Source of the DNA: Paracoccaceae bacterium
GTDB lineage: Bacteria; Pseudomonadota; Alphaproteobacteria; Rhizobiales; Stappiaceae
Assembly: GCA_002709505.1 (NCBI GenBank)
Contig: PARB01000106.1
Coordinates: 1-64,000 of the forward strand
DNA length: 64,000 nt
Direction: 5' to 3'
Below are positions 1-64,000 of this stretch, in pieces. Every line of letters begins with the position of its first letter. The first letter of the stretch is position 1. The notes beneath the pieces are model-generated. The model was not told the origin of the DNA. It searched no databases and saw only the letters and a list, made by a program, of their open reading frames with translations. The position numbers and the translations under genes were made by a program.

Positions 1-42
1 CGCCCGCACCCGTCCCGTCCGCCTGCCGGAGAGCCGCCGTGA
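1..42 (+). CDS. 3' end of an upstream gene, probably another PKS/NRPS gene (partial)
   Basis: Frame 1 is open from the first base and stops with TGA at 40-42. That stop overlaps the GTG start of the PKS gene in the arrangement GTGA, a typical sign of translational coupling in an operon. The 13 visible codons are rich in Pro, Arg and Gly, as at many megasynthase C-termini. No domain can be recognised. That it is a megasynthase is inferred only from its coupling to the PKS. Confidence 0.4.
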   Translation, partial: RPHPSRPPAGEPP

Positions 43-3000
43 CACATGATGCAACCGCCGGCGGCTGGCCGGAAACCTCCGTCGCCATTGTCGGCATGGC
101 CTGCCGCTTTCCCGGTGCCGACGACCTTGCGTCCTTCTGGGAGATGCTCTGCGCGGGGCGCGACACGCTTTATCGCGATCCGGCACGGGCGGAACCCGGC
201 TACCAGCCGGTGCGGGGCCTCGTCAGCGAGCCGGAAGGGTTCGACGCGGCCTTCTTCGGCATTCCCACGCGCGAAGCCTGCTATCTCAATCCGCAGCACC
301 GGCTGTTCCTGGAAACAAGTCATGCGGCGCTGGAAAACGCGGGCTGCGACCCGGCGCGTTTCGACGGCGCGATCTCCGTCTATGCCTCCTGCAGCCAGAA
401 CCGCTATCACGAACAGCTGTTACGGATCGTCCGCTCGCCGGCGGAACGCAGCCTCGCCTACAGTTCCAACTACGCCGAATATGCGCCGAGCCGGGTGTCC
501 TACCGCCTCGACCTGCGCGGCGAGAGCATGGCGGTTCAAACGGCGTGCTCCTCCTCGCTCGTCGGCATTCACATGGCCTGCCAGAGCCTTCTGTCCGGCA
601 GCAGCGACATGGCGCTTGCCGGCGGGGTGAACGTCGCGACGGCGGAGGAATTCGGCTACCGCACCCAGCAGGGCCTGCATTTCTCGCTGTCCGGCCACTG
701 CCGCCCCTTCGACGCCCGCGCCGACGGCATGGTTTCCAGCGACGGGGTCGGCGTGATCGCGTTGAAGCGGCTGGACGACGCGCTGGCCGACGGCGACCAC
801 ATCTGGGCGGTGATCCGCGGCTCCGCGATCAACAACGACGGTGCGTCGAAGATGAGCTACACCGCGCCCGGCATCGACGGACAGGCCGAGGCCATCGCGC
901 TGGCCCAGGAGCTCGCCGACGTGCATCCCGAGACCCTGTCCTATATCGAGGCGCATGGCACCGGCACGCTTCTCGGCGACCCGATCGAGGTCGAGGCGCT
1001 GACCCGCGCCTTTCGGCTGAAGACGCAGGCGACCGGGATCGCGGCACTCGGCTCCCTGAAGGCCAACATCGGCCACACGGTGCATGCCGCCGGCGTCGCC
1101 AGCACCATCAAGCTTGCGCTGATGATGCACCACCGCAAGATCCCGCCCGCCCCCGGTTTCGAAACGCCCAATCCGGCCATCGACTTCGCCAACACCCCCT
1201 TTCGCATTGCAACGGCGCTTGAAGACTGGAAGAGCCCCGGCGCTCCCCGCCGTGGCGGCGTCAGCGCGCTCGGCTTCGGCGGCACCAACGCCCATGCCAT
1301 TCTGGAGGAAGCGCCGCGACGGCCGGAGCGACGGCCGGCGAGCGCCCCCGCAGTCCTGCCGGTCTCCGCCAAGACCGCGACCGCGCTGAAACGGATGGTC
1401 GAGGCCCTTGGGTCGGCCTTCGCCGCCGACCCCGCGCTCGACATGCGCGACGCCTCGCGCACGCTGCGAGAGGGCCGCGGCACCCATTCCCATCGCGCGG
1501 CCGTCGTTGCAGCCGATGCCGCGGAGGCGGCACGGCGATTTTCCGCGCTTGCCCTGCCGCAAACGTCGTCCGGCTCCTGGATCGGACCGCTGTTCGTGTT
1601 CTCAGGCCGTGCCGGCGAGGAGGCCCCGGAAGAGCTTACCCTGTTCAGCGCGTTTCCGGCGTTTCGCGACGCCTGCGCCGAAGCCCGCGCCGCCCTGCCC
1701 GCGCGGATCGCCCCGGAACCGGCGGATGCCTTCGTGCTCGCCCATGCGCTCGTCAGCCTGTGGCGCGATCTTGGGGTTCTTCCCGGCGCCTGTGTCGGCA
1801 CCGGGCCGGGACGGCTGTTCGCCCGCCACCTGTTCGCGGCCAGCGTGGAAGGCGGCGCCGACCGCGCCGCGCGCCTTGCCCGAGCGGCGGCGGAGCTGGC
1901 GGAAGAGCCCCCCTATGCCGCGACCTGGTCGGCTGTCGTTGCCGACCTCGCCGATACGGCGCCTGCGGCCGGGGGCGATGGCCTGGACGCGCTGGGTGCT
2001 GCGCTGTGCCTTGCAGCGAGCCAAACCGGCGGCATCGCGCAAACCTCCCCGCGTCCGGCAGCAAGCGGCGCGGAGGCCGGGCCCGAGCGCGCGCAGCACC
2101 GCCCCCCGGTCACGAGTTTCGCCGCGCAGTGTCTTTCGCAGGGCCGACCGGTGATCGAAATCGGTCCGGACGGGTTCCTCTCCGACCTCCTGCGCATCGA
2201 GGCCACCCCGGCAACCCTGCCGCTGACCGTCTCCAGCCTTCCGACCGCGGGACCGCGCGCGGCCCATCGACCGGACGCAGTGTCCCATCTGCTCACCGCA
2301 GCCTCACGCCTCTGGCAGGCGGGCGCCCCGGTCCGCCTCGATGCGGTTCCGCAAGCGCCGGACGCCCGGCTGGTGCCGCTTCCCGGCTATGCCTATGAGC
2401 GCAAGACCTACGGGCTTGCCGATCTTGCCGCCGGTCGCGGATCGAAGCCGGCCGCGCCGGCGCCTCCCGCAGCCCCCGTCGAGGCGCGGGCAAGGCCTCG
2501 CAAGCAGGCCGACATCGCCGACTGGTTTCACCAGCGCCGCTGGCGCGCGACCCGCCTGCCCGCGCCGCATGACGCGGTTCGGCCGGACGAAGACACCACG
2601 TCACCGGCGCGGATCGTCTTCCTCCGCGACACGCCATGGCAACAGGCGCTGACCGCCGCCCTGCGACAGGCGGGAAAGGGCCGCGTGATCGAGGTCCGAC
2701 CCGGCACCGGCTATGAACGCCACGGCGAGGACCGCTTTACCATCGATCCCTCGGATACCGCCTCCCACAAGCGGCTCTTCGACGCGCTGGAGCGCGACGG
2801 GGTGGTGTGGCGCGACCTGCTCTATCTGTGGTGCGACACTGCCGCGCCCGACGCGGACCTTTCGGCCAGCGTGCTCTGGCCGCTGGCGCTTGCAAGAGCG
2901 CTTGGCGGGCGAGAGGACAAAAGCCGCCTGTGGTTCGTCACCCGCGGCGCGCAGCAGCTGCCGGGCGACACAGCCATCGCGGTCGAGGCCGCGCCGCTTG

Positions 3001-4316
3001 CCGCGCTGGCTCGGGTGATCGCGCAGGAGCACCGCACGCTCGACGCCCGCGCACTCGACCTGCCCCTATCCCTCAATGAAACCCCCGATGCGGGCGCGCG
3101 CGCCATCGGCTGGATCCGCGACGAGCTTCACGATCCCGGTGACGAGCGCGAGATCGCCTGGCGCGGCCGGGCGCGCTTCGTGCCCGAACTGGCGCCGGCG
3201 AGGCCAACAGACGCGGACGCCTCCGCCACGACGGGCATGCGCCTGTGGGGCGGCGGCGGCGCGCATGTAATCTTCGGGGGAACCGGCCATGTCGGGCTGG
3301 CGCTTGCCGGCGAGATCGCCCGGTCCGCACCCGATGCGCGGCTTTATCTCGCCTCGCGCTCGGGCAGGGTCCGCGACGCCGGGGCAGAGGCGCTGTCGGC
3401 GCTCTTGAACAGCGGCGCGCATGTCTCGCTGCACGCCGTCGATCTCGCCGATGGCGGCGCGGTGGCGGAGCTTTTGCGCAAGGCGCAGGCGGAGGGCGGC
3501 GCCATCGACACGGTGATCCATGCCGCCGGCGTGGTCGACACCGATCACCTGAAGTTCATCCGCGACACGCCGGCAACACTTGCTGCCGACCTCCTGGTGC
3601 CACATGTCGCGGGCATGCGCGCGCTCGCCGATGCGGTGGCGGAAACGCCCGTCGGCAAGGTGCTTCTGTGTTCCAGCCTGTCGTGTTTCGTCGGTGGGTT
3701 GAGCTACGGAGCGCATGCCGCAGGCCATCGCCACATGGATGCCGTGGCGCTGCGCGAAAGGCTCGCGGGCCGGTCGAAAGCCGCGTGGATCACGGTGAAC
3801 TACGACACATGGCACGTGCCGTCGCGCGAGAAGACCATCGGCGCGGGCGGCGCCGACTGGGCGATCGAACCGGCGGAGGGCGCGGCCGTGCTTGCGCTTG
3901 CAGCCGCTGCCGGCGCCGGCGAGCACGCGATTTCGACGGTGCCACTCGCCGACAGGCCGGGGCTCTCCGACACCGCGTCGTCGCGCCCTGCCCCGCCTTC
4001 GCCGCAAGGCGCGGCCGCGCCGCAGGACCGTGCACCGGTGCCAGCGCGCGCCACGGCTGCGGCGGAGGAGCCGGCCGCCGACGGTCTGGCCGCCATGGTC
4101 GCCGCCTGCTTCAAGGACGTGCTCGGCGCGGAAACGGTCGGCCCCCAGGACAATTTCTTCGAGCTTGGCGGGGAATCGCTGATGATGCTCGACGTGATCG
4201 ACCTGATCCGGCAGCGCAGCGGAATCTCGGTTCCCGCCGCCGATGCCTTCAAGGCGCTGACGGTGGCGGACATGACGCGCCTGTGCGAGGCGCAGGCGAC
4301 GACCAGGGAAACTTAG
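39..4316 (+). CDS. Type I polyketide synthase module: KS, degenerate AT, KR-like, ACP
   Basis: Single-module type I PKS of 1425 residues. The ketosynthase (about 10-435) keeps Cys170 in TACSSS, His306 in EAHGTGT and His346 in NIGHT, so it should condense. Residues 520-800 look like a remnant acyltransferase with its usual post-AT linker (LPGYAYERKTYG), but the GHSxG nucleophile motif reads GTGPG near residue 586, so no serine. The ketoreductase-like domain (about 1075-1300) has GGTGHVG for NADPH, but the catalytic Tyr position is His1226 and the Asn position is also His. The ACP has GGESL with Ser1380 as phosphopantetheine site. There is no thioesterase. The GTG start is preceded by GGAGAG and overlaps the upstream stop. 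The gene converges on the MFS gene with 9 bp between. A discrete AT elsewhere would be needed to load it. Confidence 0.9.
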   Translation: MTHDATAGGWPETSVAIVGMACRFPGADDLASFWEMLCAGRDTLYRDPARAEPGYQPVRGLVSEPEGFDAAFFGIPTREACYLNPQHRLFLETSHAALENAGCDPARFDGAISVYASCSQNRYHEQLLRIVRSPAERSLAYSSNYAEYAPSRVSYRLDLRGESMAVQTACSSSLVGIHMACQSLLSGSSDMALAGGVNVATAEEFGYRTQQGLHFSLSGHCRPFDARADGMVSSDGVGVIALKRLDDALADGDHIWAVIRGSAINNDGASKMSYTAPGIDGQAEAIALAQELADVHPETLSYIEAHGTGTLLGDPIEVEALTRAFRLKTQATGIAALGSLKANIGHTVHAAGVASTIKLALMMHHRKIPPAPGFETPNPAIDFANTPFRIATALEDWKSPGAPRRGGVSALGFGGTNAHAILEEAPRRPERRPASAPAVLPVSAKTATALKRMVEALGSAFAADPALDMRDASRTLREGRGTHSHRAAVVAADAAEAARRFSALALPQTSSGSWIGPLFVFSGRAGEEAPEELTLFSAFPAFRDACAEARAALPARIAPEPADAFVLAHALVSLWRDLGVLPGACVGTGPGRLFARHLFAASVEGGADRAARLARAAAELAEEPPYAATWSAVVADLADTAPAAGGDGLDALGAALCLAASQTGGIAQTSPRPAASGAEAGPERAQHRPPVTSFAAQCLSQGRPVIEIGPDGFLSDLLRIEATPATLPLTVSSLPTAGPRAAHRPDAVSHLLTAASRLWQAGAPVRLDAVPQAPDARLVPLPGYAYERKTYGLADLAAGRGSKPAAPAPPAAPVEARARPRKQADIADWFHQRRWRATRLPAPHDAVRPDEDTTSPARIVFLRDTPWQQALTAALRQAGKGRVIEVRPGTGYERHGEDRFTIDPSDTASHKRLFDALERDGVVWRDLLYLWCDTAAPDADLSASVLWPLALARALGGREDKSRLWFVTRGAQQLPGDTAIAVEAAPLAALARVIAQEHRTLDARALDLPLSLNETPDAGARAIGWIRDELHDPGDEREIAWRGRARFVPELAPARPTDADASATTGMRLWGGGGAHVIFGGTGHVGLALAGEIARSAPDARLYLASRSGRVRDAGAEALSALLNSGAHVSLHAVDLADGGAVAELLRKAQAEGGAIDTVIHAAGVVDTDHLKFIRDTPATLAADLLVPHVAGMRALADAVAETPVGKVLLCSSLSCFVGGLSYGAHAAGHRHMDAVALRERLAGRSKAAWITVNYDTWHVPSREKTIGAGGADWAIEPAEGAAVLALAAAAGAGEHAISTVPLADRPGLSDTASSRPAPPSPQGAAAPQDRAPVPARATAAAEEPAADGLAAMVAACFKDVLGAETVGPQDNFFELGGESLMMLDVIDLIRQRSGISVPAADAFKALTVADMTRLCEAQATTRET

Positions 4317-4325
4317 CCGGCTGTT

Positions 4326-5513
4326 TCAGCCCGGAACCGGCCGTCGCATGAAGACGACCGCCGCAACCAGCGCCACGGTGCCGAGCGTGCCAGCGACCAG
4401 CGCCAGCGGCGCAATGCCGGCGCGGTCGAGCACCGCGCCGCCGGCCCAGGCGCCTGCGGAAATTCCGATATAGATCAGCGAGCTGTTCAGCGACAGGATC
4501 AGCGTGCCGCCCCCGCCGGCATGGCTGAGCAGGCGGTGCTGGATCGGCACCAGATACATGTAGCTGGCGACGCCCCAGACGAAGCCGACGGCAACCGTCA
4601 GAAGCGCCGCATCGCGCCAGACGACGAGCGCGACGAGCAGCGTCGTCTGCGCCGCCACCGCGCCGACGAGCACCTGCAGCGGTCCGAGCCGGTCGGTCAG
4701 GATCCCGGTGGCGAAATTGCCGGCGAGCGCGCCGATGCCATAGGCGAGCAGCACCGCCGGGAGGATCGGCGCGCCGGCGTAGGTGGTTCCGTCGAGGATC
4801 ACGCTCACATAGGTGTAGACGACGAATTCCGACAGCACGATCAGGAAGGTCACCAGCAAGAGCCCGGCGGTTGCCGGGGTCAGCGCGCGCGAGGCGCTCG
4901 CAGCCGCCGGGGCAGCCGCGCCGACGGGCAAACGCCCCATCAGCGGCATCAGGATCGCCAGCGCGACGAGGCCGAGCACGACGACGAAATAAAACGCATA
5001 GCGCCAGTCGAACATCTGGCCGATCAGGGTCGCAAGCGGGATGCCGGCCGCCTGGGCGACGGTCATGCCGCCGAAGATCACCGCAAGGGCGGCGCCCTTG
5101 CGATGCGGCGGCACCAGATCTGAGGCAAGCGCGGTTGCCGCCGGCGTGAAGATCGCAGCCCCCAGCGCCGACACGATCCGGCCCGCCACGATCTGGTAAA
5201 AGCCCGTCGCCAGACCGCAGGCCAGATTGCCGGCGAGAAAAAAACCGATGGCCAGCAGGATCACCCGGCGCCGGTCGAGCCCGCGCAGCAGCCAGGCGCT
5301 GAGCGGCGCGAAGACGGCATAGGAGAGCGCATAGACCGACACGAGCTGCCCGGCGCGCGTCGCCGGGATCTCCAGGCTTGCGGCGATCTCGTTGAGCACG
5401 CCGATCACCACGAAGGTGTCCATGCCGATGGCCACCGCGCCCACGCCCAGCGCCGCGAGCAGCACCGTCTGGTGCGAGGCGCCGCGCAGGGTCTTCGATC
5501 CGCTACCGCTCAT
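4326..5513 (-). CDS. MFS transporter, drug:H+ antiporter type
   Basis: A 395-residue protein made almost entirely of hydrophobic segments, about 12 membrane spans, with the inter-helix loop between spans 2 and 3 reading RGLDRRRV. The family (AraJ/arabinose-efflux-like DHA1) exports small molecules by proton antiport. I place the start at the ATG at 5513 because GGAG lies 8 nt upstream; an in-frame ATG at 5540 would add nine residues without a better site. It is the last gene of the minus-strand chorismate-derived operon (53 nt after the preceding stop) and is convergent with the PKS, so export of the product or self-protection is the likely role. The substrate cannot be read from sequence. 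Confidence 0.85.
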   Translation of the reverse strand: MSGSGSKTLRGASHQTVLLAALGVGAVAIGMDTFVVIGVLNEIAASLEIPATRAGQLVSVYALSYAVFAPLSAWLLRGLDRRRVILLAIGFFLAGNLACGLATGFYQIVAGRIVSALGAAIFTPAATALASDLVPPHRKGAALAVIFGGMTVAQAAGIPLATLIGQMFDWRYAFYFVVVLGLVALAILMPLMGRLPVGAAAPAAASASRALTPATAGLLLVTFLIVLSEFVVYTYVSVILDGTTYAGAPILPAVLLAYGIGALAGNFATGILTDRLGPLQVLVGAVAAQTTLLVALVVWRDAALLTVAVGFVWGVASYMYLVPIQHRLLSHAGGGGTLILSLNSSLIYIGISAGAWAGGAVLDRAGIAPLALVAGTLGTVALVAAVVFMRRPVPG

Positions 5514-5566
5514 GTCGCTCCGTCTGCACAGGTGTCGCAAGGGTCGCCGGCCAGACGATCACACCC

Positions 5567-6139
5567 TCACCCCGCATGCAACTCTGGATAGGGATTCCCC
5601 ATCAGATTCCCGCAATAGCGCGGTTTCGGGCCATAGACGATCCAGGTGGTAACCACCTCGCCGATCACCCGCATAATCTCGAGCGCCTCGGGATGGTCGC
5701 GCGCGGAGCGGGTATAGGCAACGCCGGCCTCGTAGCGCCCGGCGAGCAACCCCTCCTCCACGACCGGTTTGGTGGTCTCGAAGGTTATCTCGCGCCAGTC
5801 GGCCTCGTTCACATAGCCGAGCGCGGGTTCCGGCACGCCCAGCGTTTGCGGCCTGGCGACATCGCGGCGCTTGACCAGCGCCATTTCCTGGGTCGGCAGG
5901 ATGAAGGTGTCGACCACATGGAGCCGGCCGAGAAACCGCTCGGTCACCTGATGCACGTTCAGATGCGCGCTGCACTGAAGCACATAGGAATTGCCCTCTT
6001 CCACCGCGCGGGCGGCGGCCGCGACCAGATCGTCGCACAGCGCGATGTCTGCCTCCTCGACCCCCTGGAACGCGAGATACCGCTTCAGCGCATGCTCGTG
6101 GCAGCTTCCCGCCGGGCCGAGCGTGTGAAAGCGGATCAT
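5567..6139 (-). CDS. Prephenate dehydratase-like protein without the TRF motif; candidate non-aromatising prephenate decarboxylase (BacA/SalX/AerD-like)
   Basis: 190 residues, the length of a lone PDT catalytic domain with no ACT regulatory domain. It opens with TLGPAGSCHEHALKRY, the usual TLGP(A/S)GS start of the family. Where dehydratases carry the catalytic Thr-Arg-Phe, this protein has VTTWIVYG, so the catalytic Arg is absent. That pattern is known from prephenate decarboxylases of natural-product pathways (BacA in bacilysin, SalX, AerD), which remove CO2 without aromatising the ring. The start overlaps the mutase stop as ATGA (6136-6139), so the two are coupled. True dehydratase activity looks unlikely; the substrate could be prephenate or 4-amino-4-deoxyprephenate. 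Confidence 0.75.
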   Translation of the reverse strand: MIRFHTLGPAGSCHEHALKRYLAFQGVEEADIALCDDLVAAAARAVEEGNSYVLQCSAHLNVHQVTERFLGRLHVVDTFILPTQEMALVKRRDVARPQTLGVPEPALGYVNEADWREITFETTKPVVEEGLLAGRYEAGVAYTRSARDHPEALEIMRVIGEVVTTWIVYGPKPRYCGNLMGNPYPELHAG

Positions 6140-6426
6140 CGCTCGATGATCCGGTCTTCCAGCGCGCAGGCCTCGCCGATGATCAGCCCGTAGAGCGCGC
6201 GGACGAACTCCGGATCGAGCCCCTGGTCCGCGCCCAGTTTCGCACAGCGGCTCTTCACCTCCTCCACCCGGTCGGGCTGCATCATGGCAATGCCATGGCG
6301 CCGCTTGGTGTGCGCCACCTGCGCGCATATCGTCAGGCGTTCGGCCACCAGCGTGACCAGCTTCTCGTCGATCGCGTTCAGCTGGTCACGATAGGGCGCC
6401 AGCAGGCTTTGCGTGTCGGCCGTCAT
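6136..6426 (-). CDS. AroQ-type chorismate mutase, possibly 4-amino-4-deoxychorismate mutase (PapB-like)
   Basis: 96 residues, all-helical AroQ fold. Compared by eye with the E. coli mutase domain, Arg13, Arg30, Lys41 and Arg53 match the residues that hold the substrate carboxylates and ether oxygen. The position of E. coli Glu52, which contacts the C4 hydroxyl, is Val54, and that of Asp48 is Gln50. A changed C4 pocket would fit a 4-amino substrate, as in PapB-type enzymes, but this is inference from a hand alignment. I chose the ATG at 6426 over one 14 codons earlier because of the purine-rich site before it and because homologues start just ahead of the first helix. It overlaps the preceding amidohydrolase gene by 41 nt and the next gene by 4 nt. 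Confidence 0.8.
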   Translation of the reverse strand: MTADTQSLLAPYRDQLNAIDEKLVTLVAERLTICAQVAHTKRRHGIAMMQPDRVEEVKSRCAKLGADQGLDPEFVRALYGLIIGEACALEDRIIER

Positions 6427-7450
6427 CCGTTCCGCTCTCCCTTGTGTCGGGCGCTGTATCGACCTCAAGCCCGATCAGACCCTTGGTGAAATGCGCGGCG
6501 CAGTCCTCCAGCGCGGAGAGCAGGTAGCCGCCCTCCTGCACCACGCAGACCGGCAGCCCGCTTTGACGAAGGATCCCGCCCACCCCGGCGAAGACCTCCG
6601 GCGACAGGTGCCAGCCGCCATGCGGATCGCCGTCGATCACGTCGTAGCCGAGCGACAGCACCAGCATCCCGGCGCCGGTTGCCACGGCCTGCTCCACGAG
6701 ACGGGACACCACCGCCAGATAGGCTTGCGCATCCGGCGGCGCGTCGAAGGCATGAAACACATGTACGGGAAGGGCCGGCGCCAGGTCCGGCTGATGCGGA
6801 AAGGCGACTTCGCCCGGGGCATGGCAACTGAATACCGCGATGTCGGGATGGGCGGCGAGACAATCCGTGGTGCCGTTTGCCGCGTGATAGTCGATGTCGA
6901 TCACCGCGACCCGCGCCCGCGTCTGGCGACGCAGCGCCAGCGCCGCGAGCGCCGCATTGTTGAGAAAACAATAGCCGCCGAAGAACCGCCGCCCGGCGTG
7001 ATGTCCGGGCGGACGGCACAGCGCATAGACATGGGTCGCCTCCCCGCGTCCGAGCGCGACAGCGGCGGCAACGGCCGCCGTCGCGGAGGTCAGGGCGCGG
7101 GCTGGAGAATCGGCCGCCACCGGCGTGTCCTGTTCGACGCCGGGCGCCGCGAAGACCCGGCCCTGCGGCGTGATCGCGGGAACGGCCGGATGCGACCCAT
7201 GCTCGAGAAACGCCAGATAGGCCGGGTCATGCGCCAGCGGCAAGAGGCTGCGCAGCATGCGGGTCGTGCCCTGCGAGATCTCCGCGCCGCGCGCCCGAGC
7301 CCCGGTCGCCCGCAGGATCCCGGAACGAATGCGCGCGGTGCGCTCGGCCACCTCGTTGGACGGCCTGAGCGTGCCGCGTGCGGTGCGGATCGCGCCCCGC
7401 GGTTCGGCGCGATGCGCCACGTCGAAGATCAGGAGGTCGGGCCGCGTCAT
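6386..7450 (-). CDS. Histone deacetylase-like / acetylpolyamine amidohydrolase family protein
   Basis: 354 residues of the zinc-dependent arginase/deacetylase fold. Visible landmarks: RPPGHHAGRR with the His150-His151 pair, a glycine-rich stretch with FLNNAA, zinc ligands Asp187 and His189 in DIDYH and Asp270 in LGYD, and Tyr309 in the EGGY motif that stabilises the transition state. All catalytic residues are present. Bacterial members remove acetyl or longer acyl groups from amines and polyamines. The start ATG overlaps the previous stop as ATGA (7447-7450). Its position beside a GNAT domain in one operon suggests it removes an acyl group added during biosynthesis; the true substrate is unknown. 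Confidence 0.85.
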   Translation of the reverse strand: MTRPDLLIFDVAHRAEPRGAIRTARGTLRPSNEVAERTARIRSGILRATGARARGAEISQGTTRMLRSLLPLAHDPAYLAFLEHGSHPAVPAITPQGRVFAAPGVEQDTPVAADSPARALTSATAAVAAAVALGRGEATHVYALCRPPGHHAGRRFFGGYCFLNNAALAALALRRQTRARVAVIDIDYHAANGTTDCLAAHPDIAVFSCHAPGEVAFPHQPDLAPALPVHVFHAFDAPPDAQAYLAVVSRLVEQAVATGAGMLVLSLGYDVIDGDPHGGWHLSPEVFAGVGGILRQSGLPVCVVQEGGYLLSALEDCAAHFTKGLIGLEVDTAPDTRESGTDDGRHAKPAGALS

Positions 7451-9453
7451 GCAAGGCTCCGCCGCATGCGCTGGCCGGCCGGGGCATATCCGGCGCGGGC
7501 ATAGAACGCCTGCAGCCGTTCAGCCTGCGGATGACCGGGCTTCGGCAGCGACACTTCCACCAGCGGCAAGCCCCGCCGTCGCGCGTCCTCATCGACCGCC
7601 GCAAGCAGCGCCGCGCCGACACCGCCGCCGCGCGCACCCGCGTCGACCCAGAGTTCCTGCAGCACGGCATAGTCCCCCGAGGTGCGCGCGGCCCGGACGA
7701 TGGAGACGAGCGCGACGCCGGCAATGGCGCCGCCCTCCGTTTCCGCGACGCGGATGAAGCCGAGGCTCTCGTCCTCGGCAAAGCCTTCGCAGACGGCGCG
7801 GGTCGCCCCGGCGCGGAACTGGGGCCCCGGCCCGCCGAGCTCGCGCAGCAGCGCCTCCACGGCCGCGGCCACGGCGCCGGCCTCGTCCTTGCGCGGCCGG
7901 CGGACCCTTGCCCCGGTGACGGCTTGCTCCGGGGGCGTGGCACCGGCATTCACCACCTGCGGGGCGCTTTCGGCCGCAGCGCCCGCCGCCTCGGCAACGG
8001 CGGCCATCGGCGCACGCGCCTTCAGCAGGATCTCGTCGAACTCGGCCTGCGGGTCGGAGAGATAGACGATCGCCCCGCCGCAGCCGATTGACACATGGCC
8101 CGGCGTGCAGACGACGGTGCGGATGACGATGTTGAGATCGACCGCGCCGGTCAGCGACAGAAAGCCGATGGTACCGGAATAGACGCCGCGCGCCGCGCCC
8201 TCCAGCCGGTCGATGATCTCGAGCGTGCGCACCTTTGGCGCGCCGGTCATCGAGCCGCCGGGGAAACAGGAGGCGATGCAGCTCACCGGGCTTTCGTCGG
8301 CGCGAAGCCGTCCGCGCACGACGGAGACGAGCTGATGCACCGTCTTGTAGCTTTCCACATGCATCAGGCTCGGCACATGCACGGAACCGGTCTCGCACAC
8401 CCGGCCGAGATCGTTGCGCATCAGATCGACGATCATCAGGTTTTCCGCACGGCTCTTCTCGTCGAGCCGCAGGCTTTCGGCAATCGCCGCGTCGCGGGCC
8501 GGATCGGGATCGCGCCGTTCCGTGCCCTTGATCGGCTTGGTCTCCACGGTTCCGTCCGGATCGATGCGCAGGAAGCGCTCAGGCGAAGAACTGGCAATCG
8601 CGAGATCGCCGAAGCGCAGGAAGGCGGAATAGGGCGCGGGGTTGCGGCGGCGCAGGATGCGATAGAGATCGAGCGGATCGAGATCCACATCCGCCTCGAT
8701 GGTGTTGGTGAGGCAGATCTCGTAGCTCTCGCCGGCGGCGATTTCCTCAAGACATTCCTCGATCCGGGCCAGATAGGCGTCGCGGTCATGACGCAGGCGG
8801 AACTGCGGCGCCTGTCTCGCCGGTCTTGCCGCGGGCGGCGCCGGTTCGCGAACCCGCCCGAGCGCGTCAATCGTCTCGTCCACCCATCGCTGCGCGGCAC
8901 GGCGATCCGCCGGATCACCGCGGCCGGCCAGGGCGATGGCATGGACGCAGCCGTCACGGTGATCGAAGGCCAGCAGGCGGTCGGCAAACAGGAAGGCTGC
9001 GTCCGGCGTCGGCGCCTCATGAGCGGCCGCACCGCAGGTCAGGCGCTTGAGTTCATAACCGAAATAACCGACATGCCCGCCGACGAAGGGGCAGTCCAGA
9101 CCGGGCGGCGGATCAAGGACGGGCGCCCTGTGATCCCCGTCCAGATAATCGAACACAGACGTCCCGATCGGCCGGGGCGCTCCGTTGCACCCGGTCCGGA
9201 TCTCGCCGCACTGGCCGCCGTCGCGAAAGATCACGGAACGGGCATGCGGACCGGTGGCATCGCCCAAGAAGGAGAACCGCGACAGCCCCGGAACCAGGAG
9301 GCTGCTATCGAGCCAGAAGGCCTCTCTGGAAGCGCCGAAGAGATGGACGAACGCGGCCTCCGCCGAGACCGAGAGGGCCTGGCTGCGCCAAACGACCTCG
9401 AACGCGCCGCTGTGCGTGTCCGCGGTCTCGGGCGGATCGATCACGTCAGCCAT
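7447..9453 (-). CDS. pabB: Aminodeoxychorismate synthase component I fused to a C-terminal GNAT acetyltransferase domain
   Basis: 668 residues. Residues 1-490 are a chorismate-binding (TrpE/PabB) domain: SSSPERFL, PIKGT with Lys309, RNDLGRVC and FPGGSMTGAPK. PIKGT, rather than the PIAGT of anthranilate synthase, marks formation of 4-amino-4-deoxychorismate. Residues about 510-668 form a GNAT domain with a RGGGVGAALL acetyl-CoA loop. Many proteobacterial PabB proteins are fused to PabC lyase instead, so the GNAT fusion is unusual. The start is the ATG at 9453, one base after the pabA stop, with GGAGGGGG just upstream. It pairs with the adjacent amidotransferase, which supplies ammonia. Confidence 0.88.
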   Translation of the reverse strand: MADVIDPPETADTHSGAFEVVWRSQALSVSAEAAFVHLFGASREAFWLDSSLLVPGLSRFSFLGDATGPHARSVIFRDGGQCGEIRTGCNGAPRPIGTSVFDYLDGDHRAPVLDPPPGLDCPFVGGHVGYFGYELKRLTCGAAAHEAPTPDAAFLFADRLLAFDHRDGCVHAIALAGRGDPADRRAAQRWVDETIDALGRVREPAPPAARPARQAPQFRLRHDRDAYLARIEECLEEIAAGESYEICLTNTIEADVDLDPLDLYRILRRRNPAPYSAFLRFGDLAIASSSPERFLRIDPDGTVETKPIKGTERRDPDPARDAAIAESLRLDEKSRAENLMIVDLMRNDLGRVCETGSVHVPSLMHVESYKTVHQLVSVVRGRLRADESPVSCIASCFPGGSMTGAPKVRTLEIIDRLEGAARGVYSGTIGFLSLTGAVDLNIVIRTVVCTPGHVSIGCGGAIVYLSDPQAEFDEILLKARAPMAAVAEAAGAAAESAPQVVNAGATPPEQAVTGARVRRPRKDEAGAVAAAVEALLRELGGPGPQFRAGATRAVCEGFAEDESLGFIRVAETEGGAIAGVALVSIVRAARTSGDYAVLQELWVDAGARGGGVGAALLAAVDEDARRRGLPLVEVSLPKPGHPQAERLQAFYARAGYAPAGQRMRRSLA

Positions 9454-9454
9454 C

Positions 9455-10105
9455 TCAGACCCCCTCCGGCTCGAGATGCGCGGGCGCGACCCGCCCCATC
9501 CGCGCGGCGGGACGGGCACCGGCGGGCAGGACAAAATTCGCCAAAAGCGCGGCGCCATGTTCGGAGCAGATCGATTCTGGATGAAACTGCACTCCCCGCA
9601 ACGGCCGGCTGCGATGGCGCACCGCCATGATCAGCCCCTCGCGGGTTTCGGCAATGCTTTCCAGACAGGCGGGCAGCGGCGGACGGGCGATCAAGGAATG
9701 ATAGCGCGTCACGTCGAAGGCGGCCGGCAAGCCTGCGAACAGGGGATCGGGGCGGCAGTGAATGCGGCTGATGCGCCCGTGAAAGGGTTCGGGCGCCCGC
9801 CCGACATCGCCACCGAAATGCGCGACAAGACATTGATGCCCCAGGCAGATGCCAAGAACGGGACACTCCGCATACCGCAGGACATCCATGGAGGACCCGA
9901 CATCGGCCGCGCGCTGCGGCGTGCCCGGCCCCGGCGACAGGATGATCCGGCGATGCGGGATCTTGCGGATCTCGCGCCAGGGAACCGAATTGGGAAGAAC
10001 CACCGGCTCTTCTCCGGCCGCTTCCGCAACCATCTGCGCCACGTTGAAGGTGAAGGAATCGTAGTTGTCGACAATGATCGTCCCGCCAGCAGGATTGATA
10101 GACAT
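9455..10105 (-). CDS. pabA: Aminodeoxychorismate/anthranilate synthase component II, glutamine amidotransferase
   Basis: 216-residue class I glutamine amidotransferase that supplies ammonia to component I. It has the DNYDSFTFN start, the LSPGPGTP oxyanion loop, the nucleophile Cys in GICLGHQ, and His-Pro-Glu in QFHPES. It is the first gene of the minus-strand operon and ends one base before pabB. No second PabB or TrpE lies in the window, so it most likely serves the fused partner. Possible promoter sequence lies upstream around 10190-10235. Confidence 0.88.
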   Translation of the reverse strand: MSINPAGGTIIVDNYDSFTFNVAQMVAEAAGEEPVVLPNSVPWREIRKIPHRRIILSPGPGTPQRAADVGSSMDVLRYAECPVLGICLGHQCLVAHFGGDVGRAPEPFHGRISRIHCRPDPLFAGLPAAFDVTRYHSLIARPPLPACLESIAETREGLIMAVRHRSRPLRGVQFHPESICSEHGAALLANFVLPAGARPAARMGRVAPAHLEPEGV

Positions 10106-10186
10106 TCGAGACCCCGGAAAAGCCTGGTTCCGCGCAAGACGCGCTCATTCAGTCCGGTCTGGCGCATGAGGGCGCGACCGCTGACG

Positions 10187-10235
10187 TGCCGGGCCACCGT
10201 ATCAAGGCGGAGCGAAAATCGTCAAAGTTACTTTT
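10187..10235 (-). promoter_or_regulatory. Possible sigma-70-type promoter of the pabA operon
   Basis: On the minus strand TTTGAC is followed after 17 nt by GATACG, about 90 nt ahead of the pabA start, within the only AT-rich stretch nearby. The -10 match is poor, so this is tentative. The rest of the 245-bp gap holds the inverted repeat listed separately. Confidence 0.3.
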
Positions 10236-10276
10236 TGAATTTATACACGTTTAAATAGAATTCCGGCGACTGACGG

Positions 10277-10317
10277 TCCGGACCGCGCCTGCAAGCCACC
10301 CGCTGGCGCGGTCCGGA
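10277..10317. terminator. Strong hairpin between the FMN reductase gene and the pabA operon
   Basis: CCGGACCGCGCC at 10278-10289 pairs perfectly with its complement at 10305-10316, with a 15-nt loop and one further T-A pair. An outer repeat (AATTCCGG at 10259-10266 and CCGGAATT at 10313-10320) could form an alternative structure. There is no U-tract on either strand, so a classical intrinsic terminator is doubtful. It sits downstream of the FMN reductase gene and upstream of the pabA operon. Confidence 0.5.
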
Positions 10318-10351
10318 ATTCCATATCGATCCTGCATGGAGGAAGAGCCGA

Positions 10352-10933
10352 TCAGGCCCTCAGAGCCGCTTCGTCGATCAGGCGCTTGACCATCGCGTCG
10401 AGCAGTCCGGCGGCGCGCTCATTCGACAATGCGCCATCGTCGTCAAAGGCGGAGGCGGCGCCGGGAACCGTCGCCATGTCGGGGATGACCAGCGCGCCGT
10501 AGCCGATTTCCATGATCGTTCGCAGCCCCATCAGCCCGCGAATGCCGCCCAATGCGCCGGGAGAGGCGGCGCCAAGCGCGAAGACCCGGTTCTTGAAGGC
10601 GGCCGCCGGAGGCTCGCCATCGGCGGCCAGACGCGACACCCAGTCGAGTGTGTTCTTCAACAAGGGGGAGACGGAGGTATTGTACTCGGGGCTGGCGATG
10701 AAGATGCCATGATGGGCCTGCATCACCTCCTTCAGCGCCTTTGCCGCCTCGGGCACGCCCTCGTCCTTTTCCAGGTCGCCGTTATAGATCGGCATGGGAT
10801 AGTCGGCGAGGGAGACCTGTGTCACCTCGGCCCCGGCGTCGGCGGCGCGGCGCGTCACGAGTTCGGCGAGTTTCGTATTGTAGGACCCGCTGCGAATGGA
10901 GCCGGAAAAGGTCAGAATACGAACGTTCGTCAT
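10352..10933 (-). CDS. NADPH-dependent FMN reductase (flavodoxin-like fold)
   Basis: 193 residues. GSIRSGSYN near the N-terminus forms the FMN phosphate loop, and SPEYNTSVSPLLKNTLDW is the family signature of NAD(P)H:FMN/quinone reductases of the SsuE/ChrR/azoreductase type. It probably transfers electrons from NAD(P)H to free FMN or quinones in the cytoplasm. The ATG at 10933 has GAGG at good spacing; a GTG two codons earlier is possible. It stands alone on its strand, diverging from the YjbR-family gene. There is no evidence that it belongs to the biosynthetic operon. Confidence 0.85.
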   Translation of the reverse strand: MTNVRILTFSGSIRSGSYNTKLAELVTRRAADAGAEVTQVSLADYPMPIYNGDLEKDEGVPEAAKALKEVMQAHHGIFIASPEYNTSVSPLLKNTLDWVSRLAADGEPPAAAFKNRVFALGAASPGALGGIRGLMGLRTIMEIGYGALVIPDMATVPGAASAFDDDGALSNERAAGLLDAMVKRLIDEAALRA

Positions 10934-11054
10934 GAACACCTCAATGTGTTGTCAGGTCTTTCGGGTTCGACATCGGGCCGAACATCTCCTGACCGGCTGA
11001 TATAAACAGGAAACCGGTGTTGACCAGTGCAAGGGCTGAGACGGAGAGGCAGAC

Positions 11055-11435
11055 ATGATGACACGGGCGCAGTTCGACGCGCATTGCAGCGCGCTTCCCG
11101 GCACGACGAATGTCGTTCAATGGGGCGACGCCTCGGTCTGGAAGGTGGGCGGCAAGATCTTCGCCATCTGCTCGAACTGGGGCCCCGCAAGCGCGGATGC
11201 CATCGCGTTCAAATGCTCCGACCTCGCCTACCAGATGCTGTGCGAGCGCGACGGCGTGGGGCCGGCCCCCTATCTGGCGCGGGCGAAATGGGTGCAGGTC
11301 CGCAGCAATGACGCCTTGAGCGATGACGATATCCGCGCCTATGTCGTCGAGGCGCACAAGTTGATCGCGGCGAAACTCACGCGCAAGCAGCGGGCGGATC
11401 TCGGCCTGCCCGATCCCAAGCCGGCCGTCAGCTAG
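11055..11435 (+). CDS. MmcQ/YjbR family protein
   Basis: 126 residues with the family's CyaY-like fold pattern: a start rich in aromatic and acidic residues (FDAHCSALPGT), WKVGGKIFAI, and the C-terminal RAKWVQV followed by a helical segment with LTRKQRADLGL. The family is often annotated as DNA-binding, but no biochemical role is settled. A good Shine-Dalgarno (GGAGAGG) precedes the ATG. The stop overlaps the Lrp regulator's stop by 4 nt, tail to tail. Confidence 0.8.
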   Translation: MMTRAQFDAHCSALPGTTNVVQWGDASVWKVGGKIFAICSNWGPASADAIAFKCSDLAYQMLCERDGVGPAPYLARAKWVQVRSNDALSDDDIRAYVVEAHKLIAAKLTRKQRADLGLPDPKPAVS

Positions 11436-11884
11436 CCGGGAAGCACCTGGCTGCGCTTGACGACGCCGAAGGCGAAGCTCGACTCCAGCGACGCGATGCC
11501 GGGGATCTTGTGAATGCGCCGGCGGATGAAATCCTCGTAGTCGGCAAGCGAGGCAACGACCACCTTGAGGAGATAGTCACGGTCCCCCGCCATCAGGTAG
11601 CAGTCCATGATCTCGTCGATGCGCGCCACCGCCGCCTCGAACGTCCCGACGCTGTCCTCGGCGTGACGCTCCAGACGCACCTGCAAAAACACGGTGACCG
11701 GCAGGCCGTAGGCCTCCTGGTCGACGATCGCGGCATAGCCGGAGATCACGCCGGCCTGTTCCAGATTGCGCACGCGGCGCAGGCAGGGCGAGGGCGACAG
11801 GTTCACCTTTTCCGACAGGTCCTGATTGCTCAGCCGCCCGTTCTGCTGCAGGGCGCGGATGATCTTGCGGTCGGTTTCGTCCAT
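11432..11884 (-). CDS. mdeR: Lrp/AsnC family transcriptional regulator, MdeR-like
   Basis: 150 residues: an N-terminal helix-turn-helix (ALQQNGRLSNQDLSEKVNLS, then SPCLRRVRNLE) and a C-terminal RAM ligand domain. It is transcribed away from a methionine gamma-lyase gene, the same arrangement as mdeR-mdeA in Pseudomonas putida, where the Lrp-type protein controls methionine catabolism. The regulatory assignment rests on this synteny. An inverted repeat lies 14 nt upstream of its start and could be an autoregulatory operator. Confidence 0.8.
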   Translation of the reverse strand: MDETDRKIIRALQQNGRLSNQDLSEKVNLSPSPCLRRVRNLEQAGVISGYAAIVDQEAYGLPVTVFLQVRLERHAEDSVGTFEAAVARIDEIMDCYLMAGDRDYLLKVVVASLADYEDFIRRRIHKIPGIASLESSFAFGVVKRSQVLPG

Positions 11885-11898
11885 TCAATCCCCAATAA

Positions 11899-11915
11899 TT
11901 GGCAGGATCTGCCAA
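11899..11915. promoter_or_regulatory. Inverted repeat in the mdeR-mdeA intergenic region (candidate operator)
   Basis: TTGGCAG-GAT-CTGCCAA, a perfect 7-bp inverted repeat around a 3-bp centre. A looser TGGC/GCCA pair follows at 11931-11945. Position between two divergent genes suggests Lrp-type binding; this is inference. Confidence 0.45.
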
Positions 11916-12032
11916 AATATGACCTTCAAGTGGCATAATTCGCCAGAAATGCGCAGCCCACAAGCCCTAACGTCGCAACAGGAAAGCCCGCCGGTCGGCG
12001 GGACCATCTCTTGTGCGGTGAGGATCTGACCC

Positions 12033-13238
12033 ATGCTGACAAACGCCCCCCTCGGTTTCGCGACGCGCGCCATCCACCACGGCTATGACCCGATGGACCA
12101 TGACGGCGCACTGACGCCGCCGGTGCATTTCACCTCGACCTTCGCCTTCGACACGGCCGAACAGGGCGGCGAGATCTTCGCCGGCGAGCGGCCGGGCCAT
12201 GTCTACAGCCGGATCTCCAATCCGACGCTGGCGCTGCTGGAAGACCGCATCGCCGATCTCGAAGGCGGCGAGGCCGGCGTCGCCTTCGGCTCCGGCATGG
12301 GCGCGATCACCGCCGTGATGTGGAGTTTTCTCTCCCCCGGCGACGAGATCATCGTCGACAGAACGCTCTATGGCTGCACCTTCGCCTTCTTCCGCCACGG
12401 GCTGGCGAAATTCGGCATCACCGTCACCCATGTCGACCTGCGCGATCCGAAGACCCTGGAAGCGGCGATCTCGGAGCGCACCCGCATCGTCTATTTCGAA
12501 AGCCCGGCCAATCCGAACATGCGGCTCGTCGACATCGCGGCGGTCTCGCATGTCGCCCATTCCGCCGGGGCGCGCGTCGTCGTCGACAACACCTATGCGA
12601 CCCCGGTGCTGACCCGGCCCCTTGAGCTTGGCGCCGACATCGTCGTGCATTCCGCCACCAAGTATCTGGGCGGACATGGCGATCTGGTCGCGGGCCTCGC
12701 CGCCGGATCGGCGGAAGACATGCAGACGGTACGGCTCGTCGGACTGAAGGACATGACCGGCGCGGTGATGGCGCCGCTCACGGCGCATCTGGTTCTGCGC
12801 GGGCTGAAGACGCTGGAACTCAGGATGGAGCGGCACTCCGAAAATGCTTTTGCCATCGCCGAGCTTCTGGTCGATCACCCCGCCGTAGCGACCGTGCACT
12901 ATCCGGGCCTTGCCAGCTTTCCGCAGCACGACCTTGCTGCACGGCAGATGCCGGGCTTTGGCGGTATGGTCGCCTTCGAGCTCACCGGCGGTACGGCGGC
13001 CGGCATCCGCTTCATGAACGCCCTGTCGCTGGCGCGGCGCGCGGTCAGCCTGGGCGATGCCGAAACGCTGGTCCAGCATCCGGCCAGCATGACCCACTCG
13101 ACCTATACGCCGGAGGAGCGCGCCGCCCATGATATCCCCGACGGGCTGATCCGCCTGTCCGCGGGTCTCGAGACCCGGGCCGACATTCTCGCGGATGTTT
13201 CGGCGGCGCTCGACAGCCTGCGCGCGCAGGCCGCCTGA
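12033..13238 (+). CDS. mdeA: Methionine gamma-lyase
   Basis: 401-residue PLP enzyme of the Cys/Met metabolism (gamma) family. Lys210 in SATKYLGGH binds PLP. Cys115 in LYGCTFAF matches Cys116 of the P. putida enzyme, which separates methionine gamma-lyases from cystathionine gamma-lyases and synthases. The reaction splits L-methionine into methanethiol, ammonia and 2-oxobutyrate. GAGG precedes the ATG. The Lrp regulator lies divergently upstream and a 2-oxoacid dehydrogenase E1 that could use the 2-oxobutyrate lies downstream, so regulator, lyase and dehydrogenase form a methionine-catabolism unit. Confidence 0.88.
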   Translation: MLTNAPLGFATRAIHHGYDPMDHDGALTPPVHFTSTFAFDTAEQGGEIFAGERPGHVYSRISNPTLALLEDRIADLEGGEAGVAFGSGMGAITAVMWSFLSPGDEIIVDRTLYGCTFAFFRHGLAKFGITVTHVDLRDPKTLEAAISERTRIVYFESPANPNMRLVDIAAVSHVAHSAGARVVVDNTYATPVLTRPLELGADIVVHSATKYLGGHGDLVAGLAAGSAEDMQTVRLVGLKDMTGAVMAPLTAHLVLRGLKTLELRMERHSENAFAIAELLVDHPAVATVHYPGLASFPQHDLAARQMPGFGGMVAFELTGGTAAGIRFMNALSLARRAVSLGDAETLVQHPASMTHSTYTPEERAAHDIPDGLIRLSAGLETRADILADVSAALDSLRAQAA

Positions 13239-13273
13239 TCCGCCAGATCGAGGTAATTTCGGGAAATGCTTTG

Positions 13274-13312
13274 CAATATCGCCAAATTCTGGAACAAAAT
13301 TTGGCGATATTG
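13274..13312. promoter_or_regulatory. Perfect 15-bp inverted repeat between mdeA and mdeB
   Basis: CAATATCGCCAAATT at 13274-13288 is the exact reverse complement of 13298-13312, with a 9-nt centre. It lies in a 192-bp AT-enriched gap ahead of mdeB. There is no U-tract, so an operator or an RNA hairpin that tunes mdeB are both possible. The TTTGGC half-site resembles the TTGGC arms before mdeR. Confidence 0.6.
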
Positions 13313-13430
13313 ATCGAAAACGCGTCGAAATTGGCCTGAAATTGCGCAGATCCCGCCCTATCGTCAGGACCAACGACGCGCGGTGCACGAGATGCCGCGC
13401 CACCGGTCGCGACGCACGAGAGGACCTATC

Positions 13431-15824
13431 ATGACGACGCCCGCCAAGACCCAGCTGAAGCAGATCGAGCAGAAGCTGTTGTGGCTCGCCTGCTGGACGA
13501 TCCACAACGCCAACCACCTGCGCGAAAAGAGCCCGGACGGGCTGAAGGTGGGCGGACACCAGGCCTCCTGCGCCTCCATGGCCTCGATCATGACCGCGCT
13601 CTATTTCACCAGCCTGAGGCCGCAGGACCGGGTGGCGGTGAAACCCCATGCCTCGCCGCTGTTTCACGCCATGCAGTATCTCGCCGGCAACCAGACCCGC
13701 GAGAAGCTGGAAGCCTTCCGCGCCTATGGCGGCGCCCAGTCCTATCCGAGCCGGACGAAGGACGTCGACGACGTGGATTTCTCGACCGGCTCCGTCGGCC
13801 TCGGCGTCGCGATCACCGCGTTTGCCTCGATGGTGCAGGACTATCTGGGCGCCAAGGACTGGGCAAAGCCCGGCCCCGAGGGGCGCATGGTCGCGCTCGT
13901 TGGCGACGCCGAGCTTGACGAGGGCAACGTCTACGAGGCGCTGCAGGAGGGCTGGAAGCACGGGCTGCGCAACACCTGGTGGATCATCGACTACAACCGC
14001 CAGAGCCTCGACGGCGTCGTCCGCGAGGGCCTCGCCGGCCGGATCCAGGCGATCTTCGGCGCCTTCGGCTGGGACGTGGTGCTCCTGAAATACGGCGCGC
14101 TGCAGCAGCAAGCCTTCGCGGAAAAGGGCGGCGACAAGCTGCGCAACTGGATCGACACTTGCCCGAACCAGCTCTATTCCGCGCTCGCCTTCCAGGGCGG
14201 GGCGGCGTGGCGCAAGCGGCTGCTCGACGACATCGGCGACCAGGGTCCGGTGACGGCGCTGATCGAGCGCCGCTCCGACGCCGAGCTTCTGGAACTCATG
14301 ACCAACCTCGGCGGACATTGCATCGAAACACTCAGCGAGACCTTCGCCGAACAGGCGAAACACGACCGGCCGGTCGCCTTCCTCGCCTATACGATCAAGG
14401 GCTGGAACACGCCGCTCGCCGGGCACAAGGACAATCACGCCGGGCTGATGACGCCGGCGCAGATGGAAAGCTTCCGCCAGACCATGGGCGTGCGCGAGGG
14501 GCACGAATGGGACCCGGCCGAAGGCCTCGACATGACGCCGGCCGAGCTTGACGCCTTCGTCCGCCAGACGCCGTTCTTCGCCAAGGGCGTGCGCCGGCAT
14601 GGCTCGCCGCATGTGAAGACACCGGGGCCGCAGTTTCTCGACGACAAGGTGCTTTCGACCCAGGCCGGCTTCGGCAAGATCCTGGACGCGCTGGCGAAAT
14701 CGGACCATCCGCTGGCCGAGCGGGTGGTGACCACCTCTCCGGATGTGACCGTCTCCACCAACCTCGGCCCCTGGGTCAACCGGCGCGGACTGTTCTCGCG
14801 CGAGGACATGGCCGACACCTTCCGCGACCAGCGCATTCCCTCGACGCAGAAATGGGGCTTCTCGCCCAAGGGCCAGCACATCGAGCTCGGCATCGCGGAG
14901 ATGAACCTGTTCCTGCTGCTGGGTGCTGCCGGCCTGTCGCATTCGCTCTTCGGCGAGCGGCTGCTGCCGGTCGGAACCCTCTACGACCCGTTCATCTCGC
15001 GCGGGCTCGATGCGCTCAACTACGCCTGTTACCAGGACGCCCGCTTCCTGGTGGTGGGCACGCCGTCGGGCGTGACGCTGGCGCCGGAAGGCGGCGCGCA
15101 TCAGTCGGTGGCAACCCCGTTGATCGGCATGAGCCAGGACGGGCTGGCCTCCTTCGAGCCGGCCTGGCTCGACGAACTGTCGATCCTGATGGACTGGAGC
15201 TTCGACTACATGCAGCGCGACGGCGAGGGCGATCCCGACGAGCGCACCTGGCTGCGCGACGAGACCGGCGGCTCGGTCTACCTCAGGCTCTCAACCCAGG
15301 CGCTGGAACAGCCGGCGCGGCGCGAGGACGAGGCCTTCCGCCAGGGCGTGATCGACGGCGCCTACTGGCTGCGCGAGCCCGGACCCAACTGCGAGGTGGT
15401 GATCGCCTATCAGGGCGTCGTCGGGCCGGAAGCGATCGAGGCGGCGGGGCGCATTGGCACCGACCGGCGCGACATCGGCGTGCTCGCCGTGACCTCCGCC
15501 GACCGGCTCAACGCCGGCTGGCACGCGGCGATGCGCATGCGCAAACGCGGCAGCCGCGGCGCCATGAGCCACATCGAACGGCTGCTTTCGCCGCTGCCGG
15601 CCCATTGCACGATGATCACGGTGATCGACGGCCATCCGGCGACACTCGCCTGGCTCGGCTCGGTCTGCGGTCACCGCACGGCGGCGCTCGGCGTGGAGCA
15701 TTTCGGCCAGACTGGCACCATCGCCGACCTGCATCACCATTTCGGGATCGACGCCGACGCCATCGTCGCCGCAGCCTCGGAACTCGCACCCGGACGGCCC
15801 GTCCGGCTGGTCAACCCGATTTGA
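13431..15824 (+). CDS. mdeB: 2-oxoacid (2-oxobutyrate/pyruvate) dehydrogenase E1, AceE-like
   Basis: 797 residues, homodimeric AceE-type thiamine-diphosphate E1, somewhat shorter than E. coli AceE (887). The ThDP motif is visible as VGDAELDEGN followed about 27 residues later by DYNRQSLDG. KWGFSPKGQHIELGIAEMN in the C-terminal half is typical of transketolase-like E1 proteins. With mdeA it matches the P. putida mdeAB arrangement, in which MdeB oxidises the 2-oxobutyrate released from methionine. The start is the ATG at 13431, preceded by GAGAGGA. No E2/E3 genes are nearby, so it probably shares those of the main complex. Confidence 0.85.
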   Translation: MTTPAKTQLKQIEQKLLWLACWTIHNANHLREKSPDGLKVGGHQASCASMASIMTALYFTSLRPQDRVAVKPHASPLFHAMQYLAGNQTREKLEAFRAYGGAQSYPSRTKDVDDVDFSTGSVGLGVAITAFASMVQDYLGAKDWAKPGPEGRMVALVGDAELDEGNVYEALQEGWKHGLRNTWWIIDYNRQSLDGVVREGLAGRIQAIFGAFGWDVVLLKYGALQQQAFAEKGGDKLRNWIDTCPNQLYSALAFQGGAAWRKRLLDDIGDQGPVTALIERRSDAELLELMTNLGGHCIETLSETFAEQAKHDRPVAFLAYTIKGWNTPLAGHKDNHAGLMTPAQMESFRQTMGVREGHEWDPAEGLDMTPAELDAFVRQTPFFAKGVRRHGSPHVKTPGPQFLDDKVLSTQAGFGKILDALAKSDHPLAERVVTTSPDVTVSTNLGPWVNRRGLFSREDMADTFRDQRIPSTQKWGFSPKGQHIELGIAEMNLFLLLGAAGLSHSLFGERLLPVGTLYDPFISRGLDALNYACYQDARFLVVGTPSGVTLAPEGGAHQSVATPLIGMSQDGLASFEPAWLDELSILMDWSFDYMQRDGEGDPDERTWLRDETGGSVYLRLSTQALEQPARREDEAFRQGVIDGAYWLREPGPNCEVVIAYQGVVGPEAIEAAGRIGTDRRDIGVLAVTSADRLNAGWHAAMRMRKRGSRGAMSHIERLLSPLPAHCTMITVIDGHPATLAWLGSVCGHRTAALGVEHFGQTGTIADLHHHFGIDADAIVAAASELAPGRPVRLVNPI

Positions 15825-15942
15825 ACACCTGCAGTTTGACCATTGTTAAAAATTGAACAAATTCACCTATGGTCTGCATTCCCGCAAACTTTCAAACCAG
15901 AGAACGACCACTTTTAAAACGCATTCAAAAGCGATTATATTA

Positions 15943-15965
15943 CGAGGTACCAATTTACCACCTCG
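15943..15965. promoter_or_regulatory. Inverted repeat upstream of the toxin-antitoxin operon
   Basis: CGAGGT and ACCTCG flank an 11-bp centre, 36 bp before the antitoxin start. Antitoxins with a DNA-binding domain usually repress their own operon, so this is a candidate operator. Confidence 0.35.
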
Positions 15966-16001
15966 CGATGGGGCGTGGTGGGCTTAGGGCTACGCTTAGA
16001 T

Positions 16002-16646
16002 ATGGGCAACAACAACGACAGGAAAATAATCTCTGCATTTACAGAGGAGCAGGTTACGCGCCTGACAGGTATTTCTAGCCACAGACTTCGGTATTGGGAT
16101 AGAACTGGTTTTTTCCATCCAGCATTTGCTGCAGAAAATCGACGAGCTGCTTATTCTCGCGTTTATTCATTTATGGATGTTACGGCACTGCGTGTAATTT
16201 CTGTTCTGATAAACCAGCACAGCATTCCACTACAACACCTACGCAAGGTGATTTTCGAACTCGGAACTATGGACAATAGCGCTTGGGCAAGAACAACTCT
16301 GTATGTGCTCAATCGAAAGGTGATTTTTCACGACCCAGAGGATGGGCGTCAGAGAGAGGTGGTGAGCGGCCAATATATGATTGGAATACCGCTCAAAACA
16401 ATTGTTTCCGACACACGCCGCGACGTAAAAGCACTTTCCATCAGGTCTGACGCTGATTTAGGAAAAATCGAGAAACACCGTCGCATTTCCCACAACTCGG
16501 CTGTAATCGCTGGCACCCGAATTCCAGTACGTAGCATCCAGCAATTCTCAGAGGCTGGATACTCAGTTGAACAAATTCTTCAAGAGTATCCAACTCTTAC
16601 AAAAAAAGACATTATGGCAGCCATAGAATTTAACCGAGCCGCGTGA
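16002..16646 (+). CDS. MerR-like HTH / DUF433 antitoxin
   Basis: 214 residues. The N-terminal part (FTEEQVTRLTGISSHRLRYW) resembles a MerR-type winged helix. The C-terminal 60 residues (ISHNSAVIAGTRIPVRSI, then a helix-turn-helix ending LTKKDIMAAIEF) are a DUF433 (VapB45-type) domain. It is directly followed, with a GTGA overlap, by a PIN-like gene, the standard order for DUF433 antitoxin and DUF5615 toxin. The start is uncertain: ATG at 16002 or GTG at 15975; neither has a strong ribosome site. It should neutralise the toxin and repress the operon. Confidence 0.75.
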   Translation: MGNNNDRKIISAFTEEQVTRLTGISSHRLRYWDRTGFFHPAFAAENRRAAYSRVYSFMDVTALRVISVLINQHSIPLQHLRKVIFELGTMDNSAWARTTLYVLNRKVIFHDPEDGRQREVVSGQYMIGIPLKTIVSDTRRDVKALSIRSDADLGKIEKHRRISHNSAVIAGTRIPVRSIQQFSEAGYSVEQILQEYPTLTKKDIMAAIEFNRAA

Positions 16647-17038
16647 CCAAGGTAATATTAAAACTCTTTTTAGATGAAGGCGTTCCAAATGCTGTGGGTC
16701 GGATTTTTTTCGACGCAGGGCACGAAGTGATTTTTCTTCGTGACTGCATACCGACCGGGTCCCCTGATGACTTAGTTTGTGTTGCAGCCGAGGCGAATGA
16801 AGCCATTCTTGTAGCGTGTGATGGAGACATGAAACAGCTTATCAAGCCATACGGCATCACCTCAGGGCGCTTCAAGAAACTAAGTCTTATCAAAATATCA
16901 TGCGATTCACCCAATGCCGCAACGCGGGTGAAGGAGGCCATGTCTCTGATCGAGCACGAATGGAACAATAGCCAAAACGCATCAAAGAGAAGAATATTTA
17001 TTGAAATAATGAAGTCTTCAATCAAGATAAATCGTTGA
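16643..17038 (+). CDS. DUF5615 PIN-like toxin (Mut7-C-type RNase fold)
   Basis: 131 residues. It begins KLFLDEGVPNAVGRIFFDAGHEV, the typical DUF5615 opening in which the early Asp-Glu pair belongs to the acidic active site, and has VACDGDM in the middle, giving further acidic residues. PIN-like toxins cut RNA. The GTG start overlaps the antitoxin stop. The Lys/Asn-rich, AT-biased coding supports recent transfer. No target RNA can be predicted. Confidence 0.75.
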   Translation: MTKVILKLFLDEGVPNAVGRIFFDAGHEVIFLRDCIPTGSPDDLVCVAAEANEAILVACDGDMKQLIKPYGITSGRFKKLSLIKISCDSPNAATRVKEAMSLIEHEWNNSQNASKRRIFIEIMKSSIKINR

Positions 17039-17079
17039 CTTCATTACCAAACAACCGGCTCTTGAAATGAAAAGTCCGG

Positions 17080-17685
17080 TCACACCGTCTTGCGGTAGAC
17101 CCAGACCCGCGCGGGCGGAAGGTTTTTCAGGATCCAGCCGCTGCGCTCGACGGAGAACAGCTCCGGCTCGGGTGCGATCGGCGGGACCAGCGCGTAGGAA
17201 AACTGGATGAAGGGGGCGCCCGGCGGCAGCAGCTCGAAGGCCTGCATCAGCAGCGAACGGCGTTCCTCTTTCGGTCGCGAAAACAGCGGCATGGAGGAGA
17301 CGATGCTGGCAAGCGAGGCTTCCGGCACATCGGCCAGCGTCTCGCGCAGCTTGTAGGCATCGCCCTGGACCACCTTCATGTCGGGATAGCGGCGGCGCAG
17401 CAGGGCGCAGAAGCTCTCGTTGTACTCGAGCGCGATCACGCGGGACGGCAGCATGCCGCGTTCCAGGATGGCATGGGTGACGACACCGGTTCCGGGACCG
17501 ATTTCAAGCACCGGCCCGGGCCGCTCCGGCTCGATGAAGGCGGCCATGCGCCGGGTGAGGTCGGGACCGGACGGGCTGACGGCACCGGTGGTCAGCGGGT
17601 TCTCCGCCCAGCTGCGGATGAAGCGGACCTCGTCGGCGAGCTTCGCCGACAAGCCCTTCACCTTACGAGCGGAAACCTCGAGCAT
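17080..17685 (-). CDS. pmtA: Phospholipid N-methyltransferase, PmtA-like
   Basis: 201-residue class I SAM-dependent methyltransferase. LEIGPGTGVV is the SAM loop. The N-terminal pattern (KLADEVRFIRSWAENPLTTGAVSPSG) matches the membrane-binding start of rhizobial-type PmtA, which methylates phosphatidylethanolamine to phosphatidylcholine. The SIVSSMPLFS segment corresponds to motif IV. The ATG at 17685 has AAGGGA 8 nt upstream. It is monocistronic, downstream of dnaJ on the same strand with about 90 bp between. Substrate range within the lipid pathway cannot be judged. Confidence 0.82.
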   Translation of the reverse strand: MLEVSARKVKGLSAKLADEVRFIRSWAENPLTTGAVSPSGPDLTRRMAAFIEPERPGPVLEIGPGTGVVTHAILERGMLPSRVIALEYNESFCALLRRRYPDMKVVQGDAYKLRETLADVPEASLASIVSSMPLFSRPKEERRSLLMQAFELLPPGAPFIQFSYALVPPIAPEPELFSVERSGWILKNLPPARVWVYRKTV

Positions 17686-17778
17686 GCTGAAATCCCTTGA
17701 GAAAACGAATTCGCCATCAATGCGCAAGTCTCATGGCAAATTCAAGGCACCCCGCATGCCGATGCCGGCAGCGGGACA

Positions 17779-18906
17779 TCACGTTCCCAGATTGTCGAGA
17801 AAATCCTTCACCTTGGCGAAGAAGCCATGCGATTCCGGATGGGTTTCGCCGGAGGATTCCTCCTCGAATTCGGCAAGCAGCTCGCGCTGGCGCTTGGTCA
17901 GATTGGTCGGCGTCTCGACGGTCACCTGGATGTAGGTGTCGCCGAAGCTCTGCGAGCGCATCACCGGCATGCCCTTGCCGCGCAGGCGGAACTGCTTTCC
18001 GGCCTGGGTGCCTTCGGGCACCTTTACGCGGGTCATGTCGCCGGCAAGCGTCGGCACCTCGAACTGGCCGCCGAGCGCCGCCGTGGTCATGGAGATCGGC
18101 ACCCGGCAGTAAAGATCCGCGCCGTCGCGCTGGAAGAAGGCATGCGGGCGGATCGACAGGAAGATATAGAGATCGCCCGACGGACCGCCGCGCAGGCCGG
18201 CCTCGCCCTCGCCGCCGAGGCGGATACGGGTGCCATCCTCGATGCCGGCGGGAATGCTGACGGAGAGATTGCGGTTGACGGTCTTGCGGCCGGCGCCGCC
18301 GCAGTCGCCGCAGGGGTCGGAGATCACCTGACCGCGCCCCTGGCACGATGCGCAGGCGCGCTCCAGCGTGAAAAAGCCCTGCGAGGCACGCACGCGTCCC
18401 GAGCCGCCGCAGGTGCGGCAGGTGGTGGGCGCGCTGCCGGGCTTGGCGCCCGAGCCGGAACAGGCCTCGCAGGAGACCGACGTCGGCACCTCGATCTCCA
18501 CCGACTTGCCGGTGTAGGCGTCTTCGAGCGAGATCTCGAGATTGTAGCGCAGGTCCGCGCCCCGGTCGCGACCGCCCGACCGGCGCCCGCCGCCCATGCC
18601 GAAGAACTCGTCGAAGATGTCCGACATGGCGGAGGCGAAATCGCCCGGGTGACCGCCGCCCTGCGCGCCGAAGCCGCCGTTTTCGAAGGCGGCATGGCCG
18701 AAGCGGTCGTAGGCCGCCCGCTTCTGGCTGTCCTTCAGCGTGTCATAGGCCTCGCTCACTTCCTTGAAGCGGCCCTCGGCCTCCGCGTCGCCGGGATTGC
18801 GGTCGGGGTGGTATTTCATCGCAAGCTTGCGGTAGGCGCTCTTCAGCACCGTGCCGTCGGCATCGCGGGAGACCCCCAGAACCTCGTAGTAATCACGCTT
18901 TTCCAT
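17779..18906 (-). CDS. dnaJ: Chaperone DnaJ (Hsp40)
   Basis: 375 residues, full-length type I DnaJ. The J domain (1-70) contains HPD, which stimulates DnaK ATP hydrolysis. A Gly/Phe-rich linker follows, then a zinc-finger region with four CxxCxGxG repeats ([32 protein letters not shown]) and the C-terminal substrate-binding domains. It is on the same strand as dnaK but separated from it by an FkbM methyltransferase gene, so the usual dnaK-dnaJ adjacency is broken. Confidence 0.96.
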
Positions 18907-18918
18907 TCGGTCGTTCCA

Positions 18919-19782
18919 TCAGCTTGGGCGGGAGGCGCGCGTCAGCAGCGCATTCAACCGCGTGCGGCGATCGAGCCGGTATCCGTTGTCGAGGCAAAGG
19001 CGCACCACCGGTGGCAGGTCGACCCCCTTGCCGGCTTCCACGACGATGAGCTGCGGCCAGAGCGTGTCCGGCGCACCGGAAAACAGTCCGCGCAACGCGC
19101 CCTCGTCGTGGCCTTCAAGATCGATTTTCATCGCGTCGATCCGGGAGATCCCGTGACGCGCACAGATCTCCTGCACGGTCAGGATCTCCACCGTGTCGGC
19201 GTCGGAGGCCTCTGCGGCGCGAACCATATGCTCGCCGCGGTTCTGGCCGTGCGTCACGATCGCGCCCCGACCGGCGGTCTCGCCGACCGCAACGGGGGCA
19301 ACCGCAACGATGTCCGACGCGCCGGACGCGGCGAGATTGTCTTCCAGCCGCGCCCGGGTTTCCGGGTCGGGCTCGACCGCAAGTCCCTGGAACGGACGGT
19401 TCGCCTCGCGGGCGACCGACACCATCCACAGGCTGTAGAGACCGACGTTGGCGCCAAGATCGACAAAGACGAAAGGCTCGGACGACGAGGAGAGACACGC
19501 CTCGCGCAGCGCCATGCGCTCGCCGAAGTCGAAGAGCTGGACGCCGGCGACCGCGCGCTTCTCGCAGCGGTTGGACGCGGGATAGAGCCGCGCACGAACG
19601 CTCGGGAACACCTCGACGTCGAAGGGGCCGGGACGGCCACGCACCACCAGTCGGCGGATCGCGGACACGCAGATCCGGCCGAGGCGGTTTTTCGGCATCA
19701 GCGCCGCCATCCGGCGCAAGGACTCCAGCGGCCCCGTAAAGGCATGGGCGCCGAATGGAGGATCAAGCGAACGCGGCGTCAT
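18919..19782 (-). CDS. FkbM family SAM-dependent methyltransferase
   Basis: 287 residues. The SAM-binding core is visible as FVDLGANVGLYSL, AVEPDPETRARLEDN, and the FkbM signature MKIDLEGHDEGAL. Members O-methylate sugars, polyketides or other small molecules; the substrate here is unknown. It lies 12 bp upstream of dnaJ and about 100 bp after dnaK, all on the minus strand, and so could be read with dnaJ. Composition is like the neighbours, so there is no sign of very recent acquisition. Confidence 0.85.
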   Translation of the reverse strand: MTPRSLDPPFGAHAFTGPLESLRRMAALMPKNRLGRICVSAIRRLVVRGRPGPFDVEVFPSVRARLYPASNRCEKRAVAGVQLFDFGERMALREACLSSSSEPFVFVDLGANVGLYSLWMVSVAREANRPFQGLAVEPDPETRARLEDNLAASGASDIVAVAPVAVGETAGRGAIVTHGQNRGEHMVRAAEASDADTVEILTVQEICARHGISRIDAMKIDLEGHDEGALRGLFSGAPDTLWPQLIVVEAGKGVDLPPVVRLCLDNGYRLDRRTRLNALLTRASRPS

Positions 19783-19842
19783 GCCCCCGGTCCCAGTTCC
19801 GTCTGAAATGTCGCGAAATGCGGGCGTCCCGCAAACGAAGAC

Positions 19843-19868
19843 GGCGCAGCCCCCGTGGGGACTGCGCC
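19843..19868 (-). terminator. Hairpin downstream of dnaK
   Basis: GGCGCAG and CTGCGCC arms extended by a C/G-rich stretch give a stem of about 12 pairs with a 2-3 nt loop. The minus-strand downstream sequence has only a weak T-run. It may end or attenuate the dnaK transcript before the FkbM and dnaJ genes. Confidence 0.5.
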
Positions 19869-19883
19869 GGTTCGATTGCCGGA

Positions 19884-21818
<1,935 letters not shown>

Positions 21819-21993
21819 TTTCACTTCTCCTTTTCAGCAGACCGGTCGGACCCATTGTGGCATCGGGCCGGTCCCTATGTCAGTGCGTCCCGCTTATCAG
21901 TACGGATTTCAGGTCAGCTTGTTGGTGCAATCTGATTTGCCCCCGCGAAAAGCCGCTGCATCGCGACCCTGCCCCGGTGACAAGACGTGCCCG

Positions 21994-22024
21994 CTATATA
22001 AGTGGCTGCTTCGCGCACCGCAAG
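21994..22024 (-). promoter_or_regulatory. RpoH (sigma-32)-like heat-shock promoter of dnaK
   Basis: On the minus strand CTTGCG (-35, at 22019-22024) is followed after about 13 nt by CCACTTATATAG (-10, at 21994-22005). The TATATAG core is shared with the promoter before hsp20 in this window. It would give a leader of about 170 nt before dnaK. The rest of the 21819-22282 gap contains no gene that I can support. Confidence 0.55.
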
Positions 22025-22282
22025 GCACAGGCGCGGACCGACTGCAAACGCGCAGGCGCCGCGCGCCGTCCACCGCAAACGGAAACCCCGCAAGGCGCGC
22101 ATGACGCGGCGGCCGGCCGTGTTGCAATGCAAAAGGCTTCGCCCTAAAACGCAGGCGACCGCAGGACCCGACGGTCCGGGACGGCCCGCAGCGGCCATCG
22201 ACCCATGGCGGCGCGGACGCGCCCACGGAACTGCAGCGAGACGCGCCGGCGGCCGACTTCGCGCGACAGAATTGGATATTTC

Positions 22283-23767
22283 ATGTTCTCACTCCTCGCC
22301 TACCGCGACCAGTGGACCGGCAACGTGCGCCGCGATCTGCTCTCCGGCCTCGTGGTCGCGCTGGCCCTGATCCCCGAGGCAATCGCCTTTTCCATCATCG
22401 CCGGGGTCGATCCCAAGGTCGGCCTCTACGCGTCCTTTTCCATCGCGGTGATCACCGCGATCGTCGGCGGACGGCCGGGGATGATTTCCGCCGCCACCGC
22501 CGCGACCGCCGTGCTCATGGTCACGCTGGTCAAGGAACACGGGCTTGAGTATCTGCTCGCCGCCACCGTGCTCGCGGGATTGCTGCAGATCGTCGCCGGC
22601 CTGCTGAGGCTCGGCGACGTGATGCGCTTCGTGTCGCGCTCGGTGATGACCGGCTTCGTCAACGCGCTCGCCATCCTGATCTTCATGGCGCAGCTGCCGG
22701 AGCTGATCGGCGTGACCTGGCTGACCTATGCGATGGTCGCCGCCGGCCTTGCGATCATCTACCTGTTTCCGCGCCTGACCACGGCGGTGCCCTCGCCGCT
22801 GGTGTGCATCCTCGTGCTGACGGCGGCGGCGATCTTCTTCGGCTTCGACGTGCGCACCGTCGGCGACATGGGCGAGCTGCCCGACACGCTGCCGGTGTTC
22901 CTCATCCCCGACATTCCGCTGACGCTCGAAACGCTGATGATCATCCTGCCCTATTCGGCGGGTGTGGCGGCGGTCGGCCTGCTGGAAAGCCTGATGACGG
23001 CCTCCATCGTCGACGACCTCACCGACACGGAGAGCGACAAGAACCAGGAGTGCATCGGCCAGGGCGTCGCCAACACCGCCACCGGCTTCATCGGCGGCAT
23101 GGCCGGCTGCGCGATGATCGGCCAGTCGATGATCAACGTGAAGTCGGGCGGTCGCGGCCGGCTGTCGACCTTCGCCGCCGGGGTGATCCTCCTGTTCCTG
23201 ATCGTCGCGCTCGGCGACTGGGTGAAGCAGATCCCCATGCCCGCGCTGGTCGCGATCATGATCATGGTGTCGATCGGCACCTTCAGCTGGTCGTCGATCA
23301 AGAACCTGCGCGATCATCCGCGCTCGTCCTCGATCGTCATGGTGGCGACCGTCGCGGGCGTCGTGGTGACCCACAATCTGGCCATCGGCGTGGTGATCGG
23401 CGTGCTCCTGTCGGGCATCTTCTTCGCCTGGAAGATCGCGCAGATCTTCCGCGTCACCTCGACGCTCTCCGACGACGGGCGCGCCCGCACCTACGTCGTG
23501 GAAGGCCAGGTGTTCTTCGCCTCGGCGGATGCCTTCACCGCTGCCTTCGACTTCAAGGAGGTGCTGGAGCGGGTGACCATCGACGTCAGCCGCGCCCACA
23601 TCTGGGACATCTCGGCGGTTGCCGCGCTCGACATGGTGGTGTTGAAGTTCCGCCGCGAGGGCGCCGATGTCGAGATCATCGGCATCAACGAAGCGAGCGA
23701 GACCATCGTCGACAAGCTCGCCCTGCACGACAAGCCGGGCGCGCTGGAACGGCTGATGGGCCACTGA
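22283..23767 (+). CDS. SulP family anion transporter with STAS domain
   Basis: 494 residues. About 10-12 hydrophobic segments run to residue 400, starting with the family pattern [21 protein letters not shown] and including GLYASF and [13 protein letters not shown] cytoplasmic STAS domain (about 410-494; [25 protein letters not shown]) ends the protein. SulP proteins carry sulfate, bicarbonate or other anions. The start ATG at 22283 has only a weak ribosome site; in-frame upstream codons read as Arg-rich non-coding sequence. The UspA-family gene follows after 31 bp, probably in the same operon. The substrate is not predictable. Confidence 0.85.
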
Positions 23768-23798
23768 GGCCGGAAATGACACCGGAAAGGACTGCAAC

Positions 23799-24653
23799 AT
23801 GTCGAAGCTGATCGCCCTGGTGGACGGCTCGCTCTATTCGCACAGCGTGTGCGACCACGCCGCCTGGATCGCCAAGCGCAACGGCGCCGCCGTCGAGGTG
23901 CTGCATGTGCTCGGACGCCGGCAGGCGGAGGGCGGTGCGGCCAATCTCTCCGGCAACATTGCGCTCGGTGCCCGCACGACGCTGCTCAACGAGCTCTCCG
24001 ATCTCGACGCGCAGATGGCCAAGCTCTCGCAAAAGCGTGGGCGCGCCATCCTCGACGACGCCCAGCGCGTGCTGGAGGAAGACGGCGTGAGCGCGGTCAC
24101 CACTAGGCTGCGCACCGGCGACATCGTCGAGACCCTGGCAGATGTGGAAGCCGACGCCGATCTCGTCGTCATCGGCAAGCGCGGCGAGGCGGCGGATTTC
24201 GCCAAGCTGCACCTTGGCTCGAACCTGGAACGCATCGTGCGCTCCTCGAAAAAGCCGGTTCTCGTCGCCGCCCGCGCCTTCAAGCCGATCAAGCGCTTTC
24301 TCGTCGCCTATGACGGCGGCACCAGCAGCATGAAGGCCATCGACCATATCGCCCGCTCGAAGGTCTTCGCCGGACTGGAATGCCGGCTGCTCACCGTGGG
24401 GGTCGACAACGCGGAAACCCGGCGCAAGCTCGACAATGCCACCGCGACGCTGGAAGCCGGCGGCTACGAGGTGCGCGCCGGCATCGTCCAGGGCCAGGCG
24501 GATGCGGCCATCGCGGCGACCGTGGAATCGGAAGGGATCGACCTCCTGGTGATGGGCGCCTACGGCCATTCGCGCATCCGCTCGCTGATCATCGGCTCGA
24601 CCACGACGGAAATGATCCGCTCCTGCAAGGTGCCGGTGCTGCTGTTCCGCTGA
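23799..24653 (+). CDS. Universal stress protein, tandem UspA domains
   Basis: 284 residues in two UspA-like halves. The first (about 1-150) has VVIGKRGEAADF ending in PVLVAA; the second (about 155-284) has FLVAYDGGTSSMKA and VMGAYGHSRIRSLIIGSTT, the Gly-rich ATP-binding motif. Such proteins bind ATP and are induced by stress or starvation. It follows the SulP gene after 31 bp with a GGAAAGGA site, so it is likely cotranscribed and may act with that transporter. A strong hairpin follows it. Confidence 0.87.
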   Translation: MSKLIALVDGSLYSHSVCDHAAWIAKRNGAAVEVLHVLGRRQAEGGAANLSGNIALGARTTLLNELSDLDAQMAKLSQKRGRAILDDAQRVLEEDGVSAVTTRLRTGDIVETLADVEADADLVVIGKRGEAADFAKLHLGSNLERIVRSSKKPVLVAARAFKPIKRFLVAYDGGTSSMKAIDHIARSKVFAGLECRLLTVGVDNAETRRKLDNATATLEAGGYEVRAGIVQGQADAAIAATVESEGIDLLVMGAYGHSRIRSLIIGSTTTEMIRSCKVPVLLFR

Positions 24654-24659
24654 GCGCAC

Positions 24660-24690
24660 CCGGGCCTTCCTGCTGCGGAAGGCCCGGTTC
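24660..24690 (+). terminator. Hairpin terminator after the UspA gene
   Basis: CCGGGCCTTCC at 24660-24670 pairs perfectly with GGAAGGCCCGG at 24677-24687 around a 6-nt loop, 7 bp after the stop codon. The U-tract is short (TTCC), so termination may be partial. Confidence 0.6.
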
Positions 24691-24807
24691 CGGGCTGGCC
24701 GTCTGCGGGCCACGCGCTATACATAGGCAACGTGCGGTCGCGACAGGTTCCGGCCGCGCCCAGCCAGACAGTTCCGCCCGCTTCAGAAGAGAAGGTCAGA
24801 ACCCGCC

Positions 24808-25449
24808 ATGACGCGCGACGCCGACACCGCCGAACGAGACGCCAAGGACCTTGAGAAACGCGTTGCCGAGGGCGACCCGTTCACGCTGTTCGGCGAATGG
24901 CTGGCCCTGGCGGAACAGAAAGAGCCGAACGACCCGAACGCCATGGCGATCGCCACCGCAGGGTCGGACGGCCTGCCCGACGTGCGCATGGTGCTGTTGA
25001 AGGGCTTCGATACCGCCGGCTTCGTGTTCTACACCAACACGGAATCGCAAAAGGGCGTGGAACTGTCCCAGAACATGCAGGCCGCCGGCGTGCTGCACTG
25101 GAAGTCGCTGCGCCGGCAGGTGCGCTTCCGCGGTCCCGTGGAGCAGGTCTCCGACGGCGAGGCCGACGCCTATTTCGCCTCACGCCCGCGCGACAGCCGG
25201 ATCGGCGCCTGGGCGAGCCAGCAGTCGCGGCCGCTGGAAAGCCGTTTCGCGCTGGAAAAGGCCGTGGCCCGGCAGGCCGCGCGCTTCGGTCTCGGCGAGG
25301 TGCCCCGTCCGCCGCATTGGACCGGCTACCGGATCAAGCCGGTCTATATCGAGTTCTGGATGGACAAGCCCTTCCGCCTGCACGACCGGCACATCTTCCG
25401 CCGCGACACGCCGGACGGCACCTGGACGACCGAACGCCTTTATCCCTGA
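24808..25449 (+). CDS. pdxH: Pyridoxamine 5'-phosphate oxidase
   Basis: 213 residues, normal PdxH length. Family motifs: [25 protein letters not shown], the FMN-contacting LRRQVRFRG, and the substrate-binding stretch [16 protein letters not shown], plus the C-terminal RLYP. It oxidises pyridoxamine or pyridoxine 5'-phosphate to PLP with FMN. TATACAT at 24718-24724 could be its -10 box. It has its own transcription unit, flanked by a terminator and by the divergently unrelated activator gene. Confidence 0.94.
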
Positions 25450-25613
25450 GCGCTCTCCCAGCGCGGCGGCTCGCCTCGCCGGGCCGCAACCTTCCAAGCC
25501 TTCCGTAACGGAAAGAAATCCCGCATTCGCGTCCTGCGGAGTGGACGCGAGCCGTACGGCCGTGCTCTACTTTCGCGATTATATCCGCGAACGGGAGGAG
25601 CGGACGGTCGATC

Positions 25614-27596
25614 ATGGGACAGAGATCCTCGTCGCCCCAGGTGGCGCATATCACCGAAATCGAACGCGTCCTGAACGGGCAGATGTCGACCCGCGACGAC
25701 GTGGTGGTGGAATCCTGGAAGCGCTGCGTGCGCGAGCACGGGCTGGATCCGGCGCGCTCGCAACCGGCCTATATCGTTCCCGACAGCCAGTTGCGCGCCC
25801 ATCGCGAACAGTCCGAACGGCTGATCTCCATTGCCCGCAGCGGCATCGAGAACCTGTTTCGCCAGGTCGCGGGCCAGAATTACGTGCTGCTTCTGGCCGA
25901 CCGTGCCGGGATCACCGTCGACTTTTTCGGCGACCCCGCCTTTGAGGACGACTTGCGCCGGGCGGGGCTTTATCTGGGCGCCGACTGGTCGGAGGATCTC
26001 GTCGGCACCTGCGGCGTCGGCGCCTGTATCGCCACCGGCCAGCCGATGACGATCCACCAGAGCGACCATTTCGACGTTGCGCATACGCCACTGAGCTGCA
26101 CCGCCGCGCCGATCTTCGACACAGGCGGGAATCTCTCCGCCGTGCTCGACATCTCGCTGTTGCGCTCGCCGCAGCCGAAGGCGAGCCAGCATCTGGCGCT
26201 GCATCTGGTCACGGCCTCCGTGCGCCGCATCGAACTGGCCAACCTGATGGCGACCATGCGTCGCGACTGGGTGCTGCGGCTGGCCCATTCGCCGGAATTC
26301 CTCGACGTCGACCCGGAAGCGGCCATCGCGCTCGACGCCTCCGGGCGCATCATCGGCCTGACCCACGACGCGGCCTCGATCCTGGGACGGGCCGACGGCA
26401 AGGGGTTGCGCGCGCCCTCCGCCTATATCGGCGCGCCCTTGTCCGGTTTCTTCGACATCGGCATCGACGACCTGCCCGCCCTCACCCGCGGCCGCGCTGC
26501 GGAAGACCGGGTGGCACGACTGAGGGACGGCTCGGCCATCTTCTGCCATGCGATCGCACCGACCACCCATCGCCAGTCGATCAGGGCGCCCGCGCGGGCG
26601 ATCCCGGCGCCGCTGAAGGCGCTCGGCGGCGACGACGCCGACATGAAATCCCTGCAACTCAAGGCGGCCCGGCTTGCCGACGAACCGCTGCCGATCCTGA
26701 TCACCGGCGAGACCGGCAGCGGCAAGGAACGCCTCGCCCGCGCCCTGCACCAGAGCCGAAGCAAGCCGGGGCCTTTCGTCGCGGTCAATTGCGCGGCGAT
26801 CCCCGAAGCGCTGATCGAGGGCGAATTGTTCGGCCATGCGCCGGGCGCCTTTTCCGGCGCGCTGTCGAAAGGCCGCCCCGGCCTGATCGAGGAAGCCGAC
26901 GGCGGTGTTCTGTTCCTGGATGAAATCGGCGACATGCCGCTTGCGCTTCAGGGCCGGCTGTTGCGCGTGCTCTCGGAAGGGGAAGTAACCCGGCTCGGCG
27001 AGGCCCGGGCGCGGCCGGTGCGGGTGAAGACCGTCTCCGCGACCAATCGGGACCTCGGCGCGCTGCTGGAAAGCGGCCGCTTCCGCCACGACCTTTATTA
27101 CCGCATCGCCGCCGCGACGCTGGCGCTGCCGCCGTTGCGCGCGCGCACCGATTTCGAATGGCTGCTCGACCGGCTGCTGGGCGCGATCGGCAACGAGCGC
27201 GGCCAGCGCCTGCGCCTCGACCCTGCCGCCCGGCTCGCCCTGATCCGGCGCGACTGGCCCGGCAACATCCGCGAGTTGCTCAACGTTCTCAATGTGGCGG
27301 CGGCAATGTGCGAGGACGCCACGATCACGCCCGAGGACCTGCCGCACGACGCAACGGCCAGCTCCACGCTCCTGCCGGAGGTCGGTCAAACCGCCGGCCC
27401 CGCCCAGCGTGCGCGAAGGCAAGCACCACTGCCGGGATCGCCCGCAGGCCCCGGCACGGAGACGGCGACCAACGTCGCGGAGCTCGCCAGGGTTCTGGAG
27501 GCCTGCAACGGCAACATCAGCGCCGTCGCCCGCCGGCTCGGCGTCGACCGCACCACGGTCTACCGCCGCATGAAGAGGCTGGGCCTGATGCACTGA
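25614..27596 (+). CDS. Sigma-54-dependent activator, AcoR-like (GAF, AAA+, Fis HTH)
   Basis: 660 residues. An N-terminal sensory region with GAF-like sequence (about 60-200, including GTCGVGACIATGQP) and a PAS-like stretch near 230-290 precede an AAA+ domain with Walker A GETGSGKE (about 365) and LFLDEIGDM as Walker B. The sigma-54 contact loop reads GAFSGA rather than GAFTGA (about 411), a conservative change. The C-terminus (about 625-660) is a Fis helix-turn-helix (NISAVARRLGVDRTTVYRRM). GGAGGAG precedes the ATG. Downstream are clustered TGTTGC sites and a sigma-54 promoter in front of a monooxygenase gene, its probable target. Confidence 0.88.
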   Translation: MGQRSSSPQVAHITEIERVLNGQMSTRDDVVVESWKRCVREHGLDPARSQPAYIVPDSQLRAHREQSERLISIARSGIENLFRQVAGQNYVLLLADRAGITVDFFGDPAFEDDLRRAGLYLGADWSEDLVGTCGVGACIATGQPMTIHQSDHFDVAHTPLSCTAAPIFDTGGNLSAVLDISLLRSPQPKASQHLALHLVTASVRRIELANLMATMRRDWVLRLAHSPEFLDVDPEAAIALDASGRIIGLTHDAASILGRADGKGLRAPSAYIGAPLSGFFDIGIDDLPALTRGRAAEDRVARLRDGSAIFCHAIAPTTHRQSIRAPARAIPAPLKALGGDDADMKSLQLKAARLADEPLPILITGETGSGKERLARALHQSRSKPGPFVAVNCAAIPEALIEGELFGHAPGAFSGALSKGRPGLIEEADGGVLFLDEIGDMPLALQGRLLRVLSEGEVTRLGEARARPVRVKTVSATNRDLGALLESGRFRHDLYYRIAAATLALPPLRARTDFEWLLDRLLGAIGNERGQRLRLDPAARLALIRRDWPGNIRELLNVLNVAAAMCEDATITPEDLPHDATASSTLLPEVGQTAGPAQRARRQAPLPGSPAGPGTETATNVAELARVLEACNGNISAVARRLGVDRTTVYRRMKRLGLMH

Positions 27597-27623
27597 CGCG
27601 GCCGCACTCCGGCCCGGTCGGAG

Positions 27624-27685
27624 TGTTGCACCGCGCCTGTTGCGTGCCTGTTGCGCGCCACGGTGCAACAGTGTTGCACGCAACA
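27624..27685. promoter_or_regulatory. Cluster of six TGTTGC half-sites (enhancer for the AcoR-like activator)
   Basis: TGTTGC or its complement occurs at 27624, 27638, 27649, 27665, 27672 and 27680. Two of them make the perfect palindrome TGCAACA-G-TGTTGCA at 27664-27678. The cluster is centred about 115-130 bp upstream of the sigma-54 promoter, the usual enhancer distance. Confidence 0.65.
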
Positions 27686-27785
27686 GACCGGCCGGCGGCA
27701 TCGCCACAGGTTCCGCCCCGGCGCTTTGCGTTTTCTCCCGATGTTTCAATCCCCTCGCCGGGGATGCGACCGGTCCCGGCGCGAC

Positions 27786-27801
27786 TGGCACGCGCCTTGC
27801 G
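27786..27801 (+). promoter_or_regulatory. Sigma-54 (-24/-12) promoter
   Basis: TGGCACG-CGCC-TTGCG, a near-perfect match to the TGGCACG-N4-TTGC consensus. It lies 81 nt before the monooxygenase start and downstream of the activator's palindromes. rpoN is encoded at 41925-43493 in this window. Confidence 0.8.
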
Positions 27802-27881
27802 ATCCCGCGAACGACGGATGCGGGCCGGAGGAGGCCGCGCCATCCGCGCATCATGTGAAAAATCCCATGGGAGGGAACCGA

Positions 27882-29681
27882 ATGCTCGATACATCGCCGA
27901 ACGCCAAGGCCCAGGGCGCGCTGTCTTCGCTGGACGAGGCGCTGGCTGCCCACGACATCGAACGGGCCGTGGCGCTGTTTCAGGACGATTGCTACTGGCG
28001 CGATCTCGTCACCTTCACCTGGAACATCAAGACGATGGAAGGAAAGGACCAGATCCGGGAGATGCTGTCGTCGCAGCTTTCGACGACCAAGCCGTCGTTC
28101 TGGCAGCTTGCCGACGGAGAGGACGCCAGCGAGGATGACGGCGTGGTCACCGCCTGGATCACCTTCGAGACGGATGTCGCGCGCGGCTTCGGCCTGATGC
28201 GGCTGAAGGACGGGCTGATCTGGACGCTTCTGACCTCGATGACCGAACTGAAGGGCCACGAGGAGCCGCTCGGCTTCGAACGTCCGCTCGGCGCGCGACA
28301 CGGCGCCGCGAAGAACACCAAGACCTGGGCGGAGGCGCGCGAGGAGGAGTTGCGCACGCTCGGCTTCGAGAAGCAGCCGCATACGGTGATCATCGGCGGC
28401 GGACAGGGCGGCATCGCGCTCGGCGCGCGGCTGCGCCAGCTCGGCGTGCCGACCATCATCATCGAGAAGAACCCGCGCGCCGGCGACAGCTGGCGCAACC
28501 GCTACAAGTCGCTCTGCCTGCACGATCCGGTCTGGTACGACCACCTGCCCTATCTGCCGTTCCCGCCGAACTGGCCGGTGTTCGCGCCCAAGGACAAGAT
28601 CGGCGATTGGCTGGAGATGTACACACGCATCATGGAGCTGAACTACTGGTCGTCGACCACCGCCAAATCCGCCCGTTACGACGAGAAGGCCGGCGAATGG
28701 ATCGTGACGGTGGAGCGCGACGGCAAGGAGATCGTGCTGCGGCCGAAGGAGCTGGTGCTGGCGACCGGCATGTCCGGCAAGGCCAATGTGCCCAATTTCC
28801 CCGGCATGGACCGCTTCAAGGGCGACCAGCACCATTCCTCAAAACACCCCGGTCCGGATGCCTATCGCGGCAAGAAGGCCGTTGTGATCGGCTCGAACAA
28901 TTCCGCCCATGACATTTGCGCGGCGCTTTGGGAACACGACTGCGACGTCACCATGGTGCAGCGTTCCTCCACCCACATCGTGAAGTCGGACACGCTGATG
29001 GATGTGGGGCTCGGCGGGCTTTACTCCGAACAGGCGGTGGCCAATGGCGTGACCACGCAGAAGGCGGACATGATCTTCGCCTCGCTGCCCTACCGGATCA
29101 TGCATGAGTTCCAGATCCCGCTCTACGAGGAGATGAAGAAACGCGACGCCGATTTCTACGAAGGGCTTGAGAAGGCCGGGTTCCAGCTCGACTGGGGCGC
29201 CGACGGCTCGGGCCTCTTCATGAAGTATCTCAGGCGTGGCTCGGGCTACTATATCGATGTCGGCGCCAGCCAGCTGATCATCGACGGCGAGATCAAGCTC
29301 AAGGCCGGACAGGTCAGCGAGATCACCGAGACGGGCGTCAAGCTCGACGATGGGACGGAGCTGCCGGCCGATCTCATCGTCTATGCCACCGGCTATGGCT
29401 CGATGAACGGCTGGGCCGCCGACCTCATCAGCCAGGAGGTCGCGGACACAGTCGGCAAGTGTTGGGGGCTCGGCTCCGACACGCCGAAGGACCCGGGACC
29501 CTGGGAAGGCGAACAGCGCAACATGTGGAAGCCGACACAGGTGCAATCGCTGTGGTTCCACGGCGGCAACCTGCACCAGTCGCGGCACTATTCGCTCTAT
29601 CTGGCGCTGCAGCTCAAGGCGCGGAAGGAGGGCATCCCGACGCCCGTCTACGGGTTGCAGGAGGTGCATCACAGGGGCTGA
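27882..29681 (+). CDS. FAD-dependent NAD(P)H monooxygenase with N-terminal NTF2-like domain
   Basis: 599 residues. Residues 1-135 resemble an NTF2/SnoaL-like domain (HDIERAVALFQDDCYWRDLV). From about 165 an FAD Rossmann motif (IIGGGQGGIALGARL) begins, a second dinucleotide motif (VVIGSNNSAHDI) lies near 330, and ATGYGS follows. This is the layout of single-component flavin monooxygenases (FMO/Baeyer-Villiger-like). The ATG at 27882 has GGAGGGA upstream. Its sigma-54 promoter and the activator gene immediately before it imply inducible expression by a small organic substrate that I cannot name. Confidence 0.85.
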   Translation: MLDTSPNAKAQGALSSLDEALAAHDIERAVALFQDDCYWRDLVTFTWNIKTMEGKDQIREMLSSQLSTTKPSFWQLADGEDASEDDGVVTAWITFETDVARGFGLMRLKDGLIWTLLTSMTELKGHEEPLGFERPLGARHGAAKNTKTWAEAREEELRTLGFEKQPHTVIIGGGQGGIALGARLRQLGVPTIIIEKNPRAGDSWRNRYKSLCLHDPVWYDHLPYLPFPPNWPVFAPKDKIGDWLEMYTRIMELNYWSSTTAKSARYDEKAGEWIVTVERDGKEIVLRPKELVLATGMSGKANVPNFPGMDRFKGDQHHSSKHPGPDAYRGKKAVVIGSNNSAHDICAALWEHDCDVTMVQRSSTHIVKSDTLMDVGLGGLYSEQAVANGVTTQKADMIFASLPYRIMHEFQIPLYEEMKKRDADFYEGLEKAGFQLDWGADGSGLFMKYLRRGSGYYIDVGASQLIIDGEIKLKAGQVSEITETGVKLDDGTELPADLIVYATGYGSMNGWAADLISQEVADTVGKCWGLGSDTPKDPGPWEGEQRNMWKPTQVQSLWFHGGNLHQSRHYSLYLALQLKARKEGIPTPVYGLQEVHHRG

Positions 29682-29706
29682 TGCCTGTTCCGCTCAGAAA
29701 CGACGA

Positions 29707-29741
29707 CGGGCGCGGGGAGATCTCCCCGCGCCCGTTTTTTT
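29707..29741 (+). terminator. Intrinsic terminator of the monooxygenase gene
   Basis: A 14-bp perfect palindrome (29707-29734, centre GATC) is followed by seven T residues. It is among the strongest terminators in the window and acts on the plus strand, 25 bp after the stop. Confidence 0.9.
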
Positions 29742-29758
29742 GTGTAGATGCGTGAAGG

Positions 29759-32209
29759 TTACGCCGCTTCTTCCCGATGGAGCGCGGAGGCCGGGGCAGA
29801 AACATCCGTCCAGTCCTCGAAGGCGAGATCGCCGGCGTAGCGCGCCGCGATCCGGCCCTTGCCATCCATCACGAAGAGCGAGACCCAGCCGCTGTCGAGC
29901 AGCTGCCTGACACCGTCGTTTCGGGCAATCACATCGCGGATCGCTTCCTGCGGCGCCTCGATCACCACCGACAGCCGCCGCGGGGCATGGGCTTCCCTCT
30001 CGCCGTCGTGCAGCGACTGGAAGGGCAGGCCGACCCTGAGATCGCCGCCGCCGCCTTCCAAAACGCCGATGCCGCCGACGACATTATGCAGCACCTTGTT
30101 GCCGGAGCCGAAGACCTGCTGGTCGACGCTGGAGCCGTAGTACTGGAGGTTGATCCAGCTCGCGACCACCATCGGCGCGGTCATCACCACCTCGAGCACG
30201 CCGAAACCCTCGTCGGCTCTCCAGTCGTAGGTGTGCAGGAAGGCCCGCCCGCCGAGGTCGACCTTCGCCGTACGCGCGCGGGGTGCTGCGATGAAGGCGG
30301 AACAGCCGGCAAGCCCCCACTCGGGCCGCACCTGCGCCCAGTCCGCCGCCCGCGCCGCGATGTCCGTCTCGCTGGCACCGGCGATCCGGAGCGCCCGCTC
30401 CGCCCGCGTCAGCCGGCCCGCAGCCTGCAGGGCCTCGGCGAGCTTCGCAAGATCCTCCGCGTGAGAGGCCGGCACGGTCGCGGCATCGAGGATCGCGACC
30501 TCGTCGGTCGTGGTGTCATGCAGACCGGCGACGAAGAGCGTGTCCTGAGGGATCGCGATGCCGCGCCCGACAAGGGCTGCCCGCACCTCAGGGTCGTTCA
30601 GGACGGCGGCGGCGACCCGCGCGTTGGCCTCGCCCGACTGGCCGCCGCAGGCGCCGCAATCGAGCCCGTGGGCATGGGGATTGTTGCGGCTGGTCGCGCC
30701 ATGGCCGACGAGGAAGACGATCCGTGCGAACCCGTCGGTCAGCGACATGCCCCGCAGCGCGCCTTCGGCGGCCGCGATGCGCTGCTCCAGCGGCAGGCCG
30801 GTCGCCTCTCCCGCTGCGGTCGACGGCACAAGCGCCGGCGGCGCGGCGGCGAGCTTTGAGTCCAACCGCTTGCCAAGCGCAAAGCCATCGGCCGCGAGCT
30901 TGCCGAGATAGCCGAGCCCCGCCGTCTCGACGAAGGCGAAGGAGGACACGGCGGCAAGCTTGAACGCCGCCCAGGCTGAGGCCATCCGCTTCGTCAGCGC
31001 CGCTCTTTCGGCGACGTCCTTTGAGGGAACCGCCTCGCAGACGAAGGCCTGCGGCGCCAGAAGCACGGGGCAGCGCGCGCTGCGCGCCTCCTCGCCCGCC
31101 CCCTTGTAGGCGATGGCAAAGCCGAAGAAGCCGGCAAAGCCCAGCGTTTCGACCTGCGGCGCAACGCTTTCCAGCGACCGCCGGTAGACCTCGGAGCGCA
31201 CGTCGATGCAAAAGACCGCCTGAACATCCGGGCCTGGCGTGGCGATATCCGTTGCATCGGCACTCGCCGCCGACCCGGCCTCCAGATCCCGCGCCAGCCG
31301 ACGCGCGTCGGCCCGCTCCAGCGCCGTCTGCAACAGGCAATCGAGCTGCAGCGCGCGCGCCGCCTGGTCGCTTTGCGCATAGGCAGCGGCCGCCGTCTGG
31401 CATGCCTCAAGCAAGGCGGAATTCTCCGCATTCGCCCGCAGCACCGCGAGGTCATACGCAAGCCGGATGGCAAGAAGCTGCAAGGGGGTATCGTCGCTCC
31501 TGCCCTCAAGCCCCGCCTGCCAGGCGGCGTGCCGGGCATAGGCCGCCCAGCCGCCGACGCTCATCATGAGCCGGTGGAAATAGAGCTCCAGCGCCTCGCC
31601 CTGAAGGCCAAGCTCGTCGGCGGCTTCCTCGACAAGCGCCGCCGCCGTCTCCGGCAGGGCGGCGAACTGCGCCCGCAAGCCGGTGAGGCCGGCAGCATCC
31701 GGCGTCCGGTCGATCCGCGCATCCATCAACCAGCCGGCGTAGAGACCATCGACGGGCCGCGCCCAGGCCGCCTGTCCGGCATCGAAGACGCTGGCCGCAT
31801 GCGCGGAGATCCGCTCGACGACAAGGTCGCTCCAGGCACGCCCGTCGGCCTCGCCGGCAAGATCGACCAGCGTCGGCAGCGGCTGGACGTCGGTCTCGGG
31901 CAGGTCGCGTGCCAACCCGATCAGCGCCGCGGCGTCCTTGGGCAGATCCCCGCCATGCATCGCGGCACGGGCGGCGAGAAGATCCTCCGGCGCGATCTCG
32001 CCGGCCTCGAGCGCGGCGAGGTAGACGCTGCGCGGCTGCAGGGTCCGGGCGCCGGCAACCCGAGCCAGCCGCTGTGCCGCCTGCGGCAGCGAAAGGTCGG
32101 CCATCCCGAGATAGGGATTGACGGCGACGAAGGCTTGCAGCGGCCACACGGGTGCGACACGGGCGCAGGCGGCTTCGGCAACAACAAGGGCTTTGGTCTG
32201 AGCGGTCAT
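29759..32209 (-). CDS. dabA: DabA, inorganic-carbon uptake subunit (DUF2309/UPF0753)
   Basis: 816 residues. DabA is a cytoplasmic zinc protein distantly related to beta-carbonic anhydrases that, with the membrane subunit DabB, accumulates inorganic carbon. The four expected zinc-site residues are in place: Cys334 and Asp336 in FCIDVRSE, His503 in VGHGATS and Cys518 in LDCGACGG. The ATG at 32209 starts MTAQTK; an upstream in-frame ATG would overlap dabB and add a low-complexity stretch. It follows dabB after 10 bp, so the two form an operon, with a LysR gene divergent. Confidence 0.9.
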   Translation of the reverse strand: MTAQTKALVVAEAACARVAPVWPLQAFVAVNPYLGMADLSLPQAAQRLARVAGARTLQPRSVYLAALEAGEIAPEDLLAARAAMHGGDLPKDAAALIGLARDLPETDVQPLPTLVDLAGEADGRAWSDLVVERISAHAASVFDAGQAAWARPVDGLYAGWLMDARIDRTPDAAGLTGLRAQFAALPETAAALVEEAADELGLQGEALELYFHRLMMSVGGWAAYARHAAWQAGLEGRSDDTPLQLLAIRLAYDLAVLRANAENSALLEACQTAAAAYAQSDQAARALQLDCLLQTALERADARRLARDLEAGSAASADATDIATPGPDVQAVFCIDVRSEVYRRSLESVAPQVETLGFAGFFGFAIAYKGAGEEARSARCPVLLAPQAFVCEAVPSKDVAERAALTKRMASAWAAFKLAAVSSFAFVETAGLGYLGKLAADGFALGKRLDSKLAAAPPALVPSTAAGEATGLPLEQRIAAAEGALRGMSLTDGFARIVFLVGHGATSRNNPHAHGLDCGACGGQSGEANARVAAAVLNDPEVRAALVGRGIAIPQDTLFVAGLHDTTTDEVAILDAATVPASHAEDLAKLAEALQAAGRLTRAERALRIAGASETDIAARAADWAQVRPEWGLAGCSAFIAAPRARTAKVDLGGRAFLHTYDWRADEGFGVLEVVMTAPMVVASWINLQYYGSSVDQQVFGSGNKVLHNVVGGIGVLEGGGGDLRVGLPFQSLHDGEREAHAPRRLSVVIEAPQEAIRDVIARNDGVRQLLDSGWVSLFVMDGKGRIAARYAGDLAFEDWTDVSAPASALHREEAA

Positions 32210-32219
32210 TGTTCGATCC

Positions 32220-33860
32220 TCATGCTTTGCTGTGGCCGGAGGCGGTGTAGGCGCCGGCGAGACGGTTGAAGAGCGTGTTGACGTAGAGGCCGTTTGCAAG
32301 ATGAACGCGGGCAGCGCGCCAGGCGGGCGAGGCGGCGCGCGCCGGCTCGACCATCTGGAACACCGTCACGACGCCGAAGGAGACGACCGCCAGCAGCATG
32401 ACGGCGATCCCGGCCGCATCCGCAGCCGGCGGCGGCGGCAGCACCCCGGCATAGAGCGTCTGCGCCAGGGCATGCAGCGCGAGATAGGCGAGAGTGACGG
32501 CGGCGGAGACCGCAAGCAGCCGGGCGAGCGGCAGCGACGGGACGGTGGCCGCGTCGCCGGCCGCGACTTCGGCGTCCTGCGGGCCGGCGTGCACCAGCAT
32601 CAGGGTCAGGCCGAAGACCAGGATCGCACCCAGCGCAATCGCCTGGGGCGAGGCGGCTGCAGTGCCGGCGGCGGTGTCGGCGAAGATCGCCCCCAGAAGC
32701 GCCGAGAAGCCGAGCGAGAGCGCCACGGCGACGGCGAGCGCAAGCCCGCCGGCAAGGGCGATCCGGCCCGGCGCGGGCGAGAGCCTGGCGAGCGCCCGGG
32801 TCTCGCCGACCGTCTCGGCGGCGCTGCCGGCGGAAAGGAAGGCATGCGCCTTGTAGAGCGAATGGGCGACCAGATGCAGGGTGGCAAGCGCGAAGAGGCC
32901 GAGCCCGCATTGCAGCAGCATGAAGCCCATCTGCGCCACCGTCGACCAGGCGAGCGACACCTTCACGCTCGTCTGGGTCAGCATCACCACGGCGCCGAAG
33001 AGCGCGGTGAAGCCGCCGACGATCGCAAGCAGATGCAGCGACGGCGTGAACAGCATCAGGACATCTGCAAAGCGGATCGCGAGGAACCCGCCGGCGTTGA
33101 TGATGCCGGCATGCAGCAGCGCGGAGACCGGCGTCGGCGTGTCCATTACCTCCGGCAGCCAGCCGTGTGTCGGGAAGGCCGCCGACTTGACCAGCGCGGC
33201 AAGCGCGATCAGCACCGCTGCGAAGCCGACACCGGCGGGCGCGGCCTCCATCCCTGCGGCCGCCCCGAGGATCGTGGCGATGTCGGTCGTGCCGAAGGCG
33301 AGCGTCAGCGGCACCAGCGCCGCGATCAGCAGCACGTCGCCGAGCCGGGCGGCGATGAACTTCTTGCGCGCTGCGATCGCCGCCCGCCGCCTGTCGCCGT
33401 AAAACACCAGAAGCCCGTGCAGCGCGAGGCTGGTCGCGATCCAGGCCATGGCGAGCTGGACGGTGTTTCCGCTGGTCACCAGCAGCATCACGGCGGCGAG
33501 CGTCAGGCAGAGCCGGCCCATGAAGAGGCCCTGGCGGGCGTCGCCGTCGAGATAGGTGGCGCTGAAGCGGATCACGACGACGCCGACGAGGGCAACCAGG
33601 CCCAGCATGGTGACGCTCAAGGCATCGAGCCGGACGGACAGGCCGATGCCGGCGGTGCCGACCAGCGGCGACGTCGCTGCTCCGGTGGCAATCAGGACCA
33701 TGACCGAGAGAAGGGCCGCGCCCAGCGCGACCAGCGAGGCAATGCCGGCGGCGGACAGCGCCCGGGCCGGGCGCAGGCCGGGCTCTGTGCGCGCGACAGC
33801 GGCCGCGGCCAGAAGCGCAAGCGGCGCGGCAAGGGGAAGAAAAGCCAGGAACTGGGTCAT
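32220..33860 (-). CDS. dabB: DabB, membrane subunit of inorganic-carbon pump (NuoL/MrpA-like)
   Basis: 546 residues, about 14-16 membrane segments, related to proton-conducting NuoL/MrpA subunits. Recognisable motifs include TPTPVSALLHAGIINAGGFL and SLAWSTVAQMGFMLLQCGLG, with the Lys in LVKSAAFPTHGWLPE of the proton path. The ATG at 33860 has GGAGG at correct spacing. Next to dabA it can be assigned as DabB rather than a Complex I or Mrp subunit: no other nuo or mrp gene is present. Proton flow is thought to energise CO2 hydration by DabA. Confidence 0.9.
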   Translation of the reverse strand: MTQFLAFLPLAAPLALLAAAAVARTEPGLRPARALSAAGIASLVALGAALLSVMVLIATGAATSPLVGTAGIGLSVRLDALSVTMLGLVALVGVVVIRFSATYLDGDARQGLFMGRLCLTLAAVMLLVTSGNTVQLAMAWIATSLALHGLLVFYGDRRRAAIAARKKFIAARLGDVLLIAALVPLTLAFGTTDIATILGAAAGMEAAPAGVGFAAVLIALAALVKSAAFPTHGWLPEVMDTPTPVSALLHAGIINAGGFLAIRFADVLMLFTPSLHLLAIVGGFTALFGAVVMLTQTSVKVSLAWSTVAQMGFMLLQCGLGLFALATLHLVAHSLYKAHAFLSAGSAAETVGETRALARLSPAPGRIALAGGLALAVAVALSLGFSALLGAIFADTAAGTAAASPQAIALGAILVFGLTLMLVHAGPQDAEVAAGDAATVPSLPLARLLAVSAAVTLAYLALHALAQTLYAGVLPPPPAADAAGIAVMLLAVVSFGVVTVFQMVEPARAASPAWRAARVHLANGLYVNTLFNRLAGAYTASGHSKA

Positions 33861-33872
33861 GTGAGCCTCCAG

Positions 33873-33942
33873 AACGATCCGTTTGCGAGGGGATAGCAGA
33901 GGCAAAACGATCTATTAAATTCATTGTCTGGATGTTATCGTT
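33873..33942. promoter_or_regulatory. Repeated AACGAT/ATCGTT half-sites in the dabB-lysR intergenic region
   Basis: AACGAT occurs at 33873-33878 and 33906-33911, and its complement ATCGTT at 33937-33942, in an AT-rich 100-bp gap between divergent genes. This arrangement suits a LysR-type regulator that controls both itself and dabBA. Confidence 0.4.
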
Positions 33943-33962
33943 CTATAAAAAGGAACGAACGA

Positions 33963-34910
33963 ATGGCGACGCTGAACTACAACCACCTGCGCTACTTCTG
34001 GGCGGTGGCGCATGAGGGCAATCTCACCCGCACCGCCGAGCGTCTGAACGTCTCGCAATCGGCCTTGTCGACGCAGATCCAGAAGCTTGAGGCGCAGGTC
34101 GGCCACGCGCTGTTCGCCCGCCGCGGCAAGCAATTGCATCTGACGGAAGCCGGGCGGATCGCGCTTGACCATGCGGATGCGATCTTCGCCACCGGCTCGG
34201 AGCTGATGGCGACGCTGACCGGAAGCAGCGCGCCGGCGCGTCAAGTCATTCGCGTCGGGGCGCTGTCGACGCTGTCGCGCAACTTTCAGGTCGCCTTCCT
34301 GAAGCCGCTGTTGTCGCGCCAGGACGTGGAGGTGGTGCTGCGCTCGGCAGGCCTTGGCGAATTGATTGCGGCCCTCGAAGCCCTGCGGCTCGACGTGATC
34401 CTGATCAACCAGCCGCCGGCGCGCGACGCGGCGACCCCCTGGATCACGCATCGTCTGGCCGAACAGCCCGTCAGCCTCGTCGGCACGCCGCATCGCACCG
34501 AACCGCACGGCGGCGATCTTGGCCGGCTGATCGACGCCAACCCGCTGATCCTGCCGCCGCTGGAGAGCAGCGTGCGCACCGGGTTCGACGCGCTTGTCGA
34601 CCGGCTGGGCCTGCGTCCGAAAATCGCCGCGGAGGTCGACGACATGGCGATGATGCGCCTGCTGGCGCGCGAGGACATGGGCCTTGCCGTGGTGCCGCCC
34701 ATCGTCGTGGAGGGTGAACTGGCCAGCGGCCGGTTGATCGAGGCGACCCGCCTTCCCGCGCTCGGCGAAACCTTCTATGCGGTGACACAGGCCCGCCGTT
34801 TTCCCAATCCCCTTGTCGCGGAGCTGCTGCGAGCGGTAGGAGACGATCCGGTCCTGCCCGCCGCGCAGGCGGGGACCGATGGCGATGGTGCCGCGACCGG
34901 GTCCGGATGA
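33963..34910 (+). CDS. LysR family transcriptional regulator (NhaR-like)
   Basis: 315 residues: N-terminal helix-turn-helix (NLTRTAERLNVSQSALSTQI) with the NhaR-type opening NYNHLRYFWAVA, then a periplasmic-binding-like effector domain from about 90. The ATG at 33963 is preceded by AAGGAACG. It is divergent from dabBA and is the obvious candidate to regulate that carbon pump. The ligand is unknown. NhaR relatives respond to sodium or pH, so an ionic signal is possible. Confidence 0.87.
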   Translation: MATLNYNHLRYFWAVAHEGNLTRTAERLNVSQSALSTQIQKLEAQVGHALFARRGKQLHLTEAGRIALDHADAIFATGSELMATLTGSSAPARQVIRVGALSTLSRNFQVAFLKPLLSRQDVEVVLRSAGLGELIAALEALRLDVILINQPPARDAATPWITHRLAEQPVSLVGTPHRTEPHGGDLGRLIDANPLILPPLESSVRTGFDALVDRLGLRPKIAAEVDDMAMMRLLAREDMGLAVVPPIVVEGELASGRLIEATRLPALGETFYAVTQARRFPNPLVAELLRAVGDDPVLPAAQAGTDGDGAATGSG

Positions 34911-34962
34911 GGGGCGCGCGTCCCCGTTTCCGCTTTGTCCGACCCTGCAGTAGGCTTGCCGC

Positions 34963-35343
34963 ATGACCCAGGATCCCTCTCCCGCCCGCGTGCGGTTGCG
35001 TCTCGTCTTCAGCCCAGATTTCGCGCTGGGGCCGGGCAAGGCCGACCTGCTGGAAGGCATTGCCGAGACCGGCTCGATCGCGGCGGCCGGCCGCCGCATG
35101 GGCATGAGCTACAAGCGGGCCTGGTCGCTGGTGGAAAGCCTCAACGCCGCTTTCGCCGCACCGCTGGTGGCGCGCAGCCGGGGCGGCGCGCGCGGTGGCG
35201 GAGCCGCGCTCACGGAGATGGGCGAGCGGGTGCTCGCCCATTATCGCTCCGCCCAGCTTAAGGCCGCCACCGTCGCGAAAGAGGACGTCGAGAGCCTGAG
35301 CCGGCTGGTCCGGATTGCCCCGCAAGACGATCAGGCGGATTGA
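34963..35343 (+). CDS. ModE-like molybdate-responsive regulator (DNA-binding domain only)
   Basis: 126 residues: a winged helix of the ModE/LysR type (DLLEGIAETGSIAAAGRRMG, SYKRAWSLVESLNAAF, LVARSRGGARGGGAALTEMG). The C-terminal molybdate-binding MOP domains of full ModE (about 260 residues) are missing, which is common in short ModE proteins of alphaproteobacteria. It sits directly before modA, with a palindrome in the 72-bp gap between them. It probably represses the modABC transporter; how it senses molybdate without MOP domains is open. Confidence 0.82.
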   Translation: MTQDPSPARVRLRLVFSPDFALGPGKADLLEGIAETGSIAAAGRRMGMSYKRAWSLVESLNAAFAAPLVARSRGGARGGGAALTEMGERVLAHYRSAQLKAATVAKEDVESLSRLVRIAPQDDQAD

Positions 35344-35362
35344 CAGGCGCCGTCGCAAGAGG

Positions 35363-35386
35363 CGATATGTTCCGTCAGACATATCG
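35363..35386. promoter_or_regulatory. Molybdate-box-like palindrome before modA
   Basis: CGATATGT and ACATATCG form a perfect 8-bp inverted repeat around an 8-bp centre, 30 bp before the modA start. This resembles the CG-(T)ATAT...ATATA-CG form of known ModE boxes. The neighbouring short ModE is the likely ligand. Confidence 0.6.
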
Positions 35387-35415
35387 ACTTGCCGCCCGTC
35401 CGGAGTCTTTTCCCA

Positions 35416-36204
35416 ATGCCCACGTCCTTGCGTCCTGCGCTCACATGCCTGTGGCTTGCGCTTGCGGTGACGCTCCTGCCGGCAAGTGCCGCCCGCGCGG
35501 AAAAGGCCGGGGCCGTCACCGTGTTTGCCGCCGCCAGCCTGAAGACGGCGCTGGACGAGGTCGCCGCGCTCTGGCGGAACGAAACGGGCGTGGAGGTCGT
35601 CGTCTCCTATGCCGGAAGTTCCGCGCTCGCCCGCCAGATCGAGGCCGGGGCGCCTGCCGATCTCTTCATTTCCGCCAATCCGGGCTGGATGGAGCGTCTG
35701 GAGGCGGCCGGACTGTTGCGCGCGGAAAGCCGGCGCGACCTTCTCACCAATGCCATCGTCCTGATCGGACACGGCCCGGATGTCGCGCCGGTGACGCTGT
35801 CGCCGGACCTCGACCTTGCCGGCCTCATCGGCGACGGACGGCTCGCCATGGCGCTGGTCGACGCGGTGCCGGCAGGGATCTACGGCAAGGCCGCGCTGGA
35901 AACGCTGGGGCTGTGGGACCAGGTCGCCGCCAAAGTGGCGCAGGCCGACAATGTCCGCGCTGCCCTTGCGCTTGTCGCCATCGGCGAGGCGCCCTTCGGC
36001 ATCGTCTATGCGACCGACGCGCTGGCAGAGGACCGGGTGAGCGTTGCCGCGCGCTTTCCAGCCGACACGCATCCGCCGATCCTCTATCTTGCGGCCCGAA
36101 CCGCCGAGAGCGCCAGTCCGAAGGCCGATGCCTTGCTGGCATTCCTGCGCGGACCGGCCGCAATGACGGTGTTCGAACGGCACGGATTTTCGCCCGCGCC
36201 CTGA
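35416..36204 (+). CDS. modA: Molybdate ABC transporter, periplasmic binding protein
   Basis: 262 residues. A cleavable signal peptide (LTCLWLALAVTLLPASAARA) is followed by the ModA pattern VFAAASLKTALDEVA, ISANPGWMERLEAAGLL and the C-terminal LYLAARTAESASPKADALLAFL. It binds molybdate or tungstate in the periplasm and hands it to ModB. I use the ATG at 35416; a TTG nine codons earlier would overlap nothing useful. It begins the modABC operon. Confidence 0.92.
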   Translation: MPTSLRPALTCLWLALAVTLLPASAARAEKAGAVTVFAAASLKTALDEVAALWRNETGVEVVVSYAGSSALARQIEAGAPADLFISANPGWMERLEAAGLLRAESRRDLLTNAIVLIGHGPDVAPVTLSPDLDLAGLIGDGRLAMALVDAVPAGIYGKAALETLGLWDQVAAKVAQADNVRAALALVAIGEAPFGIVYATDALAEDRVSVAARFPADTHPPILYLAARTAESASPKADALLAFLRGPAAMTVFERHGFSPAP

Positions 36205-36239
36205 TATTCAGGCGCGCGCCCTGGGGAGACGACGCACGC

Positions 36240-36935
36240 ATGCCGTTCCTGTCCGCAGACGAATGGACCGCCGTTGCGCTGTCGCTCCAGGTCTCGCTGT
36301 GGGCGACGGCCGCGAGCCTGCCCTTCGGCATCCTCGTCGCGCTGGTGCTGGCGCGGGGCGACTTCCCGGGAAAGCAGATCCTCAACGGGCTGGTGCATCT
36401 GCCGCTGATCCTGCCGCCGGTGGTGACCGGCTACATCCTGCTCGTCACCTTCGGCCGGCGCGGCCCCGTCGGCGCTTTTCTTGAGGAACAGCTCGGCATC
36501 GTGCTCGCCTTCCGCTGGACGGGCGCCGCCCTTGCCGCCGCGATCATGGCGTTTCCGCTGATGGTGAGGGCGATCCGGCTGGCGATCGAGGCGGTCGACC
36601 CGAAGCTTGAACAGGCCGCCGGCACATTGGGCGCGTCGCGGGTGCTGGTCTTTGCCACGGTCACCCTGCCGCTGATCCTGCCCGGGATCATTGCCGGCGC
36701 CGTCCTCGCCTTCGCCAAGGCGATGGGCGAATTCGGCGCGACGATCACCTTCGTCTCCAACATTCCCGGCCAGACGCAGACCCTGCCGACGGCGATCTAC
36801 GCCTTCCTGCAGGTGCCGGGCGGCGAGGCCTCCGCCCTGCGGCTGGTGCTGATTTCCGTCGCCGTCGCCATGACCGCGCTGATCGTCTCGGAGGGCGTGG
36901 CGCGCCTCGTTGCCAGACGGATACGCGGCACATGA
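36240..36935 (+). CDS. modB: Molybdate ABC transporter, permease
   Basis: 231 residues, about five or six membrane helices. The cytoplasmic EAA loop, which docks to ModC, reads EQAAGTLGASRVLVFATVTL. LPLILPPVVTGYILL and AFAKAMGEFGATITF are typical of ModB. The ATG at 36240 lies 36 bp after modA; the stop overlaps the modC start as ATGA. Confidence 0.93.
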   Translation: MPFLSADEWTAVALSLQVSLWATAASLPFGILVALVLARGDFPGKQILNGLVHLPLILPPVVTGYILLVTFGRRGPVGAFLEEQLGIVLAFRWTGAALAAAIMAFPLMVRAIRLAIEAVDPKLEQAAGTLGASRVLVFATVTLPLILPGIIAGAVLAFAKAMGEFGATITFVSNIPGQTQTLPTAIYAFLQVPGGEASALRLVLISVAVAMTALIVSEGVARLVARRIRGT

Positions 36936-38047
36936 GCCTTTCCGTCGCGGTCACCCATCGCTTTCCCGGCTTTTCGCTCGATGTCGCCTTCGAGGCACCG
37001 GCCGGCGTCACCGCGCTGTTCGGCCGTTCGGGTTCGGGCAAGACCACGCTGGTCAACGCCGTCGCCGGCCTGATCCGGCCCGACACGGCGCGCATCGCGG
37101 TCAATGACACCGTCCTCCACGACAGCGACGCCGGCGTGTGGCTCGCGCCGCACAAACGTCGCATCGGCTACGTCTTCCAGGAAGGCCGGCTGTTTCCCCA
37201 TCTCAGCGTGTCGGCGAACCTCGCCTATGGCGGCTGGTTCGCCCCGCGCGGCGCGGTCGAGCCCGGCGAGCGGGAGCGCGTCGTCGCCATGCTCGGGCTC
37301 GGCGCCTTGCTGGACCGCCGCCCGGCAACGCTGTCGGGTGGCGAGAAGCAGCGCGTCGCCATCGGGCGGGCGCTCTTGAGCGCGCCGCGCCTGCTGTTGA
37401 TGGACGAGCCGCTTGCCGCCCTCGACGACGCCCGCAAGGCCGAGATCCTGCCCTATCTGGAACGGCTGCGCGACGAGACCGACATTCCGGTCCTTTATGT
37501 CAGCCACTCGGTCACCGAGGTGGCGCGGCTTGCGACCACGGTCGTCTCGCTGCGCGACGGGCGCACCACCCGCGTCGGCAGTCCGGCGGAGGTTCTGGCC
37601 GATCCGCGCGCGGTGCCGACGCTTGGCATCCGCGATGCCGGTGCCATGGTCTCCGCCGTGATCCGCCGTCATGCCGAGGACGGGTTGAGCGAGCTGGACG
37701 GTCCCGGCGGCCCGCTGCTGCTGCCTCGCATTGCCGCTCCCGAAGGCACCCGCGTGCGCGTGCGCATCCATGCCCATGACGTGATCCTGGCGCGCGAGGC
37801 GCCGGCGGGCATCTCCGCCTTGAACGTGCTCAAGGTAACGGTTGCGGCGGTGCGCGCCGGCGAGGGACCCGGCATGGTGGTGCAGCTCGACGCGGGCGGG
37901 GAACGGCTGCTGGCGCGCATCACCCGGCGCTCGGCCCGCGCGCTGGAGATCGCGCCGGGCCTTGCCTGCTACGCCATCCTGAAATCCGTCGCCATCGCGC
38001 CGGAGGATATCTGGATCGCCGGCGGCGAGGAAACGGGCGCTTCCTAG
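36932..38047 (+). CDS. modC: Molybdate ABC transporter, ATPase
   Basis: 371 residues. Walker A GRSGSGKTT, Q-loop FQEGRLF, signature LSGGEKQR, Walker B LLLMDEP and an H-loop (VSHS) make a complete ABC ATPase (about 1-235). The C-terminal part (about 290-365) is a MOP-like domain (ISALNVLKVTVAAVRAGEG) that can bind molybdate and regulate transport. It overlaps modB by 4 nt. The 3' end overlaps the convergent antiporter gene by 4 bp. Confidence 0.93.
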   Translation: MSLSVAVTHRFPGFSLDVAFEAPAGVTALFGRSGSGKTTLVNAVAGLIRPDTARIAVNDTVLHDSDAGVWLAPHKRRIGYVFQEGRLFPHLSVSANLAYGGWFAPRGAVEPGERERVVAMLGLGALLDRRPATLSGGEKQRVAIGRALLSAPRLLLMDEPLAALDDARKAEILPYLERLRDETDIPVLYVSHSVTEVARLATTVVSLRDGRTTRVGSPAEVLADPRAVPTLGIRDAGAMVSAVIRRHAEDGLSELDGPGGPLLLPRIAAPEGTRVRVRIHAHDVILAREAPAGISALNVLKVTVAAVRAGEGPGMVVQLDAGGERLLARITRRSARALEIAPGLACYAILKSVAIAPEDIWIAGGEETGAS

Positions 38048-39240
38048 CGCGACGCGTCGGCATCCTCCTGCGGCGGCGCCGCGCCGGCCTCGCCGAGGCG
38101 GGCAAGGACAAAGGCCGTGACCAGCGGGCCGAAAAGCTCGAAGACCACCGTCGTCGCCACCGTCACGGTGATGATCGCATCGGCATGTTCGGGAAGGGCG
38201 CTGGCGCCGACGAGCGCCATGCCGAGCGCGACGCCGGCCTGCGGCAGCAACGTCAGCCCGAAGAGCCGCGACTGCGCCGGCGTCAATCCTCCGAGCCGGC
38301 CACCGAGCCACCCGCCGGCGACGCGCCCGGCGACCCTGAGCAGGATGAAGGCGATCCCCAGCGGACCCGCGACGATGACGGCGGCAAGATCCACCGACGC
38401 GCCGGCCAGCACGAAGAACAGGATCAGGAACGGCCAGCTGACATATTCGATCTCATGGAACGGCCGCTCGTGATGCCTGGCGAGATTGACGATAACGACG
38501 CCGGCGGTCATGCCCGCCAGCAGGGCGGAGACATCGAGCCACATCGATACGCCGGCGCAGACCAGCACCAGGCCGAGCGCTTCCGCCAGCGTCGGTTCCC
38601 CCGGCTGGATGCGGCCGGTGAGAAACGACGCCGGCAGGCCGATTGCAAGGCCGACGGCGATCGCTCCGCCAACATCGGCGACCCCTTCGCCGAGCGCGAC
38701 CAGCACACCCTCCGACCCGATGCCGACAAGTCCGAGCACGATGGAAAAGGCGATAACACCCCAGGCGTCGTCGATGGCGACCACGCCGAGCAGCACCCGC
38801 GTGACCGGCCCGTCGGCGCGCACCGTGCGCACCACGTCGCGTGTCGCGGCCGGATCGGTGGCAAGCGCGATGCCGCCGAGGAGCATGGCCAGGGCAACCG
38901 GCAAACCGATCGCCGTCAGACCGAGCGTCATCACCGCGAAGGAGGCGGCCGTGACCGCGAGCGAGACCGACAGGATCGCCCGACCATGCGCCCTCAGCCG
39001 CGGCCGCGACAGTTCGCCCCCGAGCAGGAAGGCGATCATCGTCAGCGTCAGCGTGGCGGTGGCGTCCCGCCAGCCGTCGGTGGCGCCGGGGAGCATGTCG
39101 AGCCCCGACGGGCCGACCAGAATGCCGAAGAGGACCAGCAGCGTGATGCGCGGCAACCGGGTCATCCGGCCAAGAGCGTCGAGGCCGATGCCGGCGAGCA
39201 CCAGAAGCCCGAAGGTCAGGAAGACAAGACTGATATCCAT
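38044..39240 (-). CDS. Cation:proton antiporter, CPA2-like
   Basis: 398 residues, about 12 hydrophobic segments. It contains the paired acidic residues of sodium/proton antiporters in VVAIDDAWGVIAF, where an Asp-Asp pair lies in the unwound core helices, and IALATDPAATRDV. The C-terminal cytoplasmic tail is short, with no TrkA domain, which sets it apart from KefB/KefC. It is expected to exchange Na+ or K+ for H+. It is monocistronic and convergent with modC. Ion specificity cannot be told. Confidence 0.82.
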   Translation of the reverse strand: MDISLVFLTFGLLVLAGIGLDALGRMTRLPRITLLVLFGILVGPSGLDMLPGATDGWRDATATLTLTMIAFLLGGELSRPRLRAHGRAILSVSLAVTAASFAVMTLGLTAIGLPVALAMLLGGIALATDPAATRDVVRTVRADGPVTRVLLGVVAIDDAWGVIAFSIVLGLVGIGSEGVLVALGEGVADVGGAIAVGLAIGLPASFLTGRIQPGEPTLAEALGLVLVCAGVSMWLDVSALLAGMTAGVVIVNLARHHERPFHEIEYVSWPFLILFFVLAGASVDLAAVIVAGPLGIAFILLRVAGRVAGGWLGGRLGGLTPAQSRLFGLTLLPQAGVALGMALVGASALPEHADAIITVTVATTVVFELFGPLVTAFVLARLGEAGAAPPQEDADASR

Positions 39241-39337
39241 GACGCGCGGCCGCTCCCAGAAAGATGGCCGCATCCTATCCGCGCGAGCCGAGCGATCAAG
39301 CGGCTGCGGCCATCTGCAAGGCGGCTGCACGCGGTTT

Positions 39338-39370
39338 CTTGAAACCCGCGGCGCGACCCGCCATATATAG
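39338..39370 (+). promoter_or_regulatory. RpoH (sigma-32)-like heat-shock promoter of hsp20
   Basis: CTTGAA at 39338-39343 is followed by CCATATATAG at 39361-39370. The -35 is a perfect sigma-32 hexamer and the -10 core TATATAG matches the candidate dnaK promoter. The leader to the start codon would be about 120 nt. Confidence 0.7.
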
Positions 39371-39474
39371 GCATGACAGGGGCATGACGCCCCGGCCGGA
39401 TGCCACTCTCGGGTCCGGTTTGCTTGAACGTCCCGACGCGTCGACACCGTGACGTGCGGGTCGGAGTGAAACAG

Positions 39475-39492
39475 GCCGCTTTGAAAAAGGGC
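39475..39492 (+). promoter_or_regulatory. Hairpin covering the hsp20 ribosome-binding site (possible RNA thermometer)
   Basis: GCC (39475-39477) can pair with GGC (39490-39492) and TTT (39480-39482) with AAG (39487-39489), leaving a GAAA tetraloop at 39483-39486. This would bury the AAGGG ribosome site just 3-8 nt before the ATG. Small heat-shock genes of rhizobia often carry such ROSE-type thermosensors; the structure here is hand-folded. Confidence 0.4.
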
Positions 39493-39494
39493 TT

Positions 39495-39929
39495 ATGAAC
39501 ATGACGCGCATGTCTGCGTTTTCCAGTCCGCTGCTGCTCGGCTTCGAGGACATCGAACGGGTTCTCGACAGGGTCAGCAAGGGTGCCAACGACGGCTATC
39601 CGCCGTATAACATCGAGCGCCTGCCGAAGAGCGGAAAACACGGCGAAATCATCCGTATCACCCTGGCCGTCGCCGGTTTCACCCGCGACCAGCTCGACGT
39701 CAGCGTCGAGGAAAGCCAGCTCGTGATCCGGGGACGCCAGGAAGACGACAAGACCCGCCAGTTCCTCCACCGGGGAATCGCGGCGCGGCAGTTCCAGCGC
39801 GCCTTCGTGCTGGCCGAGGGAATAGAAATCCTCGGCGCGGACCTCAAGGATGGCCTGCTCTCGATCGACCTCGCCCGCCCGGAACCCGAACGTATCGTGC
39901 GCCGCATCGAAATCGACGCTCGAGACTGA
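39495..39929 (+). CDS. Small heat-shock protein, Hsp20/IbpA family
   Basis: 144 residues. A short N-terminal arm (LLLGFEDIERVLDRV) is followed by an alpha-crystallin domain (about 38-130: YNIERL, ITLAVAGFTRDQLDVSVEESQLVIRG in two stretches, and RGIAARQFQRAFVLAEG). It has no long C-terminal tail with a clear IxI. It prevents aggregation of unfolded proteins. An RpoH promoter and a possible thermosensor hairpin lie in its leader, and a DUF1150 gene follows, the usual alphaproteobacterial arrangement. Confidence 0.9.
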   Translation: MNMTRMSAFSSPLLLGFEDIERVLDRVSKGANDGYPPYNIERLPKSGKHGEIIRITLAVAGFTRDQLDVSVEESQLVIRGRQEDDKTRQFLHRGIAARQFQRAFVLAEGIEILGADLKDGLLSIDLARPEPERIVRRIEIDARD

Positions 39930-40043
39930 CGACGACGCATCCGCGCCCGGACGCAGGACGCACCGCGACACGGTGCCGACAGCGCCCCCGCGCCGGGATC
40001 GGCGGCCCTGACCGGCCGGCCACCTTGGTGAAGGAGGATCGCG

Positions 40044-40292
40044 ATGAGCGACCACACGCATATGCAGCCTGGAGAGTTCAAGGCACTCGGCGCCGGCCAG
40101 ATTGCCTACGTCAAGGCCATGACCTCCGATGATCTCACGACCCTGTTTCCGGATGCCCCCAGCATGGAACCGGGACTGAAACTCTGGGTTCTTCTCAACG
40201 CCGACGGAACGCCCATCATGCTGAGCGACAGCAAGGAAGTGGCGCTGGCCAACGCAGCCGAGCACGAGCTTTATACGGTCGCGCTGCACTGA
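40044..40292 (+). CDS. DUF1150 family protein
   Basis: 82 residues, acidic and without membrane segments: FKALGAGQIAYVKAMTSDDL and LWVLLNADGTPIMLSDSKEVALANA are family-typical. Such genes commonly follow hsp20 genes in Hyphomicrobiales, and this one lies 114 bp downstream with a GAAGGAGGA site. Its function is unknown; heat-shock linkage is inferred from position. Confidence 0.85.
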   Translation: MSDHTHMQPGEFKALGAGQIAYVKAMTSDDLTTLFPDAPSMEPGLKLWVLLNADGTPIMLSDSKEVALANAAEHELYTVALH

Positions 40293-40326
40293 TGCCGCGG
40301 AGTGTCCGCTGCGAACCCCGCAACTG

Positions 40327-40362
40327 AAAAAGCGCCCGCCGGAAACGGGGGGCGCTTTTTTT
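40327..40362. terminator. Bidirectional terminator between DUF1150 and ptsN
   Basis: AAAAAGCGCCC and GGGGCGCTTTTTTT flank a short loop. The A-run on one side and the T-run on the other let it end transcription from both convergent genes. Confidence 0.85.
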
Positions 40363-40388
40363 GATGTCGGGTCGGTGGCGCGCGGCCA

Positions 40389-40853
40389 TCAGGCCGCGTT
40401 GGAGGCCATTTGCTGCGTCAGGAGCGTATAGAGCGCGGAGGCGTCGTCGCTTGCCCTGAGCTTGGCCACGGTGCCGGGATCGCGCATCCGCCGCGCGATG
40501 CGCGCCAGCGCCTTGAGATGATCGGCGCCGGCGCCTTCCGGGGCGAGCAGCACGAAGACGAGATCGACCGGCTGGTCGTCGAGGGCGTCGAAATCGATCG
40601 GCCGGTCGAGACGCGCGAACAGGCCGACGAGACGGTCGAGCGCAACCAGCTTGCCGTGCGGAATGGCGATGCCGTTGCCGACGCCGGTCGAGCCCAGGCG
40701 CTCACGCTGCAACAGCGTATCGAAGATATCGCGTTCGGGCAGTCCGGTAACGGCCGCAGCCTTGGCCGCAAGCTCCTGCAGAGCCTGCTTCTTACTGTTG
40801 GCCTTGAGACTGGGAACAACCGCTTGCGGCGAAATGAGATCGCTAAGATCCAT
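40389..40853 (-). CDS. ptsN: PTS IIA-like nitrogen regulatory protein
   Basis: 154 residues, full-length EIIA-Ntr. The phosphorylated His66 is in GIAIPHGKL. It accepts phosphate from the PTS-Ntr chain and signals to potassium and nitrogen control systems. The ATG at 40853 (MDLSDLISP) fits other PtsN proteins; longer in-frame versions are not needed. It follows hpf on the same strand, in the common rpoN-hpf-ptsN order. Confidence 0.94.
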   Translation of the reverse strand: MDLSDLISPQAVVPSLKANSKKQALQELAAKAAAVTGLPERDIFDTLLQRERLGSTGVGNGIAIPHGKLVALDRLVGLFARLDRPIDFDALDDQPVDLVFVLLAPEGAGADHLKALARIARRMRDPGTVAKLRASDDASALYTLLTQQMASNAA

Positions 40854-40892
40854 GATTCGACCCGTGGGTTTGAGCAGAGGGACGTGGCACGG

Positions 40893-40920
40893 GGTTTCGC
40901 GCGCGAACGCGCGCGAAACC
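40893..40920. repeat. 13-bp perfect palindrome between hpf and ptsN
   Basis: GGTTTCGCGCGCG at 40893-40905 and its complement at 40908-40920 are separated by 2 bp. It sits 12 bp after the hpf stop. Without a T-run it is more likely an RNA-stabilising or processing hairpin than a terminator. Confidence 0.55.
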
Positions 40921-40932
40921 GCCTGACGCCAG

Positions 40933-41508
40933 CTATTTCGGGGCGTTTTCCGGGTCAACCCACCCGTAGTTTCCATCCGTCCGGCGATAGACAACATTCA
41001 CCGTACCGTTGCCAGCGTTGCGGAACACCACCACAGGTGCCTCCGACAGGTCAAGCTGCATCACGGCCATTCCGACCGTCATCGTCTTCACCTTGGCCGA
41101 GGTCTCGGCGACCACCAGCGGCGTGAAATCGGCCGGAACCTCTTCTTCTTCCTCGTAGGAGGCAAGCACGTAGGAGGTTGCCTCGAGGCTTTCGCGGCCA
41201 TTGGCCGCGTGGGCATGATGGTCCTTCAATTTGCGCTTGTAGCGGCGCAGGCGCTTTTCGATGCGCTCGGCCGCAGCATCGAAGCTCTGGCGCGGGTCCT
41301 GGCTGTCGGCGGAGACCTGAAGGTCGATGCCGGTGTCGAGATGCAGCAAACACTCCGAGCGGAAGCCGGAGCCTTCGCGACCGACGGTCACGTGCCCGGT
41401 GTAGCCGCCATCGAAATATTTCGACACGGCCTCATCGACACGGTCCTCGATATGCGTCCTGAGCGCATCGCCGACGTCGACATTCTTGCCGGATACCCGC
41501 AGTGTCAT
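40933..41508 (-). CDS. hpf: Ribosome hibernation promoting factor, long form
   Basis: 191 residues: an N-terminal RaiA/HPF domain (about 1-105; TLRVSGKNVDVGDALRTHIED) and a C-terminal dimerisation domain (about 130-191; VVVFRNAGNGTVNVVYRR), so it is the long form that pairs 70S ribosomes into 100S dimers. The ATG at 41508 is the natural start (MTLRVSG). A consensus-like sigma-70 promoter and a leader hairpin lie upstream. It is placed after rpoN, as in many alphaproteobacteria. Confidence 0.93.
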   Translation of the reverse strand: MTLRVSGKNVDVGDALRTHIEDRVDEAVSKYFDGGYTGHVTVGREGSGFRSECLLHLDTGIDLQVSADSQDPRQSFDAAAERIEKRLRRYKRKLKDHHAHAANGRESLEATSYVLASYEEEEEVPADFTPLVVAETSAKVKTMTVGMAVMQLDLSEAPVVVFRNAGNGTVNVVYRRTDGNYGWVDPENAPK

Positions 41509-41542
41509 GGGAACCTCTTCTTGTTCTGGACAGTTCTGAACT

Positions 41543-41563
41543 GATGCCGGCGTTTCCGGCATC
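41543..41563 (-). repeat. Hairpin in the hpf leader
   Basis: GATGCCGG and CCGGCATC pair perfectly around a 5-nt loop, 35 nt before the hpf start. It may be a leader structure of the hpf mRNA. Confidence 0.5.
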
Positions 41564-41661
41564 GCGCATCCGGGAACCCTGTGTCCCGGCATGGGCCCGT
41601 CTTCGCATGCGCCGGACGCGCAGCGGGCAGTCTTGCACCGGCCGCACGTCCTGAGGGCGGC

Positions 41662-41690
41662 TCTATAAGCGCCCGGCATGGCGAAGTCAA
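41662..41690 (-). promoter_or_regulatory. Sigma-70-type promoter of hpf
   Basis: Minus strand TTGACT (41685-41690), a 17-nt spacer and TATAGA (41662-41667), about 155 nt before the hpf start. It is close to consensus in a GC-rich genome. The remaining 41700-41924 part of the gap holds no gene that I can support. Confidence 0.6.
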
Positions 41691-41777
41691 ATGACGTCGG
41701 GACCGGCGCATTGCCCGGCGGGAGTCGACACGTGGAAGCGCTTGATTGCGCAGCACCTTCATGATCGCCCACCTGAG

Positions 41778-41793
41778 TGCGACACGTGTCGCA
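41778..41793. promoter_or_regulatory. 16-bp perfect palindrome upstream of hpf
   Basis: TGCGACACGTGTCGCA, an uninterrupted palindrome in the 415-bp gap between the hpf promoter and the rpoN stop. CGACACGTG occurs again near 41726. It has the look of a repressor operator, but no regulator gene adjoins it. Confidence 0.5.
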
Positions 41794-41924
41794 ACTTTGT
41801 CCAGATCCTCGTTGCCGGTCAGTCTAGCGGGTTCGCAAGGGTCACGCCATCGCGCAAAAACCCGCAGGCCGACCATCAAGAACCAATCCGGTCACACCGG
41901 CCTCGCGCCGCAGGGACCGGGCCG

Positions 41925-43493
41925 CTACGGCAGTCTGGCCCGTTTTTCGCGACGCCGTTGCACCGAAGACGGAATACGCAGGGATTCCCGGTACTTTGCA
42001 ACTGTCCGCCGCGCGATATCGATGCCGTCGTCCTGAAGCACCTTCACGATGGTGTCGTCGGACAGGACCGCATCGGGGCTTTCCGCGTCGATCAGCGCCT
42101 TGATCCGGTGGCGAACGGCCTCCGCGGAATGGGCGTCGCCGCCGCCGCTGGCGGGGATGGAGGCGGAGAAGAAGTACTTCAGTTCGAAGATGCCACGCGG
42201 AGTCGCCATATATTTATTGGAGGTCACCCGGCTCACGGTCGATTCATGCATGGAGATCGCATCGGCGATGGTGCGCAGGTTCAAGGGCCGCAGATGCTCA
42301 ACACCCTTGGCCAGGAACGCATCCTGCTGCCGCACGATCTCGCTGGACACCTTGAGGATGGTGCGCGCGCGCTGGTCGAGGCTCTTGGCCAGCCAGTTGG
42401 CGGTCTGGAGACAGTCGGTGAGGAAGCTCTTCTCGCCCTCGCCGCGCGCCTGCCGGCTGACGGTGGCATAATAGGTCTGGTTCACCAGCACCCGGGGCAG
42501 CGTGTCGCTGTTGAGCTCCACCGACCAGCCACCGTCGCGGGCCGGGCGCACCAGCACGTCCGGCACCACCGGCTGGATCAGCGTCGCGCCGAAGGCGCTG
42601 CCGGGTTTGGGATCGAGCGCCCGCAGTTCGGCGATCATCTCCGCGAGATCCTCGTCGTCCACGCCGCACAGGCTGCGCAGGCCCGCGTAGTCGTGCCGCG
42701 CCAGGAGGTCGATGTTCTCGATCAGGCGGGCCATCGCCGGATCGTAGCGGTTCCTGTCGATCAGCTGGAGCTTGAGGCATTCGGCGAGCGACGTGGCGAA
42801 CACCCCGGTCGGCTCCAGCTTCTGAAGGGCATGGAGCACCCTGTCCAGACGGGCGCGGTCGAGGCCCATGCGCTCGGCCGTCTCATCCAGATCGAGGCGC
42901 AGGTAGCCGGCCTCGTCCAGATTGTCGATCAGCGTGCGGGCGACCAGCCGGTCGACCTCGTCGGCGAGCACGAGCACCATCTGGTCCGCCAGATGCTGCT
43001 GAAGCGTCACGTCGCAGGCGACAAAGGCCTCCAGATTATAGTCCTCGCCGCCGCCGCCGGACCCGCGCGAGGCGCCGAGACCGCTTTGGAAGGGGTCGCG
43101 CTGCAGTCCCTCGCCGGCGCTTGCGCCAGCTTCCGGACCGGCCCGCGTGCCGGGATCGTCGGGATAGACATTGCCGAGATCGGTATCGAGGCGCCCGGCG
43201 ATCTCCTGCGCGCTGTCGGACAGCTCGGAGCGGATCCACTCGCCGTCGTCGCCGCCAGACTCGCCACGGTCGCCTCCGGCCTCTCCGGCCTCCGGCGCGT
43301 CGCCACCAGCGCCGTCGGACGCAGGCCCGTCGCCCTCGACGCGCTCCAGCAGGGGATTGCGTTCCATTTCCGCCTCGACGTAGCTCGTCAGGTCGAGGCT
43401 CGACATCTGCAGAAGCTTGATCGCCTGCATCAGTTGCGGCGTCATGATCAGGGACTGGCCCTGACGGATCTCTAGCTTCGGCGACAGGGCCAT
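41925..43493 (-). CDS. rpoN: RNA polymerase sigma-54 factor
   Basis: 522 residues. The glutamine-rich activator-interacting region I (MTPQLMQAIKLLQMSSLDL) opens the protein, an acidic low-complexity linker follows, then the core-binding domain, a helix-turn-helix and the RpoN box (ARRTVAKYRE) near the C-terminus that reads the -24 element. It serves the sigma-54 promoter found before the flavin monooxygenase. It lies after lptB, as is normal in Hyphomicrobiales. Confidence 0.95.
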   Translation of the reverse strand: MALSPKLEIRQGQSLIMTPQLMQAIKLLQMSSLDLTSYVEAEMERNPLLERVEGDGPASDGAGGDAPEAGEAGGDRGESGGDDGEWIRSELSDSAQEIAGRLDTDLGNVYPDDPGTRAGPEAGASAGEGLQRDPFQSGLGASRGSGGGGEDYNLEAFVACDVTLQQHLADQMVLVLADEVDRLVARTLIDNLDEAGYLRLDLDETAERMGLDRARLDRVLHALQKLEPTGVFATSLAECLKLQLIDRNRYDPAMARLIENIDLLARHDYAGLRSLCGVDDEDLAEMIAELRALDPKPGSAFGATLIQPVVPDVLVRPARDGGWSVELNSDTLPRVLVNQTYYATVSRQARGEGEKSFLTDCLQTANWLAKSLDQRARTILKVSSEIVRQQDAFLAKGVEHLRPLNLRTIADAISMHESTVSRVTSNKYMATPRGIFELKYFFSASIPASGGGDAHSAEAVRHRIKALIDAESPDAVLSDDTIVKVLQDDGIDIARRTVAKYRESLRIPSSVQRRREKRARLP

Positions 43494-43521
43494 TCAGATC
43501 CCCGGTATCCGTTACAGGAAC

Positions 43522-43545
43522 AAAACCCTCGCGCAGGGGCGAGGC
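43522..43545 (-). terminator. Terminator-like hairpin between lptB and rpoN
   Basis: On the minus strand CCTCGC and GCGAGG form a stem around CCCTGC, followed by GTTTTGTT. A second perfect hairpin (ACCGAGACG at 43550-43558 with 43564-43572) lies just upstream of it. Together they could separate lptB from rpoN transcription. Confidence 0.5.
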
Positions 43546-43612
43546 CGGCACCGAGACGGGCTGCGTCTCGGTTGGTCCGCTTCTTGCTTTGTAACTTATC
43601 GAGGGAGTCGCA

Positions 43613-44413
43613 TCAAAGCGTAAACTGTTCGCCGAGATAGAGACGGCGCACATCCGGGTTGGCGACGATCTCGTAGGGCGAGCCTTCGGTGAGCACTTCG
43701 CCGGCCGCGATGATATAGGCGCGGTCGATCAGGCCGAGGGTCTCGCGCACGTTGTGATCGGTGATCAGGACGCCGATGCCGCGCTGGGTCAGATGCCGGA
43801 CCAGCTGCTGGATGTCGCCGACGGCAATCGGATCGATGCCGGCGAAGGGTTCGTCGAGCAGCATGAAGGTGGGCCGGCTGGCCAGCGCCCGGGCGATTTC
43901 CACACGCCGCCGCTCGCCGCCCGAGAGCGCAATCGCCGGCGACTTGCGCAAATGGGTCACGCCGAACTCGTCGAGAAGCGATTCCAGGTCCTCCGCCCGC
44001 TGCCGGCGGTCGGGCTCGACCACCTCCAGCACGGCGCGGATGTTGTCCTCCACCGAAAGGCCGCGAAAGATCGAGGCTTCCTGCGGCAGATAGCCGATGC
44101 CGAGCCGTGCGCGGCGGTACATCGGCAAGCGGGTGATGTCGAAGCCGTCGAGCCGGATCGTGCCGTGGTCGGGCTGTATCAGCCCGGTGATCATGTAGAA
44201 GCAGGTCGTCTTGCCCGCGCCATTGGGGCCGAGCAGGCCGACGGCCTCGCCGCGCTGCACCGTGAGGCCGACATGGCGCACCACCTGACGGCGCTTGTAG
44301 CTCTTGCCGATGCCATCGACCACGAGCAGGCCGTCCTCGGCTCCGGGCGCATGCCCGCCTGCGGCGGACGGCGCGGCGGCGGACGGAGAATTGAAGAAGG
44401 AAAAGAGCTTCAC
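43613..44413 (-). CDS. lptB: LPS export ABC transporter ATPase
   Basis: 266 residues. Walker A GPNGAGKTT, LPQEASIF at the Q-loop, signature LSGGERRR, and LLDEPFAGIDP as Walker B with the LptB-typical IDP extension. LptB powers LptFG in moving lipopolysaccharide from the inner membrane to the LptA bridge. I use the GTG at 44413 (VKLFSFF); this leaves an N-terminal extension of about 28 residues before the ABC domain, as in several rhizobial LptB proteins. It follows lptA and lptC. Confidence 0.92.
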   Translation of the reverse strand: MKLFSFFNSPSAAAPSAAGGHAPGAEDGLLVVDGIGKSYKRRQVVRHVGLTVQRGEAVGLLGPNGAGKTTCFYMITGLIQPDHGTIRLDGFDITRLPMYRRARLGIGYLPQEASIFRGLSVEDNIRAVLEVVEPDRRQRAEDLESLLDEFGVTHLRKSPAIALSGGERRRVEIARALASRPTFMLLDEPFAGIDPIAVGDIQQLVRHLTQRGIGVLITDHNVRETLGLIDRAYIIAAGEVLTEGSPYEIVANPDVRRLYLGEQFTL

Positions 44414-44561
44414 GACATACCCAATGCGCGCAGATGAAAGGCGACACGGACCGACATGCGCCACCGGGCCCCGCAACCGCTGCGCCCGCAGGCGCGATTG
44501 CGCGGCCGACAGCCCCCGCTCGTCAGAAATACGCAGCGGCAGGGGCGCTGTCGAGAGTTGA

Positions 44562-45122
44562 TCAGTTCCGAGGCGCCTGGTTGTTGATGCTGTTGGGCTG
44601 GATCAGCACCCGGACGCGGCCGTCCTTGGGCGCCTCCAGGTCCGCCTGGCCGGTCTTGAGATTGACCGTCAGCCGGTTGCCGGTGACGACATTCGGCCCC
44701 TGCGACAGCACGACCTCCTTGCCGGTCATCACCATCATCTGCCGGTTCATGTCGAAGGAGGCGTTCTGGCCGGTCGCCTTCTGGTCCTTGGAGGCGATCA
44801 GCACGCGGCCGCTCGCTTCCAGCCGGGCGATGCGCTGGTTGACGCCGCCGGCGGCCGATCCGTCGTAATAGACGACGAGCCGCTGTGTCTTGAGAACCGC
44901 GTCGCCCTGGGTAACGACCACATCGCCGCTGAAGACGGCGCTCTGGCTCTTGTCCTGGACCTGAAGCTCCTTCGCCTCGATCTGGATCGGCTCGCGGTCG
45001 TTGGAGCCGAAGCCGGCGAAAGCGTCGGAAAAGGTCTGGGCCGCAGCGGGACTGGCGGCGCCGAGAATGAGCGCGGCGAAACCGATCGCAAGGCGGCGGG
45101 TCAGGGGCCGGAGGTCTGTCAT
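44562..45122 (-). CDS. lptA: LPS transport periplasmic protein LptA
   Basis: 186 residues. A signal peptide (RRLAIGFAALILGAASPAAA) precedes an OstA-like beta-jellyroll with EPIQIEAKELQVQD and AVFSGDVVVTQGDAVL. LptA bridges inner and outer membrane for LPS. The start overlaps the lptC stop by 4 nt. Confidence 0.92.
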   Translation of the reverse strand: MTDLRPLTRRLAIGFAALILGAASPAAAQTFSDAFAGFGSNDREPIQIEAKELQVQDKSQSAVFSGDVVVTQGDAVLKTQRLVVYYDGSAAGGVNQRIARLEASGRVLIASKDQKATGQNASFDMNRQMMVMTGKEVVLSQGPNVVTGNRLTVNLKTGQADLEAPKDGRVRVLIQPNSINNQAPRN

Positions 45123-45841
45123 TGGGTCGTCTCCGATTGAGGCGGCTGGATGGTCATCTGGATTCCTTGCGTGAAGGTCAAGGTGCCGTTGTCCTGGTCG
45201 AACTGCATGCGCCCGGCGCGCAGCGCGCCGAAGGAAGACGTGAGCTCGACCGGATCATCGCTGCGAATTGTGCCGGTTTTAAGCGCGATATCGAGCGTCC
45301 CGAAGGTCGCCGTCTCGCCGTCGTTGGTCACCACATCGATCCCGTCGGCCAGGAGCAGCGTTTCTTCCGCGCTGTTGTAGGTGCCGCGCGCCGCCGAAAT
45401 GTCGAGAGACTGGTCGGCGGACAGGCGCAGCTCGGCCGTGATCGTCTCCAGATCGATGATCCGCGGGTCGCTGATGCGCTGGATCGCGCGCTTGGCCGAC
45501 ACGCGGTAGGAGCGGTCCCCGTCGTTGCCGGACAGTTCCGGACTGTCCATGACAAGCCCGTCGGCGGTGAAACTCACCGTGCCGAGGCCAAGCCCGCTCA
45601 GGTAGTTGCTCACCCCGATCATGCCGGCGATCACCAGAAGCAGCACAAGCCCGCTTGCCGGCACCAGGATGCGCATGATGCGCACCCGACGCGAATGGCG
45701 GCGCGACGCCGCGCGCGCGGCCGCACGAACGCCGGGCGTACGCCCGGCCTCCGCCGCCCGGTCCATGCCGGACACCTGATCCGCCTCGCCGGGGATCCCC
45801 CCGGCCTGCGGATGACGATGGGCAAAAGCCTCTTGATCCAT
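45119..45841 (-). CDS. lptC: LPS export protein LptC
   Basis: 240 residues. A charged N-terminal cytoplasmic stretch of about 55 residues and one membrane helix (ILVPASGLVLLLVIAGMIG, about 58-78) are followed by a periplasmic LptC fold (LVMDSPELSGNDGDRSYRVSAKRA). It links LptB2FG to LptA. It overlaps lptA by 4 nt and lies 122 bp after rnd. The long basic N-terminus is usual in alphaproteobacteria, though the exact start is uncertain. Confidence 0.9.
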   Translation of the reverse strand: MDQEAFAHRHPQAGGIPGEADQVSGMDRAAEAGRTPGVRAAARAASRRHSRRVRIMRILVPASGLVLLLVIAGMIGVSNYLSGLGLGTVSFTADGLVMDSPELSGNDGDRSYRVSAKRAIQRISDPRIIDLETITAELRLSADQSLDISAARGTYNSAEETLLLADGIDVVTNDGETATFGTLDIALKTGTIRSDDPVELTSSFGALRAGRMQFDQDNGTLTFTQGIQMTIQPPQSETTQ

Positions 45842-45963
45842 GCAAGCCCGAATTCGGAACCGCCACGCCCGTCAAGCGCGGCCCTCGCGCATGATATAGG
45901 CGCTTCGGCCCCGCTTGTCTGCCCATTGCGTCAGCCATGGCGCGCAAACGCGCCCGTCACTTC

Positions 45964-46599
45964 CTAGCTGTGGGCGAAAATATCGGTGTCGTCCCAGCCG
46001 GCAAGGTCGAGGCGAGCCCGGGTCGGCAGAAAGGCGAAACAGGCCTCGGCAATTGCCGTGCGGTCCTCGCGCACGAGCCGCTCCTGCAGCTTCTCGCGCA
46101 GGGCGTGAAGATACAGCACATCGGAAGCGGCATAGGCGAGCTGCGCCTCGCTGAGGGTTTCCGCCGCCCAGTCGGAGCTTTGCTGCTGCTTGGAGATCTC
46201 CACGCCCAGCATCTCGCGCAGCAGGTCCTTCAGGCCGTGCCGGTCGGTGTAGGTGCGCACCAGCCGCGAGGCGATCTTGGTGCACCACACCGGCGCACAG
46301 GAAATGCCCAGCGCGTTTTCCAGAACGGCCACGTCAAAGCGCGCGAAATGGAAGAGCTTGTGCTTGGACGGATCGGCGAGAAGCCGCTCCAGGTTCGGCG
46401 CGCTGCGCTGGCCGGCGGCGATCTGCACCACATCCGCCGTACCGTCGCCGGGCGACAGCTGGACCACGCACAGCCGGTCGCGATGCGGCTTCAGGCCGAG
46501 GGTTTCGGTGTCGATCGCAACCGCGTCCGCGGCCTGATAGGCGGAAAGCTCCGGCGACGCGAGGTCGGGCAGGTCACCGCGATGAAGGCGAATGGTCAT
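45964..46599 (-). CDS. rnd: Ribonuclease D (3'-5' exonuclease domain protein)
   Basis: 211 residues, the DEDDy exonuclease domain alone without HRDC domains. Motifs: AIDTETLGL (Exo I), FHFARFDVAVL (Exo II) and YAASDVLYLHAL (Exo III, with Tyr). It matches the short RNase D form next to lptC in rhizobia. It trims the 3' ends of small RNAs and tRNA precursors. The ATG at 46599 follows a GAGGA site. murQ lies upstream on the same strand. Confidence 0.9.
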   Translation of the reverse strand: MTIRLHRGDLPDLASPELSAYQAADAVAIDTETLGLKPHRDRLCVVQLSPGDGTADVVQIAAGQRSAPNLERLLADPSKHKLFHFARFDVAVLENALGISCAPVWCTKIASRLVRTYTDRHGLKDLLREMLGVEISKQQQSSDWAAETLSEAQLAYAASDVLYLHALREKLQERLVREDRTAIAEACFAFLPTRARLDLAGWDDTDIFAHS

Positions 46600-46662
46600 G
46601 GGGCATCCTCGGTTCTGAACGCCGCCTTGATAAAACCCTTTGCCGCCCGCGTCCATGGCGCC

Positions 46663-47586
46663 TCACGAGGAGGCGCCGGCCTCAAGCGCCTTGACCGCCG
46701 CGCGGAGATCGCCGGACGCCGTCTCCAGCAGCCGCGCCGCCGCCTCCGGCGTTGCCCCCTTCAACACCAGGATCGCCTGTTTGACGTTCTGGTCGCAGGC
46801 CTGAAGTGCGGCGCGGGCCGCGGCCTCGTCGCAGCCGGCGATATCGGCGACGATCGCGCGTGCCCGCTTGCGCAGCTTGGCATTGGTCGCGCGCATGTCG
46901 ACCATATGCCCGCCGTAGACGCGCCCCAGACGCATCATCACCGCGGTGGAAAACGTGTTGAGGCAGATCTTCTGACTGGTGCCGGCGGTGAGCCGCGTCG
47001 AGCCGGCGAGCGCCTCCGGCCCGGTGTCGAGCAGGACCGGACAGTCGGCCGCCTCCAGCAGCGGGGCGCCTGGATTGTTGGCAATGCCGATGGTGGTGGC
47101 GCCGGCCGCGCGCGCGGTGGCCATCGCCTGCAAAACGAAGGGCGTGGTTCCGCTCGCGGCCAGCCCGATCACGACATCGCGCGCACTCACGTCGAGCGCT
47201 GCGAGTTCGCGCGCGGCCGCGGCGGCGTCGTCCTCCGCCCCTTCCTGCGCCTCGCCCAGGCTCTGCACGCCGCCGGCCAGGAGGACATGCACCCGCTCGT
47301 TCGGCCAGTTGAAGGTGGGATGCAGCTCGACCGCGTCGAGCAGGGCGACGCGGCCCGAGGTGCCGGCGCCGCAATAGATCAGGCGGGAGTCCGGCGCCCG
47401 CAACACCGTGAGGGCCGCGGCAATCGCCCGCTCCAGGTCGGGCAGCGCCTTGCGCATGGCGACGAGCGCGCCGGCCTGGCTGTCCACGAGCGCGGCGGCG
47501 AGGTCGCCGAGCGCGAGGTCTTCAAGATTGCGGAACGCGGCACCGAGCGCTTCCGTTTGCGGGCGCTGCGCCCCAGAGGCTTCCAT
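46663..47586 (-). CDS. murQ: N-acetylmuramic acid 6-phosphate etherase
   Basis: 307 residues, SIS-domain lyase. IYCGAGTSGRVALLDAVE and the Glu and Ser around the phosphosugar site are in place, with TSQKICLNTFSTAVMMRLG the MurQ signature. It cleaves the lactyl ether of MurNAc-6-phosphate to GlcNAc-6-phosphate and D-lactate. The ATG at 47586 diverges from murA with an operator-like palindrome between. It belongs to the amino-sugar recycling locus. Confidence 0.93.
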   Translation of the reverse strand: MEASGAQRPQTEALGAAFRNLEDLALGDLAAALVDSQAGALVAMRKALPDLERAIAAALTVLRAPDSRLIYCGAGTSGRVALLDAVELHPTFNWPNERVHVLLAGGVQSLGEAQEGAEDDAAAAARELAALDVSARDVVIGLAASGTTPFVLQAMATARAAGATTIGIANNPGAPLLEAADCPVLLDTGPEALAGSTRLTAGTSQKICLNTFSTAVMMRLGRVYGGHMVDMRATNAKLRKRARAIVADIAGCDEAAARAALQACDQNVKQAILVLKGATPEAAARLLETASGDLRAAVKALEAGASS

Positions 47587-47610
47587 TGATCGTGGACTCC
47601 CGAATTCCCA

Positions 47611-47625
47611 GTCTGTTATACAGAC
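47611..47625. promoter_or_regulatory. Operator-like palindrome between murQ and murA
   Basis: GTCTGT-TAT-ACAGAC, perfect over 15 bp, 25 bp from the murQ start, within a 230-bp divergent gap. GntR/HutC-type regulators of amino-sugar genes (the NagR/DasR kind) bind palindromes with GTCT/AGAC arms, so the GntR protein at 50065 is the likely partner. Confidence 0.5.
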
Positions 47626-47817
47626 CAGAATACTACCAATCTTCACAGGCGTCTTTCAAGGACCCGCGCGAAACAACTTTGCCTTTCCATCAGCCCGTGC
47701 AATCAAAAGCAACAGCTTTGGCCTGCGCGGCGGCGCGAACCTTGCCATGACGACGCAAAGTGGACGATAATTGGCTTTATTGAGCCGGGATCGCCACACA
47801 GACCGACGGACGTGCCG

Positions 47818-49077
47818 ATGGACAAGCTCGTTATCCAGGGCGGACACCCGTTTTCGGGCTCGGTGCAGATCGCCGGCGCGAAGAACGCGGCGCTGCCCAT
47901 CCTCGCCGCCTCGCTGCTCGGCGGCACGCAAGTGTCGCTCGCCAATGTGCCCCATGTGTCCGACGTGACGTCGATGCTGGAGCTCCTGCGCGGCCTTGGC
48001 GCGGAGGTCGGCCCCTTGCGCAACGGCCGGCTTTCGCTCTCCACGGCAGATGTCCTCAGCTCCGAGACCACCTATGACATCGTGCGGCGCATGCGCGCCT
48101 CCTTCCTGGTGCTGGCGCCGCTGGTCGGGCGCTTCGGCCATGCCCGGATCTCGCGGCCCGGCGGCTGCGCCATCGGCACCCGCCCGGTCGACCTGCATCT
48201 GGAGGCATTGCAGCAGCTCGGCGCCGAGGTGCGCACCGAGGGCGGGGTCATCGACGTGACCGCGCGCGGCGGCCTCCGGGGCGAGCGCATCGTCTTTCCC
48301 GCCCCCTCCGTGGGGGCGACCCACACGGCGATGATGGCGGCGGCGAGCGCCAGCGGCGAGAGCGAGATCGTCAATTGCGCGCGCGAGCCGGAAATCGCCG
48401 ACACGGCCGCCTTCCTGATTGCCATGGGCGCCACCATCGACGGGGCCGGCACGCACCGCATGCTGGTGCAGGGGCCGACGAGCTGGCGCGCGGCGCATCA
48501 CACGATCCTGCCCGACCGCATCGAGGCGGCGAGCTATCTGGTCGCCGCCGGCCTGACCGGCGGGCGCCTCGAGGTGATCGGCGGGCGGCTGGAGCATCTG
48601 GGCGCGGCCTGCCACCTGCTGGAAGCCGCGGGCCTGTCGATCTTTCCAAGCGACCGCGGGCTGATCGCCGAGCGGCGCGGCGCGCTGCACAGCGTCGACA
48701 TGGCGACCGAGGCCTTTCCCGGATTTCCGACCGACCTGCAGGCGCAATTCATGACGCTGATGTGCCTGGCGGACGGCGTCTCGGTCATCCGCGAGCGGAT
48801 CTTCGAACAGCGTTTCATGCATGTGCCGGAATTGCAGCGCATGGGCGCGGACATCACCCTGTCCGGCGCCGCCGCCACGGTGCGCGGCGTGCCGCGCCTA
48901 CAGGGGGCGGAGGTGATGGCCACCGACCTCAGGGCGTCCATGTCGCTGGTCCTTGCCGGGCTGGTGGCGGAGGGGGAGACGGTGGTGCACCGGGTCTATC
49001 ACCTCGACCGCGGCTATGAGGACATCGACGGCAAGCTGACGCGCTGCGGCGCCCATATCAAGCGGGTGCGGCAATGA
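47818..49077 (+). CDS. murA: UDP-N-acetylglucosamine 1-carboxyvinyltransferase, second-copy type
   Basis: 419 residues. The catalytic set is present: Lys-Asn in AGAKNAALPI, the reactive Cys in RPGGCAIGTRPVD (the residue attacked by fosfomycin), and Asp in FPTDLQAQF. MurA adds enolpyruvate to UDP-GlcNAc, the first committed step of peptidoglycan. A housekeeping murA is normally elsewhere, so this copy in a recycling locus is probably a paralogue. It starts the plus-strand operon and overlaps the kinase gene by 4 nt. Confidence 0.9.
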   Translation: MDKLVIQGGHPFSGSVQIAGAKNAALPILAASLLGGTQVSLANVPHVSDVTSMLELLRGLGAEVGPLRNGRLSLSTADVLSSETTYDIVRRMRASFLVLAPLVGRFGHARISRPGGCAIGTRPVDLHLEALQQLGAEVRTEGGVIDVTARGGLRGERIVFPAPSVGATHTAMMAAASASGESEIVNCAREPEIADTAAFLIAMGATIDGAGTHRMLVQGPTSWRAAHHTILPDRIEAASYLVAAGLTGGRLEVIGGRLEHLGAACHLLEAAGLSIFPSDRGLIAERRGALHSVDMATEAFPGFPTDLQAQFMTLMCLADGVSVIRERIFEQRFMHVPELQRMGADITLSGAAATVRGVPRLQGAEVMATDLRASMSLVLAGLVAEGETVVHRVYHLDRGYEDIDGKLTRCGAHIKRVRQ

Positions 49078-49961
49078 CGCAGGACGCGCTGTACCTTTCC
49101 GTCGACGGCGGCGGCACGGGCTGCCGCGCCCGGCTGGAGCAGGCCGACGGCACCATCCTGGGCCGCGGGCTAGCCGGTCCCGCCGCCACCCGCTTCGGCA
49201 TCGACGCCTCCTGGGCCGCCATCGAGACCGCCTTTTCCAACGCGCTTGCGGAGGCCGGCATTTCCGATCCGCATGCGCAGCCGATCCGGGCCGGGGTCGG
49301 CGTTGCCGGCCTGTCGCGCGCCGGCGCGCTGGAGGCGCTTCAGGCGAAGCCGCATCCCTTCGCCACCATCGTCTTTGCAAGCGACGGGACGATCGCCTGC
49401 CTCGGCGCGCATAATGGCGGCGACGGCGGCATCGTGATCGTCGGCACCGGCAGTTGCGGCATCGCGCGGGTTGCGGGAGCGGACATCAAGATCGGCGGCT
49501 ACGGCTTTCCGATCTCCGACGAGGGGAGCGGCGCCTATCTCGGCCTCCGGGCGATCCGCCTCGCGATGCTCGCCCATGACGGACGCGCCGAACCGACGGC
49601 GCTTCTCAACGAGATCCTCGTGCATTTCGGCCGCGATCCGCGCGAGGTGGTGGGCTGGATGGACAAGGCGACGGCGACCGACTACGCCACCTTCGCCCCC
49701 GCAGTGGTGCGCCATGCCGAGGAGGGCGACACTGCCGCGCGCCGCCTCATGCAGGATGCCGCGGCCAAGATCGACGGCATCTGCCGCGCCCTGCGCGACA
49801 GGGGCGCGCCGCGCCTGACGCTGATCGGCGGCCTTGGCAGCGTCATGGAAAGCTGGCTGGCACCGGATCTGCGAAAAAAGCTCAGCCCGCCGCTCGGCGA
49901 TGCGCTCGACGGCGCCGCGATCCTGGCGGGACGAAGACCGCTCGATCTCCAGCGCTGCTAG
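49074..49961 (+). CDS. BadF/BadG-type N-acetylglucosamine (MurNAc) kinase
   Basis: 295 residues, ASKHA fold. LSVDGGGTGCRARL is the phosphate-1 loop, IVGTGSCGIARV phosphate-2 and LIGGLGSVMESW the adenosine loop. Family members phosphorylate GlcNAc; the clostridial MurK also takes MurNAc. In this operon with MurQ, NagA and an SIS isomerase it most likely makes the 6-phosphates of GlcNAc and MurNAc. The start overlaps murA as ATGA. Confidence 0.85.
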   Translation: MTQDALYLSVDGGGTGCRARLEQADGTILGRGLAGPAATRFGIDASWAAIETAFSNALAEAGISDPHAQPIRAGVGVAGLSRAGALEALQAKPHPFATIVFASDGTIACLGAHNGGDGGIVIVGTGSCGIARVAGADIKIGGYGFPISDEGSGAYLGLRAIRLAMLAHDGRAEPTALLNEILVHFGRDPREVVGWMDKATATDYATFAPAVVRHAEEGDTAARRLMQDAAAKIDGICRALRDRGAPRLTLIGGLGSVMESWLAPDLRKKLSPPLGDALDGAAILAGRRPLDLQRC

Positions 49962-50064
49962 CCGGTTATCGCCATGATCTCCTCTTTCCCATCCCGAACC
50001 CGACCGCCCGGCGCCTGCGCGCAAGACCGGGGTCCACGCCTCACAAGAAACACGGAAAAAGAAA

Positions 50065-50841
50065 ATGAGCGCCACTGAAAGCCTGTTTCTCGATCAGGAG
50101 CCGATCGACACCAGCAACCCGACGCCGCGCTACATCCAGCTTGCCAACCGCCTGCGCGACATGATCCGCAGCGGCTCGCTGAAACCGGGCGAGGCGCTGC
50201 CGTCGGAACGCTCCATCGTCACGGCGACCAGCCTGTCGCGCGTCACCATCCGCAAGGCGCTGGAACTGCTGGTGCGCGAGGGGCTGCTGCACCAGAGGCA
50301 CGGATCGGGCACCTATGTCAGCGAGGAGCCGGGGCGCATCGAACAGTCGCTCGGCGTCCTGACCGGCTTCAGCGAGGACATGGTGTCGCTCGGACATGTG
50401 CCCTCCGCCCGCTGGCTGCAGCGCAGCTATGCCCTGCCCTCGACCCAGGAGGCGATGACCCTCGGCCTGTCTCCGGGCGAGAAGGTGCTGCGCCTGCACC
50501 GGCTCAGGCTCGCCGACGACCTGCCGCTGGCGGTGGAGCTTGCGGTCGTCCCGGCCAGCCTGCTGCCCTCGATCGACCGGATCGGCGATTCGCTCTACGA
50601 GGCGCTCGCGGCCGCCGGCGCCCTGCCGGAAAAGGCCTTGCAACGCATGCACGCCTGCCGCCTGCCCGCCTTCGAGGCGGAGCTTCTCGGCGGCAAGGAA
50701 GGCGAGACCGCGCTCTACATCGAGCGCCTGTCGCGCACCGGCTCCGGCCGGACGGTGGAATTCACCCGCTCCTACTACAAGGGCGACCGCTACGACTTCG
50801 TCGTCGAGCTGACGCTTCCCAGACCGCAGATGGACATGTGA
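50065..50841 (+). CDS. GntR family regulator, HutC subfamily
   Basis: 258 residues. A winged helix (LKPGEALPSERSIVTATSLSRVTIRKAL in two stretches) is followed by a UTRA effector domain (about 95-250), the layout of NagR/HutC regulators that bind amino-sugar phosphates. It lies inside the amino-sugar operon and overlaps the SIS gene as TGATG. It probably represses the locus through the palindrome at 47611 until GlcNAc-6-P or GlcN-6-P accumulates; the effector is inferred. Confidence 0.88.
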   Translation: MSATESLFLDQEPIDTSNPTPRYIQLANRLRDMIRSGSLKPGEALPSERSIVTATSLSRVTIRKALELLVREGLLHQRHGSGTYVSEEPGRIEQSLGVLTGFSEDMVSLGHVPSARWLQRSYALPSTQEAMTLGLSPGEKVLRLHRLRLADDLPLAVELAVVPASLLPSIDRIGDSLYEALAAAGALPEKALQRMHACRLPAFEAELLGGKEGETALYIERLSRTGSGRTVEFTRSYYKGDRYDFVVELTLPRPQMDM

Positions 50842-51893
50842 TGACCAGCACCGCCACCACCCGGCTGAGACAGGAAACCGGCGAGATCCCTGACCGGGTC
50901 GCAGCACAGGTCGCCCAGCGCCGGGACGACTTCGCGCAGGCCGGCGCCGCCTTGAGGCGCCACGACCCGCAGATGCTGGTCACCGTGGCGCGGGGCTCCT
51001 CCGATCATGCCGCAACCTATTTCAAGTATCTCAGCGAGATGACGGCCGGGCGCCCCGTCGCCTCCATCGGTCCGTCGATCTCCTCGGTCTACAAACGGAC
51101 CCTGCACCTCGGCGGCGCAGCCTGCCTCAGCGTCTCGCAATCTGGGCGCAGCCCGGATCTCACCGCGTTTCAGGACATGGCCCGCCACGCCGGCGCGCTG
51201 ACCCTTGCGCTGGTGAATACCGTCCCCTCGCCGCTTTCGCAGGGCGCGGATCTCGCCATCGACATCGGCGCCGGCCCGGAGCAGGCGGTCGCCGCCTCCA
51301 AGTCCTATGTGTGTTCGCTGTCGGCGATGGCCGGGCTCGTCGGCGCCTGGACGCAAAGCCAGGCGCTGGAAACGGCCCTTGCCGCCACGCCGGACCGGCT
51401 CGCCGAGGCGCTTGCCTGCGACTGGTCGGCGCTGGTTCCCGCCGCCTGCCATGCGCGCTCGATCTATGTGATCGGCCGCGGTCCGGGCTTCGCGATTGCC
51501 CAGGAGGCAGCGCTGAAGTTCAAGGAAACCTGCCAGATCCATGCGGAAAGCTACAGTTCCGCCGAGGTGATGCACGGACCGATCCAGCTGGCCGCCAACG
51601 GCCTCGTCGCGCTTGTCTTTCTAAGTCGCGACGAAGCGCGCGCCGGGCTTCTGGAGGCGGTGGCGAGGCTTGCCGCCTCCGGCGCACGTGTCTTCGTCGC
51701 CGATCCGCTTGGCGAGGTGCACGCCGAGCGCCAGGCGATCGCCCCGCTGCCCTGCGTCGCCGCACCCGATCCCCTGCTCGATCCGCTGTGCCAGATCACC
51801 TCGTTCTATCGCTTTGTCGAACATCTTGCCGGCGCGCTCGGCTTCGACCCGGATGCGCCGCAACTCCTGAAAAAGGTCACGGAAACACTATGA
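50841..51893 (+). CDS. SIS-domain glucosamine-6-phosphate deaminase/isomerase (NagB-II/AgaS-like)
   Basis: 350 residues with two tandem SIS domains and no glutaminase domain. VARGSSDHAATYFKYL and SVSQSGRSPDL are in the first; YVIGRGPGFAIAQEAALKFKETCQIHAESYSSAEVMHGP, quoted here as two contiguous stretches of the second, shows the GlmS-like isomerase pattern. NagB-II enzymes turn glucosamine-6-phosphate into fructose-6-phosphate and ammonia. It follows the GntR gene by overlap and precedes nagA. Confidence 0.83.
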   Translation: MTSTATTRLRQETGEIPDRVAAQVAQRRDDFAQAGAALRRHDPQMLVTVARGSSDHAATYFKYLSEMTAGRPVASIGPSISSVYKRTLHLGGAACLSVSQSGRSPDLTAFQDMARHAGALTLALVNTVPSPLSQGADLAIDIGAGPEQAVAASKSYVCSLSAMAGLVGAWTQSQALETALAATPDRLAEALACDWSALVPAACHARSIYVIGRGPGFAIAQEAALKFKETCQIHAESYSSAEVMHGPIQLAANGLVALVFLSRDEARAGLLEAVARLAASGARVFVADPLGEVHAERQAIAPLPCVAAPDPLLDPLCQITSFYRFVEHLAGALGFDPDAPQLLKKVTETL

Positions 51894-51903
51894 CGGGGGC
51901 ATC

Positions 51904-53049
51904 ATGAGCGGAGGAACCGCGCTTCTTGCGCGCGCCATTTTCGACGGGGACCGACTGTTTCCCGACAGCGCCCTGCTGATCGAGGAGGGGCGCGTGCGCG
52001 CGATCGTTCCCGTTTCGGAAATCCCGTGCGACGCGGAGCGCATGGACACGCAGGCCGCGCTCCTGTGCCCGGGCTTCGTCGACTGGCAGGTCAACGGCGG
52101 CGGCGGTGTGCTGTTCAATGAAACCCCGACCCGGGAGGGCATTCGCGCAATCGCCGCCGCCCATGCCCGCTTCGGCACGACGACCCTCCTGCCCACGGTG
52201 ATCACGGATGCGCCCGAGGTCTCGGCCGCGGCCGCGCAAGCCGTCGCCGAGGCGATCGCCGACGGCGACCCGGCGGTCGTCGGGGTCCATTTCGAGGGAC
52301 CGCATATCTCGCTGGAGAAATGCGGCGTTCACGACCGAGGTTTCATCCGCCCGCTCACGCGCGAGGATCATGACCGGCTGGCCCGCGCCGATCTCGGCAC
52401 CGTGGTTGCCACGCTCGCGCCGGAAAACGCGTCGCTCGAGGACATCCGCACCCTGTCCCGGGCGGGCGTGCATGTCAGCCTGGGGCACAGCAACGCCGAT
52501 TTTGCCACGGCGAACGCCGCTTTCAGGGCGGGCGCCCAGTCGGTCACCCATCTCTTCAATGCCATGAGCGGACTGCATCATCGCGATCCCGGACTGGCGG
52601 GCGCCGCGCTGTCCAGCGCGCATGTCTATTGCGGACTGATCCCGGACGGCCACCATGTGCATCCGGCAATGCTCGATCTCGCCCTGCGCGCGGCCGGGCA
52701 CCGCCGGATCACGCTCGTCACCGACGCGATGTCGTCGGTCGGCCACGCGGACGACCGCTTCGAGCTGAACGGGCGCACCGTGGTCCGGGAGAACGGTCGC
52801 CTCACCATTGCCGACGGCACGCTCGCCGGCTCCGATCTCGACATGATGTCGGGCGTGCGGATCATGGCCGATGCCTGCGGCGCGCCGTTTCACGACGTGC
52901 TGCGCATGGCGTCGCGCTGTCCCGCCCAGATGCTCGGCCTGCACGATCGCGGCCACCTGCGCCCCGGCGCGCGCGCCGACATCCTCGCGCTCGACGCGGA
53001 GCGAACCCTGATATCGGTGTGGATCGCCGGCGACCGACAGGAGCGCTGA
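51904..53049 (+). CDS. nagA: N-acetylglucosamine-6-phosphate deacetylase
   Basis: 381 residues, amidohydrolase fold. HFEGPHIS carries the metal-binding Glu, LGHSNADF and THLFNAMSG the His ligands, GLIPDGHHVHP the substrate His, and LVTDAMSSVG the catalytic Asp. It removes acetate from GlcNAc-6-P. It is 10 bp after the SIS gene and ends the plus-strand catabolic operon. Confidence 0.93.
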   Translation: MSGGTALLARAIFDGDRLFPDSALLIEEGRVRAIVPVSEIPCDAERMDTQAALLCPGFVDWQVNGGGGVLFNETPTREGIRAIAAAHARFGTTTLLPTVITDAPEVSAAAAQAVAEAIADGDPAVVGVHFEGPHISLEKCGVHDRGFIRPLTREDHDRLARADLGTVVATLAPENASLEDIRTLSRAGVHVSLGHSNADFATANAAFRAGAQSVTHLFNAMSGLHHRDPGLAGAALSSAHVYCGLIPDGHHVHPAMLDLALRAAGHRRITLVTDAMSSVGHADDRFELNGRTVVRENGRLTIADGTLAGSDLDMMSGVRIMADACGAPFHDVLRMASRCPAQMLGLHDRGHLRPGARADILALDAERTLISVWIAGDRQER

Positions 53050-53104
53050 CAGGCGGGCGTGCCTGGCGGGCTTTTTGCGGGGACTTGCCTGGCGGGCGCG
53101 CGGG

Positions 53105-54115
53105 TCAGCCCGCGCCGGACGCTTCGGTAAGGTCCTCGCCGGCGAAATGGCAGGCGCACAGCCGGCCATTGCCTTGCGCGCCCGTGCCTCCCGCTCCCGA
53201 CGCTGGCGCAAGCGGCGGCTCCTCATGGCGGCATTTTTCGCGCACGGCGTAGCAACGCGGATGAAACAGGCAGCCCTCGGGCCGGAAGGCGAGATTGGGC
53301 ACATCGCCCGTGAGCACGATGCGCCTCGCGGAGCCCGGGGCGGCGGCCGCGCTGCCGGGGAGTTTCGGGATCGCCGACATCAGCGCGCGGGTATAGGGGT
53401 GCATCGGCGCGCGGAAGAGATCCTCGGCCGGGGCGGTTTCGACAAACTTGCCAAAATACATCACCGCGATGCGGTCGCTGACATGGCGCACCACCGACAG
53501 GTCGTGGCTGATGAAGATCATCGACAGGCCGAGCTCGCGGCGCAGCTCCGCGAAAAGATTGATGATCTGCGACTGGATCGACACGTCGAGCGCGGAGACC
53601 GCCTCGTCGGCGACGAGAATGCGCGGCGACAGGGCGAGCGCGCGGGCGATGGCGATGCGCTGCCGCTGCCCGCCGGAGAATTCATGCGGAAGACGCGAGG
53701 CCGCCGTCTGCGGCAGGCCAACAAGATCGAGCAGCTCGCGCACCCGCGCCGCGCGGTCCGGCCGGCCATGCACGACCAGCGGCTCGCCGACGATGGTCGC
53801 CACGCTGTGGCGCGGGTTGAGCGAGCCGAAGGGATCCTGGAACACCATCTGGATCTCGGCGCGCGCGGCCTTGAGCGCCTTGCCCTTCAGCCCGGCGAGA
53901 TCCGTGCCGCGAAAGCGGATTTCGCCGGACGTCGGGCGCGCAAGCCGCATGATGGTGCGCCCAAGCGTGCTCTTGCCGCAGCCAGATTCCCCGACCACGC
54001 CAAGCACCTCGCCCTCCGCCAGGTCGAAGCTGATGCCGTCGAGCGCCAGCACCTTTCCGGCCGCACCCGCAGGGTAATGCTTGACCAAATCGACGACGGA
54101 CAGAAGCGGGGTCAT
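53105..54115 (-). CDS. ABC transporter ATPase, DppF/OppF-type
   Basis: 336 residues: Walker A GESGCGKST, FQDPFGSLNPR at the Q-loop, signature FSGGQRQR and an Asp-Glu Walker B (LVADEAVSALD). The C-terminal extension has the oligopeptide-transporter motif with Cys residues (CLFHPRCYAVREKCRHEEPP), a likely iron-sulfur site. It overlaps the partner ATPase by 4 nt and serves the binding protein and permeases at 55331-58720. Confidence 0.92.
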   Translation of the reverse strand: MTPLLSVVDLVKHYPAGAAGKVLALDGISFDLAEGEVLGVVGESGCGKSTLGRTIMRLARPTSGEIRFRGTDLAGLKGKALKAARAEIQMVFQDPFGSLNPRHSVATIVGEPLVVHGRPDRAARVRELLDLVGLPQTAASRLPHEFSGGQRQRIAIARALALSPRILVADEAVSALDVSIQSQIINLFAELRRELGLSMIFISHDLSVVRHVSDRIAVMYFGKFVETAPAEDLFRAPMHPYTRALMSAIPKLPGSAAAAPGSARRIVLTGDVPNLAFRPEGCLFHPRCYAVREKCRHEEPPLAPASGAGGTGAQGNGRLCACHFAGEDLTEASGAG

Positions 54116-55056
54116 GAGGCCGGGTTCCAGCACATGGCGAAATGGTCTCCCGTGCCGGCGCGCGGCGGTTTTGCCCCGGCGCAATCGGGCAGCGCGGCCG
54201 AACAGCGTTTGGCGAAGGCACAGCCCGGCGGGCGCTCTCCGGGCGGCGGCACCGTGCCGGTGATCGCGGGAAGCAGCGCGCCCGGCGCGTTGGCGGCGGG
54301 GATCGTGCGCAAAAGTGCCTCGGTGTAGCGGTGCCGCGGGGTGCGGAACACATCCGTGACCGGCCCCTGCTCGACGATGCGTCCGGCATACATCACCGCC
54401 ACCGTGTCGCAGGTCTCGGCGACGACCCCGAGATCGTGGGTCACGAGAATGCAGGCCATGCCGAAGCGGGTGCGCATCTCGCCGATCAGGTCGAGAATCT
54501 GCGCCTGGATGGTGACGTCGAGCGCCGTGGTCGGCTCGTCCGCGATGAGAAGCGACGGCTCGCAGGCGAGCGCCATGGCGATCATCACCCGCTGGCGCTG
54601 CCCGCCCGACAACTGGTGCGGATACTTGCGGCGCTGGTCCCTGCCGCCCGCCAGCCCCACGAGCGCAAGCAACCGGTCGACCTCGTCGGCCTGCTCCGCG
54701 CCGTCCAGGCCGCGGTGAAGCGACAGGCCCTCGCCGATCTGGTCGCCGATGGTCATCACCGGATTGAGCGAGGTCATTGGCTCCTGAAAGATCATCGAGA
54801 TGTCGTTGCCGCGCACCGCGTTCATCTCGTCGTCGCCGAGGCGGGCGATGTCACGGCCGTTGAACAGGATCCGCCCGCGAGTGACGCGCACGGCCTGGCT
54901 CGGCAGGAGACCCAGAACCGAAAGCGCTGTGATCGTCTTGCCGCAGCCGGATTCGCCCACAAGGCCCAGCATCTCGCCGTCGCCGACGGCGAGGTCGATG
55001 CCGTCGACCAGAACGCCGGACCCCGCCTCCAGACACAAGTCCTCGATCCTCAGCAC
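54112..55056 (-). CDS. ABC transporter ATPase, DppD/OppD-type
   Basis: 314 residues: GESGCGKTI Walker [12 protein letters not shown], signature LSGGQRQR and [12 protein letters not shown]. The C-terminal Cys cluster ([16 protein letters not shown]) is typical of the peptide/opine family. I use the GTG at 55056 ([10 protein letters not shown]), which follows a GGGGGG stretch; an open frame continues to 55368 but runs into the divergent promoter region. It forms an operon with the DppF-type gene and diverges from the binding protein gene. Confidence 0.88.
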
Positions 55057-55233
55057 ACGCGCCCCCCGAAACGCCAGGGCCGCAGCCCCGCACACGGCAC
55101 AGCCTGCGCAGGCAATGGCGCGCTCCGCAACCGGAGTGTCACGCCCCGCGATTTTGTCTGATAGGATCGATTTTCTGCGATTGCCGACACGCCGGACTTG
55201 TCCTTTACTGGTACCCTCAAAACCGCGAACATC

Positions 55234-55262
55234 TTGTAAATGGTATTTAGGTGGACTAGCAT
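55234..55262 (+). promoter_or_regulatory. Possible sigma-70-type promoter of the binding-protein gene
   Basis: TTGTAA (55234-55239), a 17-nt spacer and TAGCAT (55257-55262) lie about 70 nt before the start, in the AT-rich part of the 274-bp divergent gap. No clear palindrome like that of murQ-murA was seen here. Confidence 0.35.
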
Positions 55263-55330
55263 AACAGCCTAAGCTCGACACCGGCAAGGCGGGCATTCCA
55301 GAATTGTATCTAGAGGGGAGTTTGGGGTTC

Positions 55331-56839
55331 ATGGACAGTCTGCGCAAATCCTTCATCGCAACCAGCACCGCGCTCGCGTTCGGCCTGTCCGTCGCGGCTC
55401 ACGCGGCCCCGCTGGAGGTCGCCGTCGACAGCTCGCCGTCCGGTCTCGATCCGCATATCGTGACCGCCTTCTCCTCCTTCCAGATCATCGACGGAACGAT
55501 CTACGAAGGGCTGACGGCGCTCGACCCGGACCTCAACATCGTGCCCGGTCTTGCCAGCGCCTGGGAGATTTCCGAGGACAAGAAGACCTACACGTTCACC
55601 CTGCGCGAGGGCGTGACCTTCCACAGCGGCGGGGCGATGACCTCCGCCGACGTGGCCGCCAGCCTCAAGCGCGTGATGGATGAAGCAACCGGCTCGCCGC
55701 TCGCCAGCCGCCTTGCCGCGATCGACACCATCGAGACGCCGGACGACACCACCGTCGTCGTCAAGCTCAAGGCGCCGTCGGCACCGCTCCTGTCCTCGCT
55801 GACCACCATCGCCATCGTCCCGGCGAAATACGCCGGCGACACCGAGACGCTGCAGCGCGCCCCGGACGGAACCGGCGCGTTCAAATTCGTCGAATGGCAG
55901 CCGAATGTCGCCATCCGCCTGGAGGCGAACGACGGCTACTGGCAGGACGGCCTGCCGAAGCTCGAGGGCGTCAACTTCAACATCGTGCCGGAAGCGGCGA
56001 CCCGCCAGGTCGGCCTGACGAGCGGGCAATACCACATGCTGCCCAACACCGACGCGGTGACGGCGCTGCAGATGCAGTCGCAGCCGAACATCAAGCTGCA
56101 GGACACGCTGGAGCTGGCCTATTCGCTGACCGGCCTGAATGTCACCCGGCCGCCGCTCGACAATGCGAAGGTGCGCGAGGCGCTCAACTACGCGATCAAC
56201 CGCGACGACCTGGTGCAGGCGGCGCTCTTCGGCGCGGGCGTGCCCGGCGGACCGCTGTCGCCGGCGCTCAAGGGCTTCGCAACCCCGACCGACGAGCTGG
56301 CCTGTTTCACCCCCGATCCGGAAAAGGCCAAGGCACTGCTCGCCGAGGCCGGCGTGACCACCCCGATCGAGCTTGAGCTTCTGGTCCTGCCGCGCGACGA
56401 CACCAAGGCGATGGCGCAGGTCATCCAGCAGCAGCTCGCCGCGATCGGCGTCAACCTGACGCTGGACATTCCCGAGATCGGCCAGTTCGTGCAGGACTGG
56501 CGCAATTCCGAGTTCGACATGTTCGTGTCGCTGAACTCGGGAACGATCGAGCCGGACGACTATTTCTACCGCACCTTCCGCACCGGCGGCTCGACCAATG
56601 TGTTCAAATATTCCAACCCCGAGCTCGACGCGCTGCTCGACGCGGGACGCGAGGAAACCGCCGTCGAGGGACGTCGCGACATCTACAAGAAGGTGCAGGC
56701 GACGCTCGCCTGCGACGGACCGGTGCTGTTCCTCGCCTACGGGCAGCTCTACACCGCGATGCGCGAGGCGGTGGAGGGATACCAGATCTATCCCAATCGC
56801 TCGCTCGGATCGCTGAAGTCCGTCACGCTCGGCAACTGA
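55331..56839 (+). CDS. ABC transporter substrate-binding protein, peptide/amino-sugar family (SBP type 5)
   Basis: 502 residues. The signal peptide (SFIATSTALAFGLSVAAHA) leads into a DppA/OppA-like fold: SGLDPHIVTAFSSFQI, IYEGLTALDPDLNIVPGLA, and VREALNYAINRDDLVQAAL. Such proteins bind di- or oligopeptides, muropeptides or disaccharides in the periplasm. Near murQ, nagA and the kinase a muropeptide or amino-sugar disaccharide is likely, but the ligand cannot be read from sequence. Confidence 0.88.
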   Translation: MDSLRKSFIATSTALAFGLSVAAHAAPLEVAVDSSPSGLDPHIVTAFSSFQIIDGTIYEGLTALDPDLNIVPGLASAWEISEDKKTYTFTLREGVTFHSGGAMTSADVAASLKRVMDEATGSPLASRLAAIDTIETPDDTTVVVKLKAPSAPLLSSLTTIAIVPAKYAGDTETLQRAPDGTGAFKFVEWQPNVAIRLEANDGYWQDGLPKLEGVNFNIVPEAATRQVGLTSGQYHMLPNTDAVTALQMQSQPNIKLQDTLELAYSLTGLNVTRPPLDNAKVREALNYAINRDDLVQAALFGAGVPGGPLSPALKGFATPTDELACFTPDPEKAKALLAEAGVTTPIELELLVLPRDDTKAMAQVIQQQLAAIGVNLTLDIPEIGQFVQDWRNSEFDMFVSLNSGTIEPDDYFYRTFRTGGSTNVFKYSNPELDALLDAGREETAVEGRRDIYKKVQATLACDGPVLFLAYGQLYTAMREAVEGYQIYPNRSLGSLKSVTLGN

Positions 56840-56858
56840 CCGATCTGAAACCGCGGAT

Positions 56859-56881
56859 CCGGCGGCGGCAGCCGCCGCCGG
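56859..56881 (+). repeat. Stem-loop between binding-protein and permease genes
   Basis: An 11-bp perfect inverted repeat (CCGGCGGCGGC with its complement) around a single A, 20 bp after the stop. Stem-loops at this place often protect the binding-protein mRNA and lower expression of the permeases. No T-run. Confidence 0.55.
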
Positions 56882-56909
56882 TCTCCCGCGCCGAACGGAT
56901 TGCCCGGCC

Positions 56910-57863
56910 ATGGTGTTTCTCAGACGGCTTCGCGGACGCCTCATCGACCTCGCCTTCGTGATCGCGGGCGTCTCGGTGCTGGTCTTCGGCTTCATCCGGA
57001 TGATCCCGGGCGACGCGGTCGCGATCATGCTGGGCGCCAATGCGGAAGTGACGCCCGAGCGGATCGCTGCGGTGCGCACCCGCCTCGGGCTCGACCTTCC
57101 GATCCACGAACAATATGTCGCCTGGCTGTCCGACGTGCTGCGCGGCGACTTCGGCGTCTCGATCTGGACCGGCAAGCCGGTGATCGACGAGATCGCCGCC
57201 CATGTCTGGCCGACGCTGCAGCTGACGCTGCTGGCGCTTGCCACCGCCGTGATCCTCGCCATTCCGCTCGGCATCCTGATGGCCCGGCTGCGCGGACGGC
57301 GCGGCGAGGCGCTGGTGCAGGCCGGCTCCGTGGTCGGCCTCACCGTCCCGCCCTTCTGGCTCGGCATCATCATGATCCTGACGCTGTCGGCCGTCGCGCC
57401 GGGTGTGCAGATGCTCGGCTATGTGCCGTTCTCGCAGGATCCGCTCGGCAATCTGGCGCGGCTGATCCTGCCGGCCATCGCGCTCAGCCTGCCGATCATG
57501 GCAAACCTTGCCCGCCTGCTGCGCTCCACATTGCTTGAGGCGATGCAGCAGGACTATATCCGCACCGCGCGGGCCAAGGGCGTGCCGGCCCGGCGGGTGC
57601 TCTACCGCCACGCCTTGCGCAATGCGCTGATCCCCTTCATCACCAGCGTCGGCATCATGGCCGGCTACCTGCTCGGCGGCGCCATCGTGATCGAACAGGT
57701 CTTCGCCATTCCGGGCCTCGGCCGGCTGATCCTGGGCGCCATCGCGGAGCGCAACTATCCGCTGATCCAGGCGACGATCCTGCTGGTGACCTGCAGCTTC
57801 GTCTTCGTCAATTTCGCCGTCGACGTCGTCTATGCGCTGATCGACCCGAGGATTTCGGAATGA
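56910..57863 (+). CDS. ABC transporter permease, DppB-type
   Basis: 317 residues, six membrane helices with a large periplasmic loop (about 30-95) after the first. The EAA loop reads YIRTARAKGVPARRVLYRHA. GAIVIEQVFAIPGLGRLI is the family signature. It overlaps the DppC-type gene by 4 nt. Confidence 0.92.
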   Translation: MVFLRRLRGRLIDLAFVIAGVSVLVFGFIRMIPGDAVAIMLGANAEVTPERIAAVRTRLGLDLPIHEQYVAWLSDVLRGDFGVSIWTGKPVIDEIAAHVWPTLQLTLLALATAVILAIPLGILMARLRGRRGEALVQAGSVVGLTVPPFWLGIIMILTLSAVAPGVQMLGYVPFSQDPLGNLARLILPAIALSLPIMANLARLLRSTLLEAMQQDYIRTARAKGVPARRVLYRHALRNALIPFITSVGIMAGYLLGGAIVIEQVFAIPGLGRLILGAIAERNYPLIQATILLVTCSFVFVNFAVDVVYALIDPRISE

Positions 57864-58720
57864 GCGCCCCGGCAAGCCCCCCGCAGGCGCAAGCCCGCAG
57901 CAGGCGCAGGCCTGTCCTGTCGCTCTATTCCGTCGCGCTGACGATGATCATCCTCCTCGTTCTGGTCGCGCTCGCCGCGCCGCTGATCGCGCCCTACGAC
58001 CCGCTGGGGCAGGACATCCTGCAGCGGCTCAAGGGACCGTCCGCCGCCCATTGGCTCGGCACCGACCAGCTCGGCCGCGACGTTCTCTCGCGGATCATCT
58101 ACGGCTTGCGCTCCTCGCTCTCGATTTCGGCGAGCGCCGTCTTCGTCGCCTTTCTCGGCGGCAGCGTGCTCGGCCTGCTGGCGGCCTACTACCGGGGCTG
58201 GACCGAACGGATCATCATGCGGCTGATGGACGTGCTCTTCGCCTTCCCGGTGATGCTGCTCGCCATTGGCGTCATCGCGGTGATGGGCCCGGGCGCGGTG
58301 CCCACGGCGGCTGCCATCGCCATCGTCTACACGCCGATCTTCGCCCGCCTGTTGCGCGGTCCGGCGCTCGTGGTGGCCGAGAGCGATTTCGTCCTGAGCG
58401 CGCGGTCCATCGGCGCCTCGGACCTGCGCATCATCCTGCACCACATCCTGCCCAATCTCGTCAGCGTCATCCTGGTGCAGTTCAGCCTGCTGCTGTCGTC
58501 GGCGATCCTGGTGGAGGCGTCGCTGTCGTTTCTGGGCCTCGGCACCCAGCCGCCGACGCCCTCGCTCGGCATGATGCTGTCGGAGGGCCGCAATTTCCTG
58601 TTTCTCGCCCCCTGGGCCGCCATTTTTTCCGGTGTGGCAATCCTGATCGTCGCCTTCGCGCTGAACCTTTTCGGCGATGCGCTGCGCGACGATCTCGACC
58701 CGAGGCTGCGCCAATCCTGA
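57860..58720 (+). CDS. ABC transporter permease, DppC-type
   Basis: 286 residues. A typical N-terminal segment with APLIAPYDPLGQD, then HWLGTDQLGRDVLSRIIYGL, a EAA-like loop (LSARSIGASDLRIILHHI) and EASLSFLGLGTQPPTPSLG mark the DppC/OppC family. It is the last gene of the transporter operon. The ubiquitin-like gene follows after only 48 bp on the same strand. Confidence 0.92.
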   Translation: MSAPASPPQAQARSRRRPVLSLYSVALTMIILLVLVALAAPLIAPYDPLGQDILQRLKGPSAAHWLGTDQLGRDVLSRIIYGLRSSLSISASAVFVAFLGGSVLGLLAAYYRGWTERIIMRLMDVLFAFPVMLLAIGVIAVMGPGAVPTAAAIAIVYTPIFARLLRGPALVVAESDFVLSARSIGASDLRIILHHILPNLVSVILVQFSLLLSSAILVEASLSFLGLGTQPPTPSLGMMLSEGRNFLFLAPWAAIFSGVAILIVAFALNLFGDALRDDLDPRLRQS

Positions 58721-58768
58721 CCGACGCCCGAGCCTGCCCCGGGGCCGGGCGAACAGGGAGAGCTTGCG

Positions 58769-59005
58769 ATGGACGACCGACGCGAAATCACCATCAACCG
58801 CCGCCGATTCGACCGGGACGGCGGCGTCGAACCGACGATGACCGCCGACGATCTCGCCGCACTTGCCGGGATCCCGGCGCAAAACGCCATCGTCGAGCGG
58901 GAGACCGGACCGCGCACCTATGAAGCGCTTGAGCGGGGCGCAGCACTTCCCATGCGCTCGGGCATGCATTTCCTCGTGACCCGCAAGTTTGTCATGGGCG
59001 GCTAG
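58769..59005 (+). CDS. Small ubiquitin-like protein (multiubiquitin-like domain) ending in Gly-Gly
   Basis: 78 residues. The order EITINRRRF, MTADDLAALAGIPAQNAIV, GAALPMRSGMHFLV resembles one repeat of the bacterial multiubiquitin family, and the protein ends KFVMGG, a tail that could be adenylated by an E1. GGGAGAG precedes the ATG. The next gene, 27 bp on, encodes an E1-like protein, so the two probably act as a modifier and its activator. No E2 or JAMM peptidase gene is in view. Length and composition are otherwise unremarkable; function unknown. Confidence 0.65.
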   Translation: MDDRREITINRRRFDRDGGVEPTMTADDLAALAGIPAQNAIVERETGPRTYEALERGAALPMRSGMHFLVTRKFVMGG

Positions 59006-59032
59006 CCCGTCGCATCCGCACTGGAGGCCCGA

Positions 59033-60391
59033 ATGCACCCCCGCGACGAGATCGCAAGGACCCTGCTGCGCCTTGGCAAGACCGAGTTCGACATGCTCAG
59101 CGCCGACGCGCTGCCCGGTTCCCCGGCCCACGACTGGACGGCGACGCTTGCCGCGACGCGCGCGCAGGGCGCAAGCGTGTGGACCGTGCGCCCGCTCCAT
59201 CTTGGACTGCCCGACGCGGCAGAGGGGACCAGAGCCGAAATCCGCACACTGGCAATCGAAAGCGAAGACGCCTTTCGCGCCGCCCTCGACGCGTGGAACG
59301 CTGCGGCGGATGCCAACGACGACGGCAGCGGGGTTCGCCTGCTGATCGGCATCGCGCCGCAGGGGCCGCCGGAAATCGCCGCGCGCTGGCGCAGGTCCGA
59401 CGGCTGGCGCGAGATCGACCGCGTGTTCCTCGAGGGCCAGCCCGGCGCCCGCCTTTGGAAGGATGGCACGCCGCCGCCGCCGGACGACCTGCCGCCCGAG
59501 AGGGTCGCGCGGTTCACCAGTTCCTTCGGCGTCGAGGCCTATCAAAAGCTCAGACGCTCCACCGCTGTCGTGATCGGCGCCGGCGGCACCGGATCGGTCG
59601 CGATCCCGATGCTGGCGCGCGCCGGCGTCGGCAAGATCGTCATCGTCGATTCTGATCTGATCAGTCCGTCGAACCTGGAGCGCACCCACGCAAGCTTCCC
59701 TGAACACATCGAAACGCCGACGCTGAAGGCGGCTCTTGCCCGCGACCACGTGCGCCGCATCGATCCGGATATCGAGGTGATCGCCTTCGACGGACGGCTG
59801 CCGCAACGCGCCATCGTGGAGCAAGTCGCGCAGGCGGACGTGCTGCTCGGCTGCACCGATCAGCACACCAGCCGGCTGGTGCTCAGCGACATGGCGCGGC
59901 GCTATCTGGTGCCAGCCATCGATTGCGGCGGGCTGATCGAAGGGGCGAACGGCCTCGTCACCGGGCAGATCATCCAGCTCGTGCTGTTTCGCCCCCACGA
60001 TCCCTGCCCGCGCTGCCGGGGCATGGTCGACGACATGCGCATGCGACAGGAGCTGATGTCGCCGGAGGAGCGACAGGCGCTGATCGACGCCGCCGGCAAC
60101 CACGCACCGCCGCCGGAAGCGCATGAGATCCCGCAGATCGACACGGTCGGCTATATCACCACGGTGAGCGGCACGCTGGCGGCAGGCTATGCCATCGGCT
60201 GGCTGACGGGGCGGTTCGACCCGCCGTTCGAACGCATGCAGATGAACCTCATCGCCGAATGTCTCGACGTGACCGACCGGCCGCAGCCGGTGGACGAGGC
60301 CTGCACCTGCCAGGACGAACGCGGACTGGGGGATGCCGGAGAGCTGCCCTTCGCCATCCCGGCGCATTGGGGCGCGGTGCGCCGCCTGTAG
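59033..60391 (+). CDS. E1-like ThiF-family adenylyltransferase with N-terminal extension
   Basis: 452 residues. Residues about 185-400 are a ThiF/MoeB Rossmann fold: VVIGAGGTGSVAIPML, the Asp in VDSDLI, SNLERT with the catalytic Arg, and GCTDQHTSR with the Mg-binding Asp. PCPRC is one zinc pair; the second is only CTC in the C-terminal tail. The first 180 residues match nothing I can name with confidence; their end (WREIDRVFLEG) faintly resembles JAB-linked E1 proteins, but the metal ligands are absent. A GGAGG site precedes the ATG. It should activate the Gly-Gly tail of the preceding ubiquitin-like protein. Confidence 0.78.
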   Translation: MHPRDEIARTLLRLGKTEFDMLSADALPGSPAHDWTATLAATRAQGASVWTVRPLHLGLPDAAEGTRAEIRTLAIESEDAFRAALDAWNAAADANDDGSGVRLLIGIAPQGPPEIAARWRRSDGWREIDRVFLEGQPGARLWKDGTPPPPDDLPPERVARFTSSFGVEAYQKLRRSTAVVIGAGGTGSVAIPMLARAGVGKIVIVDSDLISPSNLERTHASFPEHIETPTLKAALARDHVRRIDPDIEVIAFDGRLPQRAIVEQVAQADVLLGCTDQHTSRLVLSDMARRYLVPAIDCGGLIEGANGLVTGQIIQLVLFRPHDPCPRCRGMVDDMRMRQELMSPEERQALIDAAGNHAPPPEAHEIPQIDTVGYITTVSGTLAAGYAIGWLTGRFDPPFERMQMNLIAECLDVTDRPQPVDEACTCQDERGLGDAGELPFAIPAHWGAVRRL

Positions 60392-60403
60392 GCGAACCGC
60401 AGA

Positions 60404-61411
60404 TCAGTCCGCCTCGAAGCACCTGCGCAGATACGCGAGGGAGCGCGCCTGCGCCCGGTTGTCGCGATGGCTTTCGCCCGCGCCCGGCTCGACTTCAAGC
60501 ACCAGATGCGTCGTCGCGTTTTGCCCCAAACGCTGCGGAAGCGACGCCCAGGGGAGGTTTCCGGACCCGACCTCAAGGCCTTCCGTAATCAGCGCATCGA
60601 GCGGGATCTCGGGCGGACATGCGGCGGGGTCGGGATAGAAAAGACTGTCGCTGACATGCAGCCACGGCATCTCGCCATCGACGAAATCGAAGGGATGAAG
60701 CCGCTCGCAGCGCTCAAGGTCCTCCTCAAGCACGGCGGAAAACCGGGGATCGTCCTTCGCCGCTGCCGGATGCGCCCGGCGCCAGTTGAACAGGTTGGAC
60801 GACAGCGTCGCATGAGCGGTGTCGACGAAGGGCGCGACATTCCTGAGCCCTTCGGCCGCGACGAAGGCGCGAAACGCGGCGATCTCCCAGGGGAAGAAAT
60901 GATCGAGCGGGCCGGCGAGAAACGACAGGCCGTCGCGCGGCAAAAGCGAATAATGGCCGACGTTTTCCACCAGCAGCAGGATCTCCGGCGCCAGACGGGC
61001 CAGCCGCGCGATTTCCGCGTTGAAGCCGGCGGTTGCCTCGGGCCGGTTCGCCCGTTGCGGGGCGTCGCCGTAGACAAGCCCCCAGTAGCGATGGATCACG
61101 ACGCGTCCCGCCCCCGCGTCGGCGGCAAACCGCAGGGCATCCTCCACCTGATCGGCGTCGAAGTCCTGCTCCGTCACCCTTGCGACCTTCTGCAAGGGCA
61201 CGTGCACGGTGAGATCGAGCGGGCCGTGGGCCTGGCGCAGCCGGTCGAGGTTTTCCAGGCATTTGCGCCTGGTCGCCGCGTCCTCCAGATCGCGCGGGCC
61301 GAAGGTGTGCAGCTCGAGCACGACCGGAAGTCCGGCCGCCCGCAGCGCAATCGCCCGGTCGGCAAGCTGGGCTGCGTCCATCACGGCGGCCTTCAAGGCG
61401 TAGTGCGGCAT
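60404..61411 (-). CDS. Xylose isomerase-like TIM-barrel protein
   Basis: 335 residues with the alternating pattern of an AP-endonuclease-2/xylose-isomerase barrel: VVLELHTFG, LTVHVPLQK, VVIHRYWG, LLLVENVGHYS, APFVDTAHA and LVLEVEPG at successive strand ends, giving Glu, His and Asp residues suited to a metal site. The exact reaction is unknown; isomerase, epimerase or endonuclease-like lyase are all possible. I use the ATG at 61411. It follows the CoA-transferase gene on the same strand after 75 bp and converges on the E1 gene with 12 bp between. Confidence 0.7.
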   Translation of the reverse strand: MPHYALKAAVMDAAQLADRAIALRAAGLPVVLELHTFGPRDLEDAATRRKCLENLDRLRQAHGPLDLTVHVPLQKVARVTEQDFDADQVEDALRFAADAGAGRVVIHRYWGLVYGDAPQRANRPEATAGFNAEIARLARLAPEILLLVENVGHYSLLPRDGLSFLAGPLDHFFPWEIAAFRAFVAAEGLRNVAPFVDTAHATLSSNLFNWRRAHPAAAKDDPRFSAVLEEDLERCERLHPFDFVDGEMPWLHVSDSLFYPDPAACPPEIPLDALITEGLEVGSGNLPWASLPQRLGQNATTHLVLEVEPGAGESHRDNRAQARSLAYLRRCFEAD

Positions 61412-61456
61412 GAGGGCGGGTCTCCAGTGGGCGCGCCTCCCGCTTGGGCGGGGGAT

Positions 61457-61476
61457 CTCAGTCTCTCTATACTGAG
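61457..61476. promoter_or_regulatory. Inverted repeat between the CaiB-type and TIM-barrel genes
   Basis: CTCAGT and ACTGAG flank an 8-bp centre in the 75-bp gap. It could be an operator or an RNA hairpin; no T-run follows. Confidence 0.35.
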
Positions 61477-61486
61477 GCACTGCGCG

Positions 61487-62680
61487 TCACAGACAATCCG
61501 TTTCCTGGATGGCGGCAAATTCCTCGTCACCGATGCCGAGCCAGTCGCCCAGAACCTCGCGGGTATGCGCGCCCAGCGCCGGCGGGCCGCGATGAACGCC
61601 GGGCGGCGTCGCCGACATCTTGATCGCCGAGGCCGGCACGGGGACCGTGCCGCCGGCTGGATGGGGCACCTCGACGATCTGTGCGCGATGGGCGAGATGG
61701 GGATTTTCCACGACATCGGCAATGCTTGCGACCGGCTCGCAGGGAACGCCGACCGCATGCAGCGCGGTCAGGATTTCCTCGGCGTCATGTTTCAGGCCCC
61801 AGGCGTCGATGATCGCCTCAAGCTCGGCGACATTGGCGTTGCGGGCGAAGAAGGTTGAGAAGCGGTCGTCACCCGAAAGCTCGGGCATGCCCATCGCCTC
61901 GCAGAAGCGCACGAAATGATGGTCATTGCCGGCGACGACATAGACCCATTTGTCGTCGCGGCTCTTGAAGCAATGCGAGGGCGAGAGATAGCGATCGCGG
62001 TTACCGAGCCGCGTCTGCTCGGTCCCGAAGAGCTTCGATTCGCCGATGGCCGTCGTCAGCATCGACAAGGCACTGTCCATCAGCGTCGCCTCGACCACCT
62101 GCCCTTTGCCGGTGTCCTGCCGCGCCTGCAGGGCGGCGAGCGCCGCGATGCTGGCGTAAAGCGCGGTGGAATAATCGGCGACGAAAACGCCGGCCATGGT
62201 CGGCGCGCCCCCGGCCGGGCCGGTCAGCGTCATGATGCCGCTATGCGCCTGGGCGGCGCCATCAAAACAGGGATGGGAGGCCATCGGCCCGTCCTGACCG
62301 AAGCCGGAAACGCGCACGAGGATGAGCCCCGGATTTTCCTCCGACAGAACATCGTAGCCGCAGCCCATCTTCTCCAGCGTACCGGGGCGAAAATTCTCGA
62401 TCAGGATGTCGGCCTTGGCCGCGAGCCGGCGCAACAGCGCCTGACCGTCGGGATTGCGGAAATCGAGGGTCAGGCTGCGCTTGTTGCGGTTCGCGCCCAT
62501 GAAGAACAGCGTCTCGCCGTCAACCATCTCGCCGACCCGGCGCCCCTCCTCGCCGCCGTCGGCACGCTCCACCTTCACGACATCCGCACCAAGATCTCCA
62601 AAGACCTGGCCACAGAATGGCCCAGCAATATACCTGGATAAATCAAGTACTTTTATATTACTTAGGGATTTATTTTGCAT
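61487..62680 (-). CDS. CaiB/BaiF class III CoA transferase
   Basis: 397 residues, normal for the family. It begins IKVLDLSRYIAGPFCGQVFGDLGADVVKVE, given here in two overlapping parts of the conserved start (residues 9-38), and has ENFRPGTLEKMG, VSGFGQDGP and the catalytic Asp in GVFVADYSTALYA. It moves CoA between carboxylic acids. The N-terminal codons (Met-Gln-Asn-Lys) are AT-rich. It diverges from the MoaD-like gene across a 61-bp gap. The substrate is unknown. Confidence 0.88.
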   Translation of the reverse strand: MQNKSLSNIKVLDLSRYIAGPFCGQVFGDLGADVVKVERADGGEEGRRVGEMVDGETLFFMGANRNKRSLTLDFRNPDGQALLRRLAAKADILIENFRPGTLEKMGCGYDVLSEENPGLILVRVSGFGQDGPMASHPCFDGAAQAHSGIMTLTGPAGGAPTMAGVFVADYSTALYASIAALAALQARQDTGKGQVVEATLMDSALSMLTTAIGESKLFGTEQTRLGNRDRYLSPSHCFKSRDDKWVYVVAGNDHHFVRFCEAMGMPELSGDDRFSTFFARNANVAELEAIIDAWGLKHDAEEILTALHAVGVPCEPVASIADVVENPHLAHRAQIVEVPHPAGGTVPVPASAIKMSATPPGVHRGPPALGAHTREVLGDWLGIGDEEFAAIQETDCL

Positions 62681-62741
62681 ATCACTGTTTTCTTTCGTCG
62701 GGCTTTAAAGTACAATTTCCCGAAATTCAGGAGGATTTGCG

Positions 62742-62993
62742 ATGAAGGTTAAATTCCATACATGGCTCAAGACCAAGACCGGCTGTGCCGAGGAAGAAAT
62801 CGACCCGCCCGCGCATGTACGCACCATCGCGGATCTGACCGCATTTCTCTCCGAACGCCATCGGGAAGCGGCGCCGCTCTTCGCGATGCCGCAGGCGCTG
62901 CGCTATGTGGTCGACCGGCGCTATGTCGATGCGGACCATGAGCTGTCCCCCTCGCAGGTCGTTGAAATCTATCCGCCGGTAACCGGCGGCTGA
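62742..62993 (+). CDS. MoaD/ThiS-like sulfur-carrier protein
   Basis: 83 residues, beta-grasp fold of the MoaD family. It starts MKVKFHTWLK, has the ELSPSQVVEIYPPV stretch before the end and finishes PPVTGG, the tail that is adenylated and thiocarboxylated. The GGAGG site is at ideal spacing. Its last 25 bp overlap, tail to tail, the MoeB-like gene on the other strand. It could be the molybdopterin synthase small subunit, but no moaE is nearby; another sulfur-transfer role is as likely. Confidence 0.82.
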   Translation: MKVKFHTWLKTKTGCAEEEIDPPAHVRTIADLTAFLSERHREAAPLFAMPQALRYVVDRRYVDADHELSPSQVVEIYPPVTGG

Positions 62994-63790
62994 GACATGG
63001 CGCCTTCGCCCGGCGCGGGCGCCGCCCCGCCGCAGCAGGGACAGCCCGCGCGGCGGGCGAGCTGTATTTCGCTGAAGCCGGCGGATAGGCCGTCGTAGAG
63101 GACGATCCGCCCGCTGAGACCGTCTCCGACGCCGAGGATCTCCTTCACCACCTCCATCGCCTGCAGGCCGCCGATCACCGTAAGCACCGGACCGGCCACA
63201 CCCACCATCGAACAGGTCGGCGTCACCTCCGGCGGGAGCGGGCTGGGGTAGAGACAGCGGAAGCACGGGTTGGCGCCGCCCCGGAAGGCGGCGAAGGTGG
63301 TGACCGTGCCCTCCGTCATCTGCGCCGCGCCGCTGACCAGGGTCCGGCCGAGCGCGAAACAGGCCGCGTGCAGGACATCGCGGGTGGCGAAATTGTCGGT
63401 GCAATCGGCGACGATGTCGTAGCCGGCGACAAGATCCGCCGCATTTGCCGCGGTGACGGGAAACATGTGCTCCACCACCTCGATGTGCGGATTGCCGCGC
63501 CGCAGCCGCGCTGCCGCACTCGCGGTCTTCGGCATGTCGAGATCGTCCATGGTGTGAATGACCTGGCGGTGCAGGTTGGAGACCTCGACGAAATCGCCGT
63601 CCGCCACGCCGATGAGGCCGACGCCCGCCGCCCCAAGATACTGCAGGACCGGCGCGCCGAGGCCGCCGGCGCCAACGACGAGCACGCGCGCCGCCTTGAG
63701 GCGAAGCTGGCCCGCCTCCCCCCATTCGGGCAGCACCATCTGGCGCTGGTAGTAGGCGTGTTCCTCGATCTCCAGGGCATGTGCGCTCAT
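62969..63790 (-). CDS. moeB: MoeB/ThiF-like adenylyltransferase (E1) with a Gly-Gly C-terminus
   Basis: 273 residues. VLVVGAGGLGAPVLQYL, DFVEVSNLHRQ with the catalytic Arg, DCTDNFATR with the Mg-binding Asp, and two zinc pairs (PCFRC and CPCC) show an intact MoeB. After the last zinc pair it has a 17-residue tail ending QPPVTGG, not usual in MoeB. That tail is written by the complement of the MoaD-like gene's own tail. The ATG overlaps the sufE stop as ATGA. It should activate the MoaD-like carrier. Confidence 0.85.
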   Translation of the reverse strand: MSAHALEIEEHAYYQRQMVLPEWGEAGQLRLKAARVLVVGAGGLGAPVLQYLGAAGVGLIGVADGDFVEVSNLHRQVIHTMDDLDMPKTASAAARLRRGNPHIEVVEHMFPVTAANAADLVAGYDIVADCTDNFATRDVLHAACFALGRTLVSGAAQMTEGTVTTFAAFRGGANPCFRCLYPSPLPPEVTPTCSMVGVAGPVLTVIGGLQAMEVVKEILGVGDGLSGRIVLYDGLSAGFSEIQLARRAGCPCCGGAAPAPGEGAMSQPPVTGG

Positions 63791-64000
63791 GACAGCTCCG
63801 CCCGTTCCGCGGCCAGCGCCGCGCCATAGCCGTGTATGTGCTTCAGGAGACGGTGAAAGCCGTTGGCGCGGCTCGGTGCCAACAGCTCGATCAGCCCCGC
63901 CTCGCGCAGCCGGTCCGGCGGGGTCGCGGCGACCTCGCCAAAACTTCGCCCGTCATAGAGACTGACGGCGATCGACAGCAGGCCGCGCATGATGCGGGCG
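63787..64000 (-). CDS. sufE: SufE-like sulfur acceptor (partial, 5' end beyond the window)
   Basis: Only the C-terminal 70 residues are inside the window; the frame is open to the last base. ARIMRGLLSIAVSLYDG and GLIELLAPSRANGFHRLLKHI are the conserved C-terminal half of SufE, which accepts persulfide sulfur from cysteine desulfurase. The reactive Cys lies upstream and is not seen. It overlaps moeB by 4 nt on the same strand, placing a sulfur donor beside an E1 and a MoaD-like carrier. Confidence 0.75.
   Translation of the reverse strand, partial: ARIMRGLLSIAVSLYDGRSFGEVAATPPDRLREAGLIELLAPSRANGFHRLLKHIHGYGAALAAERAELS

Follow-up and report, generated by a model that had tools for sequence, protein, structure and literature searches.

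Judged by its gene set and order, the operon described here is a putative amiclenomycin front-end module in a proteobacterium, because Streptomyces-type loci have the same genes in the same order. Its product is very probably a rare six-membered ring that is non-aromatic and bears an amine, made from a common metabolite. The window, meaning the whole stretch of 64,000 nucleotides analysed, comes from the genus Stappia (contig PARB01000106.1, positions 1 to 64,000, forward strand; assembly GCA_002709505.1). The operon consists of six genes on the minus strand, ordered pabA, pabB-GNAT, deacetylase, mutase, PDT-like and exporter. We consider it highly likely that these form a module for a non-aromatic 4-amino-cyclohexadienyl building block, made by the steps proposed below. 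The ring chemistry is already known, while the finishing steps in Stappia look different.

The first gene, pabA (9455..10105), encodes the glutamine amidotransferase subunit of aminodeoxychorismate synthase (PF00117, E 4.1e-46; TIGR00566 over its cut-off). It is separated by 1 nt from pabB (7447..9453), which encodes component I of the synthase with a C-terminal GNAT N-acetyltransferase fusion (PF00425, E 6.8e-86; PF00583, E 3e-8). PabB is of the PIKGT type, as had been read earlier, and scores 369 against the TIGR00553 pabB cut-off of 328.4. A complete gene for a zinc deacetylase of the histone-deacetylase/acetylpolyamine-amidohydrolase type follows (6386..7450; PF00850, E 1.6e-47), overlapping pabB by 4 nt and the mutase gene (6136..6426) by 41 nt. 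The mutase gene in turn overlaps the gene of the 190-residue PDT-like protein (5567..6139) by 4 nt, and after a gap of 53 nt comes a Cmx/CmrA-like MFS exporter (4326..5513; PF07690, E 1.7e-35; NF033135 170 bits, below the cut-off of 400). The ORFs of pabA, pabB, the mutase and the PDT-like protein are each open from ATG to TGA. The earlier note had placed these four genes in one coupled operon, which the coordinates bear out; its gene list omitted the deacetylase, the GNAT domain of PabB and the exporter. Compared with a relative (G010) at 84–98% identity per protein, dN/dS is 0.04–0.26 for all seven units. This range, together with the recurrence of the units in an unchanged order in other genera, argues that the operon is not a chance arrangement.

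The mutase is a predicted 4-amino-4-deoxychorismate mutase of the PapB type with an AroQ fold (TIGR01803 80.1 bits, cut-off 73.35; CM_2 71.1 bits). In an alignment to E. coli AroQ, Asp48 is replaced by Gln and Glu52 by Val, in agreement with the earlier reading, and Gln88 by Glu. Q48, V52 and E88 are shared by all ten mutases aligned from such loci (8 proteobacterial, 2 Actinomycetota), and a Streptomyces pap-locus mutase differs from them at these positions only by Ile at 52; the housekeeping Stappia AroQ retains D48 and E52. The Stappia mutase also carries the MMQPxR and E(A,T)CxLE active-site signature alongside its TIGR01803 membership. As a marker, this signature was assessed at 25 of 52 TIGR01803 places, where pabAB adjoins in 3/3 loci with the motif versus 1/22 without; a further place of the sample (G101) has both the motif and adjoining pabAB. 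A PapB-type active site, with predicted activity on aminodeoxychorismate, is thus well supported by these residues.

An aminodeoxychorismate synthase and near-identical mutase active-site letters are shared with the PapA/PapB/PapC pathway to p-aminophenylalanine (chloramphenicol and pristinamycin type). That pathway uses the aromatising dehydrogenase PapC, whereas the Stappia operon has a PDT-like protein, a GNAT and a deacetylase instead. At 1e-3, PapC gave no match in the window, nor in 11 loci from Stappia, Bradyrhizobium and Lonsdalea, the streptavidin-flanked stretches or L091, L092, L043 and L039. Conversely, PapC is present in all four pabAB-linked (pap) loci among the 25 TIGR01803 loci, and these four gave no GNAT, HDAC or PDT-like matches.

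Neither Pfam nor NCBIfam gave a match for the PDT-like protein, and sequence and profile searches of the PDB with it returned nothing useful. Its AlphaFold model (pLDDT 89.6) nonetheless has the PDT fold, with no room for an ACT domain; the top structural match is the prephenate dehydratase 3mwb (Z 15.4), and prephenate dehydratases lead the ranking (Z 15.4 and 12.4) ahead of the best binding protein (10.7). As had been noted earlier, TRF is absent: the aligned letters are TTW, with the Thr retained and the Arg lost. The prephenate decarboxylases BacA, SalX and AerD (bacilysin, salinosporamide A, aeruginosides) are named together in a passage of PMC10157211. The Stappia protein resembles this type in being a short, TRF-less PDT fold with a TLGPxG opening and a Trp where TRF has its Phe, a comparison made with BacA-type proteins. 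Its profile matches five BacA-type proteins at E 2.9e-14 with 16% identity in the profile alignment, compared with 0.1 (two-row profile) for the true PDTs of the same genome, but the match to a DUF6421-linked set is stronger (4.4e-20). In a tree of 40 proteins, which has long branches and a midpoint root and does not include SalX and AerD, the five BacA-type proteins separate at 100/99. The proposed likeness to non-aromatising prephenate decarboxylases therefore holds for fold, missing TRF and profile match but not for membership of the BacA clade, and the Stappia substrate would be the 4-amino analogue. The same tree groups the protein (94/86) with its homologue from the streptavidin-flanked clusters, to which it is 45% identical. 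Relatives outside this group lie next to DUF6421 or, in L029, in an operon for an amino-acid ABC transporter, and the reaction can therefore not be read from the fold by itself.

A decarboxylase is said to have been assigned in the stravidin cluster by Montaser and Kelleher in 2020. The closest counterparts of the Stappia operon were found in two genomes taken as Streptomyces (G870 and G873), where pabAB, GNAT, deacetylase, mutase and PDT-like genes have the same order and are flanked on both sides by streptavidin genes, spaced at 36.4 and 48.5 kb. Over GNAT, HDAC, CM and PDT they are 37–51% identical to the window. These loci came from a screen for the avidin family, which was detected in none of 346 Actinomycetota genomes sampled over the phylum and in 10 of 392 genomes of the genus of G232, taken as Streptomyces on six chaplin matches; two of the ten have paired genes, and only these two were examined. 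The loci fit the stravidin/amiclenomycin (sta) cluster of Streptomyces avidinii and relatives, for which such paired streptavidin genes are reported, and they share the full front-end set and order with Stappia: synthase, mutase and PDT-like protein together, with GNAT and deacetylase placed after pabB and ahead of the mutase. They differ in that pabA and pabB are fused and the GNAT is a separate frame in sta-type loci, whereas in Stappia the GNAT is fused to PabB.

The sta-type loci continue with HMGL/LeuA, a FemAB-like ligase, aconitase, isopropylmalate dehydrogenase and a class IV aminotransferase, and also carry a class III aminotransferase (BioA-like by eye). This leucine-type one-carbon extension, class IV aminotransferase and FemAB-like ligase are missing from the Stappia operon. 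Six extra sta-type proteins, LeuA, aconitase, isopropylmalate dehydrogenase and class IV aminotransferase among them, gave no match (0/6; tblastn, 1e-5) in the 64-kb window or in 14 other stretches from Stappia, Bradyrhizobium, Lonsdalea and two Actinomycetota MAGs, to which the search was confined. The comparative search suggested earlier recovered the gene set both here and in other genera. The statement that no pathway with this combination had been described does not stand, since the stravidin gene cluster was published in 2020 by Montaser and Kelleher, as passages of PMC13336041 and PMC13111796 cite. Outside Streptomyces, no description of the gene set was found in the titles, abstracts and passages searched, with subscription literature mostly beyond reach.

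From these gene identities the following route is proposed. PabA and PabB would convert chorismate to 4-amino-4-deoxychorismate, and the ring amine is probably N-acetylated by the PabB-fused GNAT, either at this stage or shortly afterwards. The PapB-type mutase would then give (N-acetyl-)4-amino-4-deoxyprephenate, which the PDT-like protein would decarboxylate with the amine kept and without oxidation, to 4-amino(acetamido)-cyclohexadienyl pyruvate. This keto acid would be turned into an amino acid by a transaminase encoded elsewhere than in the operon, the zinc deacetylase would liberate the amine and the MFS protein would export the product. In Streptomyces, the keto acid would then gain one carbon through the leucine-type enzymes, leading to amiclenomycin. 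As no leucine-type extension genes were seen next to the operon, the expected product in Stappia is the non-homologated form: a shorter amino acid, or a beta-hydroxy-gamma-amino acid made via A-PCP, KS-KR-ACP and thioesterase. The chain from chorismate to an amino-cyclohexadiene had been put forward in the earlier note and is the best reading, through synteny with the streptavidin-flanked clusters; its polyketide step is unproven.

An aromatic product is improbable. It would require the PDT-like protein to act as a dehydratase-type aromatase, expelling CO2 together with the amine (or acetamide) to give phenylpyruvate, or an outside dehydrogenase to give p-aminophenylpyruvate as the pap pathway does. 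Such a dehydratase-like step is conceivable because the Thr of TRF is kept, and both the PDT fold and a PapB-type mutase as in p-aminophenylalanine loci would suit an aromatic outcome. However, losing the amine would waste the aminodeoxychorismate step, PapC is lacking in the window and the 11 related loci as opposed to 4/4 pap loci, and the cluster that carries the same gene set is attributed to a compound whose ring is not aromatic. Less probable still is a PDT-like protein that binds a ligand or regulates, leaving the mutase product to be used directly. The fold is common to periplasmic-type binding proteins, one relative sits in the ABC transporter operon, and in two Actinomycetota MAGs the gene is not next to the pab-mutase genes. 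Against this, prephenate dehydratases head the structural list, dN/dS of the PDT-like gene is 0.107 (vs G010), and the gene lies next to that of the mutase in both streptavidin-flanked loci and in 13 of 14 proteobacterial loci, the exception being L066, which lacks the mutase. The exporter follows the PDT-like gene in all 14 listed proteobacterial loci.

The GNAT and deacetylase pair suggests an N-acetyl-protected intermediate. Solved relatives of the deacetylase are HDAC6 and acetylpolyamine amidohydrolase, and its His-His, Asp-x-His, Asp and Tyr positions, whose roles we assume, are conserved in 7/7 aligned proteins. Acetylation is a common resistance strategy, and it is quite possible that the pair acts in self-resistance on the finished product, N-acetylation inactivating it and deacetylation freeing it on or before export; a passage of PMC13336041 describes an N-acetyl-amiclenomycin residue in stravidin 8, which also speaks for the proposed route. 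This differs from the proposed route only in where the pair is placed. The fusion of GNAT to PabB in proteobacterial loci indicates the PabB product as its substrate, and GNAT and deacetylase precede the mutase wherever present, both of which favour the early placing, although the two are not exclusive.

Two Bradyrhizobium strains have a broken deacetylase gene alongside mutase, PDT-like and exporter genes that look whole, and one of them has a split pabB too; this is a point against the proposed route. A role of the operon in folate synthesis only, named earlier as a reading that would overturn the proposal, was considered and is unlikely because PF00425 and CM_2 genes remain outside the operon. 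Three genomes (G000, G005 and G010) each have two more PF00425 places, one of those in G000 being interrupted by the contig end, and one more CM_2 gene; G011, with only an operon remnant, keeps two PF00425 genes and one CM_2.

Convergent with the operon is a PKS module of KS, degenerate AT, KR and ACP (39..4316, plus strand; PF00109/PF02801/PF08659/PF00550). Its AT-like stretch lacks GHS and does not match PF00698, and this apparently inactive AT makes a polyketide step uncertain. The companions of the PKS (PLP enzyme, thioesterase, A-PCP) would lie beyond the contig start and are observed in relatives, of which L019 and L020 have the complete NRPS/PKS locus. Queries with KS and KR found nothing in the loci of Bradyrhizobium and Lonsdalea, so the polyketide extension suggested earlier fits the Stappia genomes only. 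Apart from the window, 9 of 13 proteobacterial loci have an NRPS A domain in the fetched stretch, including 4/4 from Lonsdalea, and the operon is therefore not claimed to stand alone; a match in L048 was left out of this count as its letters are not of the amino-acid type. The pocket codes are DAFWVGGDF in Stappia, which carries an extra Asp, DMLVLGVFA in Lonsdalea, and four different codes in Bradyrhizobium. The Lonsdalea gene is EntF-like but scores 555.7 against a model cut-off of 2400. An NRPS partner shared across genera was considered and is unsupported, as the codes vary by genus.

The module also occurs in Bradyrhizobium, Sinorhizobium and Lonsdalea, often decayed, and in two Actinomycetota MAGs where the PDT-like gene lies elsewhere in the genome. 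Among 385 Alphaproteobacteria sampled over the class, the PDT-like protein gave four matches at 1e-20: that of the window and three at 32–37% identity, these three having no pab or mutase match within their 3.5-kb loci. A set of 101 relatives gave 17 matches at 1e-3. Within Stappia, 3 of 14 genomes, the present one included, have a full-length copy at 91–100% identity and one has a remnant. A tentative extension, possible if somewhat doubtful, is that this is a mobile amino-cyclohexadiene module of Actinomycetota and plant-associated and Stappia Proteobacteria, using an N-acetyl-protected route to a non-homologated 4-aminocyclohexadienyl amino acid, which the Stappia A-PCP (DAFWVGGDF) would load and the AT-less KS-KR extend to a statine-like product.

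Non-aromatic shikimate-derived rings are rare warheads. The Streptomyces antibiotic with the same front half blocks biotin synthesis, and the cofactor of BioA is modified by aromatisation of the amiclenomycin ring. A passage of PMC13336041 describes stravidins as blocking BioA via covalent modification of its cofactor. That front-end genes of this kind exist outside Streptomyces, together with finishing genes that differ, leads to the prediction of new relatives of the warhead in Stappia and plant-associated bacteria. Such operons would offer small enzyme sets for studying the decarboxylation. The conserved acetyltransferase and deacetylase, the former joined to the first enzyme, yield a concrete and testable prediction on how a labile amine may be handled.

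The operon lies on the minus strand and opens with pabA (9455-10105), followed in transcription order by pabB fused to a GNAT acetyltransferase (7447-9453), a histone-deacetylase-type (HDAC) gene (6386-7450), an AroQ-type mutase gene (6136-6426), a gene for a prephenate-dehydratase-like (PDT-like) protein of 190 aa (5567-6139), and an MFS exporter gene (4326-5513). A 1 nt gap separates pabA from pabB, overlaps of 4, 41, and 4 nt join the next three pairs, and 53 nt lie between the PDT-like gene and the exporter gene. Converging on the operon is a plus-strand PKS gene (39-4316) with KS, KR, and ACP matches. The window start coincides with the contig start (G000:C106), and complete loci in Stappia stellulata SN27-3 (L019/L031) and the relative G010 (L020) show genes ahead of the PKS for an A-PCP, a thioesterase, and a PLP enzyme of class V that is most similar to EgtE/SufS. 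A Pfam search of the PKS returned no AT match and its AT-like stretch reads without GHS, which we take to be the AT motif. This suggests that the AT is supplied in trans.

Two reports describe the stravidin cluster as flanked by a pair of streptavidin genes, about 36 kb from each other (PMC13336041; PMC13111796). In the Actinomycetota sample, chaplin genes occur in nine large genomes, and the genus of one of these, G232, was chosen for an avidin search; this genus, including G870 and G873, is taken to be Streptomyces. An avidin match was found in 10 of its 392 genomes, two of which carry paired genes, 36.4 kb apart in G870 and 48.5 kb apart in G873. Between the paired avidin genes, a fused pabAB is followed in turn by GNAT, deacetylase, mutase, and PDT-like genes, and the products in the two loci are 37 and 40% (GNAT), 38 and 40% (HDAC), 51 and 48% (mutase), and 45% in both cases (PDT-like) identical to those of the window. 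By this shared gene set, order, and identity, the window operon is the same front-end module. PabB and GNAT are encoded in a single frame in the window, L020, L028, L036, and L038, but in separate frames in G873. The earlier note held that the operon could make and decarboxylate aminodeoxyprephenate without aromatising it, by a gene combination for which it knew of no described pathway. The operon is real and coherent and its chemistry would be as proposed; the lack of precedent does not stand, as the amiclenomycin front end matches. A 2020 study reportedly traced the amiclenomycin warhead to chorismate through a route that parallels the one to p-aminophenylalanine; its decarboxylation step is said to leave the ring non-aromatic and to come before one-carbon extension.

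At the positions of E. coli Asp48 and Glu52 the mutase has Gln and Val, as the earlier note described, and the alignment reveals a further change, Glu at Gln88. All three residues are common to the eight aligned proteobacterial mutases, including two whose loci are partly broken, and to both aligned Actinomycetota MAG mutases. The mutase of Streptomyces locus L090, which also has pabAB and a prephenate-dehydrogenase-like gene, carries the same residues except for Ile at 52, while the housekeeping Stappia AroQ retains Asp48 and Glu52. TIGR01803 at 1e-10 matched 49 of 346 Actinomycetota genomes, in 52 places. Among 25 of these places, the MMQ motif occurs in three, all adjoining pabAB, and one of the 22 places without it adjoins pabAB; a further place outside the 25, in the MAG G101, has both. 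The residue alignment and this linkage place the window mutase in the aminodeoxychorismate-mutase type. PapC is present in all four pabAB-linked loci among the 25, and no GNAT, HDAC, or PDT-like matches were found in the 14-16 kb stretches that cover them.

The predicted structure of the PDT-like protein (30 relatives as input) has a mean pLDDT of 89.6. Its top structural matches are prephenate dehydratases, 3mwb (Z 15.4, 183 residues, rmsd 4.8; Foldseek E 5.7e-11) and 2qmw (Z 12.4), with binding proteins ranking below (best Z 10.7). TTW replaces the TRF motif, and BacA-type proteins have MxW at that spot. A profile of the PDT-like protein matched DUF6421-linked relatives at E 4.4e-20, five BacA-type proteins at E 2.9e-14, one of them encoded alongside cupin and SDR genes in a bac-like operon (L075), and the same genome's two PDTs at E 0.1, the latter profile having two rows only. 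In a midpoint-rooted tree of 40 proteins with long branches, the nine operon proteins from Proteobacteria cluster together (100/100), and two streptavidin-flanked-locus proteins and seven Actinomycetota MAG proteins join them in a wider group (94/86). Fifteen other relatives stand apart (97/91), and the BacA-type proteins are a separate, distant group.

Relatives of the PDT-like protein also occur in other settings. On a Variovorax paradoxus VAI-C plasmid (L029:3844-7354) one (37%, tblastn) sits within an amino-acid ABC transporter operon, with pab and mutase genes absent from the nearby annotation. In a same-genus relative (L027:9461-11287) and Pantoea (L030:8715-11736), members of another PDT-like group, at about 23-28% identity, are followed by a DUF6421 gene, and in Pantoea preceded by an ATP-grasp gene; these loci look like an uncharacterised small pathway. 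All five BacA-type loci examined (L075, L076, L077, L078, and L079) have a Dabb-family (A/B barrel) gene annotated no more than a few genes from the BacA homologue.

Gene identities, order, synteny, fold, and active-site letters are established, and from these the operon would synthesise aminodeoxychorismate, rearrange it, and decarboxylate the product without aromatisation. The PabB-fused GNAT may N-acetylate the ring amine, with the zinc hydrolase later removing the acetyl. The catalytic positions of the deacetylase, whose roles we presume, are conserved in seven of seven aligned proteins, and its solved relatives include acetylpolyamine amidohydrolases. Stravidin 8 contains an N-acetyl-amiclenomycin residue, so such a group occurs (PMC13336041). 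We infer that this acetyl sits on the ring amine, because the other amine is in a peptide bond. More speculatively, the Stappia A-PCP could use the resulting amino acid, with extension by the KS-KR module, the A code being read by alignment with position numbers that we assume.

A genome scan for relatives of the PDT-like protein found 36 loci. The order pabA-pabB-GNAT-HDAC-CM-PDT-MFS (CM, mutase) has no visible break in 7 of 14 proteobacterial loci examined, namely the window, L020, L031, L028, L032, L036 (with three unread bases), and L038; L028 and L032 are 99.6% identical in DNA. The other loci, L033, L034, L035, L037 (contig end), L040, L048, and L066, are disrupted or incomplete. Two Bradyrhizobium strains (L033:9062-9668 and L034:8786-9669) have a broken deacetylase gene and mutase, PDT-like, and exporter genes that look whole. 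At the same chromosomal place in G011, of the same genus (L022:16120-18154), an exporter (89%) remains with scraps of PDT-like, PLP, TE, PCP, and ACP genes. These remnants of both halves indicate that the operon and the NRPS/PKS half were once together there and have since been lost. Between the window and G010, dN/dS is 0.04 for the mutase, 0.11 for both PDT-like and PabA, 0.18 for PabB, 0.17 for GNAT, 0.26 for HDAC, and 0.13 for MFS, which shows purifying selection on the intact operon genes. The operon is common to rhizobia and the tree-associated enterobacterium Lonsdalea (L032-L038, L040), which resembles the pattern reported for the gibberellin operon (PMC6278637).

The surroundings of the module vary. 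In the Actinomycetota MAGs G101 and G104 (Solirubrobacterales), pab, GNAT, HDAC, and CM genes lie together, apart from the PDT-like gene, which occupies another place in the genome; in G101 they are followed by a P450 and by a flavin-monooxygenase/PQQ-type frame. A lysine/ornithine-oxygenase-like frame is also seen near the pab-GNAT-HDAC-mutase genes in L091:4643-10366 (G101:C1) and L092:1-5336, and these MAG loci perhaps make a third kind of product. The KS and KR queries matched nothing in the loci of Bradyrhizobium and Lonsdalea. Of the 13 loci other than the window, 9 have NRPS A domains close to the operon, and a common NRPS use across genera is not shown because pocket codes differ in each genus. 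Downstream in the G870 and G873 clusters are HMGL/LeuA, FemAB-like, aconitase, isopropylmalate dehydrogenase, and class IV aminotransferase genes. Six proteins of the streptavidin-flanked loci (LeuA, FemAB-like, isopropylmalate dehydrogenase, class IV aminotransferase, aconitase, and class III aminotransferase) used as queries gave no match at 1e-5 in the window or 14 other fetched stretches. By gene content, the Stappia operon has different neighbours instead of the known finishing genes, and the window operon is a variant, in a proteobacterium, of the front end for amiclenomycin.
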